A program made the position numbers and the translations under genes. DNA of 64,000 nucleotides from Candidatus Krumholzibacteriota bacterium. Its GTDB lineage: Bacteria; Krumholzibacteriota; Krumholzibacteriia; Krumholzibacteriales; Krumholzibacteriaceae. Below the pieces are notes generated by a model. The model was not told the origin of the DNA, ran no database searches, and was given only the letters and a program-made list of their open reading frames with translations. This document shows positions 1 through 64,000 of this stretch, one piece after another. Position 1 is the first letter of the stretch; the number at the start of each line of letters is the position of its first letter. The stretch covers positions 1 through 64,000 of the forward strand of contig JAUWCL010000015.1 of the NCBI GenBank assembly GCA_030609325.1, given 5' to 3'.

Positions 1-695
1 AGGACCATACGGCGCTCCGTCCCGGGCCCCTCTCCGCTGTCCGGGCCTCTCGCGCCGCCGGCAGCGCTGCCGCTGCCGCAAGAGTTGGGGGATTTCCCAC
101 TCCCATCAATGGGAGTGGAATTTTCCCCACTTTTGGTCTGATCGCCAGACTGACTGCCAGCCTCTCTGGAAGTTCCGACTCTGGTGTCATCTACGTGTAC
201 CTGTATCTCGGTCATAACATACACCGGCTGGACCCTGTCCCTGATCGAGCTCTTCGGTCTGTGCCTGCTGACTATCAGGTCGACCTCACGGCCCGATCTG
301 CCCTCGATACCGGCAAGAAGCCTCTCGGCGTTTCCGGGAGTGATGATCCCGGTTATCTTCGCCACATTGGTCAGATTTATCCTGCCCACAGAGAGCAGGC
401 GATAGACTCTCGGGAAGTCCCTGATGCATCTGGCTATGCCGATCCTCCTGCCGGCTGTGGACTCTGAGTATCCCAGGTGTTTTACGCAGAACTCAAAGAG
501 AGAGCTGTACCCGCGGGGCAGGTAGAGCCTTCGCCTGTCTATCTCGATCAGACAGGAGAGTATCGAGAGCACCGTCTTTCTCTCTCTCAAGGAGAGCTTT
601 CTGATCCTGCCGATAAGCTCATTGTCGGAGATGCCAGCAAGGGTCCTGCTGCCGGATACACAAGACTGGTCGCAGGGCTTCTTCATCGTCGTCAT
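1..695 (-). CDS. HNH endonuclease family protein, N-terminal part (3' end beyond window edge)
   Basis: The frame opens at the ATG at 695, 8 nt after a GGAGG ribosome-binding site, and stays open for 231 codons to the left edge, so the C-terminus is missing. The first ~150 residues match the N-terminal domain I know from bacterial HNH-endonuclease proteins: a helical segment with RRLYLPRGYSSLFEFC near residue 55, followed by a short helix-turn-helix-like stretch (SESTAGRRI) and a leucine-rich segment. Residues from about 185 to the edge are Ser/Gly-rich and look like the variable linker that precedes the HNH nuclease domain in this family. The catalytic HNH motif itself would lie outside the window, so nuclease function is inferred from the N-terminal domain only. 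These genes are often multicopy in a genome and of unclear role. A strong extended -10 promoter lies just upstream. Confidence 0.82.
   Translation of the reverse strand, partial: MTTMKKPCDQSCVSGSRTLAGISDNELIGRIRKLSLRERKTVLSILSCLIEIDRRRLYLPRGYSSLFEFCVKHLGYSESTAGRRIGIARCIRDFPRVYRLLSVGRINLTNVAKITGIITPGNAERLLAGIEGRSGREVDLIVSRHRPKSSIRDRVQPVYVMTEIQVHVDDTRVGTSREAGSQSGDQTKSGENSTPIDGSGKSPNSCGSGSAAGGARGPDSGEGPGTERRMV
97..118. repeat. Perfect inverted repeat inside the HNH-family gene linker
   Basis: Arms CCACTCCCAT and ATGGGAGTGG (10 bp) are separated by 2 nt. G-rich and C-rich flanks (87-92 and 123-128) extend the pairing imperfectly. The element lies in the Ser/Gly-rich linker region of the coding frame. 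It could be a small palindromic insertion or simply a structured linker. Confidence 0.6.
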
Positions 696-741
696 CGTCA
701 CTACCTCCAGCTAGAAGTCTTATCTGCCCCCCTCAGGGAGT

Positions 742-750
742 ATTATAGCA
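742..750 (-). promoter_or_regulatory. Extended -10 promoter of the HNH-family gene
   Basis: Read on the minus strand this is TGCTATAAT, a perfect -10 hexamer with the TGn extension. The position 17 nt further upstream has no good -35, which is normal for extended -10 promoters. Transcription would start near 735, about 40 nt before the ATG at 695. Confidence 0.5.
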
Positions 751-1004
751 CGGGTTTTCGGCAGGCTCACAGATCGCGTATACGGCGAGAACTCAGGCCG
801 AGGCAAGGTTGAAGCCGGAATATTCGAGAAGCACGCAGGAATGGGCCTTGAGGCTCGCACAGCGCGCAAATCAGGGCGGGTCACGGACTTTCGCGAAAAG
901 GGGCTGAAAATCGCGTCAAGGGAGATCTTCGGAAATCTTCGAAAAATCTCTATTTCTGGAAGATTTTTTCAGGATCATCCGGGCCGTCAGGAGCAAAGAG
1001 AGAG

Positions 1005-1046
1005 AAAGAGGGAAAGCGACATTTAAAATCACCCCCCTCTTTTTTT
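1005..1046 (+). terminator. Terminator-like hairpin with T-run in the intergenic region
   Basis: AAAGAGGG (1005-1012) can pair with CCCTCTTT (1035-1042) across a 22-nt loop, and a run of T follows to 1046. The loop is long and no upstream plus-strand gene is evident, so this is a weak call. Confidence 0.28.
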
Positions 1047-1352
1047 ATGTCACTACAGTCTCGACAGGTTAAATATACAGGCATTCCTGCCTCGATCAGT
1101 ATGATCATGCGGTCATCACAGTATCGACCGTTTGACCTTTACCGGTACGACCCTGATCCGATGGCCCGGCATCCAGAAAGGAAAGGGAAGCTGCAGGCTC
1201 CGAGATACCTGTCATACTTAAAAGATATTTAAAAAAAGTGAGGGGCCAGCCGGATCTATAGTGTCTGGCTCCCTGCTCCCTCCCTTGCACGACTTCCATT
1301 TTAATCACATTGACCGCGTTTTCCTTTTTTACTCGCCCGGCCGCCATCTGAA

Positions 1353-1361
1353 TGCTATCTT
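1353..1361 (+). promoter_or_regulatory. Extended -10 element directly before the barrel-protein gene
   Basis: TGCTATCTT ends only 6 nt before the ATG at 1368. If used, transcription would start at or next to the ATG, giving a leaderless mRNA. This fits the absence of a Shine-Dalgarno sequence before this gene. No clear -35 is seen. Confidence 0.35.
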
Positions 1362-1367
1362 GAACAC

Positions 1368-2009
1368 ATGAAACGTCTTACCTTGACAGCTACGGTTATT
1401 GCGGCGGTGCTGTTATCCGGCCTCTCCGCAGAGGGCAGCGAGAGTATCAAGGGCAAGGAGATCCTTGGAATCAGGATCGGCGGCATACACAGCACGTCGG
1501 GGCTTGACAAGGCTTTCGGGTCGGGGAGCGAGCTCGAGATCTATTTCTACCATGGTCTGACATCATTGTCGGCGTTCGGCATTTCTCTGTCGGGGCACGA
1601 TTTCGGCAAATCCCAGCTTCCCGAAAAGGACCTCGAGTTCCTCGGGATCAGGCAGACAATCGATTTCATGATCTACTCCCTCACCGGATGCCTGATGGCG
1701 AAGACCGATCTGTCGAAGAAACTCAGGGCCAGCGGCGAGTTCGGCGGCGGTCTGTACACAAGCACATCGTCGATTCCTACCGGCGCCCTCTACGAGGGAC
1801 GCATCACGAAAAACCAACTGGGTATCTATGCCGGATGCGAACTCTCGCGGCGCCTGACGAAGGGCGGTATCTATCTCAATCTCGGCGGAAAGTGGCACTA
1901 CGTATTCTCGGGCACCGATTACAGGCAGCCCATCTATGTTTACACGGGCAAGGATTATGCGCACTTTTTCCAGGTGACTCTCGGAATATCCTTTTACACT
2001 GACTACTGA
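1368..2009 (+). CDS. Outer-membrane beta-barrel-like protein
   Basis: A 213-residue protein of unknown function. Residues 1-24 form a Sec signal peptide (KR at the N-terminus, a hydrophobic run TATVIAAVLLSGLSA, then a small-residue cleavage site). The rest alternates hydrophobic and polar residues with many Gly and aromatic residues (for example GGLYTSTSS and GIYLNLGGKWHYVF) and ends in an aromatic-rich strand finishing in Tyr. Both are typical of small 8-stranded outer-membrane barrels recognised by the Bam machinery. There is no Shine-Dalgarno sequence, and a -10-like element abuts the ATG. The gene lies 40-50 nt upstream of pyrE on the same strand, but the two products have no obvious functional link. 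An OmpW/OmpA-barrel-like or porin-like role is possible but not shown. Confidence 0.72.
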   Translation: MKRLTLTATVIAAVLLSGLSAEGSESIKGKEILGIRIGGIHSTSGLDKAFGSGSELEIYFYHGLTSLSAFGISLSGHDFGKSQLPEKDLEFLGIRQTIDFMIYSLTGCLMAKTDLSKKLRASGEFGGGLYTSTSSIPTGALYEGRITKNQLGIYAGCELSRRLTKGGIYLNLGGKWHYVFSGTDYRQPIYVYTGKDYAHFFQVTLGISFYTDY

Positions 2010-2061
2010 GCCGGCCCGCGACACGGCGCGGAAACCGCGGTCTTGAAAGGTGGAGACAGCA

Positions 2062-2598
2062 TTGAACGATAGGGAAGAACTTAAGAAGATCCTGATCGAG
2101 CGATCGATCCTCAAGGGTGATTTCACACTGGTCTCGGGCAAGAAGAGCACCTATTACATCAACGGCAAGATGACGACCCTCTACTCGAAGGGCCTGTACC
2201 TTTCCGCGAAGCTCCTGCTCGAGAGCCTGGGCGACCTCGAATACGACGCGTTCGCCGGTCCGGTTATCGGCGCCGATCCGATCATCGGGGCGCTGCTCGC
2301 CCTCTCGGCAAAGCGTGGCGAGGAGAAGGAAGGCTTTCTCATCAGAAAGGAAGCGAAGGGTCACGGCACGCAGAAGCTCGTCGAAGGAAAGCTCGAGACA
2401 GGCATGAAGGTAATAATAGTCGAGGACGTCGTCACCACCGGCGGGTCCCTTCTCAGGGCTGCGGAGGCCATAGAGGCCGGAGGCGGCGAGATCGCCGCGG
2501 TTCACGTGCTTGTCGACAGGGAAGAAGGCGCCGTGGACAGGATTGCCAGCGCCGGGTACGAGTTCAGGTCACTTTTCAGAGTCAGCGAGCTTCTCTGA
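2062..2598 (+). CDS. pyrE: Orotate phosphoribosyltransferase
   Basis: PyrE converts orotate plus PRPP to orotidine 5'-monophosphate in de novo pyrimidine synthesis. The 178-residue protein has the type I PRTase PRPP loop (VIIVEDVVTTGGSL, about residues 115-128), the flexible-loop motif RKEAKGHG, and the N-terminal FTLVSGKKSTYY segment typical of PyrE. I place the start at the TTG at 2062 because GGTGGAG lies 6 nt upstream and the resulting N-terminus (NDREELKKIL) matches family starts; an in-frame GTG at 2050 is the alternative. The other pyrimidine genes of the window (pyrC, K, D, F) are near the opposite edge, so pyrE is not in their operon. The 3' end overlaps the convergent pseudopilin-like gene by 30 nt. 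Confidence 0.93.
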   Translation: MNDREELKKILIERSILKGDFTLVSGKKSTYYINGKMTTLYSKGLYLSAKLLLESLGDLEYDAFAGPVIGADPIIGALLALSAKRGEEKEGFLIRKEAKGHGTQKLVEGKLETGMKVIIVEDVVTTGGSLLRAAEAIEAGGGEIAAVHVLVDREEGAVDRIASAGYEFRSLFRVSELL

Positions 2599-3072
2599 CC
2601 TCGGCAGCTCCTTATCGGTCTTTCCGATATCGGCCTGATCGATTTTCGCGAGTCCACCGTTCACGAGCCCACCGCTCATCGCGTCCCGGCCGTATCCCGG
2701 ATCCTCGCCGCATATCCCGGTCGCCACTACCGCCCCGCCGCCTAGCGGTCCCTTCCACTTCACACGCACCGATACCCTACTGACTTCACCGGACGGCCCG
2801 CGAACGACCCTCGTGTCGAGCCGGTAGACCGCGCCTAAGCCGTCGTCGCAGCTCAAGATCCGGCCTTCCGCGGAGCAGTTTCCCGTCCACTTCATCTCTT
2901 CCATCGCCCTGTCGAGATGCCTCTCGGCGAGTATCGACGCCTCCGCGGCGGGATCCCCGTTCCTCGATTCGGCGCCTGTGAACAGTACGGGTGACGAGAT
3001 GACGCACGCGAAGAGAAAGCACGAGATTGCTGTGAGAATAACAATATGAGATGCTCGAATCCGTTTTTCCAC
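2569..3072 (-). CDS. Pseudopilin-like exported protein
   Basis: A 167-residue protein starting at a GTG with a perfectly placed GGAGG 6 nt upstream. Residues 1-8 are positively charged and residues 9-32 form one hydrophobic helix (IVILTAISCFLFACVISSPV). This is followed by a predicted amphipathic helix and then a small beta-rich domain whose VSVRVKWKGPLGG strand resembles the VTVxWxDxxG region of type IV pilus PilV/minor pseudopilins. The prepilin G/FxxxE cleavage signature is not clean, so the assignment is tentative. The C-terminal ~30 residues are Gly/Asp/Lys-rich and probably disordered. The gene stands alone, convergent with pyrE and overlapping its last 30 nt. It could instead be an unrelated membrane-anchored periplasmic protein. 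Confidence 0.6.
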   Translation of the reverse strand: MEKRIRASHIVILTAISCFLFACVISSPVLFTGAESRNGDPAAEASILAERHLDRAMEEMKWTGNCSAEGRILSCDDGLGAVYRLDTRVVRGPSGEVSRVSVRVKWKGPLGGGAVVATGICGEDPGYGRDAMSGGLVNGGLAKIDQADIGKTDKELPRSEKLADSEK

Positions 3073-3267
3073 TGTTGTCCTCCCACAAGATGTCGATCAG
3101 GAAAAGCTCCGATTCCCCGCAAATTCTCCCAAGCGGGACAAGCGCATCCGGCGCCGCTCCGTTGCGGAAAAACAATGCATTTAGCATGCCAAAGGGAACA
3201 CGGCCCGCCGGGCCGACAAACCGGGTTTCAAGAATGCATAACTGTCCTGATCAGGGCAGGTTGCAAA

Positions 3268-4032
3268 TCAGGGCATCGCAGCCGCGGTATCGCTCTCCAT
3301 CACTGTGAAGACGTCGTCGGAGAATTCGATGCCGAACCTGACGATCGGTATGAGAAACTCGAAGTATGTCACGTCCTTGTAGTAGCCGATAAACCTGTTG
3401 GGAAACCAGATACCGTCTGTCCTGACGTAATCTCCGTACTCCTCCCTGAAGGAGAAGCTCGAATTGGAAACGCTGCCTATTACGACCTGCCTGACGAGGA
3501 ACGATTCCTCGTCGAGGCCTACATCGACGATGTTGTCCTTCTCCTCGAACCTGATGTGATACAGGCCGTCCCAGTATTTGCTCTCGACATGCTCCAGGAC
3601 GTGCCCGCCGGCGTTCAGGCACTCGAGGATCATCGGGAACCTGTATCCGATCATCTCGACTTCCCACTCGGGTACGACCGCCTCCCCCGTCCCGTGCGAC
3701 CACGCGAACCTCTCGCTCTCGTTTACTACGAGGAGCTGAAGATCGACGACCTGGCCCTCGAGGATCCTGTATGTCTTCGTCTTGTATTCCATTCCCCTCT
3801 GGAATATGTCGAAGGGATAATTTGTCGCGACATGTCCCGGCGGAAGCTGCTTCCTGAATCCCCTACCCTCAAAGCTCGTAAGCAGGGGGATGTTCCTCTC
3901 TCCGCCGTACGCTTTTAACATCCTGTCGACGGCGTCTTCCGGATCCTTCACGCTCCCCGAGCACGACGCGATCAGCGCCGCGGAGGCGGCCAGCGCCAGC
4001 GTCAATTTAACGAATCTGCCCGATACTGTCAT
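3268..4032 (-). CDS. Lipoprotein, LolA/LolB-like outer-membrane lipoprotein fold (tentative)
   Basis: A 254-residue protein. Starting at the ATG at 4032 gives a lipoprotein signal with lipobox IASC (Cys at about residue 23), so it is predicted to be lipidated. After the Cys come EDAVDRMLKAYGG and SFEGRGF, reminiscent of the start of LolA/outer-membrane-lipoprotein-sorting and related YmdB-like folds (a helix with a conserved AYGG, then strands describing substrate weights). The C-terminal half (GIWFPNRFIGYYKDVTYFEF) has the repeated strand pattern seen in those families. An earlier ATG at 4125 would add an Arg-rich extension before the signal peptide and is unlikely. GGGGAG lies about 12 nt before the chosen start. 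The gene follows the asparaginase-family gene on the same strand with a gap of about 90 nt. The exact function is unknown. Confidence 0.7.
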   Translation of the reverse strand: MTVSGRFVKLTLALAASAALIASCSGSVKDPEDAVDRMLKAYGGERNIPLLTSFEGRGFRKQLPPGHVATNYPFDIFQRGMEYKTKTYRILEGQVVDLQLLVVNESERFAWSHGTGEAVVPEWEVEMIGYRFPMILECLNAGGHVLEHVESKYWDGLYHIRFEEKDNIVDVGLDEESFLVRQVVIGSVSNSSFSFREEYGDYVRTDGIWFPNRFIGYYKDVTYFEFLIPIVRFGIEFSDDVFTVMESDTAAAMP

Positions 4033-4121
4033 GGAAGCCACATTCTCCCCTTTCGATCTTCTTCGTACGATCAGGCCACGAACCGGGATCCGGCCCCGGA
4101 GGAGCCATCCCGATCCGCCGC

Positions 4122-5111
4122 TCACTGAAGATGCCCGGACTCGATCAGCTCGTTCTTCCCGTCTCTCGCCAGGGCGTACGAAAATCCTTCGGTGAGCGAG
4201 AACGCGCCGATCTCGCCCTTTTTATTTACAGCAATATAGCCAACCTGGAAATCGACCTTCCCGCCGTGCTTCTCGAATATCCTTTCGAGAGCGGCCCTGC
4301 AGGCCTTCTCCGGGGACATCCCCCTGCGCATGTTCTCCACTACGAGGAAGCTGCCGCATGTCTTGATGACGGCTTCTCCCCTGCCGGTCGCCGCGACGGC
4401 GCCGACCTCGTTATCGACGTACATCCCCGCGCCGATTATCGGCGAATCCCCCACTCGCCCGTGTATCTTGAATGCCAGACCCGAGGTCGTGCAGGCGCCG
4501 GCAAGATCGCCGGCCGCGTCGAGCGCGACCATTCCGATCGTGTCGTGGTTCTTCTCGCCCCCGGGAAACCAGTCGTCCTTCCCACTCAACCCCGACTTCC
4601 ACTCCACCCAGGCCTTCCTTGCTTCCTCGGTCAGCAGGTCCTCGCGTTCGTACCCGACCCTGCGCGCGAACTCCTCGGCGCCCCCACCGACGATCATCAC
4701 GTGATCAGTGTCCTCCATCACCCTGCGGGCGATCGATATCGGATGCTTGTATCCCTGAACGAATGCCGTCGAACCGCAGTTCCCGTCCGGTCCCATTATA
4801 CACGCGTCGAGCGTGACCCTGCAGTCCTCATCGGGGAGACCGCCATAACCGACGCTCCTGACCCCGGGATCGGCCTCGGGAACCTGCACGCCGGCCTCGA
4901 CCGCATCGAGAACCGTCCCTCCCGAGGAGAGTATATTCCACGCGGCGTCGTTCGCTGCGACCCCATGTTTCCATGTCGATATCACGACGGGGCCGCCCCT
5001 GCCGCCACTCCCGGCGGGACCGGCGAACAACCTGTCTATGGGGATCAACCCGCCGGCGGCGCCGAGGGCCGCGGACATCTTCAGAAAGGTTCTACGCGTG
5101 AAGCCTGGCAT
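4122..5111 (-). CDS. Exported isoaspartyl peptidase / glycosylasparaginase-family Ntn hydrolase
   Basis: A 329-residue protein of the N4-(beta-N-acetylglucosaminyl)-L-asparaginase branch of the Ntn-hydrolase asparaginases. The conserved autocleavage site NHDTIGMVALD is near residue 187; the Thr becomes the N-terminal nucleophile after self-processing. It is followed by the GACTTSG substrate loop and the GRVGDSPIIGAGMY oxyanion/substrate region. The N-terminus is TRRTFLKMSAALGAAGG, a twin-arginine signal, so the enzyme is probably exported in folded form to the periplasm. Expected activity is cleavage of the beta-amide of Asn-linked GlcNAc or of isoaspartyl dipeptides; the substrate cannot be told from sequence. 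It sits upstream of a lipoprotein gene and downstream of nothing obvious. A role in scavenging glycopeptides is an inference. Confidence 0.88.
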   Translation of the reverse strand: MPGFTRRTFLKMSAALGAAGGLIPIDRLFAGPAGSGGRGGPVVISTWKHGVAANDAAWNILSSGGTVLDAVEAGVQVPEADPGVRSVGYGGLPDEDCRVTLDACIMGPDGNCGSTAFVQGYKHPISIARRVMEDTDHVMIVGGGAEEFARRVGYEREDLLTEEARKAWVEWKSGLSGKDDWFPGGEKNHDTIGMVALDAAGDLAGACTTSGLAFKIHGRVGDSPIIGAGMYVDNEVGAVAATGRGEAVIKTCGSFLVVENMRRGMSPEKACRAALERIFEKHGGKVDFQVGYIAVNKKGEIGAFSLTEGFSYALARDGKNELIESGHLQ

Positions 5112-5203
5112 CGGTTCCTCCTTTTGCGATCGAAAGATCGTCTGGAGGATTATATTTCAAAACGCCGCGAGGTTCCACAGAGAAAAGTCCGCGGAGAGCC
5201 GAT

Positions 5204-5240
5204 AAAAAAACCGGGTGGCTGCCGGATGCATCCGCCCGGT
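5204..5240 (-). terminator. Rho-independent terminator of the sdh operon
   Basis: On the minus strand ACCGGG and CCCGGT form the outer stem. They enclose a second perfect palindrome CGGATGCATCCG, and seven T follow directly. It lies about 50 nt after the sdhB stop codon. Confidence 0.78.
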
Positions 5241-5287
5241 ATGTCTTCTGATCGCGAGCTGCGACGACGTCGGGCCGCCGCCTTCCT

Positions 5288-6001
5288 CTAACCGAGCTTG
5301 CGCCTGACGAGTTCCTTCTTGAGCTCGGAGATCGCCTTTGTCGGATTGAGGTCTTTCGGGCACGCTTCGACGCAGTTGAAGATCGTATGGCAACGCCACA
5401 GACCGTGCCTGTCGTCGAGCGCCTCGAGGTGCTCCCGGCTCCCCTCGTCCCTGCTGTCGGCGATGAACCTGTACGCCTTGAGGAAGGCGTGCGGGCCGAT
5501 GTACTCCTTGTCCGCCCAGAACGAGGGGCAGGATGAGGTGCAGGAGCCGCATAGGATACACTCGTAGAGCCCGTCGATCTTCTCCCGCTCCTCGGGGCTC
5601 TGCAGCCTTTCCTGGTCGCTCGGCGGCGGCGAGTGCGTGATCATATACGGCTTCACCGCCAGTATGCCGCGCACCAGCGGATCGAGGGAGACAACAAGGT
5701 CCTTGATGACGGGATATCCGCGCATCGGTTCGACGGTGACCGTCGAGTTGCCCAGCCCCAGCACCTGCGTCTCGCAGGCGAGGTTGTTGACCCCGTTGAT
5801 AGTCATCGCGCACGAGCCGCAGATCCCGCTCCGGCAGGACCTCCTGAACGTGAGCGTCCCGTCCTGCTTCCACTTTATCTCGTTGAGAGCATCGAGGAGC
5901 GTCGTGCCCTTCTCTACGTCGAGCTGATACTCCTGCACGTAGTGACCCCGACGCTCGTCATCCGGATTGTACCGATTGATCCTGAACGTGATCATTGCCA
6001 T
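5288..6001 (-). CDS. sdhB: Succinate dehydrogenase / fumarate reductase iron-sulfur subunit
   Basis: SdhB passes electrons from the FAD subunit to quinone in respiratory complex II. The 237-residue protein has the [2Fe-2S] ligand pattern CRSGICGSC (about residues 56-64) with a further Cys in LACETQ, then CILCGSCTSSCP for the [4Fe-4S] cluster, and the later CHTIFNCVEACP set that completes the 4Fe and 3Fe clusters. Length and order are standard. It is the last gene of a four-gene operon with 13 nt between sdhA and sdhB, and a good terminator follows. The GCC and Lys-rich C-terminus is ordinary. Confidence 0.97.
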   Translation of the reverse strand: MAMITFRINRYNPDDERRGHYVQEYQLDVEKGTTLLDALNEIKWKQDGTLTFRRSCRSGICGSCAMTINGVNNLACETQVLGLGNSTVTVEPMRGYPVIKDLVVSLDPLVRGILAVKPYMITHSPPPSDQERLQSPEEREKIDGLYECILCGSCTSSCPSFWADKEYIGPHAFLKAYRFIADSRDEGSREHLEALDDRHGLWRCHTIFNCVEACPKDLNPTKAISELKKELVRRKLG

Positions 6002-6014
6002 TCCGGGGCCTCCT

Positions 6015-7802
6015 TTAATACTTACGCTCTTTAGGCTGGAAACGGGTTATGGTGACCGGCTTGTAGTCGAATTCGATTCTGCCGTCTCGTTTCCATGCCA
6101 GCGTGTGCCTGAGCCATTTATCGTCGTCGCGGTCGGGGTGGTCGGTGCGGCTGTGAGCCCCGCGGCTCTCCTCGCGCCTGAGCGCCCCCGCCACGATCAG
6201 CTCTGTGAAGTCGAGCATGTGGCCGAGCTCGATCGCCTCGAGAAGGTCGTAGTTGAACTTTACGCTGCGGTCGTCTATGCCTATCTTCTCGAACCTCTTC
6301 CCGAGCTCGCGCAGCCCGCCGGTGAGCTTCTCGAGCTTCCCGGCGTCGCGGAAGATGCCGCATTCGAGCATCATCTTTTCCTGCAGCTCCTCCCTGATGA
6401 TCCCGACCTTCTCGGAACCGTCGGCGGAGAGAATCCTTTCTACCTCTCCGAGAGCCTCCTCCGCCGCGTCGGACGGGAGCTCGGGGAACGCCCGGGTTTC
6501 GCGGAGGAACCGCACGATCGACTTGCCGGCCCTGCGCCCGAAGAGCGAGGCCTCCAGAAGCGAGTTGGTGCCGAGCCTGTTCCCTCCGTGGACGCTGACG
6601 CAGGCGCACTCCCCAGCGGCGTAGAAGCCCCTGACCGGCTTCTCCTTGCCGTCGGCAAGCACCTGACAGTCGATGTCCACGGGGATACCGCCCATCGAGT
6701 AATGCGCCGTCGGCTGGATCGGGATCGGTTCCTTGATGCAGTCGATGCCGAGGAACTTCCAGGCCAGCTCATGGATTTGCGGGAGCTGCTTCATGATCTT
6801 ATCTTCGCCGAGATGCCTCAGGTCGATATAGACGCCGCAGCCGTCCTCGCCGCAGCCTCTTCCCTCATTGATCTCGGTCTGTATCGACCGGGAGACGAGG
6901 TCCCTCGGAGCAAGTTCCATCTTCGACGGCGCATATTTCTCCATGAAACGCTCGCCGTCCTTGTTGAGCAGATATCCGCCTTCACCGCGGGCAGCCTCGC
7001 TGACGAGGATCCCCTGCTGGTAGAGACCGGTCGGATGGAACTGCACGAACTCCATATCCTCGAGCGGCAGGCCGGCTCTGAGCACGAGGCTCAGACCGTC
7101 GCCTGTGTTGGCCAGTGCGTTAGAGGTGATCTTGAAGACCCTGCCGTAGCCGCCCGTTCCGAACATGACGGTCTTCGCGTGGAATACGTGAACACCGCCG
7201 TTGATGATGTCCCACGCGACGAGGCCGCGGCAGACGCCGTCCCTCACTATGAGAGAGAGTGCGAAGAACTCGGGGTAAAACCTCACCTCGTTCTTCACGC
7301 ATACCTCGTAGAGAGTGTGGAGCATCGCGTGGCCGGTCCGGTCGACGGCGTAGCAGGCGCGGAGCACCGGACCTCCCTTGCCGAAATCCTTCGTGTGGCC
7401 GCCAAACTTGCGCTGTGCGATACGTCCTTCGGGGGTCCTCGAGAAGGGGCATCCCATGTGCTCGAACTCGCGCACGACGACGGGGGCCTCCTTGACGAGG
7501 GTCTCGATGATGTCCTGATCGCCGAGGTAGTCGCTCCCCTTTACAGTATCAAACATGTGCCATTCCCAGTGGTCCTCTTCCTCGTTGGCGAGCGAGGCGG
7601 CCACGCCGCCCTGGGCGGCACCGCTGTGGGACCTTGTCGGGAAAACCTTGCTGAGAACCGCCACGTCGAACTCCGACGACGCCTCGTAGGCGGCTCTCAT
7701 CCCGGCAAGACCGGCTCCCACGATGACCACGTCGTGACGATGCACGCTGTGAATCGGCACCCCCTCGACGTCGTGGATGGTTTCGGGATCGAAATTCGTC
7801 AT
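6015..7802 (-). CDS. sdhA: Succinate dehydrogenase / fumarate reductase flavoprotein subunit
   Basis: A 595-residue catalytic subunit. It has the FAD dinucleotide fold [14 protein letters not shown] at about residue 26, the covalent-flavin region [14 protein letters not shown], and the dicarboxylate-site segments [21 protein letters not shown] and [10 protein letters not shown]. The second FAD contact is [11 protein letters not shown]. The C-terminal domain carries [16 protein letters not shown], which in relatives contributes the Arg and His of the active site. The enzyme oxidises succinate to fumarate, or runs in reverse if the organism respires fumarate; sequence alone does not decide. It is third in sdhC-sdhD-sdhA-sdhB, with spacing of only 6 nt from sdhD, so expression is coupled. 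Confidence 0.97.
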
Positions 7803-7808
7803 GACAGG

Positions 7809-8171
7809 TCAACCTCCGTACTGGAACAAGATCATCGTCAGGGCGCCGTAAATAGTAAATACAAGCCCGATGACGGCGATCGCGCACCAGATAAGTATCC
7901 TCATCCACTGCCTGTGGATGTAGTCGCCGAGGACGATCCACAGGCCGTACAGCCCGTGCATCAGCGCCACGACGAGGAACGAGATGTTAATTGTCTTCCA
8001 GAGAGGAGTCGCCACGCGATCGGCAATCGAGCCGTAGGCGAGCTCGTCCTTCATCAAAACGTGCAGGACGAGGACGTGGGTAAACAGAACGATGGCGAGA
8101 TAGAGCCCGCTCAGGCGCTGGAAGAACCACCAGAGGGCGCCGCCCGACCTCGTGGTCTCGTTATATCTCAT
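7809..8171 (-). CDS. sdhD: Succinate dehydrogenase membrane anchor subunit
   Basis: A 120-residue protein with three predicted membrane helices (about residues 20-40, 60-82 and 90-115). The first begins with FQRLSGLYLAIVLFTHVLVLH, the form seen in SdhD/FrdD anchors, where a His on each anchor subunit ligates the single b-type haem. The second helix contains ALMHGLYGLW, another His candidate. It partners the upstream sdhC product. Assignment as SdhD rather than SdhC rests on order and similarity to two-anchor complexes, so the letter could be swapped without changing the meaning. Confidence 0.88.
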   Translation of the reverse strand: MRYNETTRSGGALWWFFQRLSGLYLAIVLFTHVLVLHVLMKDELAYGSIADRVATPLWKTINISFLVVALMHGLYGLWIVLGDYIHRQWMRILIWCAIAVIGLVFTIYGALTMILFQYGG

Positions 8172-8184
8172 TGCGGCCTCCCTT

Positions 8185-8556
8185 CTAACCCGTCGCGGAT
8201 ATCATCCGCGAGATCATTACCGCACCGGAGGCTCCCCAGCAGGCAAGCCATACCGCTACGGCGATGACGAAAAGCATCTTCTGCCTCTCGACCATCACGC
8301 CCATGTCTATCAGGGTGATCCTGAGCCCGTTGAACATGTGATAGAAGATCACCCCGACGAGCCCTATCTCCGCCAGTTTGAAGAGCGGGCCGCCGAAGAA
8401 GTGCATTATCCCGTCGAAGGATTCCTCACCGCCGGACAGGTGGCTGATCACCCATATATGCAGGAGCAGATAGAAGATCAGCCCGAGGCCTGAAAGGCGA
8501 TGAAGGATCCAGGCAAACGTGCCCGCATGGATGCGGTAACGCTTGATAACCCTCAT
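8185..8556 (-). CDS. sdhC: Succinate dehydrogenase cytochrome b556 subunit
   Basis: A 123-residue membrane subunit with three predicted helices. The signature HRLSGLGLIFYLLLHIW near residue 19 contains the SdhC HRxSG motif and a haem-ligand His candidate; FYHMFNGLRITLIDMG in the second helix matches the quinone-site region. It is the first gene of the sdh operon, with a GGGAGG site 6 nt before the ATG. A well-formed promoter lies about 100 nt upstream; the leader contains the palindrome GGCGATCGCC, whose role is unknown. Confidence 0.9.
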   Translation of the reverse strand: MRVIKRYRIHAGTFAWILHRLSGLGLIFYLLLHIWVISHLSGGEESFDGIMHFFGGPLFKLAEIGLVGVIFYHMFNGLRITLIDMGVMVERQKMLFVIAVAVWLACWGASGAVMISRMISATG

Positions 8557-8657
8557 CGGGTTCCTCCCGGGTTAAAGAAAACCGAGGGTTCCGCGGCGAT
8601 CGCCGTGAAACCCGATTGACCTTACTCTGTAAACAACTCGATCAGCATTATCGATGC

Positions 8658-8686
8658 AATATAGCACAGGAGAATTTGGTCGTCAA
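8658..8686 (-). promoter_or_regulatory. Promoter of the sdhCDAB operon
   Basis: On the minus strand TTGACG, 17 nt, then TATATT, with TG one base before the -10. The start of transcription would be near 8650, leaving a leader of about 95 nt before sdhC. Confidence 0.65.
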
Positions 8687-8764
8687 CGTCCGACGGGAAA
8701 TAGTGCGATTTGCCATGATCATTCATCAGGTCCCGGGGGTCGCTGCCGGAATCCCCCTGCCCCG

Positions 8765-11206
8765 TCAGGACTTGCGGGCGCGCTCCCCCTTGCGCAGCAG
8801 CGTCCTGCGCAGCTTGTTCTCAAGCTCGGTCGGCAGCGGCTTGCCCTCGGGTCTCTCCGCGTATCCGCCGCCGCCGTCTTCGAGCGGGGCCGGCTCGTAC
8901 GCCTCGAACTCGAGGAGCAGGTGCAGGATAACGAGCGCGGCCTCCTTGTCGGGAATCATCCCCCGCCCACCCGTGTCGGGATCGAGCTGGATGAACGGCG
9001 GTATGGGGGAACCGACGCAGGAGGGACACCCCCTCCTGCACTCGCAGGACTGGATCAGCTCGAGCGACGCCTGCATGATCTCCTCTATTATGTCGTAGCA
9101 CTTCAGCGCGAAGCCGAGCCCGCCCGGGTACTTGTCGTATATATAGACCGCCGGCCCGCCGGTCGAGCGCGAGTTGACCGTCGTCCCGATGTCGAGCGTG
9201 TCTGACATGACGAAGAGGGGCACTACCTCTCTCAGGATGTTGGAGAGACCGAGGAGCCCCTCGGCCGGCACCCTCCCCCACTTGCGCACCGCCGCAAGCG
9301 CTTCACCGGGAGGCTCGATCCACATACCGACCGTCTCGAGCACCTGCGGCGGCAGGTCGCACTTGCCGTAGCCGATCGAGTCGCGGCTGCCGAACTTTAT
9401 TTTCCTGAACATGAAGGTAAGATCGGTCACGGAAACGTCACCGAAGGCGATCCGGCTTATCCTCCACAGACCGTTCTTCTCTTCGCGGTCGACCTTGACC
9501 TGGGTCTCGGTGATCGACTGGGTGTAGTAGTCGACATTCGTTTTTTCTATGAACGCTATTTTCTTATCCGTATCGAGGTCGCGGACAAAATACGTCTCTG
9601 CCTCGTGGAGGTATATCGCCTGCGTATGTACCTGCTGGAACGCGCTCGCCTCATCGATCGTGCCGATGACCCTGTTGCCGTCCGACTCGTCGACGATCGT
9701 ATAGATGTTCGGTGAGATGTTGCGAAGATTTACATCGGCGCTCGGGTAGCCGTGCCCCCGCCAGAACCAGCTCCCCTTGACGAAATTGAGATCCCTTTCC
9801 TCTTCGAGGAGCTGCGCGATCGCCGGGGCGTACTCGCCCATTCCCTCGACCTCCTTCGCCGCGAGCGGGAGCTCGAAGGCAGCGGCGCGCATCTGCCCGA
9901 GAAGAACATGCGGATTCTCCGGGTCGATTATCGCGTTCTCGGGAGAACGTCCGAAGAAGTAGTCGGGGTTACGGGCGAGATACTGGTCGAGCGGCGTATT
10001 ATGCGGGATAAATATTATCAGCGAGTCCTCCATGCCGCGGCCGGCCCTGCCGGCCTGCTGCCATGTCGATGCGATACTCCCCGGGTACCCGACGATGACA
10101 GAGGCATGCAGCGCGCCGACGTCGATGCCCAGCTCGAGGGCGTTGGTGCTGATCACCGCCTTGAGCTCGCCCTCGAAGAGACGCCGTTCTATCTCCCTGC
10201 GCTCCTCGGGGAGGTATCCGCCGCGGTAGGGATGGACCGTGTCGGCCATCGAGGCCCTATGCTTCGAGAGCAGGTCCCGAACGTATCTGGTAATCACCTC
10301 GCTGACGACACGCGCCCTGACGAAAGCGATCGTCTGGACTCCGTCGAGGACGAGGCGCGAGATGAGCTCGGCCGCCTCGACATTGGAACTCCTGCGCTCC
10401 ATCCCCGCCGCGTCAAGGTTGGGCGGGTTCCACATGAGGAATGTCTTTCGTCCCCTCGGGGAGCCGTCCTTCGTGACGACCTTCATCTTCCGGCCGAGCA
10501 GGCGACCGGCGTGCTCGCCGGGATTATAGATGGTGGCGGAGCTTGCTGCGAATACCGGCTTCGCCCCGTAATGGTCGCATATCCGCGAGAGGCGCCGCAT
10601 CACGTTTGCAACGTGCGAGCCGAATGCGCCGCGGTAACTGTGAATCTCGTCGATCACGACGTAGCGGAGCCTCGCAATAAACGGCGCCCACCTGGCGTGG
10701 TTGGGGAGTATGCCCGAGTGGAGCATATCGGGATTGGTCAGCAGGATGTTCGCACCGTCGCGGAGCCTGCGGCGGAGCGGACCGGGCGTATCGCCGTCAT
10801 ACGTCCCCGCCTCGAAGGTGATCCCGTCTCCCTCCCTGTAGCGCTTCAGCACCCTGAGCTGGTCCTGCGCGAGGGCCTTCGTCGGATAGAGATAGAGCGC
10901 CCTGCTCTCGGGATCATCCAGAAGGGATTCGAGGACAGGGATGTTGTAGCAAAGGGTCTTGCCGCTCGCCGTGGAGGTGACGATCACCGTATCGGTCCCG
11001 CCGCGAAGGGCTTCAACCGCTTCCACCTGGTGTGTGTAGAGATGCTCCACCCCCAAGCCGGCCAGGACGGCGGCGAGGCTTGCCGGGAGCGGCTCGTCGA
11101 GCTCGCCGAAGCGGGCGTTGCGCAACGGTATCTTATGGCTGTGAACGATCTGGCCGTCGTACAGGTCGTCGACTGTCACCCTGCCGAGAAATATCTTTAC
11201 GTCCAA
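8765..11206 (-). CDS. mrfA: Superfamily 2 helicase of the MrfA/YprA family (DUF1998)
   Basis: In Bacillus subtilis MrfA (YprA) is a 3'-5' DNA helicase that works with the exonuclease MrfB in repair of mitomycin C damage. This 813-residue protein has Walker A as TSTASGKT, the DEAH-type box as DEIH, motifs IV-VI including TNALELGIDVG and QQAGRAGRG, and a C-terminal DUF1998 region with the four-cysteine cluster CECRRGCPSC that binds metal in the family. I choose the TTG at 11206 as start because GGAAGGA lies 5 nt upstream and the residues before it are low-complexity; the frame stays open upstream. The partner mrfB lies 217 nt upstream, but mrfA has its own promoter preceded by repeats, so the two need not be one transcript. 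Confidence 0.93.
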   Translation of the reverse strand: MDVKIFLGRVTVDDLYDGQIVHSHKIPLRNARFGELDEPLPASLAAVLAGLGVEHLYTHQVEAVEALRGGTDTVIVTSTASGKTLCYNIPVLESLLDDPESRALYLYPTKALAQDQLRVLKRYREGDGITFEAGTYDGDTPGPLRRRLRDGANILLTNPDMLHSGILPNHARWAPFIARLRYVVIDEIHSYRGAFGSHVANVMRRLSRICDHYGAKPVFAASSATIYNPGEHAGRLLGRKMKVVTKDGSPRGRKTFLMWNPPNLDAAGMERRSSNVEAAELISRLVLDGVQTIAFVRARVVSEVITRYVRDLLSKHRASMADTVHPYRGGYLPEERREIERRLFEGELKAVISTNALELGIDVGALHASVIVGYPGSIASTWQQAGRAGRGMEDSLIIFIPHNTPLDQYLARNPDYFFGRSPENAIIDPENPHVLLGQMRAAAFELPLAAKEVEGMGEYAPAIAQLLEEERDLNFVKGSWFWRGHGYPSADVNLRNISPNIYTIVDESDGNRVIGTIDEASAFQQVHTQAIYLHEAETYFVRDLDTDKKIAFIEKTNVDYYTQSITETQVKVDREEKNGLWRISRIAFGDVSVTDLTFMFRKIKFGSRDSIGYGKCDLPPQVLETVGMWIEPPGEALAAVRKWGRVPAEGLLGLSNILREVVPLFVMSDTLDIGTTVNSRSTGGPAVYIYDKYPGGLGFALKCYDIIEEIMQASLELIQSCECRRGCPSCVGSPIPPFIQLDPDTGGRGMIPDKEAALVILHLLLEFEAYEPAPLEDGGGGYAERPEGKPLPTELENKLRRTLLRKGERARKS

Positions 11207-11294
11207 GGCGTTCCTTCCCTCTGCCCCGCCTTGCTGCCGGCCCCGCGCGCGCGGTGAAGATTGCCGCGCAGCGGTCCCCGGGACCGGGACGACT

Positions 11295-11323
11295 ATGATA
11301 CCCGCGGTAACAGACGGATGCAA
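11295..11323 (-). promoter_or_regulatory. Promoter of mrfA
   Basis: On the minus strand TTGCAT, 17 nt, then TATCAT. Transcription would start near 11288, giving a leader of about 80 nt. Direct repeats sit immediately upstream of the -35. Confidence 0.55.
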
Positions 11324-11328
11324 TCGTT

Positions 11329-11387
11329 AGTAACAATAATCAGTAATAATGTTGCCGGCCCCGATAAGTAACAATGTTGCCGGCCCC
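11329..11387. repeat. Direct repeats upstream of the mrfA promoter
   Basis: On the plus strand AGTAAYAAT occurs three times (11329-11337, 11342-11350, 11367-11375). The last two copies are each followed at once by GTTGCCGGCCCC, making two 21-bp repeats 25 bp apart with one mismatch. The repeats end 5 bp before the -35 hexamer of mrfA, as expected for activator sites, but they could also be remnants of a mobile repeat. Confidence 0.75.
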
Positions 11388-11423
11388 CTACATTGATGCA
11401 TGCGTGGAGTTTTTCCGGCCCTT

Positions 11424-12428
11424 TTAAATATTATTCAAATAAACCGTGATCAGCTCGAGCATCGAGAGAAGGTCGAGGCGGTTGTGATGGATCACGGCTG
11501 CCATCTGCCGCGCGTCCTTCGTGCGGACAAACTCGTGATAGGCGCCGGGGATCTCGCTGCCGGGGATGTCGCCGGTCCTCTTCCTGCCGAGCACGTACCG
11601 TTCGAGTGTCTGGAGCCTGTGGTTCGGGGTCCGTCCCTTCATGAGGGATCTCGATATCGGCAGCAGGTCGACGTGTGACCGGGGCATCCTCATCGGCAGA
11701 TCGTGGAACATCATCCTGTCCGCGAGGAACGGGATGTCGAAGGTGTTCCCGTTGAAAGTGACCAACACCTCGCGGGAATCGAGTATCCGGGATGCGAAAG
11801 ACAGGACGGCACGCTCCTCGGTGTAGTCCCTCGCGAAGAGCTGGTCTACGACGAGGTCCTCGCCCTCGCTGTACATCAGCCCCACGAGAAAAAGGGGCGT
11901 GTTGCGCAAACCTGTCGTCTCGAGATCGAGGTAGATTATTAATCCCGCCGGCGCACGGGTCAGTGTTTCCAGGGGGGTGCATCCGGCGGGGATCTTCGCA
12001 GGCGACGAAGCGAGGACCTCCAGGTATCCCGCATGCGCTGCTGCTCCTCTTTCCCAAATCTCTCCGGCCGGCTTGCGGATCCTGTAGAACCATCCCTCCG
12101 GGGTCCCGAACGCCTCGCCGGGAACAAGATCCTCGATCCGGCCCGGGGACGGCACCGCAAAAAGCTGCTCGTCGGTAACAGGGATATCGGCGAAAACAGG
12201 CACCTCCGGCTTCGGCGGGCCTTCCCCCGCGAGCGGTCTCTCGCCGGCGGGCGGCGCCTCGGGAACGGGAGGGACCTGCGCTGCGGGAGACGTCCCGGTC
12301 TCTTTCCAGACGCCGAAAACCACTCTGGCGCGTTTTTTGAGCCGTTCCAGCTCGTTTCTCAAATCGTGTCCGCTGTCTTCCGTCACGGCTATCGAGCCCT
12401 CTCTGTGTATCCTGTCAGCCACTGACAT
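11424..12428 (-). CDS. mrfB: RNase H-fold exonuclease of the MrfB/YprB family
   Basis: A 334-residue protein. The C-terminal ~190 residues are a DnaQ-like/RNase H-fold exonuclease with YLDLETTGL (DxE, first metal ligands), VTFNGNTFDIPFL (second Asp) and HHNRLDLLSM (last Asp motif), matching YprB. The first ~130 residues are low-complexity (Pro, Glu, Gly) and probably disordered, apart from a short conserved part before the nuclease domain. The likely start is the ATG at 12428; an upstream in-frame start at 12491 would place the start within the divergent promoter region. It sits directly upstream of mrfA, the same gene pair as in Bacillus, which supports a shared repair role. In B. subtilis MrfB is a metal-dependent 3'-5' exonuclease. 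Confidence 0.88.
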   Translation of the reverse strand: MSVADRIHREGSIAVTEDSGHDLRNELERLKKRARVVFGVWKETGTSPAAQVPPVPEAPPAGERPLAGEGPPKPEVPVFADIPVTDEQLFAVPSPGRIEDLVPGEAFGTPEGWFYRIRKPAGEIWERGAAAHAGYLEVLASSPAKIPAGCTPLETLTRAPAGLIIYLDLETTGLRNTPLFLVGLMYSEGEDLVVDQLFARDYTEERAVLSFASRILDSREVLVTFNGNTFDIPFLADRMMFHDLPMRMPRSHVDLLPISRSLMKGRTPNHRLQTLERYVLGRKRTGDIPGSEIPGAYHEFVRTKDARQMAAVIHHNRLDLLSMLELITVYLNNI

Positions 12429-12497
12429 GATAAAGCCTGCCGCGGAAGCGTTCAAGCGGTCCGTATCTTGCAATCCGCTTGAAATACGCACTTTTAC

Positions 12498-12527
12498 TTG
12501 ACGACCTTCCCGCTATGTGGATATTTT
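12498..12527 (+). promoter_or_regulatory. Promoter of the M23 peptidase gene
   Basis: TTGACG, 18 nt, then TATTTT on the plus strand. The start would be near 12534, only about 16 nt before the chosen ATG. This supports starting the protein at 12551 rather than at upstream in-frame codons that overlap the promoter. Confidence 0.5.
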
Positions 12528-12550
12528 ACACCAAACAGACGGGCAGGATG

Positions 12551-13915
12551 ATGAACAGGGAAAAGAAAATAACGATATTCGTGATAATCGCGGTGATCGT
12601 CTCCGCGGTCCTCATGACGTCTTCGAACAGGGAGGCGCCGAAGGGGGAGCCGGAGACCACCCCCGCGTCTATGGTTGCCGAAGCCGCTTCCGGCCTCACG
12701 GAATCCGTGCCCCCACCTCCCCCCGAACCGAAATATACCGGCAAGATCAGAAAAAACTCGAGCTTCTTCGACATAATGACCGCCTGCGGCGCCACGCCCC
12801 GGCAGATCTACGACATCGCCGGCAGGGCCAAACCGGTATACGATCTCGGCAGGATCCAACCGGGGCAGAAATACGAGATATTCACCGGCGACGGCGGCGC
12901 AATAGAGAGGATCCTTCTCTCTATCAACGAGACGGGCTACGTCGAGATAGTCTGCTCCGCTGAAGGGATCGAGGTCGAATGCAGGGAGTACCCCTACGAA
13001 GTCACGATAAGGGAAGCCTCGGGAATCATCACCCAGTCGCTCTTCATGTCGGTCATGGACCAGGACCTGCCGATCGAGCTCGGCGCGAAGCTAGTCGATA
13101 TCTATGCATGGGACATAGATTTCTTCACCGAGATCAGAAAGAACGACTTTTTCCGAGTAATCTACGAGGAGCGCAGGATGCTCGACGGCCCCGACCACGA
13201 GGAGAAAACGGAGGTCGGAATTATAATCGCCGCCGAGTTCAACACGAGTGGTAACAGCCGCTACTGCTTCCTCTTCGATAACGAGAAGGTTTTCCCCGAT
13301 TATTTCGACGACGAGGGCAAATCGCTGCGCAAGCAGCTCCTCAAGGCGCCCCTTTCGTATACGCGGATCAGCTCGGGATACAGCAAGAGGCGCTTCCATC
13401 CCGTGCTTCACAGGTACGCACCCCATCTCGGCATCGACTACGCCGCGCCGACGGGTACGCCCGTCCAGTCGACCGGCGACGGGACGGTGATGACCGCCTC
13501 GAGGACGAGGGCCAATGGAAATTACGTCAAGATCAGGCACAACAACAGCTACATCAGCTACTATCTTCACCTGAGCCGCTTCGGCAAGGGTATCAAGCAG
13601 GGCACGAAGGTCAAACAGGGCCAGGTGATCGGCTACGTTGGAGCGACCGGCTACGCGACCGGTCCCCATCTCGATTACCGCGTCAAAAAGAACGGCAGGT
13701 ACGTCAATCCCCGCAGGCTGAAGCTTCCCCCGGCGAAGCCCGTAAGCGGTGAGAACATGGCCGCATTCACGGCGAAGCGCGATTCGCTCCTGTCCAAGCT
13801 GAGATCGGTGCCGATCCGCGACCCGCGCGGTGAATACTTCGCCGAGGGCGGCGGGCTCGCATCCGAGGCGCCCGGCAGACCGGGCGGAAGCGGCGGCTCC
13901 CCAATCCCCCACTGA
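12551..13915 (+). CDS. M23-family peptidoglycan peptidase with N-terminal anchor and OapA/LysM-like domain
   Basis: A 454-residue envelope protein. Residues 6-24 (ITIFVIIAVIVSAVLM) form a signal anchor, followed by a Pro-rich linker (PPPPPEP). The middle part contains the OapA/LysM-like domain typical of MepM-type endopeptidases (SFFDIMTACGATPRQIYDI and LGRIQPGQKY). The C-terminal LytM domain has YAPHLGIDY (HxxxD zinc motif), YYLHLSRF, and GPHLDYRV where most relatives have HLHYEV, so the last zinc ligand would be Asp rather than His. Predicted to cleave peptide cross-links in murein. The gene is divergent from mrfB and 3 nt upstream of queH. The final ~50 residues are Gly/Pro/Ser-rich and probably disordered. 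Confidence 0.9.
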   Translation: MNREKKITIFVIIAVIVSAVLMTSSNREAPKGEPETTPASMVAEAASGLTESVPPPPPEPKYTGKIRKNSSFFDIMTACGATPRQIYDIAGRAKPVYDLGRIQPGQKYEIFTGDGGAIERILLSINETGYVEIVCSAEGIEVECREYPYEVTIREASGIITQSLFMSVMDQDLPIELGAKLVDIYAWDIDFFTEIRKNDFFRVIYEERRMLDGPDHEEKTEVGIIIAAEFNTSGNSRYCFLFDNEKVFPDYFDDEGKSLRKQLLKAPLSYTRISSGYSKRRFHPVLHRYAPHLGIDYAAPTGTPVQSTGDGTVMTASRTRANGNYVKIRHNNSYISYYLHLSRFGKGIKQGTKVKQGQVIGYVGATGYATGPHLDYRVKKNGRYVNPRRLKLPPAKPVSGENMAAFTAKRDSLLSKLRSVPIRDPRGEYFAEGGGLASEAPGRPGGSGGSPIPH

Positions 13916-13918
13916 GCG

Positions 13919-14497
13919 ATGGAATCCACCGAACGAATTCTCGTCCACGCATGCTGCGCATCGTGCTCGAGCTACGTCCTCGAATACCTCCAGCAGGAAT
14001 ACGACGTCGCCGCGTATTACTGCAATCCGAACATCCAGCCTGAGGCCGAATACCGGCTGAGGCTCGGCGAGGTAAGAACGGTCTGCGGGCACCTGGGGAT
14101 CCCGCTGATCGAAGGACCGGAAGAGTTCGAGGAATGGAACACGGCGATCGCCCCGTACGCCCACCTTCCCGAGAAGAGCGAGAGGTGCCGGGTCTGCTAC
14201 CGCCTGAGGCTCGAGGAAACGGCGAGAAAGGCGGCAGAGACCGGAATCGGCCTCTTCACCACGACCCTGTCGGTCAGCCCTCACAAGATCCACGCCTGGA
14301 TCGTCGAGGAAGGCCGGGCTTCCGGAGAGAAGCACGGCGTCATGTTCCTCGAGGCGGACTTCAAGAAAAAGGGCGGATTCCAGGAAAGCTGCAGGAAAAG
14401 CCGCGAGTACGGCCTGACGAGACAGGACTACTGCGGATGCCTGTTCAGTCTGGAGGAAGCAAAGCTGAGGCGGAAAGAGTCGGATTCAGGGCGTTGA
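13919..14497 (+). CDS. queH: Epoxyqueuosine reductase QueH
   Basis: QueH performs the last step of queuosine tRNA modification, reducing epoxyqueuosine to queuosine, and replaces QueG in many bacteria. The 192-residue protein carries the QueH cysteine set: HACCASCSSY at residue 10, CRVCYRLRLE near residue 96, and YCGCLFS near residue 173. These bind the Fe-S cluster and metal centre in characterised QueH. The TTTLSVSPHK segment is also typical. The start codon is only 3 nt after the M23 stop with no clear Shine-Dalgarno sequence, so it is probably translated by coupling. A perfect hairpin separates it from the convergent selD. Confidence 0.93.
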   Translation: MESTERILVHACCASCSSYVLEYLQQEYDVAAYYCNPNIQPEAEYRLRLGEVRTVCGHLGIPLIEGPEEFEEWNTAIAPYAHLPEKSERCRVCYRLRLEETARKAAETGIGLFTTTLSVSPHKIHAWIVEEGRASGEKHGVMFLEADFKKKGGFQESCRKSREYGLTRQDYCGCLFSLEEAKLRRKESDSGR

Positions 14498-14525
14498 TTC
14501 AGGGCTCAGTCAACGGAATGAGGTC

Positions 14526-14546
14526 GATCCGGCTTAAACCCGGATC
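14526..14546. terminator. Hairpin between convergent queH and selD
   Basis: Arms GATCCGG and CCGGATC (7 bp) with a 7-nt loop overlap the selD stop codon. There is no T-run on either side, so it may slow or stop transcription from both directions, but this is uncertain. Confidence 0.4.
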
Positions 14547-15580
14547 AGGAGCGGCTTGTCGGCCTGCGGAAGCACCTCCCCTATGACGGCGGCATACCCG
14601 GCGCCGGAATTCCTGAGACTATCTGCGAGATCCTGCGCCTTTTCTGCGGGCAGTGATATCAGCAGGCCGCCGGAGGTCTGCGGGTCGTGCAGGAGCATCT
14701 TTTGTTCCCTCGTCAGACTGCCCTCGACCTCCAGGGAAATGTTCGTGTACTCCAGGTTGGACATTCCACCGCCGGTGAGAAAGCCGTGCGAGGCGAAGTA
14801 GGCAGCATCGGGAAGAAGGGGAACGGCTTCCATGTAGATCGCGATCGTGATGTCCGAGCCGTCGGCCATCTCGAGCGCGTGGCCGGCCAGCCCGAATCCG
14901 GTGACGTCTGTGCACGCGTGAGCACCCGCCGCGACCATTGCCCTGGCCGCCGGTGCGTTGAGGGCGATCATCTGATCGATGAAGAGTCTCTCCTGCTCCG
15001 CGTCGAGGGCCCCGTTCTTCAGCGCCGTCGAGTAGATGCCGGTGCCGAGCGGCTTCGTCAGGACGATCGCGTCGCCCGGCCTGGCGCCCGCGGTGAGCAC
15101 GACGTTGTCGGGATGGATCGTACCGACCACGGAGAGGCCGTACTTAAGCTCGGAGTCCTTGAGCGTGTGCCCGCCGACGATTACGGCACCCGCCTCGTTG
15201 ACCTTGTCGGCACCGCCCCGCATCAGGAGTTCGAGCGCCTCGATCTCGAGCTTCCCCTCAGGAAAGCCGATGATGTTGAGCGCCGCTACGGGCTCCCCGC
15301 CCATAGCGTAGACGTCGCTCATCGCGTTCGCAGCAGCGACCTGCCCGAACACGTAAGGATCGTCCACTATTGCGGGGAAGAAATCGACGGTGAGGATAAT
15401 CGCCCTGTCGTCGCTTATGCGCACTACGCCGCTGTCATCCGACTGGCTCGTGCCGACGATCAGGTCGGGATGATCCTGAGGGGGCATCTTCTGTAAAACT
15501 GGCCACAACTCCGTCGGGCTGAGCTTGGAAGCTCAGCCCGAACACGAAGCCATGGCCGTCAAACGGTACTTCTTTGACAT
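14534..15580 (-). CDS. selD: Selenide, water dikinase with selenocysteine in the active site (in-frame UGA)
   Basis: SelD makes selenophosphate from selenide and ATP, the selenium donor for Sec-tRNA and selenouridine. Reading through the TGA at 15533-15535 gives a 348-residue protein starting at the ATG at 15580 with AAGGG 6 nt upstream. The N-terminus then contains CSGUASKLSP, the SelD active-site loop in which many organisms have Sec or Cys. Stopping at the TGA would leave a 324-residue fragment beginning after the catalytic residue. The rest is canonical: GTSQSDDSGV, TVDFFPAIVDDPYVFGQ, SDVYAMGG, IVGGHT and DPQTSGGLL. A perfect 12-bp hairpin includes the TGA. It is preceded by a ferredoxin gene 31 nt upstream. 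The organism must therefore encode selA, selB and selC elsewhere. Confidence 0.93.
15515..15540 (-). promoter_or_regulatory. SECIS-like hairpin at the selD UGA codon
   Basis: On the mRNA strand CGGGCTGAGCTT and AAGCTCAGCCCG are perfect 12-bp complements around CC. The UGA codon (15535-15533) lies in the 5' arm. Bacterial SECIS elements lie at or just after the UGA inside the coding region, so a role in Sec insertion is plausible. It looks like a terminator stem but has no T-run and is inside the gene. Confidence 0.55.
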
Positions 15581-15611
15581 ATTCACCCTTTTCAGGTAAG
15601 GGCCTGACGGA

Positions 15612-15821
<210 letters not shown>

Positions 15822-15825
15822 CTAT

Positions 15826-15854
15826 TAAATATATAAATCCTCGAATCCGGTCAA
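15826..15854 (-). promoter_or_regulatory. Promoter of the ferredoxin-selD unit
   Basis: On the minus strand TTGACC, 17 nt, then TATTTA in an AT-rich stretch. The start would be near 15819, about 37 nt before the ferredoxin ATG. The -35 almost touches the stop codon of the M16 peptidase gene. Confidence 0.6.
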
Positions 15855-15857
15855 TGA

Positions 15858-18500
15858 TTATCGTCGCATCATCCCGGGCGGCATCGATTTTTTTTCGATA
15901 TCGTTTTCGCCGGGCAGAAGACGCACGAACAGGGCTTTTTCCCACGCAAGGCGGCCGGCTATCTCCCGGACGGCCTCGAACGGGGCCGCCGCGATAAGCC
16001 CAAAGCGGTCCGTTCCACCCCTGTAAAGGTGGTCCAGGCCCATCCCTAGCGCCTCTCCGGCGCATGAGAGCTCCCTTCTGGAGAGCCTCGACACGAGGCG
16101 GCTCTTCGCTGTGGCCGTTTCCTCCGCGGTTACAGGATCGGCTGAAATCCCTTCTATGTTCTCCCTAAGGGCCTTTTCAGCCTTGTCGGCGTTTTCTCCC
16201 CTGGTACCCAGTCCCGCCGTAATTACTGCATGGCCACCGACTTGCGTCATCGAGCACCCCGTCGAATAGGCCAGCCCCCTCGTCTCCCTGATGTCGAGCT
16301 GCATACGTCTGCTGAGGATCTCGCAGGCGACGGCCAGTGCCGCTATCTCCCCCGCGGAGAGGTCGTCGACCCGCCAGGAAGCCGCCAGATAGGCGCCGCT
16401 TCCCGGTGAATCGCCGTCGACCGTGCCGGACTCGTAATCACGTTCAGTTGTCCAGCAGGGTTTTCTGCTCGAAACGTAAAAATCGCCGAAGACCCCCCGG
16501 AGAAGGTCCATCGCTTCGGGCTCCTCCAATGCAGTGACCAGCGTCACCACGGAACCCCTGTACCGGAAGAGCTCGAGTCGGGTATCGAGCATATCGGCCG
16601 AATCAGGAGCCACCCACCTCCCCGGAGACCTGTAAGGGGCTTCTCCGAATCTGTGGACCGGGAAGAGACCGCCGTATACGGCCTTTTTCAGCGCCGCGGA
16701 TGAGTGCCCGGACCGGATCCCGACTTCTCTCGCTACGAAAGGCGCAGCCGCATCTATATCGGCCTGAGGCATCTCGTGCTCCGAGAGGAAACGCTGCAGC
16801 ATCCCGGCCGCTTCCCTCATCTTCCCGGCAGGCGCCTCCAGCCTGATGAACGTCCAGGCCGGATTGATAAGATAATCGTCCATAGGGATGTACGGATTGT
16901 CACTCCACTGGATCCTGGCGCCTATGGCGGCGAGGTCCTCCTTCAGCTTGCGGCCTCCGGCCGAATTCTCCATGATGATAAGCAGGACCGAGACTGCATC
17001 GCTCTCCGCGTGCCCGGCACATGTCCTGACAGGGAAAAGAAGGCTCAGCGCCTCGACCGGAGAGCCCTCCCGGTATCTGACACCTGCGGTCAGCCCTCCG
17101 GGAAAGGTCTCGAATATCGCCTTTCCCTGTTCCATCCTGACATCGGGCGCCCGGGGAATCGCCGAGAATCCGTTGAACTCCGGCTCGCTGAGATATCCGC
17201 TCACGAGTTTCGCGATCTGTCCCGGCTTGACCCTTTCGACCGCCGATACCGCCTCGAACCAGCCGGCCCCGGTGACAGCCATCGCCTCGCCGTTGAGCAT
17301 CACGTAGAAGTGGTACCTCTCCCTGTCGAACATGTCCGATGACGCGAACGATATCTTCGCCCTCTCGAGCTCCTTTTCATCCGGCTTCCACTCCGCCAGG
17401 TCCGTGATCGCTCCCAGGAGCCTGTCAGGATTAACAGGATCGCTGTCCTGTCCCTCGACGCTGACCCGCAGCGCGGCGAAATCCTCGTGCACCTCGAGCC
17501 CGACGAAAGGCTCCGGCAGGCCAGCCTGATTCGCCGCCTCCTTCAGCGGGGACGACGGCGCCCCGAGCATCTCGGCGAGCAGCAGCGCCGCGGGAAAGAG
17601 CTTCTCACCCGCCGCAGGCATCCGGACGAGGAGATCGACCCTGCCCCCGGCGCCCTGCACGACGCGGGCCGTGACCTCTCCGCTCCATCTAGGCTCGAGT
17701 ACCGGTTCTTCCACGGCCCGGCCTTTCCCACCGCTTTTGACGCTTCCGACGCCGATGCTGCCGGCGGCAGTGAAATAATCGTCTATCCAGCCGAGCGTCC
17801 TGCTGCGCTCGAAATCTCCCGTCACGAATATCCTCATCCTGCCCGGCGTATAGCGGGACCTGTAGTATTCGATGACCCTGTCCCTCGAGACACTCTCGAT
17901 CGTCGACGGATAGCCTATGACCGGCTCGCTCAGGGATGATCCCCTGTAGAGGTAACCATCGGCCGCCCTCGAGACGGCCTCACGGGGATTGTCGAGCCCC
18001 TGGCTCATCTCCTCCAGCACGACCTTCCGCTCCTTCTCGATCTCGGCCGGTGCGAATACCGGATGAAGGAGCATCTGGGACAGTATCTCGATCGATTCCT
18101 CGAGCAGGTCGGAGCGGGCGAGAAGAAAATAAACCGTCACTTCCTTCCTCGTGAATGCGTTGAGGAATGCGCCGTTGTCGTCGACCCATCCGCTTATCTC
18201 CTCGCGGGTGAACCTCTCTGAGCCGTCGAACAGCAGATGCTCCAGGAAGTGCGTGACGCCGCGCGTATCGGGGGTCTCGTATGCCGATCCGGCCCTTACG
18301 GCCACGGCCACGAGGACAGAGCCCGAGCCGGGGTGGCGATCGAGTACTATCTCGAGTCCGCCGGGGCGGGTGACCGTCTCCGGAGAATTGTCGGAATCCT
18401 TCGAAGCCGAGCCGTATACGGCTGTCGCTGCGGCGATGACAATGAACAGGATAATGCCGGCGGCGCGGTATCGGACCACCGATTCAACAAATCGGATCAT
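15858..18500 (-). CDS. M16-family zinc metallopeptidase (exported, two-domain)
   Basis: An 880-residue insulinase/pitrilysin-family peptidase. Residues 1-33 are a signal peptide or anchor (AAGIILFIVIAAATAV). The N-terminal M16 half has the inverted zinc motif HFLEH (HxxEH) with the distal Glu in KERKVVLEEM about 75 residues later, so it should be catalytic. The second half has the M16C fold but no HxxEH, as usual for the inactive partner domain. Predicted to degrade short peptides in the periplasm or at the outer membrane; PqqL/YmxG-like relatives are common in didermic bacteria. Start at the ATG at 18500 with GGAGG 9 nt upstream; an upstream in-frame start at 18557 would precede the site. 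It follows lpdA by 59 nt. Confidence 0.9.
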   Translation of the reverse strand: MIRFVESVVRYRAAGIILFIVIAAATAVYGSASKDSDNSPETVTRPGGLEIVLDRHPGSGSVLVAVAVRAGSAYETPDTRGVTHFLEHLLFDGSERFTREEISGWVDDNGAFLNAFTRKEVTVYFLLARSDLLEESIEILSQMLLHPVFAPAEIEKERKVVLEEMSQGLDNPREAVSRAADGYLYRGSSLSEPVIGYPSTIESVSRDRVIEYYRSRYTPGRMRIFVTGDFERSRTLGWIDDYFTAAGSIGVGSVKSGGKGRAVEEPVLEPRWSGEVTARVVQGAGGRVDLLVRMPAAGEKLFPAALLLAEMLGAPSSPLKEAANQAGLPEPFVGLEVHEDFAALRVSVEGQDSDPVNPDRLLGAITDLAEWKPDEKELERAKISFASSDMFDRERYHFYVMLNGEAMAVTGAGWFEAVSAVERVKPGQIAKLVSGYLSEPEFNGFSAIPRAPDVRMEQGKAIFETFPGGLTAGVRYREGSPVEALSLLFPVRTCAGHAESDAVSVLLIIMENSAGGRKLKEDLAAIGARIQWSDNPYIPMDDYLINPAWTFIRLEAPAGKMREAAGMLQRFLSEHEMPQADIDAAAPFVAREVGIRSGHSSAALKKAVYGGLFPVHRFGEAPYRSPGRWVAPDSADMLDTRLELFRYRGSVVTLVTALEEPEAMDLLRGVFGDFYVSSRKPCWTTERDYESGTVDGDSPGSGAYLAASWRVDDLSAGEIAALAVACEILSRRMQLDIRETRGLAYSTGCSMTQVGGHAVITAGLGTRGENADKAEKALRENIEGISADPVTAEETATAKSRLVSRLSRRELSCAGEALGMGLDHLYRGGTDRFGLIAAAPFEAVREIAGRLAWEKALFVRLLPGENDIEKKSMPPGMMRR

Positions 18501-18559
18501 CAGGACATACCTCCGGGAAATCTGTGCGTGTCTCCTGGCAATCTTCGAAAACAGCAATA

Positions 18560-19930
18560 TCAGAGAATGTGGATCGCTTTGCCCTCGATCGCCTCGGCGG
18601 CCTCGGCAAGAGCTTCGGAGAGCGTCGGATGAGGAAATATCGAATCGGCGAAGTCATGGGCGGTGAGCTTCCTGCCCAGCGCCACGATCCCGGCCGAGAG
18701 GAGCTCCGTCGCCTGCGGCCCTATGATGTGTAGGCCGAGAAGCCTGCCATCCTCCTTCGAGGCGACCCACTTGACAAATCCCTCCTCCTCGCGCATCCCC
18801 TTCGCCTTGCCGTTGGCGGCGAACGGAAACCTTCCAGCGGCGGTCTCGATCCCTTTCTCCTTCGCTTCCCGTTCGGTCAGCCCGACGCGCGAAATCTCGG
18901 GAAGGGTATATATCGTCGCCGGCACGGCGCTGTAATCGATCTCGCCACCCTTCCCGAGGGCGTTTGCCGCGGCTACGACTCCCTCGCGGGTCGCCACGTG
19001 GGCGAGAAACCATCCCCCGATGACGTCCCCCGCCGCGAAGATTCCGCCGACATTCGTCCGCATCCCTCCGTCGACGGTGATCCCCGCCTTCGACGCCTCG
19101 ATTCCCGCCTCCTCGAGACCGATGCCGGCGATATTGGGCTTCCTGCCGACCGAGACGAGCACGATCTCGGCACTGATATCTTCGCCGCTCTCCAGGACCG
19201 CCTTCACCCCGTCGCCGGTCTTCTCCAGCGACGAGACTTTCGTCCCGAGGTTCAGCTTGATGCCCTTCTTTTTCAGGTAGGTCTGGAGGAACCTTATTAT
19301 GTGGATGTCCTCTGTCGCGATTATCGAGGGGAGCATCTCGACGATCGTCACATTCGTGCCGAAGGCGTTGAAAACGGACGCGAACTCACACCCTATCACT
19401 CCGCCACCCACGACTATCATGCTCTCCGGCACCCGCCCGATGTCGAGCAGTTCGGTGGAGCTGAGCACGGTCTTCCCGTCGAACTCCATTCCCGGCAGCT
19501 CGATCTCCGACGAACCGGTGGCAACTATCACCGACCGGCCGACGACCGCACCGTGACCCTCGACCTCGACCTTGCCGGGCGATACGAGACGGCCGCGGCC
19601 CTCCACGATGTCGATGTTGCGGCCCCTGAGGATCTTTCTTACGCCGCCGACGAGGCTGTCAACCACGCTGTTCTTGTGCGCCATGAGAGCGGCGGGATCA
19701 ACCGATATCGTGCCCGAGACACCCGACTCCTGCCCCGTTGCGGCGAGCTCGATGAGGTGCGCCAGACCGTGAAGGGTCTTCGTCGGAATGCAGCCCCTGT
19801 TGAGACATACGCCGCCGAGCCTGTCCTCCTCTATCAGACAGACGCTCGCACCGAGCTGCGCGGCCCTTATTGCGGCCGGGTAGCCGGCGGGGCCTCCCCC
19901 CAGCACGACAAGATCGTAACCGGATGACAA
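18560..19930 (-). CDS. lpdA: Dihydrolipoyl dehydrogenase
   Basis: LpdA is the E3 flavoenzyme of 2-oxoacid dehydrogenase and glycine-cleavage complexes. The 456-residue protein has GGGPAGYPAA for FAD at its N-terminus, the redox disulfide GGVCLNRGCIPTK near residue 40, the second nucleotide-binding fold VVGGGVIGCEFAS, AAGDV, and the C-terminal PHPTLSE that supplies the catalytic His of the partner subunit. Start at a TTG (19930) 7 nt after GGAGG, giving family length. No E1 or E2 gene is nearby; the neighbours are a LytR-type regulator 14 nt upstream and an M16 peptidase downstream. Confidence 0.95.
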   Translation of the reverse strand: MSSGYDLVVLGGGPAGYPAAIRAAQLGASVCLIEEDRLGGVCLNRGCIPTKTLHGLAHLIELAATGQESGVSGTISVDPAALMAHKNSVVDSLVGGVRKILRGRNIDIVEGRGRLVSPGKVEVEGHGAVVGRSVIVATGSSEIELPGMEFDGKTVLSSTELLDIGRVPESMIVVGGGVIGCEFASVFNAFGTNVTIVEMLPSIIATEDIHIIRFLQTYLKKKGIKLNLGTKVSSLEKTGDGVKAVLESGEDISAEIVLVSVGRKPNIAGIGLEEAGIEASKAGITVDGGMRTNVGGIFAAGDVIGGWFLAHVATREGVVAAANALGKGGEIDYSAVPATIYTLPEISRVGLTEREAKEKGIETAAGRFPFAANGKAKGMREEEGFVKWVASKEDGRLLGLHIIGPQATELLSAGIVALGRKLTAHDFADSIFPHPTLSEALAEAAEAIEGKAIHIL

Positions 19931-19944
19931 GATCGGGCCTCCCT

Positions 19945-20715
19945 CTATTTTCCCTCTGCCTTGTTTTTGAGAAGCTGGGCCTGCGTCCTCGTCAGCCTTA
20001 TCTCCGTCGAGAAGCTGTCCTCCAGCGTCATGATGTAGTTGCCGCCCGACCACGGGACTATCTCGCCGATCTTTCCGACGTTGACGATCCCGTCGGAGCC
20101 GAGCCGCAGGAAGACCGCCGGGTCGAGCTGGGCCTCAAGCTCGTCGAGGTCGACGTAGTTCGTGACAAAATCGCCGTTGTCCGTGTGGGCGATCACCTCG
20201 CGGCCGCGCTTCTCGAGCATCGCGACCCTGCCGGTGTCGATCAGGTCCATCCCGCCTTCTTTCTTCACTACGATCCTGGGCAGGAATTTCCGGCCGACAT
20301 GGATACCCTCGGTCAGTTTCTTCAGTTTCTCGACGAACTCGCCGCGAGAGGGCATGATCGCTCTCGCCCGTTCGATCGCCCCTTCGAGACGGTCCTTCTC
20401 GACCGGCTTGAGCAGGTAATCAACGGCGTTTATCTCGAAAGCCCTGATTGCGTACTGGTCGTACGCCGTCGTGAACACCACGAGAGGAACGTCGCCCGAA
20501 TCTACGAGCCTTCTTACGACACCGAACCCGTCGAGAACAGGCATCTGTATATCGAGGAAAATAATATCCGGAGAAAGATCGGTCACCATCGCGACCGCTT
20601 CCTCCCCGCCGGCCGCCTCGCCCACCACCTCGATGTCTACAACCTGCTCGAGCAGGAATCTCATCTCGTCGCGCGCGAGCTTCTCGTCATCCACGATCAG
20701 TGCACGTACCGGCAA
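19945..20715 (-). CDS. LytTR-family response regulator
   Basis: A 256-residue regulator. Residues 3-120 are a receiver domain (LIVDDEK acidic pocket, phosphoacceptor Asp in IIFLDIQMP, Thr in FTTAYD, Lys in LLKPVEK). Residues ~150-250 are a LytTR DNA-binding domain (GRKFLPRIVVKKEGG, RLGSDGIVNV, IRLTRTQAQLL). Start probably the TTG at 20715 after GGGGGAAGG, overlapping the kinase gene by 29 nt. With the upstream LytS-like kinase it forms a LytSR/YehTU-type two-component system. Target genes are unknown. Confidence 0.92.
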   Translation of the reverse strand: MPVRALIVDDEKLARDEMRFLLEQVVDIEVVGEAAGGEEAVAMVTDLSPDIIFLDIQMPVLDGFGVVRRLVDSGDVPLVVFTTAYDQYAIRAFEINAVDYLLKPVEKDRLEGAIERARAIMPSRGEFVEKLKKLTEGIHVGRKFLPRIVVKKEGGMDLIDTGRVAMLEKRGREVIAHTDNGDFVTNYVDLDELEAQLDPAVFLRLGSDGIVNVGKIGEIVPWSGGNYIMTLEDSFSTEIRLTRTQAQLLKNKAEGK

Positions 20716-22027
20716 CTTCCTTCCCCCTTCCGGCGGACTCAGGGATAAAGAGCCTGACGATCGCTCCCCCTCCGGGACGCGAGCATATCTCGATTCTGCC
20801 CTCTCCGCACGTGTAGATATCGAGTCTCTCGGCAACGTTCTTCAGACCCACTCCCCTTGAAAAGAGCGAGCCTATAACGAGCGGGCCCGTCTCGGGGCCG
20901 TCGTTCTCGATAGTTATCTCGGTGCCGCCTTTGACCGGGGCGGACCCGATGCAGACCCTGCCGCCTTCGGTCCTGCAGGCGATGCCGTGCTTGACGGCGT
21001 TCTCCACGAGCGGCTGGAGAAGCAACGAAGGCACCTGGACGCCGAGGGTCCTCTCGTCGAACTCCTTGACGACCTCGAACCTGTCGTCTCCGAACCGTAC
21101 CCTCTCGATTGAGAGATAGTCGTCGAGGAAATCGATCTCGCCCGCGAGCGAATGCGTGTCCCCCGTTTCGTCGAGCGATTTCCTGAATATCGACGACAGC
21201 CGCCTTGTCATCTCCCTTGCCCGATCCGCGTCGGTCCTGATCAGCGATGTTATCGAATTGAGCGTATTGAAGAGAAAATGGGGATTTATCTGGCTTCTCA
21301 GCGTGGTCAGCCTTGCGTGGACGAGCTGTTTCTCTTCCTCCCGGTGTATCAGCTCATCACGGGCGTTTGCGGTGAGCTTCAGCGCCATCCCCACCGTGTA
21401 GATGAGCACGGCGAGGTCGATCGTTATGAAGAGCCAGTCCCTCACGGGATATCCGTATATCAGCCCCGCCGTCCCGCACCTCTCGAGGAGTGCGTACCGC
21501 AGGAGCGCAAAACCGATGCACAGCACCACGGGGATAAAGTTCCTGTCGAGAGCGCCGTGGACGAGGCGCTCTAGGAAGTTGTAGACGGCAAGAAAGGGGT
21601 TGAGCGAGAAGTTCCACACCTCGCCTCCCCTGCCGAGCCTGGAGTAGCTGAACCCCGAGACGAGACCTGCGACGCAGTAGAACGGCAGGGAGACCGTCTC
21701 TCCGATGAGGAAGCAGGTCAGCCCGATGGCGAATCCCGTCCCGGCGCCGACCCACGTCCCGCCGATCAGTCCGGCTGCTATCGCGCCCTCGAGCGAGAGG
21801 TCCATCGCGGCCTGCGCCGACATCTTCCTTATCAGCACGCCCACCGAGAATATCACGGCGAGCAGCACTGTCAGCTTGACCTTTTCTCGCGCGGGGACAG
21901 AGACCTTCACGAGTATGTCGCCGGTGAAGCGGAATCCGAGCACGAGGCTCGTTATCCCCGCCATAACGACGAGCCTCAGCAGAAGGTTTATCAGCGCAAG
22001 CTGGTCCTGAGTGAAAGCGAGCGGCAT
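20687..22027 (-). CDS. LytS-type membrane sensor histidine kinase
   Basis: A 446-residue kinase. The first ~215 residues hold about six membrane helices, including a 5TM-LYT-like section with the Gly-rich GLIGGTWVGAGTGFAIGL repeat. Next comes the His_kinase family segment with the phosphoacceptor in RSQINPHFLFNTLNSI (about residue 246), and then a HATPase domain with QPLVENAVKHGI (N-box) and RGVGLKNV (G-box). The partner regulator lies 3' and overlaps it. Ligand unknown; LytS relatives sense cell-wall or pyruvate-type signals. GGGAG lies 7 nt before the ATG. Confidence 0.93.
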   Translation of the reverse strand: MPLAFTQDQLALINLLLRLVVMAGITSLVLGFRFTGDILVKVSVPAREKVKLTVLLAVIFSVGVLIRKMSAQAAMDLSLEGAIAAGLIGGTWVGAGTGFAIGLTCFLIGETVSLPFYCVAGLVSGFSYSRLGRGGEVWNFSLNPFLAVYNFLERLVHGALDRNFIPVVLCIGFALLRYALLERCGTAGLIYGYPVRDWLFITIDLAVLIYTVGMALKLTANARDELIHREEEKQLVHARLTTLRSQINPHFLFNTLNSITSLIRTDADRAREMTRRLSSIFRKSLDETGDTHSLAGEIDFLDDYLSIERVRFGDDRFEVVKEFDERTLGVQVPSLLLQPLVENAVKHGIACRTEGGRVCIGSAPVKGGTEITIENDGPETGPLVIGSLFSRGVGLKNVAERLDIYTCGEGRIEICSRPGGGAIVRLFIPESAGRGKEVAGTCTDRG

Positions 22028-22066
22028 CCTGGTCTCCCTGTTCCGGCGAAATCGGGGCGGAAACCG

Positions 22067-22666
22067 TCACATGCGCCGGCGGTACATCGCGAGTATGACG
22101 TCCTCGTACTGTTTCTGAGAGTGAAGTCCCTCGAGCCTGTAAAACAGCTCGTCTTCCCTCGTGACGACGTGAGTGGTCGGCAACCTGCTGGCCCTGCCGA
22201 AGAGGCCCGGATCGCCGCCCGGCAAAAGCACCTCGAACCGAACGTCGTTGGCTTTGACAAACGACCTCACCGCAGACACCCCCCCCTTGCCGGTGACTAT
22301 CCCGAGAACCGTCACGTTCCTTCCGAATTTACGCTGGATCTCGTTCATGATCGGCACGAGCTTCTTCGAGTCGGCATTCCACGTCTCGATGTAATTGACC
22401 AGCAGTATCATCCTGCCGTAGTCGCATATCTTCTTCTCCTCGCCGCCGAGAGTCACGAATGTGACATCCGATACCGACCGCTCCCCGGCGGTCTCTGCCG
22501 CAGCGGGCGCCTTCCCGGTATCGGAGTCGTCGGCAGACGTTTTCGCGCCGTCTCCATCCCCCGAGCAGGATACGAGCAGGAATGCGGCAGCCGCGACCGC
22601 CAGAGAGACAGCCAGAGCATTGGAGACTCCGGTTTTCCTATTCAGGACAAGACCGTGCGGCACCAT
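22067..22666 (-). CDS. Thioredoxin-fold lipoprotein lacking the CxxC motif
   Basis: A 199-residue lipoprotein. The signal ends in LLVSC (lipobox), followed by a disordered Ser/Asp/Ala-rich linker (residues ~35-65). The rest matches TlpA/ResA/AhpC-type thioredoxin folds: VTFVTLGGEEKKICDYG, ILLVNYIETWNADSKKLVP and VLGIVTG, then the cis-Pro region RLPTTHVV. At the place where TlpA has WCxxC this protein has WNADS, so neither redox Cys is present and thiol-disulfide activity is not expected. It may bind a ligand or partner instead. Start ATG overlaps the acyl-CoA dehydrogenase stop (TGATG), so translation is coupled. Confidence 0.82.
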   Translation of the reverse strand: MVPHGLVLNRKTGVSNALAVSLAVAAAAFLLVSCSGDGDGAKTSADDSDTGKAPAAAETAGERSVSDVTFVTLGGEEKKICDYGRMILLVNYIETWNADSKKLVPIMNEIQRKFGRNVTVLGIVTGKGGVSAVRSFVKANDVRFEVLLPGGDPGLFGRASRLPTTHVVTREDELFYRLEGLHSQKQYEDVILAMYRRRM

Positions 22667-23817
22667 CAGCGCTCCTTGATCAGCAGGCCGGCGATTGTGT
22701 TCTTCTGAATCTCCTTCGTACCCTCGTAGATCTCTGCGATCTTCGCATCCCGATAGTAGCGCTCGACCTCGTACTCGGTCATATAGCCGTATCCGCCGAG
22801 GATCTGGATCGCCTCGTCGGCCACCTGGACCGCGGTCCTGGCGGCTACGTACTTCGCCATCGAAGTCAGCTTGGGATCGATCCGCCCCTGGTCGAAGTTC
22901 CACGCGGCTTTGTATGTGAGCAGTCTCGCGTACTCGATAGCTGTGGCCATGTCGGCGAGCTTGTGCTGTGTGACCTGGAACTTCGCCAGCGGCCTGCCGA
23001 ACTGCTCGCGCTCGAGCGAATAGTCGATAGCCCTTTCGAATGCTCCCTGGGCGATGCCGAGCGCCGTCGCGGCGATCTCGACGCGACTCTCGTCGAAGAA
23101 CTCGAGAACCTGGTAGAAACCCTTTCCGTCTTCGCCGATGAGGTTGCCCGCGGGCACGCGTACATTGTCGAATATCACTTCGGCAGTCGAGGTCATTTTG
23201 ATGCCCATCTTTGTGCCGACGTCCTCTGTCGAGAGTCCCTCGGTATCTTTTTCGACGAGTATCGTCGCCATCCCCCTGTACGAGGGCTCGGCGTTGTCGT
23301 CGGTCTGGCAGAGCACGATGTAGAAATCAGCGATCTGCCCGTTTGTGATAAACATCTTGTTGCCGTTTATCACCCACGAATCGCCGTCCCTGACCGCCCT
23401 CGTGTCCATTCGCGTGATGTCGCTGCCGTGGTTCGCCTCGGTGAAGGCGCCGGCCGAGATCATCTTACCCTGGGCCACGGCGGTGAGGTACTTCTGCTTC
23501 TGCTCGTCCGAACCACACCGCATGATGATCTCGGAGGCGAAATCGGAGAGGGCCAGGGCTGTTCCGAGACCGGAATCGCGCCTGCAGAACTCCTCGACGA
23601 CGAGGATGTTCTCGACTAGGCCGAGGCCCGAGCCGCCCGCGTCGGTGGGAAAATGCAGCCCGATGAAGCCCAGCTCGCTGGCTTTCTGCCAGAGTTCCCT
23701 CGGGAAGGAATGCTCCTCCTCGTGCTTAAGGGCCAACTCCCTTGTGAATTCACCTTTTGCAAAGCTGCTTGCCGCTTCCTGAATATCCTTCTGTTCGGTG
23801 GTCAGTTCGAAATCCAT
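22666..23817 (-). CDS. Acyl-CoA dehydrogenase
   Basis: A 383-residue FAD enzyme that oxidises acyl-CoA to trans-2-enoyl-CoA. It has the family signatures GAFTEANHGSD, the catalytic-base region IAEIYEGTKEIQKN (Glu near residue 366), and the adenine-site loop ILGGYGYMTEYEVERYYRD. Length matches short-chain/butyryl-CoA-type members. GGGAGG precedes the ATG by 5 nt. It is followed by the thioredoxin-fold lipoprotein. No electron-transfer flavoprotein gene is in the window, so the substrate class is unclear. Confidence 0.95.
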   Translation of the reverse strand: MDFELTTEQKDIQEAASSFAKGEFTRELALKHEEEHSFPRELWQKASELGFIGLHFPTDAGGSGLGLVENILVVEEFCRRDSGLGTALALSDFASEIIMRCGSDEQKQKYLTAVAQGKMISAGAFTEANHGSDITRMDTRAVRDGDSWVINGNKMFITNGQIADFYIVLCQTDDNAEPSYRGMATILVEKDTEGLSTEDVGTKMGIKMTSTAEVIFDNVRVPAGNLIGEDGKGFYQVLEFFDESRVEIAATALGIAQGAFERAIDYSLEREQFGRPLAKFQVTQHKLADMATAIEYARLLTYKAAWNFDQGRIDPKLTSMAKYVAARTAVQVADEAIQILGGYGYMTEYEVERYYRDAKIAEIYEGTKEIQKNTIAGLLIKER

Positions 23818-23999
23818 TTCATCCTCCCCACGGCCGTATCGAACGGCTTGAAAAATAACCCGATATGCTATCTTAAACCTTGAAATTGCTACAAGTTCCG
23901 AGAGTCTAACAGAAGCTGAGGCCCAAAATCAACAGATAGTTAAAGCCCCCGCAAGGGTCTGGAACGGTTTTTGCGGATATTCCCCCCGGAGTGTGATAA

Positions 24000-25304
24000 A
24001 TGAAGGTGATCGCTGTGATTTCGGCCGTTTTTCTGACGGCGGGCATGCTTGCCCCCTGTCTTCATGCCCAGTCCTCGTCCAGGATCGAGGCGGAACGCCT
24101 CTTCGTCGAGGCGCAGAAATCTATCGTCCGGGGCGACAACGTAAAGGCCGAAGCCTACCTGATGAAATCCCTGCAGCACGACGACTCGTTCACGTCGGCG
24201 ATCTGGCAGCTCTCACAGATCTACGAGAAACGGGGCCAGCTCGAGTACGCACGCGAGCTGCTGCTGAGGGGGCTCCAGCAGGAACCCGACGCGACCTGGG
24301 CCCGCGACAAGCTGGCCCGGACGGAGAAGATGCTCACCGGCAAGCTCCTGGCCGAGGCGGAGCGCTTCATGAGCAGGGGCCAGTACGACCAGGCAATCCC
24401 CAAGCTGTCGCTCTACCTCGGCATCAAGCCGTACGACCCCGTTCCGCTCGTTCAGATAGCGAGGTGCCACCTCGCCATAAACAACCTCGATTCAGCGAAG
24501 GAATACCTCGTACAGGCCATCGAGCGCGACCCCTCCAACACCGAGATCATTTCGCTGCTCGACGAAGTCAAGAGGTGTTCCGACAGGGCCGAGGTCGAAG
24601 CCGCCCTGAGGCGGGCCCGAGCCGTCCTCGTCTCCTATAATCCCGAGACGAAGGGGAAGGCCGAGAAAACGCTGAGCGACGTGCTGGCGCTCGATCCGGA
24701 GAACGCCTGGGCGAGGGAGAAGCTCAGGGAGATCGCCCTTCTCGAGGAGGAGGAGCAAAAGACTCCCCCGGCCGAGGAGACCGTGGCAAAGGGAGTCGCC
24801 AGGAGCATCGAGGCAATAAAAACGCTCGAGGAGCCTACCTCGCGCGTCATCTCCGTCCTCAGGTCGAACGTGCTGATCGTCGTTCTCGTCATGATCGCGG
24901 TGCTTCTCGGGCTTAATCTCAGGCGCAAGTCGAAGTCCCGCAGCTATCCGCTGCAGGGGAGCCTGTCGCTGATACCTATCCTCGACATAGTCTCCCTGCT
25001 CAACAGCAACCTCAAGTCGGGAAGGCTGATGATCATCTCGCGATCCGGTCGCGGCGAGGTATTCTTCGAGAGAGGCGAAATCATCCACGCGCGGCTGAAG
25101 AGCTGGGACGGGAAGACGGCGTTCCACAAAATAATGGCGCTGCGAAGCGGCCGCTACATCTTCAACAACCACCTGCCCAGCATCCACCACACGATCACCG
25201 AACCACTCAGTCTCCTGCTGCTCTCGATGAGGTCCCAGGAACAGGAGCAGAAGAAGGATTCCGGAAAGAGACCCGCCAGGCAGAAGGAAGAGATCTTCAA
25301 TTGA
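24000..25304 (+). CDS. TPR protein with DUF4388 domain
   Basis: A 434-residue membrane protein. Residues 1-23 are a signal peptide; residues ~25-240 contain about four to five tetratricopeptide repeats (AEAYLMKSLQHDD, ARELLLRGLQQEPD, AKEYLVQAIERDPS). A charged stretch then leads to a membrane helix (VLIVVLVMIAVLLGLNL, about residues 286-303) and a cytoplasmic DUF4388/PATAN-like domain (GSLSLIPILDIVSLLNSNLKSG, then GEVFFERGEIIHARL, about residues 315-410). DUF4388 is a signalling domain found in bacterial receiver proteins. So periplasmic TPRs may sense something and pass it through the membrane. The next gene is convergent, its stop codon directly abutting this one (TGA at 25302-25304, then TCA on the plus strand). 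Confidence 0.8.
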   Translation: MKVIAVISAVFLTAGMLAPCLHAQSSSRIEAERLFVEAQKSIVRGDNVKAEAYLMKSLQHDDSFTSAIWQLSQIYEKRGQLEYARELLLRGLQQEPDATWARDKLARTEKMLTGKLLAEAERFMSRGQYDQAIPKLSLYLGIKPYDPVPLVQIARCHLAINNLDSAKEYLVQAIERDPSNTEIISLLDEVKRCSDRAEVEAALRRARAVLVSYNPETKGKAEKTLSDVLALDPENAWAREKLREIALLEEEEQKTPPAEETVAKGVARSIEAIKTLEEPTSRVISVLRSNVLIVVLVMIAVLLGLNLRRKSKSRSYPLQGSLSLIPILDIVSLLNSNLKSGRLMIISRSGRGEVFFERGEIIHARLKSWDGKTAFHKIMALRSGRYIFNNHLPSIHHTITEPLSLLLLSMRSQEQEQKKDSGKRPARQKEEIFN

Positions 25305-26774
25305 TCAGATGTCGAGGATCTTGGACTCGGGAATGCATTCACCCGCCACACGGCTGTAGCGCGTCTCCCATCTCAGCGAAGGGATCATCTGCTCTCCGCT
25401 CCTGCGGCAGACCTCGTGAAACTTCTCGTGCACGCTCCTCATGATGTCCTCGATATCTTCGGGGCACTTGTCGACGATGAAGTGGACCCACGACGAGCCG
25501 TCCTCTCCCTTCGAGACGACGTGTTCATCCGCGAGGACCGAGCACATCACGCTCTCCAGTATGCCGACCATCCTGGTGACAACGTCGGAGGCTCCGACAA
25601 CCCGCATGTCGATAAGGCAGAACTCGCTGCCGGTGAGGTCGGCCCGCTCTATCATCATGTGAAGCGGGCTGACGAGGTCCTTCTCACGGTCGAAGGCCGG
25701 CTCGAGCGGCAGACTGATGCTGATCGTGTTCCCCGAGCTGATGTCGAGCTCGGCGTCGAGGGCGTCGGCAAGCCTGCTCAAAACCAGTCCCCTGTGGGCC
25801 TCGTGGAACGAGAGGTAGTCTTTCAGGCCTTCCCTGATCGACCTGAGCCAGCCACTCGTCCTCGGCCTGAGATAGATCTTCAGGTTCCTCTCAACCCCGC
25901 CGTGGTAGCAGATCTCTTCCCTGATCGAAGAGCTGCACTCGATGAACGGCGCCTCGCCGAGCCAGGTGTTGTACGCCTCGATCGCTGTCACGACGAAGTC
26001 CATGAGGTTTCCCCTGCCGGTAAATACGGTCGTCTCAGGCATGCTGATCTTGTAGCCGCGGAGCTTGCTGTTGGCCTGAAGCTTCTCGAAGACCGGCTTC
26101 AGATCGTGCCGGACCCTGGTCAGGGTGCGGCAGACCTTCATCTCCTCCGACTCGATCATGAATATCTTCTGGAGCTCGTCGAGGTTCGTTATAAGTTTCT
26201 CGACGTTTCTCCATCCGATATCGAGGAGCTTCTCCCTTTCCTCGCCGCCGAGAGGCTGCTCGCTGAGGATCTTGACGGCGTTTCTTATCGCCGTTAGCGG
26301 AGTCCTCATCCTGTGGGAAAGAGAGGTGGCGAAACGCGACCTCAACTCGTCGAGTTTCTTCCAGCGGGAGAAATCGTGGATCAGTACGTAGAAGGCTGCT
26401 GTCTCGCCGGGGATCACGATCGACCTGACTTCGAGCCCAAGGAGCTTGCGCGTCTCCTGGTCGGGCAGCGTGACGTCGACATAAGTAATGGCTGATCCGT
26501 TGGACGTGCACGTCTCGAAGAGACCGTCGGGACAGCTTCTCTCGATGATGCCGGCGATCTCCCCGTCGGTCGTCGCGGAGAGCATGCCGCGGGCGCACCT
26601 GTTTGCGAAGACCGGCGTCCGGGAGTGGTCGAGTATGACCACGCCCTGCTCGACCGGCTCGAGAAGGCTCTCGAGAAGGGAAGAGGCCGGAGAGCCGCCG
26701 CTGTCTGCGTTGTCGCGCAAAGCGGCTGCCCCTGTTTCCATCTCAGGTATCGTTTCGACAGGATGCGTTGCCAT
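25305..26774 (-). CDS. PAS-like histidine kinase-related signalling protein with degenerate C-terminal domains
   Basis: A 489-residue cytoplasmic protein. Residues ~30-135 look like a PAS domain. The HisKA segment has the H-box SLSHRMRTPLTAIRN (about residue 155). The following region should be the ATPase domain, but there is no N-box Asn and no DxGxG; only HRGLVLSRL resembles a G-box. The last ~110 residues (CLIDMRVVGASDVVTRMVG, then VSKGEDGSSWVHFIV) look like a degenerate GGDEF-type fold. It may act as a phosphotransfer or scaffold protein rather than an autokinase. The gene lies convergent and directly abutting the TPR-DUF4388 gene. Confidence 0.7.
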   Translation of the reverse strand: MATHPVETIPEMETGAAALRDNADSGGSPASSLLESLLEPVEQGVVILDHSRTPVFANRCARGMLSATTDGEIAGIIERSCPDGLFETCTSNGSAITYVDVTLPDQETRKLLGLEVRSIVIPGETAAFYVLIHDFSRWKKLDELRSRFATSLSHRMRTPLTAIRNAVKILSEQPLGGEEREKLLDIGWRNVEKLITNLDELQKIFMIESEEMKVCRTLTRVRHDLKPVFEKLQANSKLRGYKISMPETTVFTGRGNLMDFVVTAIEAYNTWLGEAPFIECSSSIREEICYHGGVERNLKIYLRPRTSGWLRSIREGLKDYLSFHEAHRGLVLSRLADALDAELDISSGNTISISLPLEPAFDREKDLVSPLHMMIERADLTGSEFCLIDMRVVGASDVVTRMVGILESVMCSVLADEHVVSKGEDGSSWVHFIVDKCPEDIEDIMRSVHEKFHEVCRRSGEQMIPSLRWETRYSRVAGECIPESKILDI

Positions 26775-26923
26775 CGGTGTATTCCTCGCAGCCAGAGTCT
26801 GTCTTGACGAACATCAGGTAACGCAAGGTATGTGCCTTGTATCGGCGGCAACTTTGCGGAAAGGCTGCAGACTCTGCTCCACAACGGGGAACTATGGGAG
26901 CATCGGCATTTCGCAGAATGCAT

Positions 26924-27787
26924 TCAGGGTGTTGTTTTTTCAGGCGGTGTGTCCCCCGGCGAAAGGGTTCCCGGCGGAGCGTCCTCCGGATCGCGCTTTT
27001 TCTTCAAGGTACCGGGGAACCGCCACGTGATCCCTATCTGGATCATCGAGTTCCAGATACGCTCGACGCTGTCCCCGGAATCGATGCCGCCGGAGAGACG
27101 GACATCGAGGCCTCCCTTCAACCGCGTCCCCGCAGCGAGTAGATAGACCTCCCTGTAATCGCCGTTCCTGAAGACCTGTGCAAAGGCTGAAAAATCGATC
27201 GTCAGCGCGCGAAAAGGTTTCAGACCGAGAAGGACACCGGCGAGAGCGTAGTTCTCGGACCTGTAGAATTCCTCCTCGATCTTCCGTCCGACGAGCGTGT
27301 ATGTCGCGGAGCAGTGGAAGTCGAATATCTCCGATAATCTCCTGAACTCGAGCCCGGCGCCTCCATCGAGGCTCTCCCCCGCATACGGCCAAAGGCTCGC
27401 CGATCCCGTCGGGATACGCATGTCGCCCCTGAAAAACAGGCCTGAGATCCTGAGGGAATCGCCCACGATCCTATGCTCGGCGCTGAGCAGCAGGTCGGCA
27501 TAGCCGTGATTGTACTGCCCGCTGCGCCGCAGCACGGGATAGAGGATCTGCATCCTGGCGTGCATTCGCTCGCCGCTCCGGAATCCCGTTTCGAACGAAA
27601 ACACGGTAGAGTTCTCGTATTCCCCCTCGACGAACGACTGCCCGATTTCGAGAACCACGCGGGCAGTATCGACGCGCCCGTAATATGTCGGCAGGTTTAG
27701 AAAAGGCCCCGTGGCCCTTACAGGCTTCGGGGCCGACAGAATCAATACGGCGGCGGTAAGACAGAAACTGAAAAACCCAGTCTTCAA
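26924..27787 (-). CDS. Outer-membrane beta-barrel-like protein
   Basis: A 287-residue protein of unknown function. Starting at the TTG at 27787 gives a signal peptide (FFSFCLTAAVLILSA, cleavage near PVRA) and then repeated amphipathic strands with many Gly and aromatic residues (YYGRVDTARVVLEIG, SLRISGLFFRGDMRIP, LRISGLFFRG). It has length and texture of a 12-strand barrel or a DUF3187-like outer-membrane protein. It is the third gene after the two zinc-ribbon genes on the same strand, with 11 nt spacing, so it is probably in their operon. A Pro/Glu-rich tail (PEDAPPGTLSPGDTPPE) follows the last strand, unusual for a barrel. Confidence 0.7.
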   Translation of the reverse strand: MKTGFFSFCLTAAVLILSAPKPVRATGPFLNLPTYYGRVDTARVVLEIGQSFVEGEYENSTVFSFETGFRSGERMHARMQILYPVLRRSGQYNHGYADLLLSAEHRIVGDSLRISGLFFRGDMRIPTGSASLWPYAGESLDGGAGLEFRRLSEIFDFHCSATYTLVGRKIEEEFYRSENYALAGVLLGLKPFRALTIDFSAFAQVFRNGDYREVYLLAAGTRLKGGLDVRLSGGIDSGDSVERIWNSMIQIGITWRFPGTLKKKRDPEDAPPGTLSPGDTPPEKTTP

Positions 27788-27798
27788 GGTCAGGCCTT

Positions 27799-28215
27799 TC
27801 AGGTCACTCCCTCGAGAAGACGGATCTTGCCCTGGTTGACGAAGTTCACGATTATCGTCTTTCTGTGGCCGGGGAGCTCTTCCTTCGCGATTACCTTTCC
27901 GTAGTCGTTCCACGACCTGTGGTAGATCACATCGTCTACATCGTACTCGTCTGACTCTTCGTATTCCTTCGCATGCTCTCTTTCCTCGCTGTCGAGGTCT
28001 TCGGGAGCAAGCTCAAACGGCTCGGCGCTCGCGTCGGCACCGGCCTCCTCCTTCTCTTCTGTCATATAGGGGAGAAATCCTTCGCAGCCGGGGCACTTGA
28101 GCCATATGACATCGTTGCTCTCGTCCCCATCGACGACTTCCATGTCGAAGTCTTTTTTACAGACACTGCAATGCTGGTTGATCATCCGCTTTTTCGCGGC
28201 CTTGCCGGTAGCCAA
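27799..28215 (-). CDS. Zinc-ribbon protein with C-terminal Tudor/SH3-like domain
   Basis: A 138-residue protein. Residues ~14-46 form a four-Cys zinc ribbon (CSVCKKDF, CPGCEGF). An acidic linker (residues ~52-90) follows. The C-terminal ~50 residues (VDDVIYHRSWNDYGKVIAKE, then IIVNFVNQGKIRLLEG) look like the small Tudor-like domain found at the C-terminus of PcrA/UvrD and in CarD/Mfd-type RNA-polymerase-binding proteins. A role in transcription or in linking repair to RNA polymerase is an inference from that fold. Second gene of a three-gene unit headed by another zinc-ribbon protein. Confidence 0.72.
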   Translation of the reverse strand: MATGKAAKKRMINQHCSVCKKDFDMEVVDGDESNDVIWLKCPGCEGFLPYMTEEKEEAGADASAEPFELAPEDLDSEEREHAKEYEESDEYDVDDVIYHRSWNDYGKVIAKEELPGHRKTIIVNFVNQGKIRLLEGVT

Positions 28216-28249
28216 AGCTGTTTACCTCCACCGAAAAAGATGCTGAGGA

Positions 28250-28432
28250 TCAATCTTCGATTCTGCAGCAATCGTCCGCCTCGCGCGCGGCGAGATATCT
28301 CATCCCGCAGACCGGACATCTGTGCTTGCCGTCCAGCCTCCCATCCGCTTCGGCCTTGGCGAGCAACCTGTGGAACTTCACGTAATTCTTGCTCTTCTGG
28401 AGTATTGACCCTTCGTGTCCTTCCGACTTCAT
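28250..28432 (-). CDS. Small zinc-ribbon protein
   Basis: A 60-residue protein of unknown function. The second half carries CPVCGMRY and a CC pair, giving a CxxC plus CC pattern likely to bind zinc. The first half is a basic amphipathic helix (NYVKFHRLLAKAEADG). GGGAGGAG lies 5 nt upstream of the ATG. First gene of a unit continuing into the zinc-ribbon/Tudor protein, 34 nt downstream. A strong promoter with two palindromes in the leader drives it. Confidence 0.8.
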   Translation of the reverse strand: MKSEGHEGSILQKSKNYVKFHRLLAKAEADGRLDGKHRCPVCGMRYLAAREADDCCRIED

Positions 28433-28466
28433 TGCTTCTCCTCCCGTCCCTGGACATGAAAGCCCC

Positions 28467-28488
28467 GCACCACACCATGCTGTGGTGC
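28467..28488. repeat. Inverted repeat in the zinc-ribbon operon leader
   Basis: Arms GCACCACA and TGTGGTGC (8 bp) with a 6-nt loop lie in the leader between promoter and ribosome-binding site of the zinc-ribbon gene. It could be an operator or an RNA hairpin. Confidence 0.65.
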
Positions 28489-28494
28489 CGGAAT

Positions 28495-28513
28495 CATATT
28501 TGTACAATATATG
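28495..28513. promoter_or_regulatory. Palindrome at the transcription start of the zinc-ribbon operon
   Basis: CATAT and ATATG flank the perfect palindrome TTGTACAA; the whole 19-bp element is near-symmetric. It covers about +1 to +18 relative to the predicted start, a classic operator position for a repressor. Confidence 0.45.
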
Positions 28514-28518
28514 GTGCT

Positions 28519-28547
28519 CTTATACCACCATTCGGCGCAGCCGTCAA
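28519..28547 (-). promoter_or_regulatory. Promoter of the zinc-ribbon operon
   Basis: On the minus strand TTGACG, 17 nt, then TATAAG. Predicted start near 28512, leader about 80 nt. Confidence 0.65.
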
Positions 28548-28727
28548 CACTAATCAGCGATATTTAACATGACCTGCGGCTACAGGAAGCAATATATCAC
28601 GGACGCCCGGACATTGCAAGTGCGTCGCCGTAACTTATTGTATTATTTAATATTATGGCGCCTATAGACAATTCGGGCTGTCGGTGTATCGCAGAGTCAG
28701 CGGACAACTCGCCGCTGCCGCGGAAGG

Positions 28728-31076
28728 TCAACGGATGATCACGACCTTCTGGACCTGTTCCATTGGACCGGCGTTGACCTTCATGAAGTAGACGCCCGCC
28801 GCGACCGGCTTGCCCCGGTCATCGAGGCCGTCCCAGGTCAGCGTGATGATCTGCCCGCCGAAGACCCCCAGCTCGTACAGATGCCTCACCTGCCGGCCCG
28901 CCACGTCGTAGATGTTGACGAGGACCTCGGACTTCGTCTCTGCCGCCGGAGCTCGAAGAATATCCCTCGAATCTCCGGTTCCTGACGGATCGTAGTAAGT
29001 TCTCGGTACGTCTATGCTGAACGTGCTCCCCCTGTCGTCGGTGGGGTTAGGAATGATCGGAGAGACGAACGATCCGGCGAGAGGTACGATCGCCGTCTCG
29101 TTCATTTCTTTCGACTCGTAGACCAGCGTCTGCGGCTCGCTGTTGATGACAATGTCGATTTCTCCGACGACCTGGTACCTGTACCTGTGCCCGGGCATGA
29201 TGTCACTGTCCGTATACCGATAGCTCTTCCCTGCGAGGGTCGAATCGGAGTAAGAGGCACCGTTGACGAAGACGAGAAGCTCCCTCGGCCCCCTGTCCGT
29301 AATATCCTGCCTGTAGATTCCGAAATCCGCGCCGAATATCTCGCTGGCCGTCTTCCATGTGATCTCGATACTGCCGGGCTCCGCCATCGCCGATGCCTGG
29401 TAATACCTGATGCCGACGAAGTAGACCATGACGCTCGCCGTGTCGCTCAATTCCACGAGGTTCTTCGCGGTGAAGCGGATCCAGTTCTCGCCCGGCTTAA
29501 GACCTTCCTGAAGAATTATACCCCTGCTGATGCTCGACATGCCTGTCCACCTGCCGGGAACCGGCTCGAAGAATCCGTCGTTTATCGCCATCCGGAAACT
29601 CACGATCTCGGGCGCGTAATCGATTCGCCGGTATTCCTCTATTTCCGTATTCTGGTTCGGTACGGGAATGTGATCGATGTCGATCGAGATGAGAATGTCC
29701 CCGTAGTACGTCGTGTCGGATCTGGGAGTGTATGCCTCCAGGATGGGCCTCACTTCATAAAGATCCGGAATCGAATTCGGAACACTCCGGCCCGTGAAAA
29801 TATCGTATTCGTCGGCCAGCCCGACCTGGCCCATAGTCCACTGACAGATCGGCAGCGGCTCGGTCAGCGGCGCATTGTTCATGATGCAGTCGTGACCGGC
29901 GCCGCAGCCCTCGTAGTACGAGTTGGCGTTGATGTAGTTGAGGTATCCGGACCTGGCGGTGCACGAAACCTCAGCGCCGGCGTATTCGTCGAGCGCCCAG
30001 AAGACGTGGCTCATCTCGTGGATGAAGACGTGGGCGAAGTTGATGCCGTCCCCGAACCCGCACGCGGGGTAGGGAACGACGATGTACGGTCCGCCGAGAA
30101 ATGCATATGCGGCGTATCCGCCGGCAGACCCCTGCCAGCACTCGTTCACGCTCGCGTCGACCACGAAGGCGGTAAACACCCAGTCGTAGACGGTATCGAC
30201 CTCGGAATCGACACGCATGGCGTTGTTGAAGGTATGGGTCGCCTCCAGGGCCCACGCGTCGGACCTGATGTCTATGCCGTACACCTCACCGAGATACTTG
30301 ATCGCTTCCGAGATCCAGATCGGATCGTAGTTCCAGTCGCCCTCGATAGGCTCAAGTGCGACCGGTACTCCCCTGTGGCTCGCCGGGCAGTTGACGGTGA
30401 ACGTCAGCGGCACCCAGTGCGTGGCGTTCTCGTACTGCGAAAGCCCGAGAAGGACGCCGCGTATGACCAGACCGATCTCGTCTTCAGTCCAGTCTTCACT
30501 TTGAACACCGCCCGAACTCTCGGGAAGGATGAGATTGATAAGGACGTTGCCGATGAGAAACTCCGAGTTCTGATCCATCGCCCTGTCCATGATCTCCGCG
30601 GGAGCGCCTCTTCTCGGGCCGGAGGTCTTTGGCGCCGTCTTCTCGATCAGCTCTCGCGGCATCTCGAAGACAATGTCGTCGAACGGCTCCATCGGGATCG
30701 GCTTCGACATACTGAGAATCTTCTCCTGATCGAGAAGCCCCCTCACGACCTTGAGGGTGACCAGGTCGACCTCCATCGGATCGATCTCCGCCGGGTCGGT
30801 GACGAACCGGACGCCGAGTTCCCCGAAGTCGCCGGCGCCGGCGCCCGCGGGGAACCTTCCGAATATCATCGTCGGGGGCAGGCCGAGCAGGCCCCTCGCT
30901 CCAGCCTTCTCGGCGATATCCATCGCCCTGACGAACGAACCGTTGTCGCCGTTCCTGATCAGCACGACGGCCTGCCTGAGCCCGTATGCGGTCTCGAAGT
31001 TATCCGCGGATGACCTTGCCGGGAATATATTCAGAACGGTGAGGAAACAGATGACGGTTATGGCGATCCTCTTCAC
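28728..31076 (-). CDS. Secreted HExxH metallopeptidase with FlgD-like C-terminal module
   Basis: A 782-residue exported protein starting at a GTG after GAGGTGG. Residues 1-24 are a signal peptide. The zinc motif HEMSH followed by VFWALDEYAGAE is near residue 353, and a Cys-rich stretch (YEGCGAGHDCIMNNA) follows, so it should be a zincin peptidase. Residues ~480-680 look like Ig/fibronectin-like modules. The last ~90 residues (VNIYDVAGRQVRHLYELG and GVYFMKVNAG, ending KVVIIR) are the FlgD-Ig-like/T9SS type A-like C-terminal module that in FCB bacteria marks proteins for outer-membrane export. With the PorX/PorY genes in the same window this suggests a type IX-like secretion route. Confidence 0.85.
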   Translation of the reverse strand: MKRIAITVICFLTVLNIFPARSSADNFETAYGLRQAVVLIRNGDNGSFVRAMDIAEKAGARGLLGLPPTMIFGRFPAGAGAGDFGELGVRFVTDPAEIDPMEVDLVTLKVVRGLLDQEKILSMSKPIPMEPFDDIVFEMPRELIEKTAPKTSGPRRGAPAEIMDRAMDQNSEFLIGNVLINLILPESSGGVQSEDWTEDEIGLVIRGVLLGLSQYENATHWVPLTFTVNCPASHRGVPVALEPIEGDWNYDPIWISEAIKYLGEVYGIDIRSDAWALEATHTFNNAMRVDSEVDTVYDWVFTAFVVDASVNECWQGSAGGYAAYAFLGGPYIVVPYPACGFGDGINFAHVFIHEMSHVFWALDEYAGAEVSCTARSGYLNYINANSYYEGCGAGHDCIMNNAPLTEPLPICQWTMGQVGLADEYDIFTGRSVPNSIPDLYEVRPILEAYTPRSDTTYYGDILISIDIDHIPVPNQNTEIEEYRRIDYAPEIVSFRMAINDGFFEPVPGRWTGMSSISRGIILQEGLKPGENWIRFTAKNLVELSDTASVMVYFVGIRYYQASAMAEPGSIEITWKTASEIFGADFGIYRQDITDRGPRELLVFVNGASYSDSTLAGKSYRYTDSDIMPGHRYRYQVVGEIDIVINSEPQTLVYESKEMNETAIVPLAGSFVSPIIPNPTDDRGSTFSIDVPRTYYDPSGTGDSRDILRAPAAETKSEVLVNIYDVAGRQVRHLYELGVFGGQIITLTWDGLDDRGKPVAAGVYFMKVNAGPMEQVQKVVIIR

Positions 31077-31114
31077 TTTCCACCTCGCTTATGGATGATC
31101 GTTGTTACCGGATA

Positions 31115-31143
31115 AAAATAAGATACGGTACGGGTACAATCAA
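31115..31143 (-). promoter_or_regulatory. Promoter of the HExxH peptidase gene
   Basis: On the minus strand TTGATT, 17 nt, then TATTTT in AT-rich sequence. Start near 31108, leader about 30 nt. Confidence 0.5.
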
Positions 31144-31199
31144 ACGAAAACACTGAAATCCGTCAGCGTTATCCGGGAGGTGGTTTTACGGGTGCCGTG

Positions 31200-31964
31200 T
31201 CAGTTGCACGATTCTCGTCCGGGTGTGGAGTAACCTATAAGGACCGATTCGGTCACCGTCACCTTTGACCTGGTCTCGCGCGGGTTCCTGCCTCCCGGAT
31301 AGCTCGTCTTCGAGGTCCGTTCCACACGGCTTCTTACGAGGCCCCAGAAAGGCACTTCAGAGGAGATCCTCAGGATGCTCCTCTCCTCCTCGAACCGCTC
31401 CGCCGTGATCCCTCCCATCGCCACGTCGCGCCTGTCGCTCCTGAAGTACTCGAAGACGTCGCACCTGAAGGTCCCGGCCGGGACCTCCACGCTCTCCGGT
31501 TCGAACTCCCGGCGCTGCAGACCTTCGCTTCGCCTGAGGAAGAGCCTGCCGATATCGAAATCCTCGATCTCCTCAAAGGACGGTTCCCTGAAAGGCTCGG
31601 TGCCGTCCCTGACAAGGATGTCACTGATGCAGGCGTAGAACTCCTCGGGAGTCTTCATCTCTCCCGCGCCGGCGCACAGGGTGAGACGAACGGTGATCGT
31701 CTCCGCGTCGACCGGAGGCCAGGTGGTGGAGGTTATCTCGAGGCCGGCCCCGCCGGAGCCATTTCCCGTCACCTCGAGCGTGACGAACGAGCTGTCCCGG
31801 ATGCCGTGAGCCTCCGATATGATCAGGTACGATACCAACGTCCCCGCGGTGAAATCGACCGAGTGCAGCGAGACTCCGGGCACGAGAAAGTCGACTTCCG
31901 CCGTGGCGGGAGACGATGCGACGATCAATGTTCCCAGCGCGAGACAGGCCGATATATGATTCAT
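31200..31964 (-). CDS. Exported protein of unknown function
   Basis: A 254-residue protein I do not recognise. Starting at the ATG at 31964 (GGTGG 9 nt upstream) gives a signal peptide ending near ATAEV. The mature part has a beta-rich pattern (FVTLEVTGNGSGGAGLEI, SVEVPAGTFRCDVFEYF, FWGLVRSRVE) and Cys only in two places. The EVPAGTF/CDVFEY region is shaped like a DUF3108-type or lipid-binding periplasmic fold. It starts 16 nt after the stop of the selenoprotein cytochrome-type lipoprotein upstream, so the two are probably co-transcribed. Confidence 0.7.
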   Translation of the reverse strand: MNHISACLALGTLIVASSPATAEVDFLVPGVSLHSVDFTAGTLVSYLIISEAHGIRDSSFVTLEVTGNGSGGAGLEITSTTWPPVDAETITVRLTLCAGAGEMKTPEEFYACISDILVRDGTEPFREPSFEEIEDFDIGRLFLRRSEGLQRREFEPESVEVPAGTFRCDVFEYFRSDRRDVAMGGITAERFEEERSILRISSEVPFWGLVRSRVERTSKTSYPGGRNPRETRSKVTVTESVLIGYSTPGRESCN

Positions 31965-31980
31965 GGGATCATCCACCTGT

Positions 31981-33369
31981 TTATCTGTGAGCCTCGGCGG
32001 CGCCTGCGCTGTCGGCCAGCGCCCTGTGCCCCACCTTCGCCCAGAAGGTCTGAAAATCGAAATGAGGGCTCTGCCTGGCGTCATGGCATTCCCGGCAGAC
32101 CTTCCTCGCCCTCTCCCTGTATTTACCGTTGCGCGTGTGTTTTGTTCCCGGTCCGTGACAGGCCTCGCACTGGACGCCCCTGAGGTTGATGCCGCCCTTC
32201 TCATCCGATTCGGGGTCGTATCCGCTGAACCCGCCGTATCCCGTGGTATGGCACGGAAGACATCTGGCGTTTCTCTCGTTCCCCGACTCGGTGAGCTTCC
32301 TGAAGCCGCGGAAGTGAGGGCTGACCATAAAATCCGAGGCGGTGCCGTCGTGGCAGCGCGCGCAGGTCTCCATCCCGAGATACTTCTCTCGCAGCTTGCC
32401 CGTCAGGGGATTGCGCGAAACGAACTGCGTGACCTGCATCCTCTTGCGCCTCTCACCATCCTCGAGATAAAAATCGCTGAGCATCGAGGCGACCATCGTA
32501 TCTATCGGTGCCGACCTGGGAAGGGTCACCAGCATCGTGTCGGTCAGCTCCCAACCGCCGCGCACCGGAGTCATCACTACCCACCCGAGAGCGCGTCCCT
32601 TGTCCCCCGAATAGAGGACCGGGACTCCGAGGTCCTGGAACGATCCACCGGTCGTGTCGGCGCAGTCGCTCAAAGCCTTCTCGCCCCGCTCGGTGTGCCC
32701 GCGGATCACGAGATCTATCCCCGCAATATCGAGGAGCAGCGGCTCGAGCATCTCGCGCCGGAAGTGGGCGAGGAGAATCACCATATCGCACCCCTTCTCG
32801 CGCAGCTCGGCGGCGACATCCATACCCTCGGCGAGCGGATCTTTAAGATCGATACCGGTCCCATTTGGGGGATCCTCTCCGAGCAACGCGAATATCCCGA
32901 TCCGTGAGCCGCCGGCCTCCCTTATAACGTACGGAGGAAAGATCCTTTCCCCATCCAAATAAAGATTTGCGCAGATCACGGGAAGGCCCGTCTGCGCCTC
33001 CTCCCTTATTGCCTTGAGCTCGTACGACAGCTCGTTCTCGCCGACGGCGACGGCATCATACCCGGCCAGCACCATCATGCTCGCGAGAAACCGGCTCCTG
33101 TACAACTCGAGGATGCCCTTCCCGGCATAGAAATCGCCGGCTGAGAGAAGCAGCAGCTCGGGGGCCTCCACTCTCATCCGCTTGAGCTCCGCGGCCCGCC
33201 GGGCCACACCACCTGAGGCGGTCTCGCCTCACCCGGCAGGGACAAGGCGCCCCTGCGTGTCGCCGGTAAATACTATCGTCACCGGTTCCTTCGGGGAGCA
33301 TCCCGCCGCGAAGGCGAAGAAGAGAAGAGCCGACAGTTCCAACTTTAATATCGAGGATATCAGTGTCAT
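31981..33369 (-). CDS. Metallophosphoesterase-like tetrahaem cytochrome lipoprotein, predicted selenoprotein (in-frame UGA)
   Basis: Reading through the TGA at 33229-33231 joins an otherwise orphan signal peptide to a 408-residue frame, giving 462 residues from the ATG at 33369. The N-terminus has lipobox FAAGC (Cys 24), then VFTGDTQGRL and PAGUGETASGGVARRAAELK. As I recall them, proteins with this layout have a PCGC motif before GGLARRA, and Sec (residue 47) sits at the second Cys. The phosphoesterase half keeps AGDFY, GENEL, LAHF and GHTE, with several metal ligands changed (DTQ for DxH, GEN for GNH), so hydrolysis is doubtful. The C-terminal part has four CxxCH haem sites: CARCH, CLPCH, CEACH, CRECH, as in the cytochrome c554-like fusion family. 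Likely a periplasm-facing redox lipoprotein. There is no Shine-Dalgarno sequence; a promoter abuts the start. Confidence 0.83.
33214..33231 (-). promoter_or_regulatory. SECIS-like hairpin at the UGA of the cytochrome lipoprotein gene
   Basis: On the mRNA strand TGAGGCG, loop AGAC, CGCCTCA forms a perfect 7-bp stem whose 5' arm begins with the UGA itself. A second hairpin GGCCC/GGGCC with loop GGC lies 24-36 nt after the UGA and also fits bacterial SECIS spacing. Which one is used cannot be decided here. Confidence 0.5.
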
Positions 33370-33376
33370 GTGTATG

Positions 33377-33404
33377 ATTTTAACGTGTAAAGAAAAAGGG
33401 GCAA
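33377..33404 (-). promoter_or_regulatory. Promoter overlapping the HU terminator, before the cytochrome lipoprotein
   Basis: TTGCCC, 16 nt, then TAAAAT on the minus strand; the -35 lies in the descending stem of the HU terminator. The start would fall at or within 2-3 nt of the ATG at 33369, predicting a leaderless mRNA. The gene indeed lacks a Shine-Dalgarno sequence. Confidence 0.4.
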
Positions 33405-33428
33405 AGCGAAAATGTTCTCCTTGCCCCT
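33389..33428 (-). terminator. Rho-independent terminator of the HU gene
   Basis: On the minus strand AGGGGCAA pairs with TTGCCCCT across a 16-nt loop, followed by TTTTCTTT. It lies 19 nt after the HU stop codon. Confidence 0.85.
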
Positions 33429-33446
33429 GAATACTGCAAACCCCCG

Positions 33447-33740
33447 TTACTTGGCTACACGGCCCTTGAGAGCCTTGCCGGCCGAAAAGGCGGGGAACTT
33501 GGACGCCGGAATCGTGATGGTCTCGCCCGTCTGGGGGTTGCGGCCCTTGCGTTTCTTGCGCTTGCGGGTCTGGAAGGTGCCGAATCCAGTGATCTGCACT
33601 CTTCTGTTGGCTGCGAGCTCGGTCGCGATGATGCCTTCCTTCGGAGCGGTGCTGAAGATCGCATCGACCGCTATGGCCGAATCTTTCTTTGTCATGCCAG
33701 TCTTCTTGGCAACCTTCTCGATGAGATCGGTCTTGTTCAT
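33447..33740 (-). CDS. hup: HU/IHF-family DNA-binding protein
   Basis: A 97-residue nucleoid protein. The first 45 residues form the helical dimerisation part ([20 protein letters not shown]) and the rest the beta-arm with the RNPQTGE motif at the arm tip (about residues 67-73) and the DNA-intercalating Pro. Slightly longer than typical HU (90) because of an insert around [24 protein letters not shown] precedes the ATG, a strong ribosome-binding site. It is a single-gene unit with a consensus-like promoter and a strong terminator. Confidence 0.96.
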
Positions 33741-33772
33741 TTCGTATCACCTCCTTCGCTTCCGTAATTGAA

Positions 33773-33782
33773 CTGGCGCCAG
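33773..33782. promoter_or_regulatory. Palindrome at the HU transcription start
   Basis: CTGGCGCCAG is a perfect 10-bp palindrome whose edge touches the -10 hexamer and which covers the predicted start. It could be an operator or an initial-transcript hairpin; short palindromes also occur by chance. Confidence 0.35.
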
Positions 33783-33809
33783 ATTAGCGCGGCCTTATTG
33801 GGCTGTCAA
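33781..33809 (-). promoter_or_regulatory. Promoter of the HU gene
   Basis: On the minus strand the consensus -35 TTGACA, 17 nt, then TAATCT. The start would be near 33774, about 35 nt before the ATG. Confidence 0.75.
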
Positions 33810-33907
33810 GACTTTTATGTCCGATTTTCCCGTTCTTATCACTTTTTTCGGGGGTGCGCCGCCCGCAGGCCGCAACAGTACAGGAAAAACGCATATCGGC
33901 TCGAACC

Positions 33908-33929
33908 GGATTCCTCAGTTGAGGAATCC
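33908..33929. repeat. Perfect inverted repeat across the lptD stop codon
   Basis: Arms GGATTCCTCA and TGAGGAATCC (10 bp) with 2 nt between. On the transcript the hairpin includes the stop codon; no T-run follows at once, though a short one comes about 25 nt later. It may act as a weak terminator or protect the 3' end. Confidence 0.55.
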
Positions 33930-36900
33930 CGGCACCGTCCCGCCAATCCCCCGCTTTCCCTGTTCGTACTTGATGTCGCGGTGTGCCTTGATCTGTATCT
34001 GGAAGTAGTAGGAGTAATCGTCGCCGAACCTGCGGTGCACGAATCCCGCCTGCCAGCAGTGAAGGTCTCTTGTGAGGCTGTACTGCTGCGACGTGAACGC
34101 GCCCCGCTCGATATCGAAATAGGAGCTGAAGGTTATCTTCCAGTTATTCGTCAGGTTGAGATTGCCCCTCATGTCGACCTTGCTCGTCGGCCTGGACATG
34201 CTCGAGCCACCGAAACCCGAATAGCTGTACCCGAGGTTGAAAGACCAGCTCGTGCCCCGTCCCGGAGCGCCGGGCCGCCCCGATTTGCCGGGCTGTTCGG
34301 ACCACCTGTCTTCCTCCTCGAAATCGGAGACGAAGCCGTCGTACGTGTCGAGCTCGTCGATCTCCTCATCTTCCTGCTCCTCCTCCCGCACCGAGCCGAG
34401 CTCCTTGGCCACCCTGATCTTCTCGCGCTCCGGCACATCCCACTTTCCGAGCCACGAGAAGCCGCCGCCGAAGCTCATGTTCGTCGAGAAACTCGTCGAG
34501 AGGATTTCCCATTCGTAGGGATCGACCGTGTTGTTGAGAGATATCGAGACACGCCTGCCGACCGACGTCCTGATGCTCGACCGGATGTTCGAGAACTGCT
34601 TCTTCGACGCCTCGGGATCGTACGAGCCGCTCATGTTCCACGTGAAGGCGTTGTTCTTCTTCATCTCCTGGCCGTCCTTGAGGTATTTCAGGTCGATTAC
34701 GTTCCTCAGCGACCAGCTGTACCCCTGCGACGCCCTCTGGTTCGACGTCAGCGCCGGGACGTACGACCAGGAGACCGACGGGTTGAACGTATGGCGGATC
34801 CCGACGAGAGAGCCCATCTTCGGGTAGAAGACTCCGTACAGTGTCGTCCCTATGCCGAGGGAGAAGCGCATCGACACCTCGTTCCTGTACCTGATGTCCG
34901 GTGTCGGGCCCGACAGGTCCGTGCCGTATACCGGCATCCCCGGCGTGATACCGATCGCCGGATAGATTCCGTTCGCGATGTCGACGAATTCCAGCGAGGA
35001 TTCCGCCCCCTCCAGGCTGGACGCAAACCTGAATCTTCCCGTTCCGTCCCCGCTGTCGAGCCAGTCAACGGTCACCTGGTCCGATCCCCAGCCGGGCCAG
35101 GAGTTGATTGAGCTCTCGATCTCAAAGGCAAGCGAGGTACCGATGTTGTATACGCCCTCGGCTATCGTGATATCGTCGCTCTCCCAACCGTTGAGGATTA
35201 TCCTCAGGAGGTTGTTCGAGGGATCGACCGTGATCGGCACCGAAACGGTGTCACCCGTCATGATGGCCGGCTGGGACGGCAGGACGTACTTCAAATTGAT
35301 CTGGTCCTTCAGTGTCTTGGCGTAGCGCCAGTTCATCCCGATCGCCGGCGCGATGTTCAGGCCGATGAACCTGTTCTGCTTGCTCAGCGACGCGCCGGAG
35401 CTCGCCGTTACTTCTTCTTTCCTTCTCGCGTCGCTCTGCGACGTGGTCCGTGTCGCTTTGAGGTTGGGCGCCCAGGTGACTTCGCGGAGGATCCCCTCCC
35501 AGACGCCCTTTTCCGAGCCCGAGTGCTTCTCGCCGAACCACAGCGACATCCTCGGCAGATTGAGTGACAGGGACGGAAGGGTACCCGAGATGCTCACCTC
35601 GTTCGGGTTGTCGGAGCTGACGCTGAGCTTCTGGTTCCTGCTCGCCGAGAGACCGAGCCGCGTGCCGCCCCAGTTCCTGTTGAAGCTGACGGTCGAGTAT
35701 ATCCGTCTGTCCACCACGCGGGCGACGTCGTCGGCGCGGTAGACCGAAGACGGCGCCTCGTCGCTGCTCACAAAGCTGAGATTGCTGCGAAGCGAGGCGG
35801 TCTTGCCAAACGTCTGGTTGTGGCTCGACTTGAACGTCCACTCATATGATTTCCTGTTGAAGTCCCTGAAGAAATCGAGGTTGACGTTTCCACCGAGCAC
35901 ATACCTGACCTTGTACCTGTTGGTCAGGTGTATACGGAAGTTATTGTTCTCGTTGAAATCAGTCGTAAGTATGAAATCGGTGTAGTCGTTCGTCGCCCAG
36001 TAGTACCCGATCCCCCTGATGAACCGGCCGTCGCGGCTGTTGATGCCGATGTCGAAGTTAGGACGGAGTAATCCCGACTGGCGGCCGCGGCGTATCGAGT
36101 TGACCATGAACGGAAGCCAGAAGCAGGGAATCTCGCCGATGTAGAGAGTTATCGGGCCGGATACGATCTTGTCGTCGATATAGACCTTCATCTTGCCGGC
36201 GCGCATCGAGTAGTGCGGCTTCCTGTAGTCGCATGTGGTGTAAGTCGACCCGTAGACCTTGAGCACGTCGTCGCCCTGCTTGAAGATCCTCTTGCCGAGA
36301 TAATACCCCTGGTCGTACTTGGTCGATCCGTCCATCACGAGACCGCCCTCGGTCTCCATATCGTACCCCATCCCGTATCCGTACATCATCTGCCCGTTCT
36401 CGTCGAGCGCCGGCTCGCCGTGCGCATCGAGGATGTTGAGCCTTGAGCTGAAGTTTATGAATTCGGCGGTCAGGGTCTTGTTCTGGTAGTTCAACTTCGC
36501 GCCGACATGCATGACGAAGTCCTCGGTCGTGGCGAAATACTCGATCTCGCTCGCCTCGTAGGTGATCTTTTCGGCATCCCTGCTGAACTCCCTGAATACG
36601 ATCGAGCTGTCGACTATCGCGGCGAGGGAGTCGATCGACTCTCCCGCGCCGAGGTTGAGATAGTTGTACGTACCCGAGGAGTTGCCGGAGATCTTTACAT
36701 ACCTCAGGTCAGGCCCGTCGAACCTGAAGAACATCGTGTCGCCCCTCGAGTAGTTGTTCGAGATCTTGTTCTCGGTCCCCTCGAAGGGATAGTACATCGC
36801 CCTGGCGTTGCTGAAGATCTGTACCGAGTCGACCTCGTCGTTCGACATGTGTATCACGATCGAGTCACCCTCGATCCACGAGTCCTCGGTCCACGGGGAT

Positions 36901-37844
36901 TCGGGTCTGGGAGCTTCGGTGAGAAGGCCCTTCTCGGGCAGCACGATCCTCTCCACGCCTTCGTCCTCGTAGTACAGGAGCACCCGCTCGCCCGACATGC
37001 CCGACGGACCGCTGCTCGCGGTAGGGCTGCCGAAGAGCTCCATGTACCCCTCGCCGTTGAAAATCGCCGCCGAATCGCATTTCGCCCTCGTGCGCCCCTT
37101 GAGCATGTTGACGTTTCCTACGGCCGTGCCGATGTCCTTCTCCATATCGTAGCTCATCCACTCGCTCGTCACCCGCCCCTCCTCCTCGGCATGGTCGTCA
37201 AATACGAGGACCGGTCGTTCGTACATGATCGCCATGCCGGTGAGACGGTGGAACCGCGCGCGCGCGCCGGAAACAGAGAAGTCTTCCGATATGTCTATTA
37301 TGACTACGTCCTTCCACGCGTCTGCGATCTCGGTCGACCTGTCGTAGAAGATCGAGTCGGCGTACATCACGCGTGTGCTGTCGGAGAGGCGGACGTTGCC
37401 GATCAGGACAAGTGTTCCTTCATCCCTGTCGTACTCGGCCCTCCGACAGGTCACCTCGAGCCCCTCGTCGATCAGCCTCACGTTGTCGATCATGATCAGG
37501 ACGTTCGTCTCGCCGAAATACTCGCCGAGGTCGCTGAACATCCGCATCGATCCGTCGACTCCGCGGACGTCTCCCTCTAGTATCGTGTGCTTGAGCTCGG
37601 GATAGTGGCGCCCCCGCTCGCTCGTTACGGTGGCGGTCTGGTGGTCGATTCGGACGTCGCCCTCCATGTGCCAGATCTGGAGCCCGTCCTCGACCCTCGA
37701 CTTGAATGTGTTGAACCTGATCCGGTAGAGAGACGTGTCGCCCTGCGATACGACGTTCTGCTGTGCACGGGCCGGGGGCGGCGTTCCTCCGGCCGCGGAA
37801 AGTATCGCGGCGATCGCCGACGTTATTGCGAGGACCCTTTTCAA
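33915..37844 (-). CDS. lptD: LptD/OstA-family LPS assembly outer-membrane protein
   Basis: A 1309-residue protein, much longer than proteobacterial LptD (~780), starting at a TTG 10 nt after GGGAGG. Residues 1-27 are a signal peptide. Residues ~45-420 are several OstA/LptA-like beta-jellyroll repeats (MEGDVRIDHQTATVTSERG, LEGDVRGVD, LIGNVRLSDSTRVMYADS), so LptA- and LptD-type parts are joined. The barrel follows (PCFWLPFMVNSIRRGRQSG is the typical LptD entry motif). Residues ~860-967 are an extra domain inside the barrel region resembling flagellar hook/FliD-type folds. A strongly acidic loop (REEEQEDEEIDELD) lies near residue 1150. Expected to insert lipopolysaccharide or a related glycolipid into the outer leaflet. 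Confidence 0.9.
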   Translation of the reverse strand: MKRVLAITSAIAAILSAAGGTPPPARAQQNVVSQGDTSLYRIRFNTFKSRVEDGLQIWHMEGDVRIDHQTATVTSERGRHYPELKHTILEGDVRGVDGSMRMFSDLGEYFGETNVLIMIDNVRLIDEGLEVTCRRAEYDRDEGTLVLIGNVRLSDSTRVMYADSIFYDRSTEIADAWKDVVIIDISEDFSVSGARARFHRLTGMAIMYERPVLVFDDHAEEEGRVTSEWMSYDMEKDIGTAVGNVNMLKGRTRAKCDSAAIFNGEGYMELFGSPTASSGPSGMSGERVLLYYEDEGVERIVLPEKGLLTEAPRPESPWTEDSWIEGDSIVIHMSNDEVDSVQIFSNARAMYYPFEGTENKISNNYSRGDTMFFRFDGPDLRYVKISGNSSGTYNYLNLGAGESIDSLAAIVDSSIVFREFSRDAEKITYEASEIEYFATTEDFVMHVGAKLNYQNKTLTAEFINFSSRLNILDAHGEPALDENGQMMYGYGMGYDMETEGGLVMDGSTKYDQGYYLGKRIFKQGDDVLKVYGSTYTTCDYRKPHYSMRAGKMKVYIDDKIVSGPITLYIGEIPCFWLPFMVNSIRRGRQSGLLRPNFDIGINSRDGRFIRGIGYYWATNDYTDFILTTDFNENNNFRIHLTNRYKVRYVLGGNVNLDFFRDFNRKSYEWTFKSSHNQTFGKTASLRSNLSFVSSDEAPSSVYRADDVARVVDRRIYSTVSFNRNWGGTRLGLSASRNQKLSVSSDNPNEVSISGTLPSLSLNLPRMSLWFGEKHSGSEKGVWEGILREVTWAPNLKATRTTSQSDARRKEEVTASSGASLSKQNRFIGLNIAPAIGMNWRYAKTLKDQINLKYVLPSQPAIMTGDTVSVPITVDPSNNLLRIILNGWESDDITIAEGVYNIGTSLAFEIESSINSWPGWGSDQVTVDWLDSGDGTGRFRFASSLEGAESSLEFVDIANGIYPAIGITPGMPVYGTDLSGPTPDIRYRNEVSMRFSLGIGTTLYGVFYPKMGSLVGIRHTFNPSVSWSYVPALTSNQRASQGYSWSLRNVIDLKYLKDGQEMKKNNAFTWNMSGSYDPEASKKQFSNIRSSIRTSVGRRVSISLNNTVDPYEWEILSTSFSTNMSFGGGFSWLGKWDVPEREKIRVAKELGSVREEEQEDEEIDELDTYDGFVSDFEEEDRWSEQPGKSGRPGAPGRGTSWSFNLGYSYSGFGGSSMSRPTSKVDMRGNLNLTNNWKITFSSYFDIERGAFTSQQYSLTRDLHCWQAGFVHRRFGDDYSYYFQIQIKAHRDIKYEQGKRGIGGTVPGFLN

Positions 37845-37880
37845 TCGACTCGTTCCTCCCGGCTGCAGCGCCGGCCCGTC

Positions 37881-38816
37881 TCAGTCCGTTTTCCCGAGCG
37901 CCATCATCGAAGCCCCGACGAGCGAGGCCATGTTTCCGAGCTCCGCGGGGACGACCTTCACCGCGGCGAATATGTCGGCCATCAACTGCCCGCGCATCGA
38001 TTCCCTCGCCGGTCCGAGGATCAGGTCCCCGGCTCCGGCCACCCCGCCGCCGACGGCGATCACCTCGGGATTGAAGAGGTGCACGATGTTCGCAAGCCCC
38101 GTTCCGAGCGCACGGCCCGCGGCGGCGAACGCCTCGATCGCCACCTCGTCCCCGTCGGCGGCCGCCCCGGCGACATCTCTCGACGTGAGGCTTTCGCTGT
38201 CCTCGAGGACCGATTCAGCGCCGGCCGCGATCGCCGACCTGGCCCTCGAGACTATCGACAAGGCGTTGGCCATCGCCTCCAGGCAGCCGGCCGTGCCGCA
38301 GGCGCATTTCGGCCCCGCCGGATCTATGACCTGATGGCCGATCTCGCCGGCCATACCCTGCCATCCACGATAGAGACGGCCATCGGCGATCACCCCGCCT
38401 CCTATTCCCGTTCCCAGCGTCATGCAGACGAAGTGCCGCGTCCCCCTGCCTGCCCCGAGGACATATTCGCCCCATGCGGCGCAGTTGACATCGTTGTCGA
38501 CTATCACCCGCATACCGAGCGCGCCGGAGAAGAGTCCGCAGAGATCGAGATCCACCCAGCCGGGCAGGTTCGGGGAATAGTACAGGTATCCCCTCGAGCC
38601 GTCTATCAGTCCCGCGCAGTCGATGCCTGCGGCAACCATCTCCGGATGGCCGTTACGTTTTCCCTCGAGCCACGCAGCGATCCTCTCCGCCGCCTGCCGC
38701 GGGCCTTTTCCGGCCAGGGTGGGTATCTTCCCGCTCTCGACTATCTCGCCCTCCGCCGACACGATGCCCAGCTTGATGTCCGTGCCGCCGATATCAACAC
38801 CGAGTATTTTCTTCAT
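37881..38816 (-). CDS. ROK-family sugar kinase
   Basis: A 311-residue kinase of the ROK family, probably glucokinase-like. The N-terminal phosphate loop is LGVDIGGTDIKLG; the ROK zinc signature is H in GHQVIDP followed by CACGTAGCLE; the catalytic Asp is in VDNDVNCAAWGE. Start probably the ATG at 38816, 8 nt after AAAGGA (an ATG at 38831 is within the site). It lies between folC and lptD with short gaps (26 and 36 nt), so it is likely part of accD-folC-rok-lptD. Substrate (glucose, N-acetylglucosamine or other) not decidable. Confidence 0.88.
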   Translation of the reverse strand: MKKILGVDIGGTDIKLGIVSAEGEIVESGKIPTLAGKGPRQAAERIAAWLEGKRNGHPEMVAAGIDCAGLIDGSRGYLYYSPNLPGWVDLDLCGLFSGALGMRVIVDNDVNCAAWGEYVLGAGRGTRHFVCMTLGTGIGGGVIADGRLYRGWQGMAGEIGHQVIDPAGPKCACGTAGCLEAMANALSIVSRARSAIAAGAESVLEDSESLTSRDVAGAAADGDEVAIEAFAAAGRALGTGLANIVHLFNPEVIAVGGGVAGAGDLILGPARESMRGQLMADIFAAVKVVPAELGNMASLVGASMMALGKTD

Positions 38817-38842
38817 CTCGTTTCCTTTCACCGATGCGCCGC

Positions 38843-40162
38843 CTACATTCGGGCGACGGCCTCCGCAACTGCAAGATGCGATCCGAGTATCAGCATCGTA
38901 TCGCCCGGCCCCGTCAGCCTGCCGACAAGCTTCATCGCCCCGGCCATTCCGCGAGTCGGCCTTACCGTCGCCGGAATACTGCCTGCCGCCGCTGCAGCCT
39001 CACCGGAAAAGCTCGCGGCGAGTTCGTCCCGCCCGGCGGCCCCTTTTTCCTTGAGGGGCACCAGAATTATCTCACGCGCAGAGCGCATGGCCTTCGCCGG
39101 AAACCTGCCCAGTCGTTTCCTGGCCATCACACCGAACACGATGATGTTCCTTTCAGGGGGAGAGAGTTCGAGAAGCGTATCGAGCGAGGCGCATAGCGCC
39201 TCCTCATTATGTGATACGTCGAGAATCACCCGTGGTTCCCCGCTCAGCACCTGAAATCTTCCGGCGAATGCCGCACCGGCCAGCCCCTTCCTTACAGCGG
39301 CCCTGCCGGGACGACGCCCCGGCAGGAAGATCTCGGCCGCCCTTACCGCCGTCGCCGCATTGGAGACCTGGTGCCGCCCGATCATCCTCGTTCTCACCGT
39401 TCCGTAATCACGCAGCGGTGTGGCGAGAGAAAAAGTCATTTGCGAGACAGCCATACTCCCCGCCGATACATCGACATCCCGTGATACCGGATAAAACGGG
39501 ATACCCGTCTTCACGCAGTGCCTGCCCGCCCTTTCCTCGAGGGCCTTCGTGGACAGATTGGCGACGAGAGGGGCGCCCGGCCTCGTTATGCCAAGCTTCT
39601 CGTCGAGTATTCTCGCCCTGGTCCTGCCGAGATGTTCGCTGTGGTCGATTGCGATTCCGGTTATCACCGTGGCTCTCGCGTCGACGAGCCTCGTCGCATC
39701 GAGACGGCCCCCGAGGCCGACCTCGTAGACGGCCGCGTCGACATTCCGCTCGCGGAACCATATCGCCGCGGCGGCGGTGACGCCCTCGAAGAAGGTGAAC
39801 GGCGTCTCGCTGTAACCTTTCTTCAACTTTCCGATGATGCGGTCGAGCTCCGGGCTGGGGATTTCCTCGCCGTCGATCCTGATCCTCTCGTTTATCCTGA
39901 ATAGATGGGGCGAATAGAAGGTGCCTGTCCTGAGGCCCGCGGCCCGCAGGATCGACGACACGAATGTCGTCACCGAGCCTTTTCCGTTAGTCCCGGCGAC
40001 GAGGATAGCGGGTACGCCTGCCTGCGGATCCCCGTGAGAACGGAGGAGGGCGGTGATGTTCTCGAGGCCGAGCCGCATCTTCGTCGGTCTCAATGAGAAG
40101 AGAAAGTCGATTGAGGAAAAGGGGATTTCCCTACCTGATGAGCGTGATCGTGTTCTGGCCAT
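38843..40162 (-). CDS. folC: Bifunctional folylpolyglutamate synthase / dihydrofolate synthase
   Basis: FolC adds glutamate to dihydropteroate and to folates. The 439-residue protein has the ATP loop VAGTNGKGSVTTF near residue 56, FYSPHLFRINERI, the Mur-ligase-type GLGGRLDATR, and DVSHNEEA. The start is uncertain: only the GTG at 40162 is available in frame upstream of the conserved SSIDFLFSL region, which overlaps the accD 3' end by 32 nt. The accD-folC order is common in bacteria. Confidence 0.9.
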   Translation of the reverse strand: MARTRSRSSGREIPFSSIDFLFSLRPTKMRLGLENITALLRSHGDPQAGVPAILVAGTNGKGSVTTFVSSILRAAGLRTGTFYSPHLFRINERIRIDGEEIPSPELDRIIGKLKKGYSETPFTFFEGVTAAAAIWFRERNVDAAVYEVGLGGRLDATRLVDARATVITGIAIDHSEHLGRTRARILDEKLGITRPGAPLVANLSTKALEERAGRHCVKTGIPFYPVSRDVDVSAGSMAVSQMTFSLATPLRDYGTVRTRMIGRHQVSNAATAVRAAEIFLPGRRPGRAAVRKGLAGAAFAGRFQVLSGEPRVILDVSHNEEALCASLDTLLELSPPERNIIVFGVMARKRLGRFPAKAMRSAREIILVPLKEKGAAGRDELAASFSGEAAAAAGSIPATVRPTRGMAGAMKLVGRLTGPGDTMLILGSHLAVAEAVARM

Positions 40163-41036
40163 TCTCCCTCTGCTCCGCCTCCGCGCCTGCCAGCCCGGAG
40201 CCCGTGAGCGAGTCGAGAACGAAAACGAGGGCTTTCTTGAGCTCGCGGCGGTTCTTGATCATATCTATCATCCCGTGCTCGAGAAGGAACTCGGAGCGCT
40301 GGAATCCCTCGGGAAGCTCCTCGCCGACTGTTTCGCGGATCACCCTCGGACCGGCGAAACCGACAAGGGCCTTCGGCTCCGCTATGATCACGTCGCCCTG
40401 GAACGCGAACGAAGCCGCCACGCCGCCCGTGGTCGGATTGGTAAGTATCGAGATGTAGGGAAGCCGTGCCCGCGATACGGCTGCGACAGCGGCAGATGTC
40501 TTGGCCATCTGCATCAGCGAGAGGATCGACTCCTGCATACGTGCGCCGCCCGAGGCGGAAAGGATTATCAGCGGGAACCGGCTGTCTATGGCGACGTCGG
40601 CAATCCGCCTGATCTTCTCGCCGACGACCGATCCCATGCTGCCTCCAAGGAAACTGAAGTCGAGAACGGCGAGGGCGACGGGGTGACCCCCGATGGCTGC
40701 GGTACCGGTGATGATCGCCGAGTTGCGTCCCGTCCTCTTCCTCGCATCCTTTATGCGGTCGCAGTATTTCCTGCTGTCCCTGAAGTGGAGGGGATCGACC
40801 GAGGACAGCCCTGCCTCGGTCTCATCGAAAGAGCCTTCGTCCACCAGTATGTCAATAAATGCCGAGGCGTTTATCCGGAAATGAAACTCGCACTTCGGGC
40901 ATACAGAGCGCTGCCTGAGCAGTTCCTTCCGGTAGAGGATCTCGCCGCAGGAGGGACATTTTTCCCAGAGCCCGTCCGGGACTTCCTTCTTCCTCCAGGT
41001 CTTGATCCCCTGTTTTGCCTTCTTCAACCAGTTCAC
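40131..41036 (-). CDS. accD: Acetyl-CoA carboxylase carboxyltransferase subunit beta
   Basis: A 301-residue AccD, which with AccA transfers carboxyl from biotin to acetyl-CoA to make malonyl-CoA for fatty-acid synthesis. The N-terminal zinc ribbon CPSCGEILYRKELL and CPKCEFHF (residues 27-51) is diagnostic, and the crotonase-type core includes SASGGARMQES and GGVAASFAFQGD. Start at a GTG with GGGAGG 7 nt upstream. First gene of the accD-folC-rok-lptD group. The leader contains a CCCCG/CGGGG hairpin. Confidence 0.96.
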   Translation of the reverse strand: MNWLKKAKQGIKTWRKKEVPDGLWEKCPSCGEILYRKELLRQRSVCPKCEFHFRINASAFIDILVDEGSFDETEAGLSSVDPLHFRDSRKYCDRIKDARKRTGRNSAIITGTAAIGGHPVALAVLDFSFLGGSMGSVVGEKIRRIADVAIDSRFPLIILSASGGARMQESILSLMQMAKTSAAVAAVSRARLPYISILTNPTTGGVAASFAFQGDVIIAEPKALVGFAGPRVIRETVGEELPEGFQRSEFLLEHGMIDMIKNRRELKKALVFVLDSLTGSGLAGAEAEQRENGQNTITLIR

Positions 41037-41100
41037 GTCGTGACCTCCCGGACTGCCGGGATGATTTCCGCCCCGTTGCGGGGATTATGTGCGTTTACCT

Positions 41101-41127
41101 AATTTAACACCCTGCAGGGAGCGTCAA
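41101..41127 (-). promoter_or_regulatory. Candidate promoter of the accD-folC group
   Basis: TTGACG on the minus strand followed after 15 nt by TAAATT (17 nt to AATTAG). Spacing is short for the better -10, so this is weak. It lies just after the end of the purine nucleoside phosphorylase gene. Confidence 0.33.
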
Positions 41128-41138
41128 AAAGCGTTTTT

Positions 41139-41918
41139 TTACACCTTCGCCAGTTGCGGAAGCATCCGGGATAGCGTTTCCGCCCCCCACTTACCCACCT
41201 CCAGCACATCCATATGCCCTGTAGCACCCATCGAAACATTCGGGGCGAAATTCGTGATAAACGACAGGCAGGCCGCCTCGAGCCCCATTTCGGCCGCTGC
41301 GGCGAGTTCGGGGAGGGGCGACATCGTAGCGGCGTCGGCCCCCATCAGGGCCGCCGCCGCCGCCTCCGCCGGGGTCTCGAAGACCGGCCCCGCGGTCCAG
41401 CAGAGCACCCCGTCGGCGACTTCAAGGCCCGTTTCGGCGGCCGCAGAGGCCACCAACCCGCGAAGACGCGGCGATATGGCGGGCCTTGCGGATGACCTGA
41501 ACCGGGAATCGTTCCACGGCAGCGCGACGATCCCCGACGGGAGCAGCCAAGACCCTATGGGCAGGGACCGCTTCAGGCTCCCCGCCGCCTGGGTGAGAAT
41601 GATCCGCCGGCATCCAAGCACTGCGGCCGCCGCCGCAGTGCTGCCCGCGCCGTCCCACCCCGCTCCCTCGTAGAAATGCGTCCTTCCGGCGAAGACGAGT
41701 AGTCTGCCTCTCCCCGTATCGAGAAGAAGAAGCCTTCCCGGATGACCCTCGACGGCGGGGACCATCATACCTTCAATACCGGCATACCCTGCCTCGGCGA
41801 GCACCTTTCCGGGCCATCTCCCGGGAGAGAGGCCCGAGCCGATGACCACGGCGGTACCCGCGGCGCCCTTCAGCTCCGCAGGAAATCCGCCGATATCACT
41901 GTTTTCCCCGCGCGTCAA
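41139..41918 (-). CDS. Purine nucleoside phosphorylase (MTAP/PNP family)
   Basis: A 259-residue nucleoside phosphorylase that splits purine nucleosides with phosphate to base and ribose-1-phosphate. Motifs: VIGSGLSPG, GRTHFYEGAG, QAAGSL, GPVFETPAE and NFAPNVS. The family includes inosine/guanosine PNP and methylthioadenosine phosphorylase; GPVFETPAE is the trimeric PNP form. The start is a TTG overlapping the rimI stop (TTGA). The rest of the operon upstream is tsaE-tsaB-rimI, so it is co-transcribed with tRNA-modification genes. Confidence 0.9.
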   Translation of the reverse strand: MTRGENSDIGGFPAELKGAAGTAVVIGSGLSPGRWPGKVLAEAGYAGIEGMMVPAVEGHPGRLLLLDTGRGRLLVFAGRTHFYEGAGWDGAGSTAAAAAVLGCRRIILTQAAGSLKRSLPIGSWLLPSGIVALPWNDSRFRSSARPAISPRLRGLVASAAAETGLEVADGVLCWTAGPVFETPAEAAAAALMGADAATMSPLPELAAAAEMGLEAACLSFITNFAPNVSMGATGHMDVLEVGKWGAETLSRMLPQLAKV

Positions 41919-42394
41919 TCCTTCCCCCGATCGATTCCATTCCCGATGTCCTTATCGAGAATCAGGGCGTCCTCGCCCGAATCGAAATAGTAACCCTTCC
42001 GCCGGCCGACCTGCGTGAAGCCGTGCTTCTCGTAGAACCTGATGGCGCGACCGTTGCTCACCCTCACCTCGAGGACCGCCTTGAGACATCCTTTTTCCCT
42101 GCTCCTCTTCACGGCCGCGGCGAGAAGCATAGCGGCGGCCTCGCCGCCCCTGTCGGCGGGGGCGATCGCTATGCTGAGAATGTGCAGTTCCTCGTACCCG
42201 TACCAGGAAGAAATGTAGCCGATGATCCTGTCGCCGGAGAGGATGACGAGGTTCTCCGCATATTTCGAAAGGTAGAGCTGGATCGTGAACATGTCGGCGT
42301 CCCACGGCACGGGAAACGACACGCGTTCGATCTTGAGGAGCGGGGGTATGTCTGCCGGGATCATTTCCCTGATGGTGAGGTCACGGAGAGTCAT
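41915..42394 (-). CDS. rimI: Ribosomal-protein-alanine acetyltransferase-like GNAT
   Basis: A 159-residue GNAT acetyltransferase. The acetyl-CoA motif is in IAIAPADRGGEAAAMLL (motif A: Q/RxxGxG/A type) and the C-terminal end is the RimI-like FYEKHGFTQVGRRKGYY. RimI acetylates the N-terminal Ala of ribosomal protein S18 and often sits with tsaB, as here: its ATG overlaps the tsaB stop (ATGA). A longer reading frame upstream is only an overlapping shadow of tsaB. Confidence 0.9.
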   Translation of the reverse strand: MTLRDLTIREMIPADIPPLLKIERVSFPVPWDADMFTIQLYLSKYAENLVILSGDRIIGYISSWYGYEELHILSIAIAPADRGGEAAAMLLAAAVKRSREKGCLKAVLEVRVSNGRAIRFYEKHGFTQVGRRKGYYFDSGEDALILDKDIGNGIDRGKD

Positions 42395-43116
42395 CGGCCG
42401 CCCCCGGGTCGGAGTTTCGCGGAGGAAGGCAGTTTCGCGTCGGGCGGCCTTATGTAGAGAGGTTCCAGAACCGAAAGCCCGTCGTAGGGGACGGCTTCGC
42501 CCTCGAGAGCCAGCCCCGCCGCTATCGACGCCGACGGCGTCGACCATCTCGGGCCGCAGTAACGAGTTCCCGCGGGAAGGACCTTCTCGAGTTCGGTGCG
42601 GTATTTTTCGGATCCGGTGCCGCAGACAATAACAGGTCCATCGATACCGGTTTCCAGGATGCGCGTGCCGAGCGAGCCGGGAGCGGACGCGAACGGCGGC
42701 AGGATCTCGACGGGAAGATCGCCGGATGTGTCGTACATCGCCGCATAGACCTCTCCCCTGCGGGCGTCTATCAGCGGGAGAACGGGTGCGCCGGCGAACG
42801 GGACGGCGGCCGCAAGCAGCTCGAGCGAACCGACAGCGGCTACCGGACGCCTGGCGACGGCTGCGAATCCCTTCACCGTGGCGAGGCCTATCCGCAGCCC
42901 GGTGAACGAGCCCGGGCCGATCACCGTGACGAACAGGTCGATTTCGTTTATCGCCGCGCGGGCTGCGGCGAGGCATTCGTCCACCGCGGGCATGAGGGTG
43001 GCCGAGTGTGTATCGCTCGCGTCGAATATGATCTCGCAGATCGGTTCGCTGCCCCTCGTAACGGCTACGCTTCCCTTCATGTGCGAGGCATCCAGAGTCA
43101 GTACGAGCGGCTTCAT
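42391..43116 (-). CDS. tsaB: tRNA threonylcarbamoyladenosine biosynthesis protein TsaB
   Basis: TsaB is the non-catalytic ASKHA partner of TsaD in making t6A37 in tRNAs that read ANN codons. The 241-residue protein begins VLTLDASH and has the signature GPGSFTGLRIGLATVKG near residue 65 and LIDARRGEVYAAMY. The ATG at 43116 overlaps the tsaE stop as ATGA and is preceded by GGAGGAGGG, so it is chosen over the codon at 43131. tsaE-tsaB-rimI is a widespread arrangement; tsaD is not in the window. Confidence 0.94.
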   Translation of the reverse strand: MKPLVLTLDASHMKGSVAVTRGSEPICEIIFDASDTHSATLMPAVDECLAAARAAINEIDLFVTVIGPGSFTGLRIGLATVKGFAAVARRPVAAVGSLELLAAAVPFAGAPVLPLIDARRGEVYAAMYDTSGDLPVEILPPFASAPGSLGTRILETGIDGPVIVCGTGSEKYRTELEKVLPAGTRYCGPRWSTPSASIAAGLALEGEAVPYDGLSVLEPLYIRPPDAKLPSSAKLRPGGGR

Positions 43117-43622
43117 GCTCCCTCCTCCCATCCCTCGAGGGCATCCATTATCGCGGGGGGTGCCGAGATCTCGACGTCCCTCTCATCGCGGCCCGTTATC
43201 CTGATCGATATTGTCACGTCGAATTCCATCGTTCCCTCGGGGAGCCGGTCTCCCCATTCGACCACGACGATATTCCTTCCGTCGACTGCGTCGAACATCC
43301 CTATCCTCTCGACCTCACCGAGCTCCTCGAGCCGGTAGAGGTCGTAATGGAGAAGGGGCGCATCACCGCCCCGGTATTCCTCAACGAGGATGAACGTAGG
43401 GCTGAGGATCTCGGCCTCGATGCCGAGCCCGGCGGCGATACCCTTGACCAGCGCCGTCTTTCCGGCCCCGAGCCCCCCCTCGATCGAGAGGGTGGTGCCG
43501 AACGGAATGATCGCGCCGAGCCGCTTACCGAGCGTGAAAGTCTCTTCCGGCGAATGTGTCGAAATCGTTCCGGTGCGCGCCGGCCCCGCGGCCCTTTTCT
43601 GCCGTAATGCGTCTCTTTTCAT
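43113..43622 (-). CDS. tsaE: tRNA threonylcarbamoyladenosine biosynthesis ATPase TsaE
   Basis: A 169-residue ATPase. Walker A is GGLGAGKTALVK (about residue 50), followed by SPTFILVEEY and HYDLYRL, both typical of TsaE/YjeE, and VVVEWGDRLPEG. It drives the TsaBD complex in t6A synthesis. Start probably the ATG at 43622; no good Shine-Dalgarno sequence is seen there, and an upstream in-frame codon at 43664 cannot be excluded. The gene heads the tsaE-tsaB-rimI-PNP unit. Confidence 0.93.
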   Translation of the reverse strand: MKRDALRQKRAAGPARTGTISTHSPEETFTLGKRLGAIIPFGTTLSIEGGLGAGKTALVKGIAAGLGIEAEILSPTFILVEEYRGGDAPLLHYDLYRLEELGEVERIGMFDAVDGRNIVVVEWGDRLPEGTMEFDVTISIRITGRDERDVEISAPPAIMDALEGWEEGA

Positions 43623-43711
43623 ATCGATGTGGAGTTTAAACGACCCGCGGACGCGCGCCAACAATAACCTTGCCTGATAATCTTCACTAAACCCTGCAGG
43701 TGGTCCATAAC

Positions 43712-43735
43712 CCCGTGGGCATAATTCATCACGGG
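43712..43735 (-). terminator. Hairpin after porX
   Basis: Arms CCCGTG and CACGGG with a 12-nt loop lie just after the porX stop codon. No T-run follows, so the call is weak. Confidence 0.28.
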
Positions 43736-43742
43736 CCGGCGT

Positions 43743-45293
43743 TCACCGCGGAGTCAACGTGATGCAGGGGACGATTATCTCCTCGAGCGAGATGCCACCG
43801 TGCTGGAAGGTGTCCTGGTACTGCTTCTCGTACTCGTGGAAACGGGTCGGATAGACGAAGTAGTAGTTCTCCCTTGCGAGGATGTAGTTCTTCGACGGGC
43901 TCTCGGCAGGCAGCCTGAACTCTGCCGGATTACGGACGAGCAGGGTCTGTTTCGGGTCGCCGTTGATGTTTTCGCCGAACTTGTACCTCAGGTTGGTCGA
44001 CGTCTCCCTGTTGCCGTGCACAAGGCTCGCCTTCTGCCCGAGAATCGATCCGTGATCGGTAGTGATCACCACGGTCGCGCCGAGCCTCGATATCTTCTTG
44101 AGGATCTCGAAGAGGGCAGAATGGATGAACCACGACCTCATGAGGGACCTGAACGCGCTCTCGTCGGGAGCGATCTCCTGAAGGATGTAGCTCTGGCTCC
44201 TGCCATGGGCGAGAATGTCGAGGAAGTTGAAGACCATAGCGACCAGGTCGAGCTCGCCATACGTGTCGACCTGCCTGCGGATATCGTTCGCCTCGTCGGT
44301 ATTGTAAATCTTTGAATACTTCGTCTTGAGGCGGCTCATGCGGACCCTCTTCATCTGCTCGTCCATCAGCCGGTCCTCGTACCTGTTCTTGCTGAAATCG
44401 TCCTTCGAACGCTCCAGCCACAGCTCGGGGTGCTGCTTCTGGATGTCCGCGGGATAGAGTCCCGAGAAGATCGAGTTGCGCGAGTACGGAGTCGCGGTAG
44501 GAAGGATCGAGTAGTACGAATCCCTCGTGATGTTGAAGAAGGGAGCGATGATGTCCTCGATGGTAAGCCACTGGTCGTACCTCATGCAGTCGATTACTAT
44601 GAAGTAGACCTGCTTCTTCGCGTTGAGGTGCGGGAAGATATATTTCCGGAATACGTCGACGCTGAGCGTCGGCCCGTCGTCGGCATGGAGCCACGACGGG
44701 TAATTGTCCTCGATGTACCGCGCGAATTCTACGTTGCATTTCTTCCTCAAGTCGGTGTGGATCTGGTCCATGCCGGTCCCGCCGAACCGGTCGAACTCGA
44801 GGTCCCACTGGCAGAGCTCATGCTGAATCTGAGCCCACTGCTTCCAGTCGGGCCGCTGCGACACCTGACCGTCTACCCTCCCGAACACCTGCAGGTAATC
44901 TTTCGAGGCAGTTCCCTCCTGGATGCTGTGGGCCTCGAGGACGCGCTTGACCGCCGAGAATATCTGCAGGGGATTGATAGGCTTGAGCAGGTAGTCGTCT
45001 ATCTTCATGCCGATAGCCTGGTTCATCAAACCCTCGGCCTCGTTCTTCGTGATCATGATGACGGGGATGTTAGCGGAGATCTCCTTGATCTCCTGCAGCG
45101 TCTCGAGTCCGGTCTTGCCGGGCATCGATTCATCAAGCAGCACAAGGTCGAATGTCTCCTTCGACAGCACTCTGACCGCCTCGTCGCCGCTCGAGACACC
45201 CTTCATCTTGTATCCCTTCCCCTCGAGGAAAATCATGTGAGAGCGCAGCAGGTCTATCTCGTCGTCGACCCAGATTATTTTCTTCGCTTTCAA
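43743..45293 (-). CDS. porX: PorX-like response regulator with PglZ/alkaline-phosphatase-superfamily domain
   Basis: A 516-residue protein, the same length as PorX (518) of Porphyromonas gingivalis, which regulates the type IX secretion system. Residues 1-120 are a receiver domain: IIWVDDEIDL, phosphoacceptor Asp in LVLLDESMPG, switch Thr in IMITKNE, Lys in LLKPINPL. Residues ~200-510 are the PglZ-type domain: VIDCMRYDQW (metal site and nucleophile region), ILPTATPYSRNSIFSG, and VITTDHGS (metal ligands). In characterised PorX the second domain is a phosphodiesterase acting on cyclic/linear oligonucleotides. Start is a TTG at 45293, 9 nt after GGAAAGG. The partner kinase gene lies directly upstream. 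Confidence 0.9.
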   Translation of the reverse strand: MKAKKIIWVDDEIDLLRSHMIFLEGKGYKMKGVSSGDEAVRVLSKETFDLVLLDESMPGKTGLETLQEIKEISANIPVIMITKNEAEGLMNQAIGMKIDDYLLKPINPLQIFSAVKRVLEAHSIQEGTASKDYLQVFGRVDGQVSQRPDWKQWAQIQHELCQWDLEFDRFGGTGMDQIHTDLRKKCNVEFARYIEDNYPSWLHADDGPTLSVDVFRKYIFPHLNAKKQVYFIVIDCMRYDQWLTIEDIIAPFFNITRDSYYSILPTATPYSRNSIFSGLYPADIQKQHPELWLERSKDDFSKNRYEDRLMDEQMKRVRMSRLKTKYSKIYNTDEANDIRRQVDTYGELDLVAMVFNFLDILAHGRSQSYILQEIAPDESAFRSLMRSWFIHSALFEILKKISRLGATVVITTDHGSILGQKASLVHGNRETSTNLRYKFGENINGDPKQTLLVRNPAEFRLPAESPSKNYILARENYYFVYPTRFHEYEKQYQDTFQHGGISLEEIIVPCITLTPR

Positions 45294-45319
45294 TTCGCCG
45301 TGCCTTTCCAGAGTTACTT

Positions 45320-46576
45320 TCAATCTACGGGGAAGGTGATCCGGAAGATCGTCCCCTCGCCCGGATGGGTGTGAGCGACCTTGATCGATCCCCCGTGTAT
45401 CTCCTCGACGATCCTCTTCACAAGGGCCAGTCCCAGTCCCCATCCCCTGCTCTTCGTCGTGTACCCGGGGTTGAAGACCTTCTTCTTCATCCCCGAGTTC
45501 ATTCCCTTTCCGTTGTCGCTGAAGAGGATCACCACGGCGTTCTCGCCACGATCGACCCTCCCCGTAATATTTATCTTTCCGCCCTCTCCCGCAATAGCGT
45601 CGAGAGCATTTTTTATCAGATTCTCGAAGACCCACTCGAGCAGGTCGGTGCTGCAGCGGATCAGCGGCAGTTCCTCGATGTCGATCTCGATCGTCGAGTT
45701 GATCTTCAGGGCCGGCCGCCGGCGCTCGAAATAGTCGACCGTTTCCTCGATTATCGGGGAGATCTCCTGGTATTCGAGGGGAGGCGCCGATCCTATCTTG
45801 CTGAACCTCGAGGAGATCCTGCTCAGCCGGTCCACGTCCGCCGAAGCCTCGTCAACGGGTCCATCCAGGACATTCGAACAACCCTCCTCGTACGCCTTCT
45901 CGCGGATGATCGCAAGCCACCCCATGATCGACGAGAGGGGCGTGCCGAGCTGGTGAGCGGTCTCCTTCGCCATCCCCACCCATATCAACCTCTTCTCCCC
46001 GGTCTTGACAGCCCGCATCCCGAGCAGGCCGAACAGTATAAAGACAATAAACACCCCGAGCTGCACAAACGGCGCCACACGCAACTCCCTGCTCAGTTTA
46101 GAGGGACCGTAATGGATCATCAGCGCGAGCGTCTCTGACTCGACGCTGACAGGGTCGTTGACCCTGTCGAACTCCATGGCGGTACGTTGCACCTTCTCGA
46201 GCAGCGGATCATCGGGATTCCCCGGATCGAAATCTATCACCCTGCTGTACTCGTCGTCGGCCAGCATATCGATCCCGATGCCGCTCCAGACTACCGGCCT
46301 TCCGGCACGGTCGGTCAGGATGAACGGAAGCGTTATCGCATCCCGGACCTCCCCGATGAAATCCTGGCTCGATTCCTCGCTCACGTCTTTCAGCGCGATA
46401 CCGATGAATTTCGAGAAGAGCCTCGTCGTATGCTCGGACTGGGCCTTCATCCTCGTCATGAGGCTGTTGTTGTACCAGAGAGCGCCGGTGACGAGTACGA
46501 CCGTGCCGGCGATAAAGTATATCTTGAGAAGAAACGGCAGATTTCCCGGAATTCCCAGCGCGGGCCTACGCTTCAA
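45320..46576 (-). CDS. porY: PorY-like membrane sensor histidine kinase
   Basis: A 418-residue kinase with two membrane helices (residues ~14-36 and ~172-194) enclosing a periplasmic domain, then HisKA with the phosphoacceptor in MAKETAHQLGTPLSSIMGW (about residue 210) and a full HATPase domain (ENLIKNALDAI, FSDNGKGM, GWGLGLALVKRI). AHQLGTPLSS is the H-box form seen in PorY. Starts at a TTG overlapping the serS 3' end by 11 nt and lies 26 nt upstream of porX, so the pair is a linked two-component system. In P. gingivalis porX and porY are not adjacent. Confidence 0.85.
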   Translation of the reverse strand: MKRRPALGIPGNLPFLLKIYFIAGTVVLVTGALWYNNSLMTRMKAQSEHTTRLFSKFIGIALKDVSEESSQDFIGEVRDAITLPFILTDRAGRPVVWSGIGIDMLADDEYSRVIDFDPGNPDDPLLEKVQRTAMEFDRVNDPVSVESETLALMIHYGPSKLSRELRVAPFVQLGVFIVFILFGLLGMRAVKTGEKRLIWVGMAKETAHQLGTPLSSIMGWLAIIREKAYEEGCSNVLDGPVDEASADVDRLSRISSRFSKIGSAPPLEYQEISPIIEETVDYFERRRPALKINSTIEIDIEELPLIRCSTDLLEWVFENLIKNALDAIAGEGGKINITGRVDRGENAVVILFSDNGKGMNSGMKKKVFNPGYTTKSRGWGLGLALVKRIVEEIHGGSIKVAHTHPGEGTIFRITFPVD

Positions 46577-47837
46577 TGTACTCCTGTCCTCCCATGTATG
46601 GGACCAGTGCCTTCGGGATCCTTATTTTGCCGGTCGGTGTCTGGTTCAGCTCGAAAATCGTAACAATGATCCTCGGCAGGGCGAGCCCGGAACCGTTCAG
46701 CGTGTGCACGAATTCCGGCTTCGCTCCCTTCTCCCTTTTAAACCTTATCCGGGCCCTTCTCGCCTGGAAATCCTCGAAATTGCTGCAGGATGAGACCTCG
46801 AGCCACCTGTCGGAGCCTGGCGCCCAGGTCTCGATGTCGTAACACTTGGCCGCCGAGAAGCTCAGGTCGCCGCTGCACAACTCTATGACGCGGTATGGCA
46901 GTTCCAGGGCCTGCAGAACGGCGCAGGCGTCGTCGAGCAGGATCTCGAGGTCCTCGTACGACTTCTCCGGCAGGGTCCATCTCACCATCTCGACCTTGTC
47001 GAACTGGTGCACCCTGATCATCCCCTTCGTCTCCTGCCCGTAGCTCCCCGCCTCCCTGCGAAAACAGGGACTGAATGCAGTAGCCTTCATCGGAAGATTT
47101 TCGCCGTCGAGAACGGCATCGCGGTAGATATTCGTCACCGGCACCTCCGCCGTCGGAATCAGATAGAGGTCGTCCTTCTCGCAGTGATACATGTCCTCTT
47201 CCATCTTCGGAAGCTGGCCCGTGCCTATCATCGAATCCCTGTTCACCAAGTACGGGATCGCCAGCTCCTCGTATCCCTGCTCCCTGTGGATGTCGAGCAT
47301 AAGCGAGACGAGCGCCCTCGAGAGCCTCGCGCCGTCGCCTCTGAGAACAACGAATCCCCTTCCGGATATCAGCGAGCCGGCCGACATGTCGAGGATGCCG
47401 AGCTTCTCCCCGATCTCGTCGTGAGGAAGCGGCTTTTCTGGCAGCTCCGGGATCTCGCCCCAGCGTCGCACCTCTGGATTGTCGGCGTCGCACGTCCCGT
47501 ACGGGACCGAGTCGTGGGGAATGTTGGGAATTCCAAGCTCGAGCCCGGCGATCCTCTCTTCCATTTCTTTCAGCTCGCCGTCTGTCTCCTTGATCCGGCC
47601 CGAATTTTCCTTCATCTCCTCCATGAGTGCGGATGCGTCGGCCCCCTGCTTCTTGAGGGCGGAAATCTCCTTCGATACGGTGTTTCTCCTGTGCTTGAGC
47701 TTCTCTGTCTCCTGAATCAGGTCGCGCATCCTTTCATCGAGCTCGAGGAATCCGTCGATATCGAAATCGACGCCCCTGGCAGCAACGCCCTTCCGTACTT
47801 TTTCCGGATCTTTTCTTGTGAGTTTTCTGTCGAGCAT
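46566..47837 (-). CDS. serS: Seryl-tRNA synthetase
   Basis: A 423-residue class II synthetase. The N-terminal coiled-coil arm spans about residues 30-100 (KLKHRRNTVSKEISALKKQG). The catalytic core has motif 2 as FRREAGSYGQETKG with the serine pocket, and motif 3 as LNGSGLALPRIIVTIFE. The ATG at 47837 is 7 nt after the stop of the HemC-like gene, so the two are likely co-transcribed. Confidence 0.97.
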   Translation of the reverse strand: MLDRKLTRKDPEKVRKGVAARGVDFDIDGFLELDERMRDLIQETEKLKHRRNTVSKEISALKKQGADASALMEEMKENSGRIKETDGELKEMEERIAGLELGIPNIPHDSVPYGTCDADNPEVRRWGEIPELPEKPLPHDEIGEKLGILDMSAGSLISGRGFVVLRGDGARLSRALVSLMLDIHREQGYEELAIPYLVNRDSMIGTGQLPKMEEDMYHCEKDDLYLIPTAEVPVTNIYRDAVLDGENLPMKATAFSPCFRREAGSYGQETKGMIRVHQFDKVEMVRWTLPEKSYEDLEILLDDACAVLQALELPYRVIELCSGDLSFSAAKCYDIETWAPGSDRWLEVSSCSNFEDFQARRARIRFKREKGAKPEFVHTLNGSGLALPRIIVTIFELNQTPTGKIRIPKALVPYMGGQEYIEA

Positions 47838-47844
47838 CGGCTCG

Positions 47845-48753
47845 TTATTCCTCCGGGATACTCCTGTACATCTCTATGATCTCCCCTCCACCCTTCTCTA
47901 AAAGGTCCTCGACGAGCGATCCCACTACCTTCAATTCGTCTCCGGCCCACCCGTGTATCTCCGAGGCGATCTTCGTCGATCCGTCAGGAGAGGCAATCAC
48001 CGCGCTGAGCTCGAACTCGTCGCCCTCGAACTCGGCGAGGACCCCGATGCCGCCCTTTCCGTCCTTCGACATCGCCCCCAGAAGCGTCCTCTCGAGAACG
48101 ACCTCGGCGAGACTGGCCGGATGGTTGATCTCCCGCACCACCCCGGCGGCCTTCCTGTCCCCGGCGCGGACGATCAGCACGACGGCGCCCTGGCCGGCCG
48201 GCGGCATGCAGATCGACGACGTGAATACCTCCACCACTTCGTCCTGCCTGCCGAGCATCTCCACTTCCCAGGCGCGGGCCACGAAACCTCCGGTCTCGCC
48301 GCGGTCGAGCATCTCCCTGAGCCCGGCGTAATCCTCGTCGCAATCGACAAAATCGATATCGTCGCGGTAATTGAGGAGCTGGCCCTTCGTTCCAGGATCG
48401 CCGACTGCGATAGAGATGTCGGGTGGCAGTTCGTCGAGAATCGTCTCCTCGTTCGATATGATAACGTTGAAGGGATTGTCTCTCTTCAACACCGCCCCTA
48501 TCTCGAGCTTCCTGCTGAATTTCAGCGGAAGCTCGCCGGCCTCCACGACGGCGATGTCCGCCCGGCCCCTCGAAACGAGCCCGAGCAGGACGGTGGTCTC
48601 TGTCACGGGCCGGCTGCGCGCGGCCGTTTCCACGTAATCGGAGAACACCATGCCCCCGGATGATTCCCCCAGGGCCTCGATCACCGAAGCGGTGCTTGCC
48701 TTCGAGGCGGAATCAGCCTTCCCCGCTATGATCATGGCCGTGGACTTCGCCAT
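47845..48753 (-). CDS. Hydroxymethylbilane synthase (HemC)-like protein lacking the cofactor cysteine
   Basis: A 302-residue protein shaped like porphobilinogen deaminase. Start at the ATG at 48753. Matching regions: VSRGRADIAVVEAGELPL (the VHSLKDLP region), IGAVLKRDNPFNVIIS (GA...R.DPRDALV), LPPDISIAVGDPGTKGQLL (the VGTSSLRRxAQL region, but without the two Arg), VFTSSICMPPAGQGAVVLIV (PAVGQGAL) and EVVLERTLLGAM (VTAERAFL). After that, HemC has the cofactor site GGCxxP, but here it is SKDGKGGIGVLAEF, with no Cys. So the dipyrromethane cofactor cannot attach in the usual way and normal HemC activity is unlikely. It may be a divergent paralogue with another role. Neighbours are wecA and serS. 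Confidence 0.7.
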   Translation of the reverse strand: MAKSTAMIIAGKADSASKASTASVIEALGESSGGMVFSDYVETAARSRPVTETTVLLGLVSRGRADIAVVEAGELPLKFSRKLEIGAVLKRDNPFNVIISNEETILDELPPDISIAVGDPGTKGQLLNYRDDIDFVDCDEDYAGLREMLDRGETGGFVARAWEVEMLGRQDEVVEVFTSSICMPPAGQGAVVLIVRAGDRKAAGVVREINHPASLAEVVLERTLLGAMSKDGKGGIGVLAEFEGDEFELSAVIASPDGSTKIASEIHGWAGDELKVVGSLVEDLLEKGGGEIIEMYRSIPEE

Positions 48754-48847
48754 TCGTACCTGTTCCTTCTGAGTGAAAGGGATGACGCACCATGCGTACG
48801 CGGAAGAATCTATCACAGGGCGGTTGTCGTGTAAAGAGCGGGAAAGC

Positions 48848-49957
48848 TCAGTCGTTGTGAACGGCCATGCTGGAGGAGGAAACGCCGCACTCGGAGAGTA
48901 TCCGCTCGGCCTTCTCCCTCGACATGTCAAAGGTGACCATCCCGTGCAGGGCGAGGATAAATATCAGCAGCTCGAGTACGGCGGCCGCAGCGAGTGCCGC
49001 CGCGTAACCGAGGATCGTCAGGATGCCGAGCGCTCCGAATACCGCCGAGAGCGACCAGAGCATCAGGTCGACTTTCCTCGTCGAGCCGCATCCGAAGAGG
49101 AGAATGTGGTGGATGTGCATATGATCCGCCTCGAAGGGCGGCCTTCCGCTTAATACCCTTCTTATGAAGGCCAGCCCGGTGTCGAGAAGGGGAACGCTCA
49201 GAATGATCGCCGCTCCCAGCGAGCGCATGACTAAATACTCGCCCGGTACGAGCAGGAGCAGCGAGATCAGCCCGAACATCATCCCGAAGAAAAGGCTGCC
49301 GGAGTCTCCCATGAATATCTTCGCCGGCGGGAAATTGTATCTGAGGAAGGCCAGCGCCGCACCGAGGACTGCGAGCGAGAGAACGGCCACCATCGGCTGT
49401 CCCAGTACTAGCCCCACAGCAGCGAACGCGCCCGCGCTGATAGCGGCGATACCGGAGGCGAGTCCGTCAATCCCGTCTATAAGATTGAAAGAGGTCGTAG
49501 TCGTCAGCATCCAGAGGGCGATCAGGACGAATGCCAGCACCGCCGCGGGCATAGAGAGGGCGATCAGGCCAAAGTACTCGAGAAGCCCCAGCCCTCCGGC
49601 GGCGACAAATATCGAGACCGTGATCTGAAAGAATAGTTTATATAAATAATGAAGAGACCTGAGGTCATCGATGATACCAAGTAAAAAAATCAAAAAACCG
49701 CTCGCGATTATTACCGGCAGGAACGCCCTGTTGACCGGGTGCTGCGGCAGGAAGAACAGGAATACCGGTATCAGGGAGAAGCCGATGGCTCCGATGATCG
49801 CAACACCGCCAATGTGGGCGATCTCCCCCCTGCCCGTGCGCCCGTTCGGTTTCTCGGCGATCCGCCATCGCGCCGCCATCCCGATCGCCACCGGTGTGAG
49901 AATCAGGCCCACGATGACCGAGATAGCGAAGGTGATGATATGATCTGTCGCCGACAA
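48848..49957 (-). CDS. wecA: WecA/TagO-type undecaprenyl-phosphate GlcNAc-1-phosphate transferase
   Basis: A 369-residue membrane enzyme with about 10-11 helices. Motifs of the MraY/WecA family: GIIDDLRSL, NLIDGIDGLA, FMGDSGSLFFG and HIHHILL. It transfers GlcNAc-1-phosphate (or a related sugar) to undecaprenyl phosphate to start a surface polysaccharide or O-antigen. I choose the TTG at 49957 with GGGAGGG 6 nt upstream over the TTG at 49987. It is the last gene of the polysaccharide cluster but has its own candidate promoter. The C-terminal ~30 residues are a cytoplasmic tail. Confidence 0.93.
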   Translation of the reverse strand: MSATDHIITFAISVIVGLILTPVAIGMAARWRIAEKPNGRTGRGEIAHIGGVAIIGAIGFSLIPVFLFFLPQHPVNRAFLPVIIASGFLIFLLGIIDDLRSLHYLYKLFFQITVSIFVAAGGLGLLEYFGLIALSMPAAVLAFVLIALWMLTTTTSFNLIDGIDGLASGIAAISAGAFAAVGLVLGQPMVAVLSLAVLGAALAFLRYNFPPAKIFMGDSGSLFFGMMFGLISLLLLVPGEYLVMRSLGAAIILSVPLLDTGLAFIRRVLSGRPPFEADHMHIHHILLFGCGSTRKVDLMLWSLSAVFGALGILTILGYAAALAAAAVLELLIFILALHGMVTFDMSREKAERILSECGVSSSSMAVHND

Positions 49958-49986
49958 GGCGTACCCTCCCATTCGTGTTACGCTCA

Positions 49987-50015
49987 AGAATCGTTTATGC
50001 CGTTAACCTTGTCAA
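49987..50015 (-). promoter_or_regulatory. Candidate promoter of wecA
   Basis: On the minus strand TTGACA, 17 nt, then GATTCT. The -35 is perfect and the -10 weak. Start near 49980, about 23 nt before the chosen TTG start. Confidence 0.45.
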
Positions 50016-50073
50016 GGACGAGTTGATATACCTCACATACCGTAAATAAAATCTTTACAATCCCGTTATTCCT

Positions 50074-51615
50074 TCATTTAAAGTGTTTTCTGAATATGCG
50101 GAGTATCGGTTCGACGAGCTCGAGGAGATCGTCCTTTTCAACCGCTTTCACCGCGAGAAGCGTGAACAGGAATACCGCCGACAGCAGGACGGCATGAACG
50201 ACCGTCATCGGCAGCCCGGACGGCTCCGGGGCAAACCTGGTATATATCGACCAGATCAGGACCGCCGCGCCGGCAGTCCTGATCGCTCTGAACAGATCCC
50301 CTCTCCTGCGCAGCCCGCCGATCTCGCGCGAGACGGCCGCCAGACCGAGGACCTCGATCGGGAGATACGAAAGAAGCGTCGACACGACTGCGCCCTCCGC
50401 TCCCCATCGTGGGATCAATAGGGCATTGAGAATAAAATTCAGGACGGCACCCACGATGGTCAGCTTTGCGTACGTCCCTGCCCTGTCCGCGGCGATTAAC
50501 CCGGGCAGTATCACTGATCCGATGCTGCGCATCACGAGCAGCGGGATGAACAGGACGAGTATCCCTGCCGATGCGGCGAACTTATCGGAAAAAAGCCCCG
50601 TCACGAGCGGACCGGCCAGACAGGCGAACACGGTCGCGACGCATGCAGAGTAGGCGAATGCCGCCGTGATCGACCTGTTGACCAGGTCGCTGCAGCGCCG
50701 CCTGTCGCCCGATGCCCAGGCGCCGGCCAGGGCGGGCCTCAGCGTCATCATCAGCGCGAATATCGGGAAGAGCGAGGTCTCGAGGAGGTTTCTTGCCATC
50801 GAGTAGATCCCCACGTCGACGGCGCCCCGGAAATAGCCGAGCATGATCTTGTCGAGCAGCGAATATATCGTCACCGACGCTCCGCTGACTGCGAGCGTCA
50901 CACTGAGGCGCCACAGGCGAGACCTCATCTCGCGGATCCGATCCGGCGAGGCCCTTTCCAGCCCTCTCGCCGAGAGATAGACAAAGACAGCCGCGCCCGT
51001 GATCGCTGCGGCCGCTACATACGCCCAGATCACCCCGGCCGCTCCCAGAGCGAAGACCGCGGCGGCGGCGACCAGCCCGATCCTGATCGCGAGCATCACG
51101 GCACGCATCGCGAAGAGCAGCCTGAACTTCTTCAGGCCGAGCATTATCAGCGCGGCGAGCTCGTTGAAGCTGACCGACAGTATCACCAGCCCGCCCAGCC
51201 GGAGCAGCGGCTCCAGCTCGGGATCGTCGTAGAGCGCGGCGATGGCCGGCGCCAGGAGAAATGCCGCAACGGATGTCGGAACAGTGAACGCGAGACGCAG
51301 CAGGAATGCCGCCCTTGCAAGCGGACGGATCAGGGCCGATGAGGAAACGGCGTATTCGGAGACGAGCCTCGATCCCGCCCCGTCAATGCCGAACTTCGCA
51401 ACGATCAGGAAGATCGTCGCCACTGCCATCGTCAGGTTTATCAGGCCCGCTGCACACGGTCCCATCGTCCTCGCGACGATCAGCGATACGACGAACGCGC
51501 TTATAAGGGGGAGAGCCGTCGAACCGAAGGTCCAGAAATATCCCGATGTGAGGGATTCCTCAACGGTACCGCGGTTGCTGCGGGGGCTCATGCTATCTAT
51601 CCGTCGGTCGTTCAT
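50074..51615 (-). CDS. Polysaccharide flippase (Wzx/MATE-like)
   Basis: A 513-residue membrane protein with about 13-14 predicted helices in the MOP-superfamily pattern used by lipid-linked oligosaccharide flippases: SGYFWTFGSTALPLISAFVV near the start, paired bundles, and Pro-containing helices. Predicted to move a lipid-linked sugar repeat across the inner membrane. Start near 51615; another ATG at 51591 is possible; neither has a strong Shine-Dalgarno sequence. It is 12 nt after wecB and 86 nt before the wecA promoter region. Confidence 0.9.
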   Translation of the reverse strand: MNDRRIDSMSPRSNRGTVEESLTSGYFWTFGSTALPLISAFVVSLIVARTMGPCAAGLINLTMAVATIFLIVAKFGIDGAGSRLVSEYAVSSSALIRPLARAAFLLRLAFTVPTSVAAFLLAPAIAALYDDPELEPLLRLGGLVILSVSFNELAALIMLGLKKFRLLFAMRAVMLAIRIGLVAAAAVFALGAAGVIWAYVAAAAITGAAVFVYLSARGLERASPDRIREMRSRLWRLSVTLAVSGASVTIYSLLDKIMLGYFRGAVDVGIYSMARNLLETSLFPIFALMMTLRPALAGAWASGDRRRCSDLVNRSITAAFAYSACVATVFACLAGPLVTGLFSDKFAASAGILVLFIPLLVMRSIGSVILPGLIAADRAGTYAKLTIVGAVLNFILNALLIPRWGAEGAVVSTLLSYLPIEVLGLAAVSREIGGLRRRGDLFRAIRTAGAAVLIWSIYTRFAPEPSGLPMTVVHAVLLSAVFLFTLLAVKAVEKDDLLELVEPILRIFRKHFK

Positions 51616-51627
51616 CAGATAACGGGA

Positions 51628-52716
51628 TCAGGGGAAATGCTTCTCGAGAACATCGGCTATCCTGCCGGCAGTCTTGCCGTCCCATAGAGGAGGAAGGGAG
51701 TGCTCCCTGATACCCCGGTCGAGGATATCCGTCACGGCGGCCTCCACCCTGGCGGGATCGGTCCCCGCGAGGATGTTCGTGCCCAGCTCGATCGTTATCG
51801 GACGCTCGGTGTTCTCACGTACAGTAACGCACGGTATGCCGAGGACCGTCGTCTCCTCCTGGATCCCTCCCGAGTCGGTCACGACGATGCCTGCCGACTT
51901 CATCATCCCGATGAAATCGAGGTATCCAACCGGATCGATCAGGCTGAAGCGGTCTGAGAGGGCGACCGGTGGATCGGCCGATTCGAGCATCTTCTTCGTT
52001 CGTGGGTGTATGGGGAATACGACGGGTATCCGTTCAGCCAGCCGCGAGAGCATCGCGAAGAGCTCGCGAAGCTCGCCGGGATCGTCGACGTTCGACGGCC
52101 TGTGGAGGGTGACGAGCATGTAATCCTTCTCGAATAGTCCCAGCCGCTCCAGGACATTTGAACCACTCGCCCTGTCTATATAATATAGAAGCGAATCTAT
52201 CATGATGTTGCCGACAAAAAAGATCCTCTCTTCCCCGACTCCCTCCCTCTTGAGGTTGATCTCAGCCTCCGGAGAAGTCGTGAAGCAGAAACGCGAGAGG
52301 ATATCGGTAACCATCCTGTTGATCTCCTCTGGCATCGCGAGATCGAAGCTTCTCAGGCCCGCCTCCACGTGGGCGACGGGTATCCGCAGCTTCGAGCCGA
52401 CGATCGAGCACGCGAGTGTCGAGTTGACGTCCCCCACCACGATGATCAGGTCGGGGCGGTCGCCGAGGACGATCTTCTCGAACTCGACCATCACACGGGC
52501 GGTCTGTTCCGCGTGACTGCCCGATCCGCCGCCGAGATATATGTCAGGTTCGGGAAGCTCGAGGTCCTCGAAGAAGATCTTCGACATGTTCTCGTCGTAA
52601 TGCTGGCCCGTGTGCACCAGACAAGTCTCGGTCCCGCCGCGGCGGGCGAACTCGCGCATCAGCGGCGCCACCTTCATGAAGTTGGGCCTGGCGCCCACGA
52701 CCACGGCTGCTTTCAA
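51628..52716 (-). CDS. wecB: UDP-N-acetylglucosamine 2-epimerase (non-hydrolysing)
   Basis: A 362-residue GT-B-fold epimerase that makes UDP-ManNAc from UDP-GlcNAc. Motifs: GARPNFMK, LVHTGQHYDENMS, HVEAGLRS, MPEEINRM, FVGNIMIDS, and DSGGIQEE. Start is the TTG at 52716, overlapping the rfbB stop (TTGA), after repeated GGAAGG sequence. UDP-ManNAc and the Ugd gene in the same cluster could together supply ManNAc uronic acid, but WecC-type activity is not shown here. Confidence 0.95.
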   Translation of the reverse strand: MKAAVVVGARPNFMKVAPLMREFARRGGTETCLVHTGQHYDENMSKIFFEDLELPEPDIYLGGGSGSHAEQTARVMVEFEKIVLGDRPDLIIVVGDVNSTLACSIVGSKLRIPVAHVEAGLRSFDLAMPEEINRMVTDILSRFCFTTSPEAEINLKREGVGEERIFFVGNIMIDSLLYYIDRASGSNVLERLGLFEKDYMLVTLHRPSNVDDPGELRELFAMLSRLAERIPVVFPIHPRTKKMLESADPPVALSDRFSLIDPVGYLDFIGMMKSAGIVVTDSGGIQEETTVLGIPCVTVRENTERPITIELGTNILAGTDPARVEAAVTDILDRGIREHSLPPLWDGKTAGRIADVLEKHFP

Positions 52717-53735
52717 AGCTTCCTTCCTTCCTTTATCTTGCCCGAATACATCTTCCTGTAGTATTTCCTGAAGCTTCCCTCGCGGACCGGCCGCCACCAG
52801 TCCTCGTTTCGCCTGTACCACTGCACGGTCTTCCTGAGGCCCTCGTCGAACCCTGTCTTCTTACGCCAACCGAGCGCCCTGATCTTCCTCGTTGCTACAG
52901 AGTAGCGCCTGTCGTGGCCCGGGCGGTCGGAGACGAGAGTCAGGAGCAACGGATCTGCCCCGGTGAGTTCTATGATCTTCCGGGCTAAATAGATATTAGT
53001 CTTCTCGTCTCCCGCACCGATGTTGTAGACCTCTCCGACCTTTCCCTTCCTGCCGACGAGGTCGATCGCCCTGCAGTTGTCCTCTACGTATATCCAGTCG
53101 CGGACGTTCTTTCCGTCACCGTACAGCGGAAGCGGCATCCCTTCTATCGCATTGGTGGTAAACAGAGGGATGAACTTTTCCGGATGCTGGTACGGCCCGT
53201 AGTTGTTCGAGCTTCTCGTAATCAGCGCCGGCAGGCCGTATGTCCTGTGAAAAGCCCTGACGAGCATGTCGGCGCCCGCCTTGCTCGCCGAGTAGGGACT
53301 GTTCGGCTTTATAGGATCGGTCTCGCGGAACGAGCCCTTAAGTACACTGCCGTAGACCTCGTCGGTCGATACCTGCACGAAGCGCGGCACCCCGTATTCG
53401 AGCGTCTTCTGGAGGAGCGTGTAAGTGCCGACGACATCGGTCCTGACGAAGCTGCCTGCCTTGAGTATCGACCTGTCGACGTGAGTCTCGGCGGCGAAAT
53501 TATATACTATGTCCGCTCCCGGCAGTATCTCGCCGAGGAGCGTGGCATTACAGACGTCACCCTTGATGAACTTCAGCCGTCTGTCCTTCTCGAGGCCTGC
53601 AAGATTGTCGAGGTTCCCCGCGTAGGTGAGCTTGTCGAGAACGACTATCTTCGCCGCGCCCCGCCTGCGGAGAAGCATCCGGACAAAATTGGAGCCGATG
53701 AATCCGGCCCCTCCCGTAACAACGATCTTTTTCAT
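52713..53735 (-). CDS. rfbB: dTDP-glucose 4,6-dehydratase
   Basis: A 340-residue SDR enzyme that makes dTDP-4-keto-6-deoxyglucose from dTDP-glucose. NAD site TGGAGFIGSNFV at the N-terminus, active-site VSTDEVYGS, and the YxxxK pair in YSASKAGAD (Tyr ~153). The ending matches RmlB (WWRPVREG). Partner genes rfbA, C, D are not in the window, so the final sugar (rhamnose or another) is unknown. Confidence 0.93.
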   Translation of the reverse strand: MKKIVVTGGAGFIGSNFVRMLLRRRGAAKIVVLDKLTYAGNLDNLAGLEKDRRLKFIKGDVCNATLLGEILPGADIVYNFAAETHVDRSILKAGSFVRTDVVGTYTLLQKTLEYGVPRFVQVSTDEVYGSVLKGSFRETDPIKPNSPYSASKAGADMLVRAFHRTYGLPALITRSSNNYGPYQHPEKFIPLFTTNAIEGMPLPLYGDGKNVRDWIYVEDNCRAIDLVGRKGKVGEVYNIGAGDEKTNIYLARKIIELTGADPLLLTLVSDRPGHDRRYSVATRKIRALGWRKKTGFDEGLRKTVQWYRRNEDWWRPVREGSFRKYYRKMYSGKIKEGRKL

Positions 53736-53761
53736 CTATCCTCCGATCGGATCCCCGCTGC

Positions 53762-55084
53762 TCAGATCTCCGGACTACCGGGCCGCCCGAACGAATGATA
53801 CCTGAATCCAATTCCGTTCATTACAGACGGCTTGTATATGTTACGGCAGTCTATCACAATGGGCTCGGCCAGCATGTCCTTCATCTTGTCGAGGTCGAGC
53901 TGCCTGAACTCGTTCCACTCCGTCATCAACACGAGTGCGTCCGCTCCATCCATCGCCGAATAGGCATCATCGTGGAACTCGATCCTGTCCCCGTAAAGCT
54001 CCTTCGCGTTGTCCATGGCGATTGGATCGTAGGCCGCGATCCGCGCCCCCCTCTCGAGGAGGATATCGATGAGCTTAAGCGAGGGGGCATGCCTCAGATC
54101 GTCGGTGTTCGGCTTGAACGAAAGGCCGAGAATGGCGATCCTCCTGCCTGACACATCGGGCAATTCGACCTCGAGCTTCTCGAGCAGCCTGTCGATGCGC
54201 GATCTGTTGACGTCGCACGCCGCACCGATGATCCGCAGATCGGTCTCTACGTCACCCGCCGTGCGAAGGATCGCGGAGACGTCCTTGGGAAGGCAAGAGC
54301 CGCCGTAGCCGACACCGGCGTGCAGAAACTTCGGGCCGATCCTCTTGTCCAGTCCCAGACCCCTGGCAACCTCGCTCACGTTCGCGCCGGTCTTCTCGCA
54401 CAGATCGGCCATCTCGTTTATGAACGATATCTTCACCGCGAGGAACGCGTTGCTCGCGTACTTGATAAGCTCGGCCGTACGTATTGAAGTGAACACGATC
54501 GGCGTCTCGAGCAGGTAGAGCGGGCCGTAGATCTTCCTCATGATCTCCTTCGCCCTGTCGCTCTCGACGCCTATCACGACCCTGTTCGGTCTCATGAAAT
54601 CCTCTATCGCCGATCCCTCGCGGAGAAACTCGGGGTTTGAGACGCATTCGAATGGTATGTCCCCCTTGAGATTCTCGCTGATGATCCGACCGACCTTTTC
54701 GGAGGTGCCGACCGGGACGGTGCTCTTCTGGACGAATACCGTGTATTCGTCCATCGCCATTGCAACGTCCTTCGATACGGTATAGACGATGCTCAGATCA
54801 GCCGCTCCGTCGTCGCCCATAGGTGTGCCTACCGCGCAGAAAACAACCTCGGATCTCTTGACGGAGTCGGCGAGATCGGTCGTGAAGATGAGCCTCTCCG
54901 CCTCGGAGTTCCTCTCGACCAGTTCCTTCAGCCCCGGCTCGTATATAGGCATGATGCCGTTCTGTATCTTCTCGATCCTGTCTCTGTCTATATCGACGCA
55001 GATCACTTCGTTTCCAAAATCGGCCAGGCAGGCGCCGCTCACCAGCCCGACATATCCCGTCCCGACCATGCAGATCTTCGGCAT
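53762..55084 (-). CDS. ugd: UDP-glucose 6-dehydrogenase
   Basis: A 440-residue NAD-dependent dehydrogenase that makes UDP-glucuronate. N-terminal GTGYVGLVSGACLA, catalytic FLREGSAIEDF, and the nucleophile Cys in GVGYGGSCLPKD (about residue 260), then LGLSFKPNTDDLR. Length standard. It sits 26 nt upstream of rfbB. An UDP-ManNAc dehydrogenase (WecC) is the main alternative because wecB is in the same operon; the overall sequence looks more like Ugd. Confidence 0.93.
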   Translation of the reverse strand: MPKICMVGTGYVGLVSGACLADFGNEVICVDIDRDRIEKIQNGIMPIYEPGLKELVERNSEAERLIFTTDLADSVKRSEVVFCAVGTPMGDDGAADLSIVYTVSKDVAMAMDEYTVFVQKSTVPVGTSEKVGRIISENLKGDIPFECVSNPEFLREGSAIEDFMRPNRVVIGVESDRAKEIMRKIYGPLYLLETPIVFTSIRTAELIKYASNAFLAVKISFINEMADLCEKTGANVSEVARGLGLDKRIGPKFLHAGVGYGGSCLPKDVSAILRTAGDVETDLRIIGAACDVNRSRIDRLLEKLEVELPDVSGRRIAILGLSFKPNTDDLRHAPSLKLIDILLERGARIAAYDPIAMDNAKELYGDRIEFHDDAYSAMDGADALVLMTEWNEFRQLDLDKMKDMLAEPIVIDCRNIYKPSVMNGIGFRYHSFGRPGSPEI

Positions 55085-55149
55085 CTCGTTCTCCTCATTT
55101 CAGGCGTCCGCGCGGTGCGGACAATGTGTTATCTGTTTCAACGCAGCCG

Positions 55150-56163
55150 TTACCTCTGCATCTCATCTCGAGGAGCTGTTACCAGGGCCTCCCACCATGC
55201 GAAGAGGTCGCTGAGCATCTTACCCCTTCCTATGGCGGCAGACCAGCCGCAATCTTCCACAAGTCTTCCGTTGTCTCCCGTCAGGACCGGAACGTCCGCA
55301 GGCCTTAGAAGCTGCGGGTCGGTCTCGACCGAGACTTTCACTCCCGTCATCGCCGTCAGCTGCTGCACCGCATCGGAAAGGGCGAGGCCGCTTCCCGAAC
55401 AGACGTTGTACGTCACACCGGGCATTCCCCTCTCGGCGAGCAGTACATACGCCTCCACGACATCTCTCACATCGAGAAAATCGCGCGTCACCTCGATATT
55501 ACCCGTACGGAGTACGGGGTCCCTGAGGCCGGCCTTTATCTCGGCGCACTGCCTCGCGAAGGACGGGAGCACGAAGGTCGTGGTCTGTCCCGGTCCCGTA
55601 TGGCTGAAGCTTCGGGTTGCCACCGCCTCGATCCCGAAGGCGCGGTGATACTGCATGACAAGAAGGTTTTGCGCGGCCTTGCTCGCGGCGTACGGACTGA
55701 CCGGCTCTATCGGCGCTCTCTCTGAGATCGGCATCTCGTCAGGGGTGCGCCTTCCGTACTCCTCGGCAGACCCGGTCACGATGACCCTGGCCTTTCCACC
55801 CCTGCGGACCGCCTCGAGAAGATTGAGTGTCCCGATGACGTTCGTCCGCATCGTCTCTCCGGGTTCCTTGAACGACCTGGCCGCTGAGCTCCGGGCCGCG
55901 AGATGAAATATCACGTCCGGGCCCCAGTCGGAAACAGCCCGTTCGACGGCGCCGGCATCAAGCAGGTCGCATTGCCTGATCTCAGTCCCTTCTCCGGGAA
56001 AAAGCGGCGGAAGCACCTGACCGTCGATCTCGAAGGGGCCGGACCCGTCGCCCGCGCCGGAGACGACCGAGTCCAGCCCGAGGACCTCGGCCCCGCCCGC
56101 GACGAGTCGCGAGACGAGATAGCCTCCCACAAATCCGGATGCACCTGTAACGAGTGCTTTCAT
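55150..56163 (-). CDS. GDP-mannose 4,6-dehydratase / GDP-6-deoxyhexose reductase-like SDR
   Basis: A 337-residue extended SDR. NAD(P) site TGASGFVGGYLV, SAEEYGR, YxxxK in YAASKAAQNL (Tyr ~159), and the RSFSHTGPGQTTTFVLP loop typical of the GMD/RMD branch that handles GDP-mannose derivatives. It differs from its neighbour at 56186-57148 but belongs to the same subfamily. The pair could carry out the two steps from GDP-mannose to GDP-D-rhamnose or similar, though neither has the exact GMD RRS signature that I can point to. Confidence 0.82.
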   Translation of the reverse strand: MKALVTGASGFVGGYLVSRLVAGGAEVLGLDSVVSGAGDGSGPFEIDGQVLPPLFPGEGTEIRQCDLLDAGAVERAVSDWGPDVIFHLAARSSAARSFKEPGETMRTNVIGTLNLLEAVRRGGKARVIVTGSAEEYGRRTPDEMPISERAPIEPVSPYAASKAAQNLLVMQYHRAFGIEAVATRSFSHTGPGQTTTFVLPSFARQCAEIKAGLRDPVLRTGNIEVTRDFLDVRDVVEAYVLLAERGMPGVTYNVCSGSGLALSDAVQQLTAMTGVKVSVETDPQLLRPADVPVLTGDNGRLVEDCGWSAAIGRGKMLSDLFAWWEALVTAPRDEMQR

Positions 56164-56185
56164 AATCTGTCGTTCCGTCCGGCGG

Positions 56186-57148
56186 TCAGCGCCGGATCGG
56201 GCAACTCCTCCAGAAATCGAGAAGATCGGACAGTGTCTTTTCCATGGATATCTCGGGCTTCCAGCCGGTGTCGCCGACGAACAGGCTGTTGTCGCCCTGG
56301 AGCAGGGGCACGTCGCTCGGCCTCAGCCTTCCCTTGTCGGTTCTCACCTCTACCTCGACCCCGCTGATCTCGATCAGCATGTCGAGGATCTCCTTGATGC
56401 TGAAGCGAGTGCCGGTGCAGATATTGTATACGGTGCCGGGCTTCCCCTTTTCCAGCGAGAGCCAGTATGCGCGGACCATATCCCTCACATCGGTGAAGTC
56501 CCTTCTGGCATCGAGGTTCCCTACCTCCATGCGGGGCTCGCGGATGCCCTTTTCGATATCGACGATCTGCTTGGCGAAATCGCTGCAGACGAAGACAGAC
56601 CCCCGCCTCGGTCCGGTATGGTTAAACCCGCGGGTGCGGATGATCTTCATCCCGTAACTCATGAAGTACTGGTAGCCGAGCATGTCCTGCCCCACCTTGC
56701 TGACGCCGTAGGGACTCAGCGGCCTGAACGGATTCGATTCCTTGATCGGTACCTCGTCGGGATGGACCATCCCGTACTCCTCACTCGAGCAGGCGATCTG
56801 TATGGAGCAGTCGAGATCGAGTTTGCGTACGGCCTCGAACACATTTACCTGGCCGAGCACGTTCGTGGTGAGCGATTCGCTCGGCGCCTTCCACGACGTC
56901 GGCACAAAACTCTGCGCCGCAAGATGAAATATCCTGTCGGGCCGGATCTCCTCGATGACGTCGCGCGTCGACCAGGCGTCTCTCAGGTCGCACTCGCGCA
57001 GTTTGAGCCTGTCCCAGATATGCTCGATGTTCTCCGTACGGCTCCTCCAGCGGATGATCCCGTAGACTTCGACATCCTTCATCGTGAGACACAGGTCGGC
57101 GAGATGACTTCCCGCAAAACCTGTTATCCCCGTAATAAGTATTCGCAT
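56186..57148 (-). CDS. GDP-mannose 4,6-dehydratase-like SDR
   Basis: A 320-residue extended SDR: NAD(P) site TGITGFAGSHLADL, SSEEYGM, YxxxK in YGVSKVGQDML, and the loop TRGFNHTGPRRGSVFVCSD that is close to GMD/RMD proteins. It is the first gene of the polysaccharide cluster, directly behind the promoter at 57215-57243. It shares domain order and about the same length with the next gene, suggesting an old duplication. Confidence 0.83.
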   Translation of the reverse strand: MRILITGITGFAGSHLADLCLTMKDVEVYGIIRWRSRTENIEHIWDRLKLRECDLRDAWSTRDVIEEIRPDRIFHLAAQSFVPTSWKAPSESLTTNVLGQVNVFEAVRKLDLDCSIQIACSSEEYGMVHPDEVPIKESNPFRPLSPYGVSKVGQDMLGYQYFMSYGMKIIRTRGFNHTGPRRGSVFVCSDFAKQIVDIEKGIREPRMEVGNLDARRDFTDVRDMVRAYWLSLEKGKPGTVYNICTGTRFSIKEILDMLIEISGVEVEVRTDKGRLRPSDVPLLQGDNSLFVGDTGWKPEISMEKTLSDLLDFWRSCPIRR

Positions 57149-57189
57149 CTCGCTGCCCTTTCCTACGCCTCCCCGGGACGCATGAGAAG

Positions 57190-57219
57190 AACGTAATTAT
57201 CTTATAGAAACGTAATTAT
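57190..57219. repeat. Direct repeat overlapping the polysaccharide-cluster promoter
   Basis: AACGTAATTAT occurs exactly twice, at 57190-57200 and 57209-57219, 19 bp apart. The second copy overlaps the -10 hexamer. Position and spacing (about two helix turns) suit a regulator binding two sites on one face. Confidence 0.65.
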
Positions 57220-57243
57220 ATCAGACGGAAGCCCGCATCGCAA
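57215..57243 (-). promoter_or_regulatory. Promoter of the polysaccharide cluster
   Basis: On the minus strand TTGCGA, 17 nt, then the perfect -10 TATAAT. Start near 57208, leader about 60 nt to the ATG at 57148. Confidence 0.65.
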
Positions 57244-57305
57244 ACCGTAAAGGCTTATCAAAGGTTTCTCAACGAGATGCAGCCCACAAGCGGTTACCGC
57301 CGGCA

Positions 57306-58586
57306 TTACCGGTACGCGAAATAGAGGGCCAGGTACGCCGCTGAAGTCGCAGCCAGTGTAAATGGCAGGCCGATCTTCATAAAACCCCAGAACGAGACCG
57401 GTTTGCCCTCTTTTTCGAGTATCCCCGTTGCCGCAATATTCGCTGCCGCTCCGATGGGAATTATATTACCTCCCATGCAGGAACCGATCAGAAGGCCGAG
57501 GACAAGCAGCGCCCTGCCGCCGTCGCCGAAAGAGTCACCGAAGGTGGCGACTATGGGCAGCATCGCTGCAATATACGGCACGTTGTCGATAAATGCCGAC
57601 ACGAAGACCGATATCCAGACTATTATCGAAAGTATAATGAATGGATTTTCACCCTTGAGACCCTCGAGATTATCAACAATCGTTTTGATCACCCCGACAT
57701 CATCTTTCGCCAGCATATAGACGAGGGCGAATATCGCCATGAGAAAAAGAGTCGTCTTCCAGTGAAAATTCCATTTGTGGCGTTCTCCACCCCTCCCGGC
57801 TGTAATCCCGTACCAGATAACCCCGATAAGGGCTACTGCCACGCAGACGGCGCCACCCAGCCCCTTCATTTCCGGATCCTTTATCGGCGAAAGCGAAAGA
57901 AGCACGACCATCAGGATGATCAGCCAGAACGGTACCCACGAACGTATCGAAGCGACTTCGATCTTTTGAGGTTTCTGCCCGTATTCTTTTACATACATCC
58001 AGAGCACGACGAGTCCTACGGCAGCCCCCAGCTGGACGAACCAGAATATACCGAGTCTGCCATCATCCCAGAAGAAATCGAGAAAGGTCATCCTTTCCTG
58101 AGCTGCGAGCAGCATGCTCGGGATATCGCCGATCAGTATCGCCATACCCTGCAGGTTCGACGACACTGCGAGTCCTACGATCACCGGTATCGGCGAGACC
58201 CCCGCCTTGCGGGTCAGCTGGAGCGCGATCGGGGCCACGATCAGAACGGTGACGACATTATCTATGAAAATCGAGATGAACGAAGCGAAACCGATCACGA
58301 GCATCAGGGCAACGGAAAGATTCTTCGATCTGTTGATCAACTTGTCGGAGATCGTCTCCGGCATTCGGGAATAGACGAAGAGCTCTGCGAGGATTACCGA
58401 ACCGAAGAATATCCCTATGAAATTCCATCTGATTGCATCAGAAAAGACTTCGGCCGGTTTTATCAGTCCGACGATCACAGCGGCTGTGACACCGAGCCAA
58501 GCCGTCAGCCAGCGCTCGCGCTTGATGACTATCAGCCCGATGTAGACCGCCACGAAGATTATGACAGCCTTCCACATATCGGTCAC
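57306..58586 (-). CDS. ArsB/NhaD-superfamily ion transporter
   Basis: A 426-residue membrane protein with about 11-12 helices and the two-fold repeat of the ion-transporter superfamily: SIFIDNVVTVLIVAPIAL in the first half and SAFIDNVPYIAAMLPIV in the second, each with the conserved Asn-Val/Pro loop, and SCMGGNIIPIGAAAN near the end. Anion (arsenite, citrate, sulfate) or sodium/proton exchange is possible; the FIDN loops resemble NhaD/ArsB. It starts at a GTG overlapping the pyrF stop (GTGA), so it belongs to the pyrimidine operon although no pyrimidine link is obvious. Confidence 0.85.
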   Translation of the reverse strand: MTDMWKAVIIFVAVYIGLIVIKRERWLTAWLGVTAAVIVGLIKPAEVFSDAIRWNFIGIFFGSVILAELFVYSRMPETISDKLINRSKNLSVALMLVIGFASFISIFIDNVVTVLIVAPIALQLTRKAGVSPIPVIVGLAVSSNLQGMAILIGDIPSMLLAAQERMTFLDFFWDDGRLGIFWFVQLGAAVGLVVLWMYVKEYGQKPQKIEVASIRSWVPFWLIILMVVLLSLSPIKDPEMKGLGGAVCVAVALIGVIWYGITAGRGGERHKWNFHWKTTLFLMAIFALVYMLAKDDVGVIKTIVDNLEGLKGENPFIILSIIVWISVFVSAFIDNVPYIAAMLPIVATFGDSFGDGGRALLVLGLLIGSCMGGNIIPIGAAANIAATGILEKEGKPVSFWGFMKIGLPFTLAATSAAYLALYFAYR

Positions 58587-59317
58587 CGGCCGCTGTCTCC
58601 CATCTCGGCAAGTATAACGTCCGCCGCCGCTCTGGGCGATTCTGCCTGGTATATAGGACGTCCTATCACGAGATAATCGGATCCCGCTTCGATCGCGTCT
58701 CGCGGCGTTGCGATACGTTTCTGATCACCGGCCGCGGAGCCTGCCGGCCTGATGCCCGGTGTCACTATGATGAATCCGTCCCCCAACACCTCACGGATCC
58801 TGCCGGCCTCCTTGACCGAGGCGACGATCCCGTCGAGGCCGGACTTCTTCGCCAGCTCGGCCCTCTTGAGCACGAGGTCCTCGACGCTCCCGCCGTAACC
58901 CGATGCCTCGGTGAGATCCTCCGCGGACATGCTCGTCAATACGGTGACCCCGACAAGCTTCGGCCCCGGAAGCCCGCTGCGATCGGCGAATGCGGCCGCC
59001 TCGTCCGCCGCGGCTCTCATCATGCCCGATCCGCCTGCCGTATGGATCGTCATCATGAAGATGTGCAGGCCGCAGGATGCCCGGACCGCTCCTGCGACAG
59101 TGGCCGGGATATCGTGGAACTTCAGATCGAGGAAGACCGATCCTCCCGCATCGCTGATCTCGGCGATCATTCCCGGACCCTCAGCCGTAAAGAGCCTGCT
59201 TCCAACCTTGAATAACTTTACCTTTCCTCTGAGGTCCGCTACGAGGGATATGGCATCGGTCCTCTTCTCTACGTCGAGCGCGGCGATTATCCGGGGGACT
59301 CTCTTTGCAGGTATCAT
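58583..59317 (-). CDS. pyrF: Orotidine 5'-phosphate decarboxylase
   Basis: A 244-residue PyrF, last step of UMP synthesis. Class I signatures: IIAALDV at the start, FLDLKFHDIPATV with the catalytic Lys-Asp pair (about residue 65), and TPGIRPAG near residue 185. The ATG at 59317 overlaps the pyrD stop (ATGA) and is preceded by AAAGGAG, so it is chosen over the codon at 59341. Confidence 0.95.
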   Translation of the reverse strand: MIPAKRVPRIIAALDVEKRTDAISLVADLRGKVKLFKVGSRLFTAEGPGMIAEISDAGGSVFLDLKFHDIPATVAGAVRASCGLHIFMMTIHTAGGSGMMRAAADEAAAFADRSGLPGPKLVGVTVLTSMSAEDLTEASGYGGSVEDLVLKRAELAKKSGLDGIVASVKEAGRIREVLGDGFIIVTPGIRPAGSAAGDQKRIATPRDAIEAGSDYLVIGRPIYQAESPRAAADVILAEMGDSGR

Positions 59318-60228
59318 CCGGCTCCTTTCATCCTGTTGCAATCTCCGAGCGGACCGGGCATTCCCGTCTCCTCGAGCGCCTCGATGATCTTCTCCGGAAG
59401 GACCGGGTCGTAGAACACCGCCGTACCGACTTGAATCGCCGCCGCGCCGGCCATGAAAAACTTCATTGCGTCCTCGACGCTGGTTATTCCGCCGACCCCG
59501 ACGACCGGGATATCGACAGTTCTCGAGATCCTCCAGACGGCGTCGAGGGCGATGGGCATGATGGCCGGCCCGGACAGTCCGGCGCGGATCCGCTTGAACA
59601 CCGGGCGTCCGGCGGCCAGATCGATATCCATTCCGATGACAGTGTTGATCGCCGTTATGCCGTCCGCTCCCGCTTCCTCGGCGGCGAGGGCCAGCGCGGC
59701 GATGTCGCCGACATTGGGCGTCAGTTTTGCCAGTACAGTCATGCCGGGAAGGGTGTCCTTCGCGTGCCGGACGTATTTCGCCAGCAGCTCGGGATTCGTT
59801 CCTACCGCCATGCCGCCCCGCTCAACGTTGGGGCACGACAGGTTCAGTTCTATGATATCCACCCCGTCCGTTCCTGCAGTCGCGTCAAGGAGCATCCTGT
59901 AATTTTCCCAGTCCTCCGCAGCCAGGCTCACGACCGGCTTTATCCCGGCATCTACGAGAGCCGGTATCTTCTCGGAGAAAAAGACCTCCGCCCCGACGTT
60001 CTCGAGCCCGATGCTGTTGAGCAGTCCTCCGCCCGTCTCGTGCAGCCGCTTACCGGGGTTGCCCTCTCTCGACTCGAACGATATCGTTTTCGTGACCACG
60101 CCGCCGATGCGCTCGAGGTCTACGAGCCCCTCGTACTCGAGCCCGTATCCGGCGGGGCCGGAAGCGAGAAGCACCGGATTGCGCAGGGTCACCTCGCCGA
60201 TTTCCGTCTCGAGGGAGCGCCTGTTCAT
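59314..60228 (-). CDS. pyrD: Dihydroorotate dehydrogenase, class 1B catalytic subunit
   Basis: A 304-residue FMN enzyme that oxidises dihydroorotate to orotate. Motifs: ELNLSCPNV with the active-site Cys (class 1), KLTPNVGD, GISGPAIMPIALD-like region, and the FMN-binding GVGGI near the end. Being class 1B it needs the PyrK subunit, encoded just upstream. The ATG at 60228 overlaps the pyrK stop (ATGA). Confidence 0.95.
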   Translation of the reverse strand: MNRRSLETEIGEVTLRNPVLLASGPAGYGLEYEGLVDLERIGGVVTKTISFESREGNPGKRLHETGGGLLNSIGLENVGAEVFFSEKIPALVDAGIKPVVSLAAEDWENYRMLLDATAGTDGVDIIELNLSCPNVERGGMAVGTNPELLAKYVRHAKDTLPGMTVLAKLTPNVGDIAALALAAEEAGADGITAINTVIGMDIDLAAGRPVFKRIRAGLSGPAIMPIALDAVWRISRTVDIPVVGVGGITSVEDAMKFFMAGAAAIQVGTAVFYDPVLPEKIIEALEETGMPGPLGDCNRMKGAG

Positions 60229-61028
60229 TCTTCCCACCTTTCCCAGTCTATCTCAGAGGCGTCGAAGACAGTTCCGTCGCCGCATATAGTCCGCAGGACC
60301 GTCCCTCCGTCAGTTTTCACGGGAACGGTGCATCCACGGCATGCTCCGACGCCGCACGCCATCACAGACTCGAGCGATGTAAGATGTCTGGCAAATCCTG
60401 CAGCCGCCTTTCTTTCCATGGCCCGCACCATGCCGGCCGGTCCGCACGAGTACAGCATCCCGCCGCCTGCCTTTCCCTCCTCGACGAGTTTCTCGAGCAG
60501 GGCGACGGCGTCTCCCTCGAATCCGCACGATCCGTCGATGGTGGCCAAATGAACGGCGGCAAAATCCTCCTCGCAGAGAGACACGAGCAGCTCTTCCTCG
60601 CACCCTGCGCCGTAGACGAGAGCCGCCCGGCCGAGAGATCTGTCCCGTTTCCATGTCCTCGCGGCAAATATCATCGGCGCAAGCCCGGTGCCGCCCGCTA
60701 CGAATACAGCGTCTTTCTTTCCCGGAGAGGGAAATGCTGTGCCGCCGAGCGGTCCTGCAATATCCATCTCTGCGCCGCACGGCGAGTGAGCAAGTATATC
60801 CGAGCCCTTCCCGACGACCTTCACGAGGAGGTGGAGCTCCGTTCCGGTCAGATCCATGATGCTGAAAGGCCGCCTCAGAAGGGGCGTGATCGTCGATGTT
60901 ATCCTCAGTGCGACGAATTGTCCAGGGGCCACTTCGGGGAAGCCCCGGGGCCTTTCGAAGACAACGAGATGGCTCGAAGGGGAAAGTCTCTGCGTTCTGA
61001 TTATCCTGCCGGTGAACAGGCTTTTCAC
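60225..61028 (-). CDS. pyrK: Dihydroorotate dehydrogenase electron transfer subunit
   Basis: A 267-residue PyrK that passes electrons from PyrD to NAD+. N-terminal FAD domain (RRPFSIMD, LLRRPF), nucleotide part FVAGGTGLAPMIFAA, and the [2Fe-2S] set MACGVGACRGCTVPV with a further Cys in RTICGDG near the C-terminus. The GTG start overlaps the TPR-lipoprotein stop (GTGA), so translation is coupled to that unrelated gene. Confidence 0.94.
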   Translation of the reverse strand: MKSLFTGRIIRTQRLSPSSHLVVFERPRGFPEVAPGQFVALRITSTITPLLRRPFSIMDLTGTELHLLVKVVGKGSDILAHSPCGAEMDIAGPLGGTAFPSPGKKDAVFVAGGTGLAPMIFAARTWKRDRSLGRAALVYGAGCEEELLVSLCEEDFAAVHLATIDGSCGFEGDAVALLEKLVEEGKAGGGMLYSCGPAGMVRAMERKAAAGFARHLTSLESVMACGVGACRGCTVPVKTDGGTVLRTICGDGTVFDASEIDWERWEE

Positions 61029-62824
61029 CGATTCTCCCTTCTTCCAGGCGCTCCGGACGACGAGGTATCCGCTGATTGCTCGCGGTTCTCTGCGTGCGGC
61101 TGCGGCGGTTTCCGGGTTCCAGTCGTATCGGACGCTTCGACCAGCGGATATGTAGTATCTCTCTTGATCTGCTTTTTCGAGGGAGCCTTCGTTGTATCGA
61201 CGGCCGACGCGCCTCCCGCTCCCGCGGAATCCACCACCGCCGAGTCCGAAGGTGACGGTACAGTGACGAGGCTATCGGTTGCGGCCGATCCCAGGCTGTC
61301 AGCTGCTGCCGGCGAAGTGGCGCTCGAATCGACAGAGGCCGCGGCCAACGCGGCGGCTTCCGCCCTGATTCTGTCCTTCTCCGCCGCGATCCTCGCGGTA
61401 TCGGTCACTGCAGAGTCAATATACGCCTCAAGCTGATTCCTCAACGCTTCCTCGCCGAGCAGGCCGATCTCGTATACGGCACCCCTCGCCTGTGGCGATA
61501 CGGGATACTCCCTGGCGAGATAACTGAACGCCTCTACCGCCAGGGCGGCGTCCCCCTTCTCCACCCGGCAGATCCACCCGATCGCGTAGGCCGCCAGCGG
61601 CGCATAGCTCGTATGAGGAAAGCTGTCGACGACCGTTCTGTAATTACCGAGCGCCAGGTCCGTCTCCCCAAGCTTCGTCAGCTGAATCTCCGCGGAAAGG
61701 AAGCGCTTCTCGGCCAGACCTTCCTCGCCCTCGTTTTCCCCCGAACTCTTCTGCAGTTCGAGAAACTTCTTGAGGCTGCTCGATCTCTGCAGCGCTACGG
61801 CGGCGTATTCGGAGCTGGCCGATTCGTTGCTGACCCTTGCATACGCCTCCTGTGCCTGCTGGAGCGAGTCGAGCTTCTCGTGATATATCACACCGAGATG
61901 GAAATTCGCTTCCGCCGAGTAGTTCGACCTCGGAAACAACCCGGTAATGACATCGTATTCCCGAATCGCGGCCGGGAGGGAATCCATGCAGACATAGCCG
62001 GCTGCTCTGCCCAGCATGACCGCGGGTTTCTCCTTCGTCGTAGTTATCTCCTCGAGCAGACCGTTACAGAGCTCGAGCGCTTCTGCACATCTTCCGATCT
62101 TCGTGTAGCAGTTAGCCAGCGAGAGAGAGATCGCGTACCTCGTGTCCCAGTCCATGCCCTTTCCGAGCACGCTCTCGTACCCGGCCGCCGCACCGGCCCA
62201 GTCCTCCATCTGGAAATACAGGTCGGCGCTGCGCAGTGAAGCTTCTTCCTTATACTCCTTCTTTCCCGATTCTTCGGCCACACCCGAGTAATACCCGAGC
62301 GCGCCTTTGTAATCTTTCAGCGCCAGGCTGATATCGCCCGCGAGGAATATCACGTCGAACTTCAGGGCGTGGTCGGAAAATGCCTCGAGAAAGCGTCCTG
62401 TATAGAGGAGGGCCTGATTGTACTCGCCTTTCGCGTAATTCGCCTTGGCCAGCCAGTAAATCGACTTGGGGACATACCCACTCTCCGGGTAATTGGTCGT
62501 GAGCTCATTAAACTTGCGCATCCCCTTGTCGTATTCGCCCTGCCTGACGAGCGACTGCCCCATGAGGAAAATCGCGTCGTCGACCCACTTGCTGTCCGGA
62601 TAGTCCCTGATGATCTTGGCGCACTTGGTGATGACCTCGCTGTATTTCTCCCTGAGGTTCCTGTCTACCTCGCCGCCCTTGTTTTCCCTAGTCTCCTCGG
62701 CTTCGCCGTAGATCTTCCTGGCATTGTACAGGGTATTGAAATAAACGCATGATCCCAGCATCACCGCAGCGGCCAGCACCGCGGCGATCGGGGCGATCGT
62801 CTTGACAGGCAGTTTGTTTCTCAC
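61025..62824 (-). CDS. TPR lipoprotein, BamD/CpoB-like
   Basis: A 599-residue lipoprotein with lipobox VMLGSC (Cys near 26) and the N-terminal CVYFNTLYNARKIYGEAE, a form I know from FCB-group TPR lipoproteins. Residues ~55-440 contain about eight tetratricopeptide repeats (SKWVDDAIFLMGQSLVRQGE, YVPKSIYWLAKANYAKGE, NYSAEANFHLGVIYHEKLD). The last ~150 residues are Ala/Ser/Asp-rich and probably disordered. In the outer membrane such proteins act in barrel assembly (BamD), envelope division coordination (CpoB) or gliding/secretion complexes; none can be picked here. It sits between pyrC and pyrK in the pyrimidine operon, GTG start. Confidence 0.8.
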   Translation of the reverse strand: MRNKLPVKTIAPIAAVLAAAVMLGSCVYFNTLYNARKIYGEAEETRENKGGEVDRNLREKYSEVITKCAKIIRDYPDSKWVDDAIFLMGQSLVRQGEYDKGMRKFNELTTNYPESGYVPKSIYWLAKANYAKGEYNQALLYTGRFLEAFSDHALKFDVIFLAGDISLALKDYKGALGYYSGVAEESGKKEYKEEASLRSADLYFQMEDWAGAAAGYESVLGKGMDWDTRYAISLSLANCYTKIGRCAEALELCNGLLEEITTTKEKPAVMLGRAAGYVCMDSLPAAIREYDVITGLFPRSNYSAEANFHLGVIYHEKLDSLQQAQEAYARVSNESASSEYAAVALQRSSSLKKFLELQKSSGENEGEEGLAEKRFLSAEIQLTKLGETDLALGNYRTVVDSFPHTSYAPLAAYAIGWICRVEKGDAALAVEAFSYLAREYPVSPQARGAVYEIGLLGEEALRNQLEAYIDSAVTDTARIAAEKDRIRAEAAALAAASVDSSATSPAAADSLGSAATDSLVTVPSPSDSAVVDSAGAGGASAVDTTKAPSKKQIKRDTTYPLVEASDTTGTRKPPQPHAENREQSADTSSSGAPGRRENR

Positions 62825-62891
62825 TTCCGGGTTCCCTGACTCAGGGGTGTGCCATTCGTTCCCTTACTAACGACTCTCTGTTACTATACAA

Positions 62892-64000
62892 CTATTTAAT
62901 AGAGGAAAACCACTTTCCCTCAAGGAAAATTCCTTGCACCCTGCCGGTCAGCTCCTTACCGAGAAGGGGCGAATTGAACGATTTCGACTTGAGATTCTCC
63001 CTTTCGGGGGTCCAGCGCTCGTCTGGATCGATCAGAACCAGGTCCGCGGGCTCTCCCTCCGCCATCTTCCCTCCGGGAAGCCCGAGCACGTCGGCCGGCC
63101 CGCTCGTCATCAGGCGGATGAGATCGATGAGTTCCAGTTCTCCCTTGCCTACCAGCTCGGTGTTGAGCTGGGCGAAGGATGTCTCCAGGCCGATCATTCC
63201 CGGCGGGGCTAAATCGAACTCCACCTGCTTGTCGATCGCCGTATGCGGGGCATGATCGGTCGCTATACAATCGATTGTCCCGTCCCGCAGCGCGGCGCGC
63301 AGCGTGGTGATGTCCTTCTTTCCGCGCAGGGGAGGATTGACCTTCAGGTTCCTGTCGTAATCTTCGAGCATCGACTCGTCGAGTGTGAGGTGATGCGGCG
63401 TCGCCTCGGCGGTGACCACTACGCCCTTCTTCTTCGCCTTCTTGATCAGTTCGACCGCTCCGGCGGTGGAGACATGGGCGATGTGAAGCATCGAGCCTGT
63501 CAGTTCGGCCAGCCTTATGTCCCTTGCAACCGCTATCTCTTCGGAAGCGGCGGGCGCCCCTTTCAGCCCCAGCTTGGTCGACCAGTACGATTCGTTCATC
63601 TGCGACTCGTTTGTCAGATAGGGATCCTCGCAGTGAGATATGATCACCAAGCCTTGCATCCCGGCGTATTCGAGGGCCGAACGCATCACCTGACTATTGA
63701 TAATATACTTTCCGTCGTCGCTCAATGCGACTGCGCCGGCTTCCTTGAGGTGATGGTACTCGCAGATTTCGACCCCTTCGAGCCCCTTCGTAACCGCGGC
63801 ATTCACGTAGACCCGGCAGCTGCCCAAGTCGGCGGAGCGCTTGAGAATATGCTCGATAACGCTCGGATCGTCGATGACCGGGTCTGTGTTGGCCATGCAT
63901 ACAACAGCGGTATATCCGCCTGCGGCGGCGGCGGCTGTCCCCGTCTCGAGCGTTTCCTTGTCCTCGAAGCCGGGTTCCCTGAGGTGGGTATGGATATCGA
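62892..64000 (-). CDS. pyrC: Dihydroorotase (5' end beyond window edge)
   Basis: A class I dihydroorotase missing its first ~50-60 residues, which lie beyond the right edge; 368 residues are visible. The frame is already open at position 64000 and the first visible residues are DIHTHLREPGFEDKETLETG, which include the metal-binding HxH. Later metal and substrate residues: YTAVVCMANTDPV, HVSTAGAVELI, ATPHHLTL and the catalytic Asp in ATDHAPH. An internal ATG at 63896 could be mistaken for the start, but the HxH motif upstream shows it is not. PyrC closes the ring of carbamoyl-aspartate; it heads the pyrC-TPR-pyrK-pyrD-pyrF unit. Confidence 0.95.
   Translation of the reverse strand, partial: DIHTHLREPGFEDKETLETGTAAAAAGGYTAVVCMANTDPVIDDPSVIEHILKRSADLGSCRVYVNAAVTKGLEGVEICEYHHLKEAGAVALSDDGKYIINSQVMRSALEYAGMQGLVIISHCEDPYLTNESQMNESYWSTKLGLKGAPAASEEIAVARDIRLAELTGSMLHIAHVSTAGAVELIKKAKKKGVVVTAEATPHHLTLDESMLEDYDRNLKVNPPLRGKKDITTLRAALRDGTIDCIATDHAPHTAIDKQVEFDLAPPGMIGLETSFAQLNTELVGKGELELIDLIRLMTSGPADVLGLPGGKMAEGEPADLVLIDPDERWTPERENLKSKSFNSPLLGKELTGRVQGIFLEGKWFSSIK

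Follow-up and report, generated by a model that had tools for sequence, protein, structure and literature searches.

A gene of a Krumholzibacteriota bacterium very likely encodes an exported, lipid-anchored, UshA-like selenoprotein that carries four haems. It lies at positions 31981..33369 on the minus strand of the window (the whole 64,000-nucleotide stretch of DNA that was analysed), and is a complete coding sequence of 462 amino acids, counting a predicted selenocysteine (Sec) at residue 47, with a TAA stop; both halves are common to its orthologues. We propose that the product has a 5'-nucleotidase-type fold, in which Sec47 sits on the loop following the first strand, and that a tetrahaem cytochrome c554-like domain comes next. 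The UGA codon would be decoded by SelB and tRNA-Sec, aided by a hairpin some 25-39 nt downstream. We assign this identity and decoding route a probability of roughly 0.88.

The gene occupies a single frame (33369-31981, minus strand), in which the only internal TGA is at codon 47 (33229..33231) and the only other stop is the terminal TAA. On that strand, the read-through order is MTLISS...AAGC(24)SPKEPVTIVFTGDTQGRLVPAG-TGA(47)-GETASGGVARRAAELK..., and the residues flanking the codon, TGDTQGRLVPAG-U-GETASGGVARRA, fall between the lipobox Cys24 and most of the metallophosphoesterase domain. A signal peptide whose lipobox ends at Cys24 (33298..33369, minus strand) predicts export and a lipid anchor; Cys24 is near-invariant in the orthologue alignment, A1. 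The attachment of c-type haem takes place outside the cytoplasm. Thus, the signal peptide located 5' of the TGA and the haem sites located 3' of it mark both halves as parts of one protein. Also encoded is a cytochrome c assembly protein.

The TGA is strongly conserved. In a family-level genome search, every orthologue that covered the site had TGA at the same codon (18 of 20 genomes), and no orthologue in those 20 genomes had a sense codon there; one genome, 82% complete, yielded just a distant Cys paralogue. Protein identity to the window protein in A1 is 45-87%, on both sides of the invariant TGA column. None of the orthologues has a further internal TGA, the second one counted in L029/L056 being the terminator. 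A survey of the phylum gave matches in 75 of 80 genomes, with TGA present in nearly all full-length matches. In all of the Sec-type loci that we read in the phylum, the aligned codon is TGA; a few related forms (e.g., L160 and L161) have Cys at the Sec column. Outside the phylum, Eisenbacteria and Thermodesulfobacteriota loci have TGA at this column, and those of Nitrospinota and others have Cys. Judged from these alignments, the alternation of TGA and Cys is a classic U/C exchange, and the TGA at 33229-33231 almost certainly encodes Sec47. One homologue, L095 (match at 61-1533), shows PSG-Arg (CGA) where its relatives show PCG-U, both motif residues being gone; this may reflect a sequencing error or a decaying site.

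The means to decode such a codon are encoded in the same assembly, which contains selB (351 bits, above the cut-off), tRNA-Sec (selC; 71.5 bits vs. a cut-off of 47) and selA (408 bits). The window itself holds selD (14639..15565, minus strand; TIGR00476, 365.9 bits), with one in-frame TGA of its own at 15533-15535. The sequence around that codon, MASCSG-U-ASK, and a GC-rich inverted repeat that spans it are consistent with a Sec-type SelD.

Neither a tRNA scan nor an Rfam scan of the window gave a match; because of the latter result, the SECIS element was judged by comparison. The candidate hairpin, TGGCCC-GGC-GGGCCG (33192..33206, minus strand), occupies positions 26-40 (T of the TGA = 1), and its apical loop begins with G. 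A TGGCCC-GG[C/A]-GGGCCG-like sequence is common to 19 close orthologues at these positions. As the hairpin overlaps the codons of a conserved V/L-A-R-R-A, synonymous codon choice was tested. Ala56 is encoded by GCC and Arg57 by CGG in 16 of 16 sequences, and synonymous identity at codons 55-60 is 0.79 against an expected 0.29, the highest excess of 400 six-codon windows gene-wide. Pair counts revealed no covariation among the 19 close orthologues because the stem hardly varies in them, and a wider set of 31 Sec homologues from several families was thus used. In this set, 96.2% of cells are paired, and the covariation score was reached by none of 500 shuffles. There are 12 two-sided stem changes vs. 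a shuffled mean of 3.0, a count to be read as a strong indication and not as an unbiased sample, the sequences having been hand-picked for diversity and equal spacing. One stem pair varies as G-C, A-U, C-G, U-A and U-G, and shifting the stem partners along the sequence abolishes pairing. Folding of single sequences gave weak z-scores. Cys-coding homologues lack this hairpin, the sole regex match (L117) lying elsewhere in the stretch. In deltaproteobacterial PCGU genes (L073, L077, L079, L082, L085-L087 and L097), the hairpin predicted 3' of the TGA is a different one, which lies nearer to that codon and has a slightly larger loop than the hairpin of the Krumholzibacteriota genes.

These results uphold much of what an earlier note on this DNA had put forward, namely an in-frame TGA without a frameshift, a Sec at residue 47 replacing the second Cys of P-C-G-C (borne out by the U/C exchange), and a Sec-containing SelD in the same genome. 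That note had also advised looking for selA, selB and selC, for a SECIS after the TGA and for homologues with Cys at its position; all were found, the SECIS as a SECIS-like hairpin with synonymous conservation and covariation.

Two other readings of the TGA were considered. If the gene were a pseudogene, or the codon a sequencing error or nonsense mutation, the downstream part would be dead or would restart at GTG 33207, and a 408-residue ORF with a GTG start does exist 3' of the TGA. However, the identical TGA recurs in many independent assemblies, with coding constraint on both sides. Further, a restarted product would have no export signal, which haem attachment requires, and the codons around GTG 33207 make up the candidate SECIS hairpin. 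Given the conservation of the TGA across species, we rejected these explanations, whose probability we regard as negligible. A changed genetic code or general read-through, with UGA standing for Trp, Gly or another residue, would also account for a UGA in frame. It is hardly more credible, and was rejected as well: several orthologues terminate this same gene with TGA, the aligned residue elsewhere is Cys, the genome has Sec machinery, and a site-specific hairpin lies 3' of the codon.

The selenoprotein so read has two recognizable domains. Pfam places Metallophos at residues 31-226 and Cytochrome_C554 at residues 335-406, both above cut-off. The first, at 32521..33285 (minus strand), is a UshA/5'-nucleotidase-like metallophosphoesterase domain with altered metal ligands, as judged from Pfam, a structure model, Foldseek and a survey of the ligands. 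The model has a pLDDT mostly above 90 in this domain, and Foldseek matches it to CD73/UshA with an E of about 1e-22. The haem part is modelled with low confidence (pLDDT block means of 36-73). Its four haem sites, CARCH (32350..32364), CLPCH (32248..32262), CEACH (32155..32169) and CRECH (32083..32097), all on the minus strand, are invariant in orthologues. The extra His352 and His411 are also invariant in the orthologue alignment, as in the cytochrome c554 pattern. The Pfam matches, the fold match and the four CXXCH sites agree with the earlier description of the product as a metallophosphoesterase-like tetrahaem lipoprotein.

The earlier note was mistaken, on the other hand, in holding that a Sec form of this family had not been described; such a form is already known. 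UshA-like (COG0737, CxU) selenoproteins appear in a 2008 marine survey (PMC2398784) and in two later reviews (PMC9312934 and PMC13188914). The passages that we read in these papers give no tested function. A literature search for selenoproteins in Krumholzibacteriota yielded nothing relevant. The family is also catalogued as NCBIfam NF041198 (UshA_like_PCGU), whose model aligns with the window protein in two stretches (1.9e-57), one of them corresponding to the C-terminal part of the model. Like the proteins of that model, ours combines a metallophosphoesterase domain with a C-terminal multihaem region (the model spans both), has Sec at the same column and contains four CXXCH sites, which are found in nearly all PCGU loci that we read. 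It differs from them in having Ala for the first Cys of PCGU and, within a longer stretch that follows His225, a Cys236 specific to its clade. Its score is 195.1 bits, below the curated cut-off of 275, whereas the PCGU relatives L073 (484 bits) and L064 (290 bits) surpass it; L073, which is a PCGU protein from Syntrophaceae and has four haem sites, matches the model over its whole length. The window protein thus shares the domain architecture of NF041198 and common descent with PCGU proteins, but has neither the score nor the PCGU/PCGC motif. Given these two departures, we class it as belonging to a derived variant clade of that family, and not as a member of NF041198 as defined.

Other relatives are less close. 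The proteins of NCBIfam NF049981 (UshA-like (seleno)protein family 2) are likewise UshA-type Sec proteins, but the window protein scores 38 bits against that model's cut-off of 140, the motif listed there is CxxU, and the model's 262 positions are too few to include our haem domain. The N-terminal domain has the fold of the UshA and CD73 5'-nucleotidases, whereas its metal ligands are altered and haems take the place of their substrate-binding C-terminal domain. The C-terminal domain resembles cytochrome c554 (PF13435, 42.4 bits vs. a cut-off of 20.8), but is here fused to a Sec-bearing metallophosphoesterase domain. Finally, the SoxB thiosulphohydrolase has a related metallophosphoesterase domain, with weak similarity; the window protein, however, scores 42 bits against a SoxB cut-off of 550. 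To our knowledge, SoxB has neither haem nor Sec. Its kinship offers a weak hint that sulphur compounds are the substrate.

The feature that sets the window protein apart is the loss of the partner Cys. The earlier note had envisaged a PCGC-type site; this stands for Sec at the second Cys and fails for the first, which is Ala45 here (33235..33237, minus strand), so that no CGU redox pair is present. The motif in the window protein is PAGU, and the first-Cys position is occupied by A, S, G, Y or F throughout the clade. In a tree of 67 homologues (a quick FastTree build with midpoint rooting, in which L178 is a fragment starting past the Cys45 position), the 22 Cys45-less sequences form one clade with a support of 1.0, nested among PCGU forms; its nearest relatives, L154/L155, are both PCGU. 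Cys45 was thus lost once. All 22 clade sequences have Cys236 (32662..32664, minus strand), which lies in the stretch following His225, longer here than in PCGU forms; sister PCGU families lack this residue, and the sole Cys aligned with it outside the clade is in L085, where the alignment is poor. The loss of Cys45 and the gain of Cys236 fall on one branch, and their coupling therefore has no statistical weight; the alignments are only suggestive of a link between them. A Cys45-less variant of the family in one order of Krumholzibacteriota appears to be new.

These facts bear on what the protein does. Since the Sec/Cys column, Gly46, Gly53-54 and the haem residues are constant across the wider family while the metal ligands vary, we infer that the domain has ceased to be a phosphatase and now serves as an extracytoplasmic redox enzyme. 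Sec47 would be the reactive centre in the former catalytic pocket, and the haems would carry electrons to or from it; such a redox use of Sec47 together with the haems is, in our estimation, somewhat favoured. As all 22 clade members are without Cys45, Sec must work here without its CxU partner. The Se-S pair of CxU may have been rebuilt, with Cys236, from a different loop of the pocket, replacing the lost Cys as the resolving thiol, or the haems may cycle Sec47 directly. We advance this idea tentatively, and we are equally hesitant about Cys236 as a relocated partner of Sec47. If true, the rebuilt pair would constitute a Sec-to-haem electron-transfer enzyme outside the cytoplasm.

Another possibility, which we consider rather unlikely, is that the protein is still a metal-dependent hydrolase, with Sec47 acting as a metal ligand or giving the pocket its shape, and with the haems in a structural or regulatory role. 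The metal ligands of UshA are D-x-H, GD, GNH, H and GHxH, and the corresponding positions of the window protein are Asp37, Gln39, Asp79, Glu111, His202 and His225. Nearly all clade members keep Asp37, Asp79, Glu111, His202 and His225; metal binding and hydrolase chemistry may thus persist. The match of the fold to UshA and CD73 favours this explanation as well, and the loss of the partner Cys speaks against a classic thiol-disulphide cycle. Against it, nearly all members have lost the His of D-x-H, most having Gln, Glu, Arg, Asn or Lys instead, and Glu takes the place of the Asn of GNH. In one clade member (L059/L146), Asp79, Glu111 and His225 are gone as well, yet it keeps Sec, Cys236 and the haem sites as far as its truncated contig reaches. 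Additional ligands are gone in other related PCGU families of the phylum. Further, Pfam found no match in the window protein to the nucleotide-binding C-terminal domain of the nucleotidases.

The clade offers a natural experiment: a whole order has retained Sec and the four haems while dropping the partner Cys. The neighbouring Cys is thus dispensable, and the Sec and haems are not. This points to Sec-haem chemistry and narrows the choice of assays. The clade is missed by the curated motif and score cut-off, and its products are likely annotated in truncated form.

The gene order folC, ROK kinase, large outer-membrane protein, HU and selenoprotein (window 31200-40162, minus strand) is conserved across the order, and is partly preserved in the class as well as in one Eisenbacteria genome. 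These neighbours gave no pointer to the substrate. A second UshA-like paralogue, which is shorter and lacks haem sites, also has TGA, at PCG-U or PCT-U (L037, L038, L040, L042 and L044; in the source genome, C3:41968-42633). Two of its representatives scored 104 and 130 bits, below the NF041198 cut-off, and it may be another uncatalogued Sec form. A third paralogue has SCGC with Cys codons (L041, L043, L045 and L035; in the source genome, C24:13208-13975). Sec and Cys paralogues thus coexist in the same family of genomes.
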